From a virus, in the IMG/VR virus record IMGVR_UViG_3300031766_000043, positions 1-29,548 of that record: DNA of 29,548 bases; one strand, written 5' to 3'. A program made the translations under genes and the position numbers. Under the pieces are notes generated by a model that saw only the letters and a program-made list of their open reading frames with translations, was not told where the DNA came from and did no database searches. Shown piece by piece: positions 1 to 29,548 of the stretch (positions within the stretch are counted from its first letter, which is position 1; the number at the start of each line of letters is the position of its first letter).

Positions 1-714
1 ATCGGCATCTACGGCTATTTCTGACTCTTCTCTACTCCAACGTGTGCCTGCTTGACTACCTTGTTGGCTTCCAATATAACCTTTACCAGCACTTGCGCTT
101 TGATAACTGCCTGCGCCACCGTTATTTGTTTGACCATTTGTTTGATGCGGAGTTGTTGCAACTAAATCACCAAAGTTTAAATTAAAATCTTTGATAATAT
201 ATTGTTCAGGAGTCTTGCCTTCTGATTCGTTAACAATAATTTTTGTTAAATTTGCTGCATCTACATGATATAACTTTTTAGTTTCAGGATCTCTAACAAA
301 TAATTGATCACCGTACTTAAATGCATTACGTATAAGTCTAAACATACGTGTTTCAAACTTATTAAGTTTACACCATTGCTGTAAATACTTTGCTAAAATT
401 GTTGTTTCAGAATTTGTTGCTTTTTGTTTAAATTCTAATGTAAAGTTAGTGCCATTTTGCTCATTCTTTTGTGTACAAAACTCAGCAAGGATATCTAGTG
501 CCGCATTAACTTCTGAATCACTGTCCATTGTGTTGTATTGACCATAACGTTCAACACGATTTGGACTACCTACGTATACATCTGGTAAATGTGAATTATA
601 ATTCTTAGTAGCAGGTCCAGGCTGAAGCCCGCCATTGTATCCACTGAACGGACTATAGCTTCCATCAACATTAGTACCTGTTGGTACTGGTGTAAAGTAT
701 TTTTTCCAGCTCAT
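1..714 (-). CDS. 20: Portal vertex protein gp20-like, N-terminal 238 residues (partial)
   Basis: The frame starts at ATG 712-714 and stays open to the left edge, so only the first 238 residues are present; T4 gp20 has 524. A good ribosome site (AAAGGA) lies just upstream of the ATG. The segment MDSDSEVNAALDILAEF near residue 60 and the following FRLIRNAFKYGDQLFVRD segment are typical of T4-family portals. The portal is the dodecameric ring at one capsid vertex that nucleates head assembly, docks the terminase and later joins the tail. Residues about 188-225 form a Gly/Gln/Ser/Asn-rich stretch that looks like a flexible insertion. The gene follows the tape measure gene by 9 bases on the same strand, so they are probably co-transcribed. 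Identification is by remembered family motifs. Confidence 0.88.
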   Translation of the reverse strand, partial: MSWKKYFTPVPTGTNVDGSYSPFSGYNGGLQPGPATKNYNSHLPDVYVGSPNRVERYGQYNTMDSDSEVNAALDILAEFCTQKNEQNGTNFTLEFKQKATNSETTILAKYLQQWCKLNKFETRMFRLIRNAFKYGDQLFVRDPETKKLYHVDAANLTKIIVNESEGKTPEQYIIKDFNLNFGDLVATTPHQTNGQTNNGGAGSYQSASAGKGYIGSQQGSQAGTRWSREESEIAVDAD

Positions 715-723
715 GTTTTTCCT

Positions 724-3408
724 TTAGTCTACGGCGTCTGCTGTCGCTTTTGTATGTGTAATAATTTTATCTAGTTTTGAAGACATTTTCACTAACGCTG
801 TATTTATATTGTTTGCAGTCTCTTCGCTCACTCCTGATCCGCCCATCTTTTTAAGTAAATCAGCTGATGCTACGCCTGATCCGCCAAATAATCCTTTATT
901 ATCTTCTGCTAACGCTTTATTCATGTCTTCTAAGGACCTTGCTATTTCTTGCATATTAACATTATACTTGGAAAGCTCTGATATGTCAAGTCCTTTTTGT
1001 ATTGCATTTACATTTTCACTAAATCTTTCTAATTTATCAATTCTTTCAAATGCTCCTGCAACTCTTTCCATCCCGCCGCCGATACCGGCCATTCTTTCTA
1101 GTAATTTTGCACTTTCAGTTGTTAACCCTAGATCTTTTGCTAAATCTTTTTTCTCTGCTTCTTCTAGTTTTTTAGCTTCAGCTTCTGCAGCAATTTCTTG
1201 TGGACTTGAACCAAGTAAACCAAATGTTAGTCCATTCATTATGCTACTTCCAGCATTACCTAGACTTTCGCCAAATCCTGCATCTTCATCTGCATTAAAT
1301 CCGCCAAAGCCGTCATATAATCCCATTGCACCAGCGGCAACAAGACCAACACCTGGAATAAATTTCATTCCGCGAGCCGCGCCTTTACCAAAACTTAATA
1401 AAGGATTCTTTTTGACAGGTTGGAATTGTCCGCCTATTTTTTTGCCTGTTTTAGGATCAATTGCACCTGCAGGTGCTCTAGTAACAGTAGGACTTGCTCC
1501 GGGTGTTTTTAAACGTGAAAATAGTGAAGCTGCGCCTAGTGCCATAGCAGTCTTAATTTTGCCGCCTGCAAACATCAAACCAATGCCACCTACCATCGCA
1601 CCTATCACTAATGGATTTTGGAATAATGACGTAACCCCTTCTTTAAAAACAACACCTATTCCTTTCATTATATCTTCACCTATCTTTACAAACATTGGTG
1701 CTAGTGTTGATTGGTAAAATCCTTCAAATTCTTTGCCATTTTCATCAACTCCGCCCATAAAAAATTCAGATATGCTTTTTGAAATATCTTTAAATACACC
1801 TGTCACCGCTTTGCTAGGATCTTCTTTAAAATCTATTTTAAATTGGTTTATGTATGTACTTAGGCCTTTTAGTGCGTTTTGAAACTTAGTATTAGTACCT
1901 TCTTCGCCTACAAATGAACTAAAGGATGCTGTTATATCCTTAATTACCGGGGAAAGCAAATCTACAATAGGATTAATAAAGTTGTCTACAATTGCTAGTC
2001 TTGCGTTTCCAAGAGCTTCTATAAATGTTCCCATAGAATCAAGTTCGCCGCCTTCTTCTGGCTTAATCTTACCTGCTGCATAATCTGCTAAAAATTCATC
2101 TTTTGCAAATATAAGACCTTCGCCCGATTCTGTAAAATATTTTGATATTAGATCAACTTGACCTGCAAATAATGCTGATATTTCACTAGGAATACCTTCA
2201 CCGCCTGCGGCTGCTAATTTTAAAATTGCATCTAGTTCGCCTGCAGCTGCTACTTGTGCTTCTAGATAGTTGGCCATTCTATCTGCTTGTCCTGATTCAA
2301 ACTGTTCAAGTGTAGTGCTTTTATCTAATGCTTTAGATAACATAGCACTTACTAATGAAGCATTTTCTGATTGAGTTGCTGTAAACAATTGAAGTTCTCT
2401 AGTTACTGGAGGCATTCCTAAGAATTCTGCTTTTAGAGCATCAACAGCAACTTTGCCGCCTGTAGCTTGTGCTTCAGCCATTGCAGCATTTAATTTTTCT
2501 CTTTCTTTCTTATCTAGTTTTGCTAATTCCATTTGGAATGCAAAGTCCATTTGAGCTTGTGCAATTTTATCTTGTTGTGTTTTTACGTCTTGGCCTGTTA
2601 ATTTTGAAAGTGTTAACATATTCTTTGTTAAACTTGCAGCTGCTTCTGCATTTTGTGCTTTACTAAGAATTTCTGTCCTTGAACCTGCTCTATTTAAGTA
2701 TGCATTTCTAGACATTGTTTCGTTAAGGTCTTCCATTGTGAAGCCCATTGCAAGAAATTCTTCTCTTGTATCTTTTCCTAGTGAATCAGTCATTCCTGCA
2801 ATTTGTCTGGCGCCGCGTGTTACGTTACCACCAAATGCAGCTAAATTTTCAGTATTTTGTGCTACCATTGCACTGAATGTTTCTAGAGGTAGTCTTGCTT
2901 CAGCGGCTGTTGATCTAAGATCTGCTAAACTATAACCAAAATCAGCACCTGCAAGAGCCATTGATTGGAATGATGCATAACTTCTATCAAGTATTCCTGT
3001 AAACATTGTTAACGTTGAGCCAACTACAGGCACATGTTTAGCAAAATCTGATAAACTGTCGCCGCCGGATATTAACTCTTCAGTAAGTCCTTTTAGGCCG
3101 CCAATAGCAGCACCAATGCTTGCTGTTGCAAGTTTTAATAATCCGCCGCCCATTAAGTTCAAATACTTTGTATTGTTTTTAACGGCTGTAGTATTATCTT
3201 TAACAGCTTCTCTATGCTTAGTTGATACTTTAACACCGTTCTGTTGGGCTTTGTTGTATGCTTGTTGTGTTTTAGCACCTTGTGACTTAGGATCGTTACC
3301 CGAAGTCTTGGCCATTTTTTCCATAGCCGCAACAAGTCGCACCAGTGTTACTTCACTAGCGACACCGTTCTCACCGCCTATATTTTCAATTTTAATTTCG
3401 TCAGCCAC
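724..3408 (-). CDS. 29: Tail tape measure protein (gp29-like)
   Basis: This 894-residue protein is Ala/Gly/Lys-rich and largely helical, with hydrophobic glycine-rich segments near residues 86-110, 600-640 and 690-710, as in tape measure proteins. Tape measures set tail length, fill the tail tube lumen and are ejected at infection. At about 0.15 nm per residue it predicts a tail of roughly 130 nm, longer than T4 (590 residues, about 92 nm). The start is GTG at 3406-3408 because an in-frame TAA lies directly before it; no strong ribosome site is visible. In T4, gene 29 lies inside the baseplate cluster between genes 27 and 48. Here it precedes the portal gene and diverges from the gp26-like frameshift pair. 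Assignment rests on composition, length and position, not on a clear sequence motif. Confidence 0.78.
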   Translation of the reverse strand: MADEIKIENIGGENGVASEVTLVRLVAAMEKMAKTSGNDPKSQGAKTQQAYNKAQQNGVKVSTKHREAVKDNTTAVKNNTKYLNLMGGGLLKLATASIGAAIGGLKGLTEELISGGDSLSDFAKHVPVVGSTLTMFTGILDRSYASFQSMALAGADFGYSLADLRSTAAEARLPLETFSAMVAQNTENLAAFGGNVTRGARQIAGMTDSLGKDTREEFLAMGFTMEDLNETMSRNAYLNRAGSRTEILSKAQNAEAAASLTKNMLTLSKLTGQDVKTQQDKIAQAQMDFAFQMELAKLDKKEREKLNAAMAEAQATGGKVAVDALKAEFLGMPPVTRELQLFTATQSENASLVSAMLSKALDKSTTLEQFESGQADRMANYLEAQVAAAGELDAILKLAAAGGEGIPSEISALFAGQVDLISKYFTESGEGLIFAKDEFLADYAAGKIKPEEGGELDSMGTFIEALGNARLAIVDNFINPIVDLLSPVIKDITASFSSFVGEEGTNTKFQNALKGLSTYINQFKIDFKEDPSKAVTGVFKDISKSISEFFMGGVDENGKEFEGFYQSTLAPMFVKIGEDIMKGIGVVFKEGVTSLFQNPLVIGAMVGGIGLMFAGGKIKTAMALGAASLFSRLKTPGASPTVTRAPAGAIDPKTGKKIGGQFQPVKKNPLLSFGKGAARGMKFIPGVGLVAAGAMGLYDGFGGFNADEDAGFGESLGNAGSSIMNGLTFGLLGSSPQEIAAEAEAKKLEEAEKKDLAKDLGLTTESAKLLERMAGIGGGMERVAGAFERIDKLERFSENVNAIQKGLDISELSKYNVNMQEIARSLEDMNKALAEDNKGLFGGSGVASADLLKKMGGSGVSEETANNINTALVKMSSKLDKIITHTKATADAVD

Positions 3409-3435
3409 TTATAATCTAATCCAGTTAAGTACGTA

Positions 3436-3443
3436 TATAAATA
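3436..3443 (+). promoter_or_regulatory. T4-type late promoter for the gp26-like gene
   Basis: The octamer TATAAATA is an exact match to the T4 late promoter -10 element recognised by RNA polymerase carrying gp55. It lies about 45 bases upstream of the gp26-like ATG in the divergent gap between that gene and the tape measure gene. A gp55 gene is present in this window, which makes late promoters expected. Confidence 0.75.
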
Positions 3444-3488
3444 AAAATGGTATATACATTTATAATAGTATTTAGCCAGGAGGAATAT

Positions 3489-4343
3489 ATGGAAAACAAA
3501 AACACAAATCCGTTACAGAAATATTTTAGACAACCTAAGATATATTTGTCGTTACCAAGTAACGGGCAATATTACCCTAAAGGAAGTTTGGAAGTATCTG
3601 AAACAGGTGAGTATCCAGTATTTCCTATGACGGCTAGGGACGAAATAATGATCAAAACACCAGATGCTTTATTGAACGGTCAAGCTACAGTTGATGTAAT
3701 TCAAAGTTGTATACCGGCAATTAAAGACGCATTTAATATGCCTTCAATGGATCTTGATGCATGCTTAATTGCTATTCGTATAGCAACATATGGTGAAAAG
3801 ATGGAAGTTAGTATTAAAGTACCAGTTTCTGGTGAAGATAAAGACTTTGATCTAGATCTAAGAGTAATGTTAGATCAGTTTTCAAATGTAAACTACGAAC
3901 ACGAATTTAACATGGGCGAATTAACTGTTCATTTAAAGCCGTTAACATACAGACAGTTTACTGAAACTAGTACAGCAACGTTTAACGAACAAAGAATATA
4001 CAATGCACTTAATAACGATCAAATATCTGAAAGTGATAAACTACAAACGTTCACTGATAGTTTTAAAAAATTAACAGACCTTACTTTAGATACACTCGAG
4101 CATTCAATTCATTCAATTAGAATTGGTGAAGATGTTGTTAGTGATAGAGGTCATATCAAAGAGTTTATTGCTAATTCAGATAAACAATTATTTTCTAGTG
4201 TTACCGATCATATCGAAAAGCAAAGAGAAAAATTTACAATTAAGCCACTAGTAATAGATGCTACTCCGGAAGAAATAGAAGCAGGTGTGCCAGCAACTTA
4301 TACAGTTCCTGTAACATTTGATCAATCAAGTTTTTTCGTATAA
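3489..4343 (+). CDS. 26: Baseplate hub/assembly protein gp26-like (T4_baseplate family)
   Basis: The frame gives 284 residues from ATG 3489, chosen because AGGAGGAA at 3478-3485 is well spaced before it; an upstream in-frame ATG lacks such a site. The N-terminal segment YLSLPSNGQYYP (residues 19-30) is a hallmark of the T4 gp26-like baseplate family, whose T4 member has 208 residues. gp26 was classically assigned to the baseplate hub and is needed for its assembly. The gene ends on an in-phase T_TTT_TTC heptamer six bases before its TAA, and the -1 frame is open beyond. I therefore infer that a minority of ribosomes make a 359-residue extended form. Together with the adjacent tape measure gene, this suggests an assembly chaperone role like lambda G/GT or P2 E/E'. 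Confidence 0.8.
   Translation: MENKNTNPLQKYFRQPKIYLSLPSNGQYYPKGSLEVSETGEYPVFPMTARDEIMIKTPDALLNGQATVDVIQSCIPAIKDAFNMPSMDLDACLIAIRIATYGEKMEVSIKVPVSGEDKDFDLDLRVMLDQFSNVNYEHEFNMGELTVHLKPLTYRQFTETSTATFNEQRIYNALNNDQISESDKLQTFTDSFKKLTDLTLDTLEHSIHSIRIGEDVVSDRGHIKEFIANSDKQLFSSVTDHIEKQREKFTIKPLVIDATPEEIEAGVPATYTVPVTFDQSSFFV
4331..4337 (+). promoter_or_regulatory. Candidate -1 programmed ribosomal frameshift site (T_TTT_TTC)
   Basis: In the gp26 frame the codons read AGT TTT TTC GTA TAA, so the heptamer T_TTT_TTC sits in exactly the X_XXY_YYZ phase needed for tandem -1 slippage, two codons before the stop. The -1 frame runs open to 4567. Possible downstream stimulators are a short CTTA/TAAG hairpin at 4348-4359 and a six-pair CTTCAC/GTGAAG stem (4373-4378 with 4403-4408). 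Both are modest. P2-type phages use a similar T_TTT_TTG site in their tail chaperone gene pair. Confidence 0.7.
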
Positions 4344-4567
4344 GGATCTTAGCACTAAGCGTATCAGAAATACTTCACGAAGTTGGGGTCCTAGAAAAAG
4401 AAGTGAAGCAAATGCGTTACAATCTTTTTAAACTTGCATGGCATATGCGTGGATCACTTACTATGAATGAAACGTTTGAGCTTCCACCGGAAGACCGTGA
4501 TATTATTTCTGATATAATTAAAGAAAATCTAGAGACTACTAAAAAGTCCGGCTTACCTTATTTTTAA
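4337..4567 (+). CDS. Frameshift extension of gp26-like protein (76 codons, -1 frame)
   Basis: After slippage at 4331-4337 the -1 frame encodes 76 residues ending in a TAA at 4565-4567. An internal ATG at 4412 would begin a 51-residue protein starting MRYNLFKLAWHMRGSLTMNE. It has no strong ribosome site before it, so fusion to gp26 explains its expression better than independent initiation. The segment upstream of the ATG (codons 4349-4411) also reads as a plausible amphipathic helix. The core YNLFKLAWHMRGSLTM followed by a polar helix and a short aromatic end resembles small proteins I recall beside gp26 in marine T4-like phages. I do not know its function; it may be the T-like arm that binds the tape measure protein. 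Its stop overlaps the convergent gene's stop by four bases. Confidence 0.65.
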   Translation, partial: RIRILALSVSEILHEVGVLEKEVKQMRYNLFKLAWHMRGSLTMNETFELPPEDRDIISDIIKENLETTKKSGLPYF

Positions 4568-5307
4568 ACAGTAGGTTTCTTAGCTGGAATTTTAATACTT
4601 TTTTCAAGTTGTTGAATTAATCTTCTTTTCTCTTTTGCATTGAGTTGAAGTGCAGCATCCTTAGTCTTTACATAACCACTAGACCCAGCTGGAACTTTTT
4701 TAGCAACAGCTTTCTTAGGAGCAGGTGCAGGACTAGCAACTGGTCCTTTTACACCTTGCTGTGTATTCATTGCTTCTTTTGCGGCTTGCATAAATGCATT
4801 ATCCATAACTTGCTTAGTTAGTGGACCTTTAGGAACAGCACCAATTTTCTTAACACGCTTAGATTTTAAAAATGCAACTAAAGATGGACCTGTTGCGTTT
4901 TTTATATCTAGTCCTTGTGTTCCAAGGTACTGTCTAAATTCATTATATAAGGTATTTGCTGTAGCACTAAGATCTGCTTTGCCTGCTAAATTGCCTGCTT
5001 TGCCCTTCATGCCAATTGCTCCAAGTGCTTTAGCACCTACGGCCTGTCCAGCTTTTTTTAACATACCTACAGGAGCTTCAGTTGCTAAACTTTCACGTGG
5101 TGGATTATATTCCCAATTGTATGATCCTTGGCCTATATACGAGCCTCTTGTATAACCTGCCATTTCCATAGCATCATCTGAAGGAATGCCTTTTTCTTTA
5201 GCCCAGTGATATATGTAATAAGATCTTTGACTGGCACTTACACCTGCAAATCTTTTTACTACATCAGGATCAGCTTTTGCTTCTGTTAGAATATCATTTA
5301 TTTTCAT
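4564..5307 (-). CDS. Unrecognised protein with a capsid-targeting-like N-terminus
   Basis: This 247-residue protein is not one I recognise. It starts at ATG 5305-5307 (MKINDILTEAKADPD). That opening resembles the T4 internal-protein capsid-targeting sequence MKTYQEFIAEA in length, charge and the final (L/I)xE|A, the consensus cut by T4 prohead protease gp21; here the cut would be LTE|A after residue 9. The rest is basic: a tyrosine-rich segment (residues 20-68), an Ala/Gly/Lys-rich stretch (about 80-112), a possible small folded domain (115-185), and a Lys/Ala/Pro tail. A basic, processed protein would suit packaging with DNA in the head. It has a late-type promoter about 30 bases upstream and is convergent with the gp26 pair. 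The head-protein idea is inference; gp21 is not in the window. Confidence 0.75.
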   Translation of the reverse strand: MKINDILTEAKADPDVVKRFAGVSASQRSYYIYHWAKEKGIPSDDAMEMAGYTRGSYIGQGSYNWEYNPPRESLATEAPVGMLKKAGQAVGAKALGAIGMKGKAGNLAGKADLSATANTLYNEFRQYLGTQGLDIKNATGPSLVAFLKSKRVKKIGAVPKGPLTKQVMDNAFMQAAKEAMNTQQGVKGPVASPAPAPKKAVAKKVPAGSSGYVKTKDAALQLNAKEKRRLIQQLEKSIKIPAKKPTV

Positions 5308-5337
5308 CTTGAATATACCTTATAAGTTTACTAATAC

Positions 5338-5345
5338 TATTTATG
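5338..5345 (-). promoter_or_regulatory. Late-type promoter for the 247-residue gene
   Basis: The minus strand reads CATAAATA, one base from the T4 late consensus TATAAATA, about 30 bases upstream of the ATG at 5307. Position and sequence fit late expression. The match is short in an AT-rich genome. Confidence 0.5.
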
Positions 5346-5351
5346 TTTTTG

Positions 5352-5371
5352 TTAAGAGCTAAAGCTCTTAA
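5352..5371. terminator. Perfect 8-bp hairpin, possible terminator
   Basis: TTAAGAGC (5352-5359), loop TAAA, GCTCTTAA (5364-5371) form a perfect stem. On the plus strand it is followed by TGTTTT, a weak U-rich tail; on the minus strand the tail is A-rich. It could end plus-strand transcripts that run past the gp26 pair. It could also insulate the 247-residue gene from upstream minus-strand transcription, since it lies just upstream of that gene's late-type promoter. Confidence 0.45.
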
Positions 5372-5854
5372 TGTTTTCGCTAACGCTCAAACTATTATAC
5401 TTCGTTTGTGATAGAAGTAATTAATAAGATACAAATGCATTATTACGAATGTAATAATGTTTAAGTTTCATGTAGATTGTTTCAGTCAGACGGAACCTGC
5501 TACGGTTCCATCTAATCTCAAAATACGCTTCATGTGAGTCGTACCAGCCGAGACTTGGAAGTAGGTAATTGTTTATACACAAAGTACAATGGGCTCTGAC
5601 CTTTCCCAACCTACGTCGACATTATGTAAACTACAGTGTACATTATCAAAGATAATGTTAACTACAGTGTACAATATTCCCTCGCTTCGTTCCTAGTGCT
5701 AAAGGGTTTTTATGTACTGTGTTGTGTTTTTCGATTGCCAACATTCAACCTATACCAATCAAACATCCTACTACCGGATGCCGCTCAGTATGTTACGTGT
5801 CCTATGTCCCCATAGGCTTTTCCACAGCGGTATTTCTAATCTGGCCCGCTAACC
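5372..5854 (-). ncRNA. Gene-free structured region, candidate untranslated RNA or long 3' end of the early operon
   Basis: About 480 bases without a credible gene, in a genome whose other gaps are under 100 bases. It holds several foldable elements: a nine-pair hairpin (CATTATTAC/GTAATAATG, 5438-5459); a ten-pair hairpin at 5488-5513 that is complete only as minus-strand RNA because of a G-U pair; a 17-base direct repeat (5626-5642 and 5657-5673) flanking a seven-pair hairpin (5641-5657); CATCC/GGATG (5764-5780); and a nested structure at 5781-5830. The region lies directly downstream of the GIY-YIG-like gene on the minus strand, so it may be the 3' end of that transcript or a separate small RNA. 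I recognise no known RNA family. The 62-codon minus-strand frame at 5421-5609 has no protein-like features. Confidence 0.35.
5626..5673. repeat. Two 17-base direct repeats around a hairpin
   Basis: GTAAACTACAGTGTACA (5626-5642) and GTTAACTACAGTGTACA (5657-5673) differ at one position and start 31 bases apart. Between them CATTATC-AAA-GATAATG (5641-5657) forms a seven-pair hairpin. Duplicate sites of this kind could be binding sites for a DNA-binding protein; no such protein is identified. Confidence 0.6.
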
Positions 5855-6304
5855 TTATGTGTTGGGTTGTTTTGCCTTGATGTGATGTTCTAGCAATGCC
5901 TGTTTGAGTTTTTCTGATCCGCCTACTCTAACATTAATGATACCGTTATAGTAATCATCTGTTTCAAGTACACGCCTATCAAATTGTTCTCTTGCCTCTA
6001 TGTAGGACATTTCGCCCCTACCTTTACATAGGTATAATATTTCTCTTGTGAAGTGTTTTTCGCCTAGTGACGCTACGTCTGCGTTTAGCCTGTCTGAACT
6101 ACCATAGTATGTTTTCCAGTCGCTTTCTTTGTAGCCTCTACGTTTATTTTTTCTGCCTTTGAGTGGTGGTTTTGTGGTCTTAAATTTTGCTAACTTTTTG
6201 CCTACGTATTTTTGACCAGTCTTTTTGTTCGTTATTAGATAAACGAAGCCTTCGTACTCGTCAGGTATTTCTTTAATTTTTTTGCCTTTGTACGTCCACT
6301 CCAT
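5855..6304 (-). CDS. GIY-YIG-like putative endonuclease
   Basis: This 149-residue protein has GFVYLITN (residues 19-26) and KYVGKK (32-37), which correspond to the GIY and YIG strands of GIY-YIG nucleases. These are followed by a basic loop (38-60), SDWKTYYGSS (61-70) and a helix with acidic residues (EAREQFDRRV, 103-112). Similar stand-alone proteins of about 150 residues occur in many large phages. Whether they cleave DNA, act as homing enzymes or repair DNA is not settled. It is the last gene of the minus-strand early cluster, 34 bases after the small basic protein gene, with the structured gene-free region just beyond its stop. The start ATG at 6302-6304 is the only sensible one. There is no sign that it interrupts another gene, so a free-standing gene is more likely than an intron-encoded one. 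Confidence 0.78.
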   Translation of the reverse strand: MEWTYKGKKIKEIPDEYEGFVYLITNKKTGQKYVGKKLAKFKTTKPPLKGRKNKRRGYKESDWKTYYGSSDRLNADVASLGEKHFTREILYLCKGRGEMSYIEAREQFDRRVLETDDYYNGIINVRVGGSEKLKQALLEHHIKAKQPNT

Positions 6305-6338
6305 GCAAGTAATTACCGCATACTTGTACAGTGGTAGA

Positions 6339-6527
6339 CTAGTTCTGACTTTTGCCTTTATGTTTTTCGTGTATTTCGTCCATTCGCTCTTTTGCGAGTA
6401 AACGTAACTGTCTCAAAGCACGTCTTGCACTTCCGTGTGTTCGCACAGAATTACGTGCTTCGAACTTTTCATTTTCTTCGAAATACGTTAGATATGCTTT
6501 GATAAGTTTATCGTGTGTATCATCCAT
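6339..6527 (-). CDS. Small conserved-type basic protein (62 residues)
   Basis: The ATG shares its A with the TAA of gp46 (TAATG), a translational coupling arrangement, which supports this being a real gene. The protein is helical and basic, with an Arg/Lys-rich helix (SARRALRQLRLLAKERMDEIHEK, given here as SARRALRQLRLLAKERMD then EIHEK) spanning residues about 33-56. It resembles short proteins I recall in marine T4-like phages, some annotated as histone-like or not at all. Function is unknown; binding nucleic acid is possible from its charge. Confidence 0.7.
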   Translation of the reverse strand: MDDTHDKLIKAYLTYFEENEKFEARNSVRTHGSARRALRQLRLLAKERMDEIHEKHKGKSQN

Positions 6528-8299
6528 TATACAATTACTTCAACGTCATTCTCATAACTTGTAAATCCGTTCTCTTTTACTACTTTAAGAACATTGTTAA
6601 CTCTACCAATTAATTCGTCTTTATGTGATATTAAGTAAATGTTCTTTTCTCTTTCTCTGGCCATCTTTTTAAGTACGCCTATTGAATTCTCAACACCGTT
6701 TGAATCCATGCCGCTGTCTATAAGTTCATCAATAAACAGCAAATTAATATTCTGATATAAACTTTCCCAAACATCTCTAAACGCAAAACTCATACCAAGT
6801 ATAAGTCTATTACGTTCGCCTCTTGACAAGTTATCAAAGTCTAAGTCTTGACCTAGTTGTGTAATTTCTACACTTAGATCATTTAGGAATGTAACGCTAT
6901 GCGGTAAGCCTAGTTTGTCAAGATAGTATGTAAGTCTATTGTTTAAGTATGCTAAGTTTTGATCAATAATTTTCTTACGTATAAAGCTATCTTTATTTGT
7001 AAGTAATTTAAGTAAAAACTCTTGGTGTTCTTTTTGTGATGTTAACGAGTTAACTATTTCCCAATCAATTTCTTGTTTTGCACTATTTTCAAGATCATCA
7101 ATTTGTTCTTGATAAGGATCATTTTCGTCTTTTTTATTGTTCCATGCTTGTGTTAAATTATCAACATTACTTCGGTGATCATATGCTTCTTTTGAAGTTT
7201 CATAGAACGTTGTTGGACGTCCGTTGATATCACCAATAGCTGATAGTTCACTAATTACAACATTTAATTTATCTGAGACTTCTGTAAGATATGAATCAGC
7301 ATCTGTAAGTTCTTTAGATTTTTTATCTAAAATTTCTTCTTTCTTATCAGCATGTAGTTCTTGTCCACATGTATAACACGTAGCACTGTTTAATTCTAAG
7401 ATGTCTTTTTCGACTTTTGACACAGACTTTGTAGCACGTAACTGTGCTGTCTCGAGTGTGCTTTTTTCTTTATTAAGAGCCATAATAGAATTATTTAATT
7501 CTGACCAGTTTGTTAGTTTTTCATGTAGCTCTAGTTCTTTTTCGATATCTAAATGTTCTAGTTCTTCAATTGCTTCTTTTAGTTTTATAACGTCTGTAGT
7601 GCGTTTGCCAAGCCATGCTTTTTGCTTACTTTGCAAACTTACAATAGTTTCGTCAATCTTTTCATTTGCTGTCTGTAATGCATTAATACGCATTGTTTCT
7701 TGACTTAGATCGTCCTTAGTAACTTTTATATCTTCTTTAAGAACATCTGCTTTTTCAGACAGTATTGTAATACCTAAAAGTTGTTCAATAATTGCTCTTT
7801 GATCGTTAGTACGCATACTTAAGAACGGCTCTGTGTATGTGTTTAGTGCAACAATGTGCTTAAACATATCATGGCTCATTCCTAGTAAATGATCTATTGA
7901 TTCTTGAGTCTTACGACTATCGCCTTGTGATTCGTCTATGTCAACTTGTTCTTCATTGTTAATGTAGAACTTTAATAAGTTTGGTGATCTACCACGTTCA
8001 ATGCGATATTGTAGATTGTCTTTCTCAAAAGAAAGTGTGACTAACATACCTTTAGAATTAGTTTTGTTAATTAAATTGTTTTTTCTAATATTAGTTAGTG
8101 CTGTTCCATAGAGTGCATAACTTAGTGCATTAATAATTGTAGTCTTACCTGTGCCGTTACGTGATCCGCTATCGTCTCCGCCTTGGTCTAAGTTTTCGCC
8201 TAGTACTAATGTAAGTTGTTGTTTATCGAAATCTACAGCCTGTGTCTGATTTCCAACACTCATAAAGTTCCTTACTGTAAGGTCCTTAATTTTAATCAT
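6527..8299 (-). CDS. 46: Recombination endonuclease subunit gp46 (Rad50/SbcC-like ATPase)
   Basis: This 590-residue SMC-type ATPase pairs with gp47 to resect DNA ends for phage recombination-dependent replication and host DNA breakdown. Visible parts in order: an N-terminal ATPase lobe with an extended Walker A (G34 to GTGKTT, 49-54); coiled coil (about 180-300); a zinc hook CYTCGQ with C308 and C311; returning coiled coil; the ABC signature LSRGERNRLILG (about 490); and Walker B LLFIDELID (about 518) with the D-loop and a final ISHKDEL histidine switch. The Walker A loop carries an insertion (DQGGDDSGSR) similar to other T4 family members. Its start overlaps the end of gp47 by eight bases and its stop overlaps the next start, so translation is coupled. 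Confidence 0.96.
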   Translation of the reverse strand: MIKIKDLTVRNFMSVGNQTQAVDFDKQQLTLVLGENLDQGGDDSGSRNGTGKTTIINALSYALYGTALTNIRKNNLINKTNSKGMLVTLSFEKDNLQYRIERGRSPNLLKFYINNEEQVDIDESQGDSRKTQESIDHLLGMSHDMFKHIVALNTYTEPFLSMRTNDQRAIIEQLLGITILSEKADVLKEDIKVTKDDLSQETMRINALQTANEKIDETIVSLQSKQKAWLGKRTTDVIKLKEAIEELEHLDIEKELELHEKLTNWSELNNSIMALNKEKSTLETAQLRATKSVSKVEKDILELNSATCYTCGQELHADKKEEILDKKSKELTDADSYLTEVSDKLNVVISELSAIGDINGRPTTFYETSKEAYDHRSNVDNLTQAWNNKKDENDPYQEQIDDLENSAKQEIDWEIVNSLTSQKEHQEFLLKLLTNKDSFIRKKIIDQNLAYLNNRLTYYLDKLGLPHSVTFLNDLSVEITQLGQDLDFDNLSRGERNRLILGMSFAFRDVWESLYQNINLLFIDELIDSGMDSNGVENSIGVLKKMAREREKNIYLISHKDELIGRVNNVLKVVKENGFTSYENDVEVIV

Positions 8300-9314
8300 G
8301 TGCTAATCCGTTATAAATTTCTAAAAGTTTTACTTTATCAAATGATTCTGTATCTAGCTCTGCTATCTCACTTGCAACAATTTGATCAACACTAACAAAT
8401 GTGCTAATGTCTAAGTCTGTCGTTATTTCTTCAATTTGAGATTGAGGAATAAGTGTAATTTCTCTACATTTATAATCTCTTATAAATGTTTCTTTGATAA
8501 AACTTGCTTCTTCATAACTAATGTCAATATCAAGTTCTACACGCAGATACATTCTGCTTTTGATAAGTGTGCTTTGTTCATCGATTAATTTTGAAAGTTT
8601 TACAGTTCGATATTTTGGACAATCTTTCCAATTGATATATTCTGGTTCTAAATCATTTTCACGATCGAGTATCATCATACCACGTTCGTCGTCCCATGCG
8701 TCTGCATAGTTGTGCGGAAATGCATTACCAATATAATGTATTTTTCCTTGCGTTTGTCTTTTGTGAAAGTGTCCACTAAACACATAGTCTTGATTTGCAA
8801 AATGTTGCTTGTTAAGATCGCCACCATGATCGGGCATCTTAACCATTGCATTCATATAAAAACTAGGAAGTTCAAAGTGACCGAACATATACTTTGCTTT
8901 ACACTTTTGTATTTTCTTCCATTCGTCGCCTACTAGCCAAGGAACAAGTGCAACATCTTCTTCAACCATCATTTCGTCAACAAATGTGATACCAGGAATA
9001 TGTTTTGCAAATGCTGTTGAATTTACATCTCTTTTGTCTTTATAATATAAATCGTGGTTACCGTCAAAAAAGTAAAACTTTTCAAATGCATTACCTAGTT
9101 TTTCCATAGACCGTATAGTTGCGTCCATAGTTGTAAGGTTAAGGCTATTTCTATTGTGGTGCCAATCACCACAGAATATACCTGTTTCACAGTTATTCTT
9201 CTTTGCTTCTTCGATATACCAGTCTATAAATTCTTCACAATCATCGTTATGAATACGTGAATTACTTTTTAGACCAAAATGGATATCAGTAAAGACAGCG
9301 GCTTTCTTAAACAA
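8292..9314 (-). CDS. 47: Recombination endonuclease subunit gp47 (Mre11/SbcD-like nuclease)
   Basis: This 340-residue calcineurin-like metallophosphoesterase is the nuclease partner of gp46. All five phosphoesterase motifs are visible: TDIH (D10, H12), GDWHH (D50), GNHD (N86, H87), GHFE (H146) and GHFH (H182, H184), which together bind two metal ions. The C-terminal 120 residues correspond to the capping and Rad50-binding region. The start is TTG at 9312-9314, chosen because GGAGGA sits six bases upstream and the nearby ATG is out of frame and soon meets a stop. A perfect consensus promoter lies 30-60 bases upstream, overlapping the end of gp55, so this gene and gp46 can be transcribed apart from gp55. 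Confidence 0.95.
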   Translation of the reverse strand: MFKKAAVFTDIHFGLKSNSRIHNDDCEEFIDWYIEEAKKNNCETGIFCGDWHHNRNSLNLTTMDATIRSMEKLGNAFEKFYFFDGNHDLYYKDKRDVNSTAFAKHIPGITFVDEMMVEEDVALVPWLVGDEWKKIQKCKAKYMFGHFELPSFYMNAMVKMPDHGGDLNKQHFANQDYVFSGHFHKRQTQGKIHYIGNAFPHNYADAWDDERGMMILDRENDLEPEYINWKDCPKYRTVKLSKLIDEQSTLIKSRMYLRVELDIDISYEEASFIKETFIRDYKCREITLIPQSQIEEITTDLDISTFVSVDQIVASEIAELDTESFDKVKLLEIYNGLAHD

Positions 9315-9345
9315 AGTCAGTCCTCCATTAGGCTTCTATGTTAGT

Positions 9346-9374
9346 ATTATAGCGGAACAATTAAGCGTTGTCAA
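9346..9374 (-). promoter_or_regulatory. Perfect consensus sigma-70 promoter for gp47-gp46
   Basis: On the minus strand TTGACA (9369-9374) and TATAAT (9346-9351) are separated by exactly 17 bases (9352-9368), the ideal bacterial housekeeping promoter. The -35 element lies inside the last codons of gp55. The leader to the TTG start of gp47 would be only about 25 bases. An early promoter used by unmodified host polymerase is the natural reading. Confidence 0.88.
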
Positions 9375-10221
9375 CCGGTTTTTTATCTTTAAAGATTGTA
9401 ATCGGTGCTTGTTCGTTACGTTTTACACTTGCTTCCCATTCGCCTTGTGCTTGTCTTGTATAAGAAGGATTAAGATCGTTCATCTCTAAAATGTCGTCTC
9501 TAATGTTTTGATTACGTTTTTCAATGTTAATAACACGTACAAAACTGTTAGTTACAGCCGCCGTGTAGTAAGCAAAAGGATTGTTTGATTTTGACTCGTC
9601 AAATTGTAGTCCAATCTGTGCTAACTGAAGTATTGCTTGTCCCTTCATTTCATCGTTATAAGTGTAACCACGTACATTACCACGTGTAGCATATCTATCA
9701 ACTAACTTCAACCACATAGTAGCAAGTGTGTTTGTTGCTTTGCCGTGTGTCTTGTCAAAGTGTCCGTTGTCCATACCACCGACCCAATGACTTTTACCAA
9801 CTAAAATAAGATCACCTTCGTCATTAAATTTGTAATGATGAAATGGTGGAAAGTTAAGTTTAGTCTTAGTGTCTGCTATAGTTTTAGGATTTTTCTTACG
9901 TCCTGGTTCTTCTGGAATATGATCAAATGTCATAACACGGAAGATTAGTTCTTCCTTTGTTATCTTTTTCCAATCAACTTCACACTCAGCTTGTTTGACC
10001 TTTTCGCCGGCCATTTTACGTCTCTCATATTCAGCTGAACTGAGTCTTTTTGCTTTTGCTCTTTTTGCTTCTGCGATTGTCAGTCTATTAATTTTAGCTA
10101 CATCTAATAGTATCAAATCGTACTGATGATACGTAGATTCCACATAACTATTAAAAGTGTTCTTAGATTTATGGATTTCTGACAATATGTCCTTATTATT
10201 AAGGTAATTACGTTTTCTCAA
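9361..10221 (-). CDS. 55: Late-transcription sigma factor gp55
   Basis: This 286-residue protein contains the conserved gp55 core at residues about 165-240, with YNDEMKGQAILQLAQIGLQF followed by DESKSNNPFAYYTAAVTNSF and VRVINIEKRNQN, corresponding to sigma region 2. gp55 directs host RNA polymerase to TATAAATA-type late promoters and contacts the sliding clamp. T4 gp55 has 185 residues; the extra length here is an N-terminal region with a Lys/Arg/Ala-rich helix (about 48-75) and an unrecognised segment (90-160). Near the C-terminus QAPITIF (271-277) resembles a QxxIxxF clamp-binding motif. The start is TTG at 10219-10221, with GGAG seven bases upstream; no in-frame ATG is better placed. A perfect early promoter precedes it. 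Confidence 0.88.
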   Translation of the reverse strand: MRKRNYLNNKDILSEIHKSKNTFNSYVESTYHQYDLILLDVAKINRLTIAEAKRAKAKRLSSAEYERRKMAGEKVKQAECEVDWKKITKEELIFRVMTFDHIPEEPGRKKNPKTIADTKTKLNFPPFHHYKFNDEGDLILVGKSHWVGGMDNGHFDKTHGKATNTLATMWLKLVDRYATRGNVRGYTYNDEMKGQAILQLAQIGLQFDESKSNNPFAYYTAAVTNSFVRVINIEKRNQNIRDDILEMNDLNPSYTRQAQGEWEASVKRNEQAPITIFKDKKPVDNA

Positions 10222-10247
10222 TGGTATTCTCCAAGTTAATTAACACT

Positions 10248-10276
10248 ATTATAAACTACATACTTAATTATGTCAA
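10248..10276 (-). promoter_or_regulatory. Perfect consensus sigma-70 promoter for gp55
   Basis: On the minus strand TTGACA (10271-10276) and TATAAT (10248-10253) are separated by exactly 17 bases (10254-10270). The expected start near 10240 leaves a leader of about 20 bases with GGAG before the TTG start codon. It is the second ideal host-type promoter in the window. Confidence 0.88.
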
Positions 10277-10283
10277 CTAAATA
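10276..10283 (+). promoter_or_regulatory. Weak late-promoter-like motif before the baseplate cluster
   Basis: ACTAAATA matches six of eight bases of the T4 late element, about 22 bases before the likely start at 10305. It is the best candidate in the short divergent gap, and a large plus-strand cluster must start somewhere near. It abuts the -35 element of the opposing gp55 promoter. The motif alone is weak evidence. Confidence 0.35.
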
Positions 10284-10304
10284 ATACATATAGGAGATAT
10301 GAAA

Positions 10305-11186
10305 ATGGCATTTAATCCAGCAGATTTGGGCAAGACTGTAAAAACACAAGCAAACAAAGCACTTGGTGACTTAAAAAACCAAGCAGCTGCATCCGTGCAA
10401 GATGCATTGACTGGCGTCAGTACTGGCAACGGATTTTTAGATGGTATAAAAAATACTGTAGTCAACGAGCTGTTTAGTGCTGCAGGTTTTGCAAAACAGG
10501 CTAGAAGCATTAATTTACCTAGTTCTGAAAAAGGAAAAACAGATGCTAAAGTATCAGGATTTGAATCTACAAGTGCTGATCATGATTGGCGTGTAAAATT
10601 ATCAATGCCTCCTACAATTGACCCAACAACATCAACATTAATTGCACCTTTAGCTAAAACAGCTGGACTTTGTTTTCCTATAACTCCTACGATTATTGTA
10701 AGCCATAGTGCAAACTACAATACACTACAGCCTGTGCATACAAATTATCCTTTTCAAATCTACGAAAACAGTCAAGCAGATGACATTGTTATTACAGGAG
10801 AATTTCCAGTAGAAAATGCAGACGATGCAAAATACTGGATTGGTGCAATACATTATTTGCGTACTGTAACAAAAATGTTTTACGGTGAAAGCTCAGCAAA
10901 TGCAGGCGCACCACCGCCTATAGTAAGACTAAACGGCTATGGAGATTATATCTTTAATAATGTTCCTGTAGTTATATCAAACTTTACAGTTGACCTTCCG
11001 GCTGATGTTGATTATATTGCTACAAGTACACCAGGAGGCGATACTTCGTCAACATCATGGTGTCCTACAAACAGTCAGATATCAGTAACACTCAAACCTA
11101 CATTTTCTAGAAGAAGAACTAGTTCTTTTAATTTAAACACTTTTACTAACGGCGAATATATAGGTAGCGGGGAGGGCTTCATCTAA
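10305..11186 (+). CDS. Baseplate tail-tube initiator/cap protein (gp54/gp48-like)
   Basis: The preferred start is the second ATG at 10305 (293 residues, MAFNPADLGK), because AGGAG at 10292-10296 is eight bases upstream of it but only two bases from the ATG at 10299. The protein has a helical N-terminal arm (to about residue 60), a tail-tube-like beta domain containing LNGYGDYIFNNVPVVISNF (near 205-223), and a C-terminal end LNTFTNGEYIGSGEGFI. In T4, gp54 and gp48 form the rings between the hub and the tail tube and start tube polymerisation. Only one such gene is visible here, and I cannot decide whether it matches gp48 or gp54. It begins the plus-strand cluster and overlaps gp53 by one base (TAATG). 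Confidence 0.72.
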   Translation: MAFNPADLGKTVKTQANKALGDLKNQAAASVQDALTGVSTGNGFLDGIKNTVVNELFSAAGFAKQARSINLPSSEKGKTDAKVSGFESTSADHDWRVKLSMPPTIDPTTSTLIAPLAKTAGLCFPITPTIIVSHSANYNTLQPVHTNYPFQIYENSQADDIVITGEFPVENADDAKYWIGAIHYLRTVTKMFYGESSANAGAPPPIVRLNGYGDYIFNNVPVVISNFTVDLPADVDYIATSTPGGDTSSTSWCPTNSQISVTLKPTFSRRRTSSFNLNTFTNGEYIGSGEGFI

Positions 11187-11488
11187 TGGCAAATTACAAA
11201 TCATCAAGTCCTTGGCACAAAACACAATACAATAGGACCGGCGCATTAGATATACTTAGAATACGACCTATTCCAGCATCATCAGATGATGTACAATATA
11301 CAATTGAAACGCAATACACTAATAGACCAGACTTGTTAGCATATGACTATTATGGAACTCCAAAGTTATGGTGGGTGTTTGCACAAAGAAATATGGATAT
11401 TATCAAAGACCCAGTATTTGATATGTTAGCGGGTACAACTATATTCATTCCAGATCCTGCTAAACTTAAAAAATCTTTAGGAATATAA
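11186..11488 (+). CDS. 53: Baseplate wedge protein gp53
   Basis: This 100-residue protein carries the gp53-family segment RPDLLAYDYYGTPKLWWVFA (residues about 47-66) followed by QRN and a hydrophobic IFIPDP end. That arrangement resembles the LysM-like fold of gp53. gp53 joins neighbouring baseplate wedges to the hub and each other. T4 gp53 is about twice as long, so this is a short version like those in other marine T4-like phages. Start and stop are overlapped or adjacent to neighbours: TAATG with the gene before, and TAAATG with the hub gene after, indicating coupled translation. Confidence 0.88.
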   Translation: MANYKSSSPWHKTQYNRTGALDILRIRPIPASSDDVQYTIETQYTNRPDLLAYDYYGTPKLWWVFAQRNMDIIKDPVFDMLAGTTIFIPDPAKLKKSLGI

Positions 11489-14400
11489 ATGTCAATTAAT
11501 CCAAAGCAAATTATTGAAAATAAAGCAAAGACACTTACTAGCAATCTTAGTACGGCTGTTACTGATGCGGTGGCTAATGTTGATCTTTCTCAAAGCTTCG
11601 GCGACATGAAGAACGCAACAGGAAAAGTTTATGATGCTTCAGGTGCTGTTAGCGTACTTACAGATAAATTTTCTAAAATTGACGCAACAGGATTAACAAA
11701 TACAATAGGAGGATTTGGAAATTTAACATTACCGTCCTTAGCAAATTTAGGAGCCGACATTAATGCAATATATCCACCGGGACTCAATCAGTTTGCAAAC
11801 GCACTAGGAGCATCTTTACAAGGTAAGAAAGATAAACTTGTTGAACAAGTAATTCCGTTGGTTGATTCAATACCAATTGACATAGTAGATTATGCAGCTC
11901 AGGCACTTGATGGTGCTGTTGAAACAACAGTAGAAGAATATGCTTCAAAATTTGCAGACACTGTCAAAGGCTCAGATAGTTCCCCAGAGATAGAACCAAA
12001 AGGTCCGGGAATTGCATTAAAAAATCCTCTAAGAGCATTCAATAGTGTAAATTGTATATTTACTTTAGGATCGTTAACCGCTGACAGTGCAAATAATCCA
12101 TCAGATACATATCTTCAAAATGGCGCAGACTTTACTATCTTACGTAGCGGTGGCGGAGGTATTGATAACAAGCGTATACAAACAGCATATGACCAAATGG
12201 GTGATGAAAAAGCCAACCTAGAATATTTTATAGACGATTTTGAAATGGATGCTGTTGTAACAACTAATAGTAAAACAGGTGCAACACAAGCATTTAATAT
12301 TAGCTTTACTGTAAAAGAACCATACAGTATGGGAATATTTTTACAAATGCTACAGTCAGCGGCATTTGATGCAGGTTTTGAAAATTATCTACAATGCCCA
12401 TATTTGTTAGAACTTGATTTTGTAGGCTTTGGAGAATCTGATAAAAAATTAAATGAAATTAAACCAATGGCATTTTGTAATAGAAAAATACCTTTTAAAT
12501 TAACAAATATTGAGTTTGATGTTAATAATGGCGGTAGTACATATCAAGTATCATGCATACCTTGGAACGAACAATCTTTTGATGACGATGTACAGTTAAT
12601 AAAAGAACCTTTAAGTCTTACAGGAAATGACGTAGTTGAAATACTGTCAGTGGGCGAACAAAGTTTATCAACAGTAATTAATAATAGTTTACAAAAAATT
12701 GCTAAAGACTCATGCTCTACAGCAACTGATTTTTATCTTGTTAGATTCCCTTCACAGCGTACAGGCGATTATACAAAATCATATTTAAGAAGACCAGATA
12801 TACTAGATCAAGCCACAACAAATGCAGAAGCAAGGTCATCACGTAAAGGTGCCCAAACAGCAGATGAGGACGAAGTTGATAGTCTAACTAGCTTCTTTAA
12901 AAATATAGGTGCAGACACAACTAGTAGTGCATTATTAGAAACATTAAAATCAAGTTCTGTAAAAAATCTAAATAAAATAGGTGCAAGCCCAATGATATCT
13001 GATTATACCGAAGGCGGCGATAATCCGTTTGGTCTTGGGTTGTATGCTTATGACAAAGACACACACGTCTACAGTCGTAACGGCATAGAACTTACTATAA
13101 GCGATACCAATAGAATTTTTAAATTTAATCAAGGAACACCAATTACTAAGATTATTGAAGAACTAGTGATTGTTAGCGAGTACGGTAGAACAGCACTAAA
13201 AAGAACTGACGAAAAAGGCGAAGTAGATTGGTTTAGAATTGAGTCACAGTGTTTTGTTATAAGTGACAGACAACATGAAAGTGCAACAGGAACAATGCCA
13301 AAGATTTATGTTTATGATGTTGTTCCTTACAAAGTAGATGCAAGTAGATTTAGTGCGCCTAACCAAGCAGGCGCAGGACTAATTGAAAAAGCAAAGCATT
13401 GTGTTAAAACTTACAATTACATATATAGTGGCGCAAATGAAGATGTATTAGGATTTGATATTAAATTTAATGCCGCATTTTTCCAAGCAATACAAATGGA
13501 CATGGGACAATTAAATGCATCAAGTTTAGTTAACGATAGAGAAAAAACTGTTGTTACTCCAAAAAAGCCATCTTTAGGAAAACCAACAGCAGGAAACACA
13601 ATACCAGAAGGCACTACTAGATCGACTATAAAAGCCGGTAATTTTAATGGTGGTAGTTACAATAAACAATATGGTGAAGAAGTTGCTAAGATGTTCCATA
13701 ATGCTTTAGTTAACAGTAAAGTAGATTTAATTACAGCAAATTTAGAAATTTGGGGCGATCCTTATTTTATTCCTGACAGCGGATTAGGAAACCATACATC
13801 GGCTAGAGGCGGATCAAAAAATATAACATCTGGCGGCGCAATGGATCATCAAAGAAATGAAATAGATATTATTGTAAATTTTAGAACTCCAGTTGATTAT
13901 AACAATGACGGAACAATGTTTTTTCCAGGAGCAACTGTTGCTGTAGATAGTTTTAGCGGTGTGTACCAAGTTGTAAAGGTTACATCTTCAATTAGTGGAA
14001 ACCAATTTAAACAAACTTTAGAACTAGTAAGACGTAGAAATCAAAGTACAGAAGGTATTAGTAAAGTTAAAGCGGTAATTGAAAAACCAGCATGCCCGGG
14101 ACTTAACCCTAACGATAAAAATCCTAACGATGTTGCAGGAACTGATGCAATGGAGGATACTACAAATCGAAATAATGAAATAATAAAACCAACAGGTCCA
14201 AACGGTCCGTTAAAAACAATTACAACACCAAGCGGAAAAACAACACAAGTTGCTGCTGTAGTTGCAGATAAATTCCAAGGTTTAATTAACGAGTTAGAAA
14301 CTGATCTAGGTTATGAAATAACTACGTTAGGCGGATATGTACAGCGTAACACAGATACTGGTGTTCCTAGCTATCATGCTAGTGGACTTGCAATTGATAT

Positions 14401-14977
14401 TAATTCAAAAGATAATGGTATGATTCGCCCACGTCCAGAAGACGCTCCAGAACCTACAGATATGCCCGGAGACGGTACAGGAAGTTTAATGAGTGCGCTT
14501 GCATCTAAATATGGCCTAGGTTGGGGCGGTGACTGGAAAAGTGCAACAGATGCTATGCATTTTAGTGCAGCCACAAGTGAAGGTGGATCTTATGATTGGA
14601 CAAGAAACGGTCAAATACCAGGTGGAGTTGTAGGACCGCCTGAACCACCATCAGCAATGTCCGACGGGCAAGCAGGTGCTACAAACGATTCTGTTAGCGG
14701 AACAAAATCAACAACGCAAACAGCCCAATCAACACAAGCTGACACAACACTAAGGCCATATTTTCCACTTGATCCAGCTGATAACTTATATGATGTACAA
14801 AAAGGTAATAAGATTGCCGCTATTGCTTCGTTCTATACATCACGGGGCACAGCAACAAGTTCACCAGTAACACAAACTTCGTCCGGGGTTACCTATAATG
14901 AGTTTGGTGATCCAGTAAATACAAAGCCGTCACAAGCAGCAGAACAATTTGATCCAAATGCTACAGGAGCTCAATAA
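11489..14977 (+). CDS. gp27-like baseplate hub protein with C-terminal M15 peptidase domain
   Basis: This 1162-residue protein has a helical N-terminus (1-170), then long beta-rich hub domains (about 180-850) including YVYDVVPYKVDASRF and DGTMFFPGATVAVDSFSG segments typical of phage hub proteins. It ends in an enzyme domain at about 910-1045. That domain has SYHASGLAID with H963 and D970, and DAMHF with D1021 and H1024, matching the SxHxxGxAxD and (E/D)xxH zinc and catalytic signatures of M15 peptidases. The catalytic pair spacing equals D130/H133 of phage T5 endolysin. Such enzymes cut peptide links of peptidoglycan. The tail (1050-1162) is Thr/Ser/Gln-rich and low in complexity. Position before the gp5-like gene supports the hub role. 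T4 gp27 is only 391 residues and has no enzyme. Confidence 0.82.
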   Translation: MSINPKQIIENKAKTLTSNLSTAVTDAVANVDLSQSFGDMKNATGKVYDASGAVSVLTDKFSKIDATGLTNTIGGFGNLTLPSLANLGADINAIYPPGLNQFANALGASLQGKKDKLVEQVIPLVDSIPIDIVDYAAQALDGAVETTVEEYASKFADTVKGSDSSPEIEPKGPGIALKNPLRAFNSVNCIFTLGSLTADSANNPSDTYLQNGADFTILRSGGGGIDNKRIQTAYDQMGDEKANLEYFIDDFEMDAVVTTNSKTGATQAFNISFTVKEPYSMGIFLQMLQSAAFDAGFENYLQCPYLLELDFVGFGESDKKLNEIKPMAFCNRKIPFKLTNIEFDVNNGGSTYQVSCIPWNEQSFDDDVQLIKEPLSLTGNDVVEILSVGEQSLSTVINNSLQKIAKDSCSTATDFYLVRFPSQRTGDYTKSYLRRPDILDQATTNAEARSSRKGAQTADEDEVDSLTSFFKNIGADTTSSALLETLKSSSVKNLNKIGASPMISDYTEGGDNPFGLGLYAYDKDTHVYSRNGIELTISDTNRIFKFNQGTPITKIIEELVIVSEYGRTALKRTDEKGEVDWFRIESQCFVISDRQHESATGTMPKIYVYDVVPYKVDASRFSAPNQAGAGLIEKAKHCVKTYNYIYSGANEDVLGFDIKFNAAFFQAIQMDMGQLNASSLVNDREKTVVTPKKPSLGKPTAGNTIPEGTTRSTIKAGNFNGGSYNKQYGEEVAKMFHNALVNSKVDLITANLEIWGDPYFIPDSGLGNHTSARGGSKNITSGGAMDHQRNEIDIIVNFRTPVDYNNDGTMFFPGATVAVDSFSGVYQVVKVTSSISGNQFKQTLELVRRRNQSTEGISKVKAVIEKPACPGLNPNDKNPNDVAGTDAMEDTTNRNNEIIKPTGPNGPLKTITTPSGKTTQVAAVVADKFQGLINELETDLGYEITTLGGYVQRNTDTGVPSYHASGLAIDINSKDNGMIRPRPEDAPEPTDMPGDGTGSLMSALASKYGLGWGGDWKSATDAMHFSAATSEGGSYDWTRNGQIPGGVVGPPEPPSAMSDGQAGATNDSVSGTKSTTQTAQSTQADTTLRPYFPLDPADNLYDVQKGNKIAAIASFYTSRGTATSSPVTQTSSGVTYNEFGDPVNTKPSQAAEQFDPNATGAQ

Positions 14978-17365
14978 TTGGCCCAGTCTAAAAGAACAAA
15001 CGTAAAAAAAATTGAATCTATCGGCACAGGTCCCTTCGAAGCAATTGTAGTTAGTAATTTAGATGCTACATATTCAGGATCACTAAAAGTTGATATTCTA
15101 AAAAATAACTCTACAGGTAGTTTACCTGAAGGATTAGGAACATCAATAGAAGTTAGATATTTGTCACCATTTTATGGTATTACTAATCCTGCGCATACGT
15201 CAGCAAATGACGGATATGCCGCAACTCAAAAAAGTTACGGTATGTGGTTTGTACCACCTGATATTGGCTCAAGAGTTTTAGTTACATTTGCTGAAGGCGA
15301 TATTGCTAACGGATTTTGGATAGGATGTATCCAAGATAAATTTATGAACTTTATGGTTCCAGATGGAAGAGCATCAACAGCACTTACAACTCCCGGTACT
15401 CCGCAAAATATTCAAGGTTTAAAATTACCAACAGGCGAGTATAATAAAAAAGTTGAAAAAGGATCAGGAAGAGACCCAACAAAATTTAATAAACCGTACA
15501 ACAAAGATTTTACACAAGCACTTGAAATACAAGGTTTAATAAGAGACGAAAATCGAGGAACAACAAGCACGAGTGCTAGGCGTGAAGTTCCTAGTGCTGT
15601 ATTTGGAATAAGCACTCCTGGACCAATAGATAAAAGACCCGGAGCACCTAAAGGGCTTGCTGGAGAAGCAGGACTTAAACATTCAAAATTTGTTAACAGG
15701 CTTGGTGGTTCAAGTTTTGTTATGGATGACGGTGATGACAAATTAACAAGAGCATCACATGCATCAGCAGGGCCGCCAGCATATGCAAATGTTGAAGCTG
15801 GCGAAACATTTGGTCAGTCTAGTATACCACATAACGAACTTATGCGATTTAGAACTAGAACTGGTCATCAAATATTAATGCACAACAGTGAAGACTTTAT
15901 CTACATTGCCAACAGTAGAGGAACAGCTTGGGTAGAATTAACTAGTGATGGTAAAATTGATGTTTATGGTTTAGATAGTATATCTATACATAGTGACGCT
16001 GATATAAACCTTACAGCAGATAGAGATGTAAACATAGAAGGCGGTCGTGCTGTCAATGTAAGAGCTAGTGGACGATACGGTGAAGGAACTGGTGAAGTAA
16101 AAATAGAAAGCCACAGTGATACTAGTATATTAGCAGAACAAAATATGTTAGTTACAGTTAAACAAAACCAAGACACAACTGTTGGCGGAATTCAAAGTAC
16201 ATTAGTTACAGGTGATATTCATCATCACACAAATGCAAATTTATATGTATTAGCAGATGCACAAGGACATATACGTTCAGCAACTGATATGTTTATTAAT
16301 ACTGATACAACACTTAATTTAGTAGGAAAAGCATCATACTTAACAGCAACAGAAGGAGCAATTAATATCAATGCCGCAGGCGGCAACGTTGAAATTGATG
16401 GAGACACGGATATTAATTTAAACAGCAGCTCGTCATCAGCAGGCACAGTGGCAACTGATGCAGCAGATGCTATAGAAATGATACCATTGCCTAGACACGT
16501 TGTTCCTAAAACAAATCCAGGAACAGAAGTCCCTTCGGACATACAAACATTCGTAAAAAGAATGCCAAGTCATGAACCATATGCACAACATGAAAACTTA
16601 GATCCGTTATTCTTTAAGAGTCAAAGAACAGATATATTAGTTGATACGCCTTTGCCTCAAGCAGATTTACTTACCAGTGTTGATACTTTTAGAAAAAGCG
16701 ACCGAGTTGGCAACAAAGACGCTGTTAGCTCAACCGCTGGACCACCTCCAGGAACAAGTGGCACAACTCCTGTTGCTACAACTACAAAAAAAGATGATAA
16801 AACACTAGAAACTAAATTTACTAGTGTCGGTGCCGACGGTAGTATTTTAGATGTTATTGGTAATGCAGAAGGTGCAGGCTATAACACTCCTTATGGTGGA
16901 TCTAAAATAACACCATTCCAGTTCTATGGAAAACAATTATCAGAACTAACATTACAAGAAGTAATTGATTGGCAAATTGCAAGTGTAGACGCAGGATCAG
17001 CAAGTTCAGCAGCAGGTAAGTATCAAATTATTAAGAAAACATTGATAAGTTTAGTTGACGGAGACGGAGTAGTAAGTAGAACAGAGTTATTCAGTCCTGC
17101 TAACCAAGATAAATTATGTCGTAAATTACTGCAGAGAAGAGGAATTGATGCGTTTATTTCAGGCTCCAAATCAGAGCCAGCTTTTTGTAGATCATTGGCA
17201 CAAGAATGGGCCAGTTTACCAGTTACATTTAGACAACAAGGTAGTAAGAGAATAGTCGAAACAGGAGAAAGTTATTATCAAGGTGTAGCAGGCAACAAGT
17301 CAAGAATCTCCCCTACACAATTAATTGCTGCAGCTAGGAATGCTAAAGATTCCGGTTATGCGTAG
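14978..17365 (+). CDS. 5: gp5-like central spike with C-terminal lambda-R-like lytic domain
   Basis: This 795-residue protein begins at TTG 14978, directly after the hub's TAA, with GGAG about nine bases upstream. Residues 10-130 look like the gp5/VgrG OB domain (FVPPDIGSRVLVTF and GDIANGFWIGC). Residues about 290-480 are short beta repeats (INLTADRDVNIEGGRAVNV) typical of the triple-stranded spike helix. A Pro/Gly/Thr linker (about 580-610) leads to an enzyme domain (615-795) resembling lambda endolysin R, a GH104 lytic transglycosylase: E631 in AEGAGYN as likely catalytic acid, SAAGKYQII around G680, and LAQEWASLPV. In T4 gp5 the lysozyme lies between the OB domain and the spike helix; here the enzyme is after the helix and from another family. 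Confidence 0.85.
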   Translation: MAQSKRTNVKKIESIGTGPFEAIVVSNLDATYSGSLKVDILKNNSTGSLPEGLGTSIEVRYLSPFYGITNPAHTSANDGYAATQKSYGMWFVPPDIGSRVLVTFAEGDIANGFWIGCIQDKFMNFMVPDGRASTALTTPGTPQNIQGLKLPTGEYNKKVEKGSGRDPTKFNKPYNKDFTQALEIQGLIRDENRGTTSTSARREVPSAVFGISTPGPIDKRPGAPKGLAGEAGLKHSKFVNRLGGSSFVMDDGDDKLTRASHASAGPPAYANVEAGETFGQSSIPHNELMRFRTRTGHQILMHNSEDFIYIANSRGTAWVELTSDGKIDVYGLDSISIHSDADINLTADRDVNIEGGRAVNVRASGRYGEGTGEVKIESHSDTSILAEQNMLVTVKQNQDTTVGGIQSTLVTGDIHHHTNANLYVLADAQGHIRSATDMFINTDTTLNLVGKASYLTATEGAININAAGGNVEIDGDTDINLNSSSSSAGTVATDAADAIEMIPLPRHVVPKTNPGTEVPSDIQTFVKRMPSHEPYAQHENLDPLFFKSQRTDILVDTPLPQADLLTSVDTFRKSDRVGNKDAVSSTAGPPPGTSGTTPVATTTKKDDKTLETKFTSVGADGSILDVIGNAEGAGYNTPYGGSKITPFQFYGKQLSELTLQEVIDWQIASVDAGSASSAAGKYQIIKKTLISLVDGDGVVSRTELFSPANQDKLCRKLLQRRGIDAFISGSKSEPAFCRSLAQEWASLPVTFRQQGSKRIVETGESYYQGVAGNKSRISPTQLIAAARNAKDSGYA

Positions 17366-17380
17366 AGGGTAAATATTACT

Positions 17381-17827
17381 ATGAGTACTTTAGAGAAAAA
17401 TATATACAAAAGGGTAAATGTAGCAAGTTCTACAAAGCCTAAACAACCAGCATCAAGTGCGTCTTACAGATCTATAAGCACAGTAAATCCTGTTAATGAC
17501 GGATACAGATTGTACGACCTTGCTGTTATTAAACAGGATATAATTAACCATTTTCATATACGTCAAGGTGAAAAATTAGAAAATCCTGAATTTGGGACAA
17601 TTATATGGGACTTACTATTTGACCCATTAACAGAAGGACTAAAAGCCGCTATTATTGAGAATGTAGCAGATATTATTAATTATGATCCTCGGGTTACTGT
17701 TGATAATGTTATTGTTGATACGTATGAAAGTGGTATACAAATTGAATGTACTCTAATCTACCTAAACTATAGTATTGCTGAAGCTATGACTCTACAATTT
17801 GATAGAGAAGCTGGCTTACTTGCTTAG
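17381..17827 (+). CDS. 25: Baseplate wedge protein gp25
   Basis: This 148-residue protein carries the GPW/gp25 family signature: IINHFHIRQGEKLENPEFGT (about 51-70) followed by IIWDLLFDPLTE, then a beta-rich C-terminus. T4 gp25 has 132 residues. It forms part of the inner wedge core with gp6 and contacts the first sheath ring, acting as sheath initiator. An AGAGGG site lies 12 bases before the ATG. The N-terminal 35 residues are Ser/Thr-rich and extend beyond the family core. It lies between the spike and gp6, as in related phages. Confidence 0.93.
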   Translation: MSTLEKNIYKRVNVASSTKPKQPASSASYRSISTVNPVNDGYRLYDLAVIKQDIINHFHIRQGEKLENPEFGTIIWDLLFDPLTEGLKAAIIENVADIINYDPRVTVDNVIVDTYESGIQIECTLIYLNYSIAEAMTLQFDREAGLLA

Positions 17828-17855
17828 AGAATTAACTACGTACATAACAGTTTAT

Positions 17856-17863
17856 AATAAATA
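17856..17863 (+). promoter_or_regulatory. Late-type promoter before gp6
   Basis: AATAAATA differs from TATAAATA at the first base and lies about 20 bases before the gp6 ATG, in the 55-base gap after gp25. Such a site could boost gp6 and the giant gene downstream. The match is short and the region AT-rich. Confidence 0.45.
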
Positions 17864-17882
17864 CGTTATATGAGGAAATTAG

Positions 17883-20800
17883 ATGTCAGCTACTGATAGA
17901 CAAAACAGATTACTAGTTGCAGAGGATTGGAAAACAATATACCAATCTTTTCGCAATGCCGACTTTCAAAGTTACGACTTTGATAATTTAAGACGAACAA
18001 TGATAGAATATCTTAGGACTAATTATCCTGAGGATTTCAACGACTATATTGAATCAAGTGAATACCTTGCACTAATTGACTTAGTAGCATTCCTTGGACA
18101 AAATTTATCCTTTAGAATTGATTTAAATGCAAGAGAAAATTTCCTCGAACTTGCAGAACGTAGAGAATCAGTACTAAGACTAGCAAGACTACTAAATTAT
18201 AATCCACGAAGAAATCAATCTGCTAACGGACTTTTAAAATTTACAGCCGTAAGCACTACTGAAGATCTTCTTGATTCAAATGGTACTAACTTAGCAGGCC
18301 AAACAATACAGTGGAACGACAGCACCAATTCAAACTGGTATGAACAGTTTATTAAAGTGCTAAACACTTCGTTACCAGTTAACGGAGTATTTGGTAAGCC
18401 AAACAAAAGTGAGACAGTAGCAGGCATATCAACAGACCAGTACAGAATAAACGGAGTTAACACTGATGTTCCTGTATATTCTTTTGAAAAGCCAATTGAA
18501 GGTAAAACAACTCCTTTTGAAATTGTATCTACAGATATAGAAGAAGGTAGTTTAGTTGAAGAAGCACCAATACCAGGAAACAACTTTGCGTTCATGTATA
18601 GAAATGATACACAAGGACCAGGTAGTAGTAACACAGGATTTTTTGCACACTTCCGTCAGGGTAGACTAGAAAGTGGACAATTTAGTGTAACACAACCTAC
18701 ACCAAATCAAACAGTTTCCATTGATACAGAAAATATTAACGATTCAGATGTTTGGTTATTTAAATTAGATGCAAATGGTAACGAATCAGAGTTATGGTCA
18801 AAACTTGATGCTGTAGAAGGCAATAATGTAATATACAATAGTATTAACAAAAAAATAAGAAATATCTATAGTGTGCTAACAAGAGTTGACGACAGAATTA
18901 ATATAGCATTTAGTGATGGAGTTTTTGGAAATCTTCCAAAAGGTAATTTTAAATCATATTTTAGAACTAGTGAAAATAGAAATATGGTTATTACACCAGC
19001 AGCTATTACTAATATTGCTGTTAATATTCCATACCTAAGCAAAAAAGGAAGAGTACACACTCTTACATTAACTCTAGGGTTACAAACAACTGTAGCAAAT
19101 AGTGCTAGATCTGAAAGTAATTTAAGTATTAAACAAAATGCACCTGCAACATACTATACACAAAATAGAATGGTCACAGGGGAAGATTACAATGTTGCTC
19201 CTTTAGGCATAAGTCAAGAAATTGTAAAAGTAAAATCAGTTAACAGAACATCAAGTGGTATATCAAGATACTTTGATTTAAATGATGCTACCGGCAAATA
19301 TAGTAATACTAACTTATACGGAAATGATGGCGTACTATACAAAGAATACATCACAAACAAAACAAGTTTTAATTTTAATACTCAAACAGATATTGAAGGT
19401 ATTATAATAAACACTGTAGAACCTATTCTTGATGACAAGAAAGTAAAACATTATTACTTAGATAAATTTCCAAAGATTAGTACTTTTGATCTAAGTGTTT
19501 ATTGGAACGTTACTACAGAAGCTACAAACACTTATACAGGTAATTTTCAGTCATTAGATGCCTCTGGTTATCGAGTTGGATCATTTACTACAAACAGTTT
19601 AAAATATATTGAAGCTGGCACAGCAATTAAATTTGAAGCACCAACAGGATTCCACTTTATGCCCGACGGATCCTTAATGGCAGGTGACGCTAACCATGTA
19701 GGAAGTTCTACATATAAATGGACTAAAGTTATAGCGGTTGCAGGTAACGGACTAGACATTGGATTATCAGACACACAAGGTCCAATAGCATTAGCTGATA
19801 AGATTGCTAACGGATGCAGACTAGTACAGATACGTCCTAAGTTAGCAAACAGTCTTATTGACGATGTTAAAGTAGAAATTATTGATCAAACTTTTGCATA
19901 CAACGATTTTGGGTTACGTTATGATGATGTTAATCGTGTTTGGCGTTTAATAAAAGCAACAGACTTAGATAAGAAAAGTAGTTTTGGTACAGGATTTGCA
20001 GGCAATGTAAGTAATGCTAACCTTGATGCAAGTTGGTTATTGCTATTTGAAACAAATGGCGAGACATACAAAGTAACAAATAGAGGGTTACGTTATGTAT
20101 TTGAAAGTGATAGGGAAATTAAATTCTACTATGACAGCACAGATAAAATATATGACACACAAACAGGTAAAACTATAAGAGACAAACTAAGTGTATTGAA
20201 TATAAACACAAGACCTAACAGTGTGTTGCCGTTTACAGATAACTTTGATTTTGATATTTTAGAATCATATAGAGATAAAGAAGGTTATGTAGACACTAAG
20301 AAAATAGAAATAACATTTGCTGACAAAGACGCAGATGGTGTTATTGATGATCCAGAATTATTTTTACATATTGTAGGTGACGAGGATAATACTCCACTAA
20401 CAAAAATTATTATACACGAAAAATATTTTACAGATGCAGGTGTTGAAGAATTTAGATATGTTGAATCAACAGATATTGAAATACTAGAATCGCAAACTAA
20501 CATACAACCATTAAGCACATACACAGATGGACAACTATTTTACTTTAGAGACAACAATGTGTTTAAGAAGTTAGATGCATCAATACTTGAACTAGTAACT
20601 AACAGTGACTACAAAGCATTTATAGGAAGAGACAAACTAAAATTCCATTATATACATGTTGCTGATACTAACAATAGGATTGATCCTAGTGCAAGTAATA
20701 TTATTGACACTTATATGTTAACAAAAACATATGATAGAAATTATAGACTTTTCTTAGATGGACAATTAACACAACAGCCACTACCACCAAGTTCAGATGA

Positions 20801-21389
20801 GTTATTTAGATCTTATGGTCGCGAACTTAATAAAATTAAATCAATAAGTGATGAAGTAATTTACCATCCAGTAAAATACAAAGAACTATTTGGTGCAGCT
20901 GCTAGATCAGATCTACAAGCAACATTTAAATTAGTAAAAAATCCTGATCAAGTTTTAAATGACAATGATGTAAAGACAAGATGTATTGAAGCAATTAATC
21001 AATATTTTGCATTAGAAAATTGGAACTTCGGTGATACGTTTTACTTCCAAGAATTAGCAACATATATAACAAACAGACTTGCACCAGATTTAGTAAGTGT
21101 TGTTATTGTTCCTGATCAAGTAACACAAACTTTTGGTAGTTTGTTTGAAATAAGAAGCGAAGTTGATGAAATTTTTATTAACAGTGCAACAGTGGCAGAT
21201 ATAGAAATTATTGACCAAATTACAGCAACTAGATTAAATGCATCTGGTAACGTAGTAACATCAAGTGAAAATGTAAACACAGGTATTACAAGTGCATCGT
21301 CATTTACTAGTTCATCTAGTTCAAATAATTTAAACAATTCAAGTTCAAGCAGTTCTAATAATTCAAGTAGCGGAGGAAGTTATTACTAA
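17883..21389 (+). CDS. 6: Baseplate wedge protein gp6 (enlarged)
   Basis: This 1168-residue protein has a clear gp6 N-terminus (residues 35-105), with SSEYLALIDLVAFLGQNLSF and LNYNPRRN. The C-terminal domain (about 1025-1110) is also gp6-like, with WNFGDTFYFQELATYITNRL and APDLVSVVIVP. gp6 forms the inner ring that links wedges and triggers sheath contraction. T4 gp6 has 660 residues, so about 500 residues are added, apparently in the middle (roughly 500-950). The end (about 1140-1168) is almost all Ser and Asn and looks disordered. GAGGAA lies well placed before ATG 17883. The stop overlaps the next start by one base (TAATG). Confidence 0.88.
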   Translation: MSATDRQNRLLVAEDWKTIYQSFRNADFQSYDFDNLRRTMIEYLRTNYPEDFNDYIESSEYLALIDLVAFLGQNLSFRIDLNARENFLELAERRESVLRLARLLNYNPRRNQSANGLLKFTAVSTTEDLLDSNGTNLAGQTIQWNDSTNSNWYEQFIKVLNTSLPVNGVFGKPNKSETVAGISTDQYRINGVNTDVPVYSFEKPIEGKTTPFEIVSTDIEEGSLVEEAPIPGNNFAFMYRNDTQGPGSSNTGFFAHFRQGRLESGQFSVTQPTPNQTVSIDTENINDSDVWLFKLDANGNESELWSKLDAVEGNNVIYNSINKKIRNIYSVLTRVDDRINIAFSDGVFGNLPKGNFKSYFRTSENRNMVITPAAITNIAVNIPYLSKKGRVHTLTLTLGLQTTVANSARSESNLSIKQNAPATYYTQNRMVTGEDYNVAPLGISQEIVKVKSVNRTSSGISRYFDLNDATGKYSNTNLYGNDGVLYKEYITNKTSFNFNTQTDIEGIIINTVEPILDDKKVKHYYLDKFPKISTFDLSVYWNVTTEATNTYTGNFQSLDASGYRVGSFTTNSLKYIEAGTAIKFEAPTGFHFMPDGSLMAGDANHVGSSTYKWTKVIAVAGNGLDIGLSDTQGPIALADKIANGCRLVQIRPKLANSLIDDVKVEIIDQTFAYNDFGLRYDDVNRVWRLIKATDLDKKSSFGTGFAGNVSNANLDASWLLLFETNGETYKVTNRGLRYVFESDREIKFYYDSTDKIYDTQTGKTIRDKLSVLNINTRPNSVLPFTDNFDFDILESYRDKEGYVDTKKIEITFADKDADGVIDDPELFLHIVGDEDNTPLTKIIIHEKYFTDAGVEEFRYVESTDIEILESQTNIQPLSTYTDGQLFYFRDNNVFKKLDASILELVTNSDYKAFIGRDKLKFHYIHVADTNNRIDPSASNIIDTYMLTKTYDRNYRLFLDGQLTQQPLPPSSDELFRSYGRELNKIKSISDEVIYHPVKYKELFGAAARSDLQATFKLVKNPDQVLNDNDVKTRCIEAINQYFALENWNFGDTFYFQELATYITNRLAPDLVSVVIVPDQVTQTFGSLFEIRSEVDEIFINSATVADIEIIDQITATRLNASGNVVTSSENVNTGITSASSFTSSSSSNNLNNSSSSSSNNSSSGGSYY

Positions 21390-24300
21390 TGTCTTACGAT
21401 AACGATCAGACAGAATCACCGTTGCCAGCAGGCAACAACTCTAATAGAAAGAGTGCAGATTTACTTCCTAAGTATTTTAGAACACAAGCAAACAAGAAAA
21501 TACTATCAAGTACAATAGACCAGCTTACACAACCAGGTGTGGCAGAAAAAGTCAATGGCTATATGGGAAGAAAAAATGCAAAAGCATATAGAGCTGATGA
21601 CACTTATATTGCTGACATTTCTAAACAAAGAGAAGATAGACAATTAGAGCCAGCAACAGTTTCTGTAGATGATTTAGGTAATGTAAATTTCTTTGCTGAT
21701 TATACTGACTATATTAACCAAGTTAAAAACTTTTCAGGCAACGTAGCTAATCAAAGTTTATTAAACAGTCAAGAATATTATTCTTGGAATCCAAATATTG
21801 ATTGGGATAAATTTACAAATTTCCGTGAGTACTATTGGTTGCCTAATGGTCCGCAAACTGTTACAGTTTTTGGAAAAAGTTTAGAAGAAGTTAGTACATA
21901 TACAGTAACAACAGAAGATCAAGATGATAATGTTGTTTATAAAATATCGCCTCCAGGGTTTACACCTAACCCTGCATTAACTTTGTATAGAGGTCAAACT
22001 TATACATTTGAAATAGATACACCAGGACATCCGTTCTCCTTTTCATCAAACAGACGTTTTACTGATGTACCATTTGATGTAGTTAAACAAGCAGACGGTA
22101 GTTACAACATTGTGTCAACTGGTAGTGCAGAAAACATATCTAGTTTATATGTGCAAGGCATTACAGCAACAGACTTAGACGGTAACGAAATTAATCCTGT
22201 AAATGTTGAAGAAGGATTTATTACCTTTACAGTTCCTTTTAACGCACCAGAACAACTTTATTATACAAGTCAAAGTAATGCTAACACTAGTGGTTATGTT
22301 AAAGTATTTGATCTAATAGAAAACACTAAAATTGATGTTAATGAAATTATTGGAAAGAAAGCGTATACTAGTTCTAATAAAGTTAAATTCAGTAATGGTT
22401 TAAAAGTTAAATTCGCAGGTAATGTTACTCCTGAAATTTACAAAAATGACGAATGGTATATTGAAGGTGTTGGAGACGGAATTAAGTTAGTTAAGGAAAG
22501 TGATTTAGTTATTCCTGCTAATTACGTTGGCGACAAATTAGTTCCATTTGATAGTGAAGGCTTTGATAGATTGCCATTTGGTAATGCAAGTGCTTATGCT
22601 GGAACTAAAGATTATATTATTGTTAATCGAGCAAGTGTTGACAGAAACGCTTGGACACGTTATAATAAATGGTTCCATAAAGATGTAATTGAAAAGTCTG
22701 CAGAATACAATGGCCAAGTTCCAACAGTAGATCAAAGTTCTAGAGCAGCAAGACCTATTATTGAATTTAATGCAGGACTAAAATTATTTAATTTTGGTAC
22801 TAGTGCTAAAAATGATATTGACCTAATTGATTTTAAAACTACTGATGCATTTAGTACAGTAGAAAATGCAACCGGATATAATATTGACGGTACATCACTT
22901 GCTGATGGCATGCGTGTAATATTCAATGCAGACACTGATAGGAATGTTAAAGGTAAAATTTACACAGTTAATTTTATTCTAATTGATAATATTAGACAAA
23001 TTAGTTTAATTGAAGATACAGATTCTACACCGTTAGTAGATGAAACATTACTAGTTAAAGGTGGCACAACTTATAGAGGCAAATTATTTTATTTTAACGG
23101 AACAGAATGGAAATTTGCACAAGCAAAAGATAAAGTAAACCAAGCACCGTTATTTGATATATTCGATAATAATGATGATAGTTTTTCTACTTACAATTCT
23201 TCAAACTTTGCTGGTACAACATTGTTTAACTATAAACAAGGCACTGGCACAAATGATAGTGAATTAGGATTTCCGTTATCGTACAGAGCAATTGAAAACT
23301 TTGGCGATATACAATTTAACTTTCCTTTAGTTACAGATTCATTTGTGTATGAAGAAAATAATGAAAATATAAAAGTTAATATCGAAACAGGTTATCTAAG
23401 AAAGTACACAGACCTAACTACATATGTTAGTGAAAATGGTTGGATAAAAGCACATAAGCCAAGTAAGCAAGCAATAATACAACAGTATGTTGTAGACACT
23501 AATACTAATGACTTTGCTGTTAATGTATTTGATGCTAGTGGTGATTTAAATGATCTAGTTGTAAAAGTTTATGTAAACAACTTGTTTAAAAAAGAAAATG
23601 ACCATTACACTATTAATAGAATCAATAGTATTGCATATGTAACATTTACTACAGCACTAACTAAAGACGATGTTGTAGAATTAAGATGTTATAGTAACAC
23701 AGATAAAAATGAAAACGGTTACTATGAACTAGCATACAACTTAGAACGTAACCCTATGAATGAAAACATAGGCGACTTTACAATAGCAGAAGTTAATGAC
23801 CATGTTAGTACAATTATTGAAAATACATTTGAGTATGACGGAAACGTATTTCCAGGTGTAAGCAACTTAAGAGATATAGGTGACCTAAGCAAACACGGCA
23901 CACGATTTGTAAAACATAGTGGACCAATAAGTTTAGCCAGTTATCATCTAACAGACAAAAATGCAAATATTGTAAAAGCGTTAAAATATGCTAGACTAGA
24001 ATATGCAAAGTACAAAAGAGTATTTTTACAAGTTGCAGAAAATTTAGGATATGACGGACCTACCAAAGAACACGTTGATAAAATTCTTGAAGAAATAAAC
24101 AGCCAAAAAACAAAAGGCATGCCGTTTTATTTCTCAGACATGTTACCGCATGGTGCGTCAAAAAGAACACTACATAATGTAACAGCAAGTACAGGTACAT
24201 TCTTTGGACTTTCAAAAGTGTTTAGTCTTAATAACTTAACTGAAAAGGCGGTATTAGTTTACCTTAATGATCAAGAATTATGTCACGGGACAGACTATGT

Positions 24301-27300
24301 GTTTACAGCAGAAGGTTTTGTAAATATTTCAGCAACACTAGCTGTAGGTGACGAAGTAGAAATATACGAGTACGATACAACTGACGGCTGTTTTGTTCCT
24401 ACAACTCCTACTAAGTTAGGATTGTACCCTGCATACAAGCCAGAAATGTATTTAGATACTACATACCAAACACCAAAAACAGTTATACAAGGACACGATG
24501 GAAGTATTACTGTTGCATATGGCGACTTTAGAGATAATTTAATATTAGATTTTGAAAGAAGAATATACAATAACTTAAAACAATCTTATAATAAAGAATT
24601 ATTTGATATTCATGAATATGTAGGCGGCAATTATAGAGATACAGGGTTTAATAGACAAGCCATTGATAATGCATTTGTTTCAGATTTTGTACAATGGACT
24701 GTTATTGCAGGCGATCCTAATTATACTTCAAATACTTTCTGGAAAGATACTGATACATTTAGGTACAATTATAACAGTATGGTATCTCCAACAGGTAAAA
24801 CATTACCAGGATTTTGGAGAGGTGTATACAACGAAGCATACGATACTGATCGTCCACACACCCATCCATGGGAAATGCTAGGCTTTACAATTAAACCAAC
24901 TTGGTGGGAAACAGAATACGGTGCAGCACCATATACAAAAAATAACTTTGTTCTTTGGGAAGACTTACAAAATGGTATTATAAGAGAACCAAATGTTCCT
25001 GCAAAAGTAAACAAAAAATATAAAAGACCAAACCTAACTAATCATATACCAGTAGATGAAAATGGTAATTTATTAAGTCCTTTAGATAGCAACTATGCAC
25101 AAAACTTTGTTGCTGTTAGAACAAGAGATTCTTACTCCTTTGGAGATCACACTCCTGCTGAAAGTGCGTGGAGACGAAGTAGCGAATATCCATTTGCGTT
25201 AATTACATCTTGGTTATTAAATCAACCTGCTAAAGTAATGGGTATAGGATTTGATTTATCAAGAATGGAAAGAAACAAAGTAGGTAATCTTGTTTATACT
25301 CCTACAAACTCAATTATTAGATTAAAAGATTTAGTATTTCCAAATACATATACTGACAATCAAAGAGTTATAACTAGCGGTCTTGTAAATCTTGTTTACA
25401 ATTATATTGTTAGTGATATAAACACAAGTTATAACGAATACCAAACAGAATTAAAAACACTATCTAACAGATTAGCATTAAAAGTTGGCGGTTTTACAGA
25501 CAAGCGTAAATTTAAATTAATGCTTGATAGTAGAACTCCATTAAATGATGGTAATGTGTTTGTACCAACTGAAAATTATAAACTATTCCTTAACACATCA
25601 GTACCTGTTGACATTGCAACTTACAGTGGTGTTGTATTACAAAAAGATACAAATGGATTTGTAGTTAAGGGATATGATCAAGCAACGTCGACATTTAAAT
25701 ATCTTGAACCAATTATAAGTCAAAGAGATCCTGTAATTAACATAGGCGGAATATCAGAATCGTTTGTTGTTTGGGACAGTGGTAAACAGTATGTCAAAGG
25801 ACAAAATGTTAGATTTGATAGTTTTTACTATAGAGTAAAAGATAGTCACGTAAGCACAACAACGTTTGATACTGACAAAATGGTTAAACTAGCAGAGCTT
25901 CCGTTAGTTGGCGGACGTTCAAATGTACTTAGAAGAAAATTTACAAATAGAGTTAAAACTATTTCCTATGGTACACTATTAAGAACAACACAAGATGTTG
26001 TTGACTTTTTGTTAGGTTACGAAGCATATTTAAAATCACAAGGTTTTGAATTCAATTATTATAATAAAGATATTGGTATAGTTGAAGACTGGACATATAG
26101 TGTAAAAGAGTTTATGTTTTGGACTACACAAAATTGGGCTGCAGGAACAGTAATTACATTATCGCCTGGCGCACAACAATTTAAATTTAAACGTCCTTTT
26201 GTAGTAGTTGATGATATATTTGATACTTTCTATGATTATAGTTTACTAAAAGCAGATGGTCAAAAATTAGAAAAGTCGTTTAGTAGCATTGCTAGAGATA
26301 GTGAAAATGAGTTTGGCCTAACAGTTAAAAATACTGAAGATGGAATCTTTAGTGTAAAACTTCCGTTAGTACAAAGAGAACATATAATTTTACTTGATAA
26401 CAAAACTGTATTTGGTGATGTAATATATGACCAAGAAGCAGGGTATAGACAAGAACGAATCAAAGTTGCTGGTTACAGAAGTGATAACTGGACAGGTGGT
26501 TTGAATATTCCAGGATTTGTTTATGATGCTGCTGAAGTTACTGATTGGTTATCATACAAAGATTACGGAATTGGAAAACTAGTAAAGCACAAAGAATTTT
26601 ATTATGTTGCAACAACTGATATTACTGGAACAGAACAATTTATAGACAATCAGTGGGAACGTTTAGATGAACGTCCTGAAGCACAATTAATTCCAAACTT
26701 TGAATATAAGATAAATCAGTTTGCTGATTTTTATGACTTAGATACAGATAACTTTGATATAGAACAACAAAAACATGCACAGCATTTAATTGGTTACCAA
26801 AAAAGAAAATATCTTGAAAATATTGTTAACGATGATGTATCACAATATAAATTTTATCAAGGTATGCTACAGGACAAAGGAACAGCTAATTCATTAACTA
26901 ATTTGTTTGATGCTCTTGCAAGTGCTGATAAAGAAAGTTTAGAATTTTACGAAGAGTGGGCGTTGCGTGTAGGAAGATACGGAGCAACTGAAAACTTTTC
27001 TAGTGTTGAATTTTTACTTGATGAATCACAAATTAAAACTAATCCACAGCCAATTGAATTAGTGAATAGTATACCTGCTAACGATACTGACACAATATAT
27101 AAGTTAACACCGCAAGATGTTTATTTAAAACCAAAAGATTATAATCATAAACCTTTTCCAATAACTTCTAGTTATATTCCGTTTGTAAAAGATGCAGGAT
27201 ATGTATTTGACGACGATATTAGTTATAGAATTAAAAATAAAACAGACATACTTACTGCTAATATAGATGTTATTGGCGCAAATGATTATGTTTGGGTAAC

Positions 27301-29548
27301 TGGCGAAAATGCAGACTGGGACGTATTACAACATGTTACTACTGACTTAAGAGTAGTAAAAATTGTAGGGTTCGGTGAAGGGCTAGATCAAATTGACGGC
27401 ACATCTGCACCGGGTGGTATCTTTACATTTAATAAAGCCCACAACTTTGTTCCAGGCGACATTATTGGTATACAAAATACACTTACAGCAAATGATGCAT
27501 TTTTTGTAGTTGAATCGGCATTTGCTACTTCAGTTGAAGTTGTAGCAGGCGAGCAACAATCTATTGAAGACCAAGAAACAGTTGACGCATTTGTTAGTGT
27601 ACTTAGATCTGTTAAGTATTCTACAGTAAAAGATGCAAACTATGCACTAGAAGGAAAACTTTTAAAGAACCAAAAAATATGGGTTGGTAATAGTTCTAAT
27701 TGGCTTGTTCCAATTAAAGACAATGTTTATTCTACTAAGAAACATTATAACAATCCATCAGAATACGATAATACTTCAACGTATGAGTATGGTTCGTCTA
27801 TGTCAGTAAACACTGCAAATACTAGAATGGTTCTTGGAGATCATAGTGCTAACAACAACAGCGGACTAGTACACACTTATCAAAGAGGATCAAATCTAAG
27901 AGATTTATTGTTTGAAGAAACACTTCAGTTAGATACTGACATATATCCAGTAAGTGCAGATCATAGATTTGGCGCAGATATTGATATTAGTGCCGACGGC
28001 AAATACTTAATTGTTGGTTCAAGCACAGCAAGTGATGTTGCTTCTAATTACCAACAAGGCTATTTAAACACTACAGCGTATGCTACAAATGATATTGTAA
28101 AATACAACGAAAACTATTGGAAAGCAAAACGTCCAATCACAGCTGAAAGTGCAAGTGTTGCATTTAGTACATTTGATAGTTATGCAAACTTTGAAAATTC
28201 AAGTGATAGTAGTTTGTTAACACTTGTTTTACAAGGTAATGCGTATCTTCCTAACACACAAACAAATCATATTTTAGTAGCGGCACCATTTGATCAGTAT
28301 AAAGGTACTAAGCCTCAAGACAAACTAGTACTTAAATGGAACGCATTTACTAACTTTAATAGAAATACAGGTCCTTCTGTATCGGTTGAATTATTTCCAA
28401 ATGGTATTAATAGCCAAAATGTTGCAGGGCAATATACAGAACCAACAGCAAACTTTATATCAGGCGAACATGTAATTGTAGAAAAAGTTGATTCAGTGTT
28501 ACTTGTAGAACCATTTACTGATCCACCAGTAGACGGTGATGTAATTGAAACATCAGGCGGATCAGCAACAGTATATAAAGCATTTACTCGTGATTTTAAA
28601 TTAGTAGTATACCTTAAAGATACTAATGGAGTATTTGGACCAACTGGAACAATTAGTAACGCTAATGGCACACCTATTGGTGAATACACACAGCCAAATT
28701 ATAATGGTACAACCGGAGCAATAGGCGGCTGGTGGTACATAGATGTAGGAACAAATTATCTAACATCAGACGAATTTACAGATCCTAAAGACTTTGGTGT
28801 ACCGGCATACGGATTAATATATCAAGATGTGCTAGTATATGATGAACTCACAGACACATATGCAAGAACAACACCAAACTTTTATAAAAATGTTTTAGAT
28901 GATGTTTCAAGCACGTTATTTCCGAGTGTTGATGAACCTGGGTTTGTTAGTGTACTTTCACACAGAGGTGCGGCGTACATTAATGTTGACGTTGACGGTG
29001 TACAAAGTATCTTAGACAATAGGTGGTTAGTAAGAATACCTAAAAGTTTAGAGGGAGATATTAATGCTCCAGGAGACAAATTTAGAACATATATAGATGA
29101 TCAAGCAGATGCTCCGGATTTTAGTTTACTAGGTTTTGATGCATCTTACATAAATGATTTTGAACACACTGTTATTGATATGTGGGACGGCTATATTGAC
29201 TTTACATTTACAAAAACACAGGGTGCTGATGTTGTTATGTTATCAGACCAAGATGTAGATGTAGGCGACTTTTTTGAACCAGCATACGAAGGTAAAGAGT
29301 TTACTGATTTAAATGGCAATATTGTAAATATTGGTGGCGCCGTTACTGGCGACATTATTAGGGATGACATTACTGGTGCTGAAGCAAAAGTAGCATACTA
29401 TATAAGAAGAGCCGGCGACCAAGGCAGAGTGTATCTTAAAAATGTTACAGGCACTGGATCGTTTACACAAGGTAATAGGCTATTACTAAAAACAGTTGAA
29501 GGTGTAGGACAAGACGATAACTTACGTATTATGGGTCCAATTAATAAA
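21389..29548 (+). CDS. Giant virion structural protein after gp6 (at least 2,720 residues, partial); possible gp7 counterpart
   Basis: The frame begins at ATG 21389, coupled to gp6 by TAATG, and stays open to the right edge, 2,720 codons with no stop. It is rich in Asp, Asn, Thr, Tyr and beta-prone segments, as in baseplate and fibre proteins. Landmarks: an early segment YYSWNPNIDWDKFTNFREYY (about 129-148); a cupredoxin-like fold (about 190-305, LYRGQTYTFEIDTPGHPF) in which the usual Cys/His ligand loop reads YYTSQSNANTSG; SFGDHTPAESAWRRSSEYPF (about 1250); and FG-GAP-like repeats (about 2130-2215, FGADIDISADGKYLIVG). Position after gp6 is where T4 has gene 7 (1032 residues, wedge protein), so it may be a greatly expanded gp7 or a fusion with fibre parts. 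No clear gp7 motif was recognised. Confidence 0.72.
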   Translation, partial: MSYDNDQTESPLPAGNNSNRKSADLLPKYFRTQANKKILSSTIDQLTQPGVAEKVNGYMGRKNAKAYRADDTYIADISKQREDRQLEPATVSVDDLGNVNFFADYTDYINQVKNFSGNVANQSLLNSQEYYSWNPNIDWDKFTNFREYYWLPNGPQTVTVFGKSLEEVSTYTVTTEDQDDNVVYKISPPGFTPNPALTLYRGQTYTFEIDTPGHPFSFSSNRRFTDVPFDVVKQADGSYNIVSTGSAENISSLYVQGITATDLDGNEINPVNVEEGFITFTVPFNAPEQLYYTSQSNANTSGYVKVFDLIENTKIDVNEIIGKKAYTSSNKVKFSNGLKVKFAGNVTPEIYKNDEWYIEGVGDGIKLVKESDLVIPANYVGDKLVPFDSEGFDRLPFGNASAYAGTKDYIIVNRASVDRNAWTRYNKWFHKDVIEKSAEYNGQVPTVDQSSRAARPIIEFNAGLKLFNFGTSAKNDIDLIDFKTTDAFSTVENATGYNIDGTSLADGMRVIFNADTDRNVKGKIYTVNFILIDNIRQISLIEDTDSTPLVDETLLVKGGTTYRGKLFYFNGTEWKFAQAKDKVNQAPLFDIFDNNDDSFSTYNSSNFAGTTLFNYKQGTGTNDSELGFPLSYRAIENFGDIQFNFPLVTDSFVYEENNENIKVNIETGYLRKYTDLTTYVSENGWIKAHKPSKQAIIQQYVVDTNTNDFAVNVFDASGDLNDLVVKVYVNNLFKKENDHYTINRINSIAYVTFTTALTKDDVVELRCYSNTDKNENGYYELAYNLERNPMNENIGDFTIAEVNDHVSTIIENTFEYDGNVFPGVSNLRDIGDLSKHGTRFVKHSGPISLASYHLTDKNANIVKALKYARLEYAKYKRVFLQVAENLGYDGPTKEHVDKILEEINSQKTKGMPFYFSDMLPHGASKRTLHNVTASTGTFFGLSKVFSLNNLTEKAVLVYLNDQELCHGTDYVFTAEGFVNISATLAVGDEVEIYEYDTTDGCFVPTTPTKLGLYPAYKPEMYLDTTYQTPKTVIQGHDGSITVAYGDFRDNLILDFERRIYNNLKQSYNKELFDIHEYVGGNYRDTGFNRQAIDNAFVSDFVQWTVIAGDPNYTSNTFWKDTDTFRYNYNSMVSPTGKTLPGFWRGVYNEAYDTDRPHTHPWEMLGFTIKPTWWETEYGAAPYTKNNFVLWEDLQNGIIREPNVPAKVNKKYKRPNLTNHIPVDENGNLLSPLDSNYAQNFVAVRTRDSYSFGDHTPAESAWRRSSEYPFALITSWLLNQPAKVMGIGFDLSRMERNKVGNLVYTPTNSIIRLKDLVFPNTYTDNQRVITSGLVNLVYNYIVSDINTSYNEYQTELKTLSNRLALKVGGFTDKRKFKLMLDSRTPLNDGNVFVPTENYKLFLNTSVPVDIATYSGVVLQKDTNGFVVKGYDQATSTFKYLEPIISQRDPVINIGGISESFVVWDSGKQYVKGQNVRFDSFYYRVKDSHVSTTTFDTDKMVKLAELPLVGGRSNVLRRKFTNRVKTISYGTLLRTTQDVVDFLLGYEAYLKSQGFEFNYYNKDIGIVEDWTYSVKEFMFWTTQNWAAGTVITLSPGAQQFKFKRPFVVVDDIFDTFYDYSLLKADGQKLEKSFSSIARDSENEFGLTVKNTEDGIFSVKLPLVQREHIILLDNKTVFGDVIYDQEAGYRQERIKVAGYRSDNWTGGLNIPGFVYDAAEVTDWLSYKDYGIGKLVKHKEFYYVATTDITGTEQFIDNQWERLDERPEAQLIPNFEYKINQFADFYDLDTDNFDIEQQKHAQHLIGYQKRKYLENIVNDDVSQYKFYQGMLQDKGTANSLTNLFDALASADKESLEFYEEWALRVGRYGATENFSSVEFLLDESQIKTNPQPIELVNSIPANDTDTIYKLTPQDVYLKPKDYNHKPFPITSSYIPFVKDAGYVFDDDISYRIKNKTDILTANIDVIGANDYVWVTGENADWDVLQHVTTDLRVVKIVGFGEGLDQIDGTSAPGGIFTFNKAHNFVPGDIIGIQNTLTANDAFFVVESAFATSVEVVAGEQQSIEDQETVDAFVSVLRSVKYSTVKDANYALEGKLLKNQKIWVGNSSNWLVPIKDNVYSTKKHYNNPSEYDNTSTYEYGSSMSVNTANTRMVLGDHSANNNSGLVHTYQRGSNLRDLLFEETLQLDTDIYPVSADHRFGADIDISADGKYLIVGSSTASDVASNYQQGYLNTTAYATNDIVKYNENYWKAKRPITAESASVAFSTFDSYANFENSSDSSLLTLVLQGNAYLPNTQTNHILVAAPFDQYKGTKPQDKLVLKWNAFTNFNRNTGPSVSVELFPNGINSQNVAGQYTEPTANFISGEHVIVEKVDSVLLVEPFTDPPVDGDVIETSGGSATVYKAFTRDFKLVVYLKDTNGVFGPTGTISNANGTPIGEYTQPNYNGTTGAIGGWWYIDVGTNYLTSDEFTDPKDFGVPAYGLIYQDVLVYDELTDTYARTTPNFYKNVLDDVSSTLFPSVDEPGFVSVLSHRGAAYINVDVDGVQSILDNRWLVRIPKSLEGDINAPGDKFRTYIDDQADAPDFSLLGFDASYINDFEHTVIDMWDGYIDFTFTKTQGADVVMLSDQDVDVGDFFEPAYEGKEFTDLNGNIVNIGGAVTGDIIRDDITGAEAKVAYYIRRAGDQGRVYLKNVTGTGSFTQGNRLLLKTVEGVGQDDNLRIMGPINK

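Follow-up and report, generated by a model that had tools for sequence, protein, structure and literature searches.

The tail assembly chaperones of phages lambda (gpG/gpGT) and P2 (E/E+E') arise by −1 frameshifting. For T4-like phages, Vladimirov et al. (2022) reportedly argue, in the title of their study, for a mechanism other than frameshifting. The PRFect report, in the passage that cites this study, describes some T4-like phages as having a short gene alongside a long, fused one, and a paper describing phage Adele cites it, in the relevant passage, on poly-T −1 signals of the chaperone genes in T4-like phages (PMC12846349). T4 gp26 and gp51 were tabulated as hub assembly chaperones as early as 2010 (PMC3004832). 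Given these precedents, a tail-chaperone reading of gp26 is not new, and a sequence-only reading that preceded the present work was probably wrong in regarding it as undescribed. Cyanophage gp51 reaches only about 20% of the length of T4 gp51, and a 2010 remark had the cyanophage and marine vibriophage proteins lacking the first ~200 residues (PMC3037559). What may be new here is the extent of frameshifting among jumbo and marine relatives, together with an RNA hairpin; should Vladimirov et al. cover these phage groups, the hairpin, the sample size and the jumbo-phage cases would remain.

We analyzed a 29,548-nt stretch of viral DNA (IMG/VR record IMGVR_UViG_3300031766_000043; hereafter ‘the window’) that encodes a gp26 homologue. 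In our assessment, gp26 of this T4-related marine phage is very likely a tail assembly chaperone made in two forms by hairpin-aided −1 frameshifting, with T4 itself having lost the site. The features of the locus are:

724..3408, minus strand: divergently transcribed neighbor of 894 aa, a candidate tape measure protein by position
3478..3483, plus strand: Shine-Dalgarno sequence AGGAGG of gp26, read from the sequence, with ATG 3489 following 5 nt further on
3489..4343, plus strand: gp26, predicted short chaperone form (TAC-N), 284 aa; from PF12322, PHROG 150, AF2 model and Foldseek
4331..4337, plus strand: slippery heptamer T_TTT_TTC (X_XXY_YYZ), in phase; read from the sequence, phase kept in relatives
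4338..4342, plus strand: 5-nt spacer between slip site and hairpin
4341..4343, plus strand: 0-frame stop TAA, end of the short form
4337..4567, plus strand: −1 extension, predicted C-terminal part of the long form (TAC-NC), 76 codons after the FF plus TAA
4343..4353, plus strand: 5′ arm of the hairpin, AGGATCTTAGC, putative stimulator, from folding
4382..4392, plus strand: 3′ arm of the hairpin, GTTGGGGTCCT, completing an 11-bp stem with a 28-nt loop, from folding

Re-reading coordinates and frames from the sequence placed the gp26 ORF between ATG 3489 and TAA 4341-4343 on the plus strand. Its product scored 42.5 bits against Pfam T4_baseplate (PF12322), above the curated cutoff of 24.5, and matched PHROG 150 (baseplate hub; 3.6e-13); judged by these profiles, it is a true member of both families. 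An AF2 model (pLDDT 83) matched T4-like gp26s in Foldseek and, more weakly, two siphophage proteins, namely eiAU gp15 (E 0.014) and the K1H tail chaperone (E 0.055), at probabilities of 0.98-0.99. In the PDB, neither sequence nor fold search returned a match for gp26. The eiAU gp15 ORF lies between the major tail protein and the tape measure gene and overlaps a partner ORF, a frameshift being predicted for the pair. In BFVD, the gp26 fold was also recovered, at probability 1.00, in uncharacterised jumbo-phage proteins of about 490-550 residues from RSF1 and RP12 (Ralstonia), Special G (Erwinia), PS1 (Aeromonas) and Eowyn (Klebsiella); going by the modeled folds, these may be unrecognised tail chaperones. 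The window's record, a 29.5-kb fragment only, contained no second gp26-family gene comparable to the gp51 copy of T4. Rfam and plasmid searches yielded no match.

The 0-frame end of gp26 reads AGT(4329) TTT(4332) TTC(4335) GTA TAA, so that T_TTT_TTC occupies 4331-4337 in phase, two codons ahead of the stop at 4341-4343. The −1 frame, already open ahead of the slip site, stays so up to TAA 4565-4567, and a slip would therefore give a product of 283 + 76 = 359 aa. Both observations, made initially from the letters of the sequence, held on re-reading. The first usable starts in the −1 frame, GTG 4403 and ATG 4412, come 24 and 27 codons in. Since the bare 7-mer is commonplace in the window—11 copies were found as compared to about 15 expected—the word TTTTTTC is uninformative by itself; what is non-random about this site is its position, phase and conservation. 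A −1 run open for at least 58 codons is seen at 0.4% of random points within the gp26 genes analyzed here. As expected of a chaperone gene of the lambda G/GT type, the −1 frame holds a further ORF that runs through the site uninterrupted and is subject to coding selection. The stop of the extension overlaps the 3′ end of a convergent 247-aa ORF (4564-5307) by four bases (4564-4567).

Within the window's group—marine phages plus RaK2-type jumbo phages—the heptamer was in phase at 97 of 97 readable junctions (a few being mutual duplicates; one more contig stops short of the site). With the FF included, all 91 complete loci had a 78-codon −1 extension free of stops, as opposed to ~7 stops in each of the other two frames. 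A separate scan of cyanophage-type relatives revealed the heptamer and an open −1 frame in 80/80 loci; on contigs of sufficient length, the extensions measured 60-67 codons. Among 27 named reference phages examined, 24 carried the in-phase heptamer and an open −1 frame (Atu_ph07, Phosso, PA5oct, RaK2, HTVC008M, P-SSM5, S-SSM2, Syn19, S-PM2, DLP6, phiN3, AS-zj, S13, PG216, KVP40, XaC1, CBB, 121Q, SCTP-2, Vibrio 2.275.O, XacN1, Munch, BF and Xanthomonas X1), and three lacked the heptamer: T4, Magnus (Ackermannviridae) and Vibrio phage K362. Aligning the junction across relatives, as had been suggested, therefore bears out both heptamer phase and open −1 frame. The premise that the T4 group lacks a chaperone frameshift applies to T4 itself, yet fails for most relatives tested. 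Relatives that combine gp26 and the small protein with no heptamer, named beforehand as the finding that would count against frameshifting, do exist but form a minority, Magnus and K362. In these two, a related −1 ORF is kept (3289-3462 of locus L118 and 3193-3396 of locus L117, respectively), and a stop-start overlap, TAATG, in K362 suggests a switch to reinitiation. In AS-zj (3248-3411 of locus L116) and S13 (locus L129), the extension is unannotated in the records and could pass for an absent gp51.

The site was present in 66 of 66 non-redundant genes, where the codon usage of the individual genes would predict about 29, a contrast that is uncorrected for shared ancestry and was drawn from site carriers, so that the three exceptions (T4, Magnus, K362) must be weighed against it. 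A T ending the codon before TTT TTC was kept across nine different preceding codons in these 66 genes, which include genomes of 50-55% GC. Elsewhere in 18,102 gp26 codons, in-phase TTTTTTC occurred only twice more, and other Phe-Phe pairs in the same genes were written TTT TTY in only 14/30 cases. The 0-frame stop held the same position in 86/91 loci and lay three codons later in five. In the latter (L008, at 4853-4864, and L015, L060, L061 and L084), the first stop has been lost and replaced three codons on, which argues that its exact position is not critical.

Substitution patterns in the extension bear on the best-surviving alternative, according to which it is translated as a separate protein, by termination-reinitiation or internal initiation, with the heptamer merely reflecting a conserved Phe-Phe C-terminus. 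Databases do annotate the extension as a separate gp51, in some relatives an ATG overlaps the stop or comes shortly behind it (extension residue 4 or 6), and K362 and Magnus retain the −1 ORF without the heptamer. However, the −1 frame showed a dN/dS of 0.41 over codons 4-24, ahead of any start codon in the window, and of 0.10 beyond the first such start, as compared to values >1 in the other frames; by this measure it is under purifying selection right from the slip site. The tripeptide FFR is invariant across the 91 loci, and synonymous change was lowered just behind the site (pS 0.36 vs 0.64). Among relatives, the first possible starts are scattered over residues 4 to 39 of the extension, and the 75-codon extension of PA5oct has no ATG, GTG or TTG. 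Together, selection ahead of the starts, their scatter and the start-less PA5oct extension rule out independent initiation as the general route. Where an early ATG is present in cyanophages, it sits within a hairpin arm (see below), and the heptamer exceeds its codon-usage expectation despite the many different preceding codons. We consequently rate separate translation as improbable. Homologues of the extension itself were found in Atu_ph07 and Phosso; its AF2 model is a helical hairpin (pLDDT 88), for which a fold search gave no confident viral match.

Folding revealed the window's hairpin to have a minimum free energy of −13.5 kcal/mol (dinucleotide-shuffle z −2.07); taken alone, it reached a codon-preserving z of only −1.39 (p about 0.08). 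In the set of 66 non-redundant genes, the mean z of the 66-nt stretch following the site was −2.41 against codon-preserving shuffles, as compared to −0.04 to −0.57 for eight control stretches. The cyanophage group (n=76) showed a similar signal (z −2.50; control −0.35) from a hairpin that is unrelated in sequence to that of the window's group but alike in spacing. For RaK2, Munch and PG216, the codon-preserving folding test detected no significant hairpin. In the window's group, the 5′ arm is able to pair with either of two 3′ arms (window 4343-4392, alignment A3), and for both registers paired cells and two-sided changes exceeded all 500 shuffles, these counts being inflated by relatedness. 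Mutually exclusive stems of this kind could tune frameshift efficiency. An SD-like stimulator upstream was absent in 60/66 genes; the hairpin, at a spacing of 5-6 nt, falls in the range of 5-9 nt downstream in which −1 frameshift signals carry their stimulator when it is not an SD-like element upstream. The downstream hairpin, new in this analysis, is thus supported by codon-preserving shuffles and by covariation.

Phase and hairpin also speak to the possibility that RNA polymerase, rather than the ribosome, slips on the T6 run, inserting a U into some mRNAs. The homopolymeric run is there, and the fusion product would be identical. Yet the run is just six T long and, in 64/66 non-redundant loci, gives way to a C even though Phe is as a rule preferentially encoded by TTT (that C could also be held in place by an Arg codon of the −1 frame), and the strict codon phase and a hairpin placed five bases behind the site point to ribosomal slippage. 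Transcriptional slippage therefore strikes us as more improbable still. That a sequencing error or indel has split one gene can be dismissed, as well over 150 independent contigs share this two-frame layout and completed phage genomes have it too.

Phase conservation, coding selection in the −1 frame, the hairpin and the fold matches together lend strong support, on the level of prediction, to the frameshifting and tail-chaperone reading of gp26 advanced from the sequence alone. We infer slippage, its efficiency and the chaperone function of gp26 along the following lines. Most ribosomes would halt at 4341 and release the 284-aa short form. A minority would be paused by the hairpin at 4343-4392 with U_UUU_UUC in their P and A sites, whereupon both tRNA-Phe could shift one base in the 5′ direction, pair anew with UUU_UUU and read 76 codons more, yielding the long form of 359 aa. 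If the lambda gpG/gpGT pair is a guide, the tape measure protein would be coated by the gp26 part, and tail tube subunits would be brought in by the helical extension that the less abundant long form carries. In T4, the site would have been lost and the long form encoded separately, as gp51.

The relation to gp51 is visible in the cyanophages. In hhalign, their virtual fusions aligned with T4 gp51 over 236 columns that span the junction (probability 96.7, E 3e-10, with one target), and a profile of the cyanophage extension alone matched the C-terminus of gp51 with an E of about 9e-5, obtained against a small set of targets. This alignment suggests that the product which relatives of T4 obtain by frameshifting is encoded in T4 by a gene of its own. 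The jumbo-type extension, to which that of the window belongs, is too divergent for such a match, its profile comparison with T4 gp51 not being significant; this type is tied to the gp51-type system via position, phase and gp26 homology, with the cyanophage type as the link. The old puzzle of the short cyanophage gp51 then has a simple reading, namely that of a frameshift-encoded C-terminus. We lean towards frameshifting of the gp26 chaperone, along with a conserved two-register hairpin, being ancestral in T4-related phages, the T4 branch having swapped in a separate long-form gene. If so, both the truncated appearance of cyanophage gp51 and the seemingly exceptional position of T4 among long-tailed phages would be explained. 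Our data indicate T4 to be an exception even among its own relatives, as the site is kept by cyanophages, a Pelagibacter phage, KVP40, Aeromonas and Cronobacter phages and RaK2-type jumbo phages.

The adjacent gene, taken to encode the tape measure protein in the sequence-only reading, could not be confirmed as such. Its product (724-3408) had no phage match below 1e-5, matched RaK2 ORF088 weakly in blastp (E about 0.001) and was negative in hhalign against T4 gp29. A gene in the counterpart position, between portal and gp26, is also present in PA5oct and in RaK2, where it is likewise a tape measure candidate. The authors of the Atu_ph07 genome name another gene, gp701, as tape measure. A chaperone gene between those for tail tube and tape measure is found in HTVC008M and probably in KVP40, where a large unnamed gene lies downstream. 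Further along the window, 5855-6304 (minus strand) encodes a SegE-like GIY-YIG homing endonuclease (Pfam SegE_GIY-YIG, 1.8e-35) adjoining gp46/gp47; PHROG 447, which this ORF also matches, is labelled NAD synthetase, in what looks like a misannotation.

Slip site and hairpin form a compact two-part signal, and annotators gain a rule for joining two CDSs. With lambda gpG/gpGT and P2 E/E+E', the window's gp26 system shares the predicted −1 frameshift and, with P2, a poly-T site; it differs in having no detectable sequence homology to either, in its 76-codon extension and conserved downstream hairpin and in that the jumbo-type locus and the candidate tape measure gene beside it occupy opposite strands. 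The Adele locus (Vandenendeviridae, Andersonviridae) likewise has a conserved poly-T −1 site and an uninterrupted −1 frame, interpreted as TAC-N/TAC-NC, but belongs to another phage group, with a motif reported as GTTTTT and, in the passages describing the locus, no mention of a downstream hairpin (PMC12846349). T4 gp26 is homologous (PF12322), and the virtual long form of cyanophages aligns along the length of gp51; T4 is unlike the window in having no slippery heptamer and a long form that is a separate, divergent gene. A further counterpart is found in the Kyanoviridae, whose gp26 has the same in-phase TTTTTTC and the same hairpin spacing, and whose short ‘gp51’ is the −1 frame extension. 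Unlike in the window, this extension measures about 60-67 codons, is of other sequence and often has an ATG six residues in, and the locus lies on the same strand as the genes downstream.
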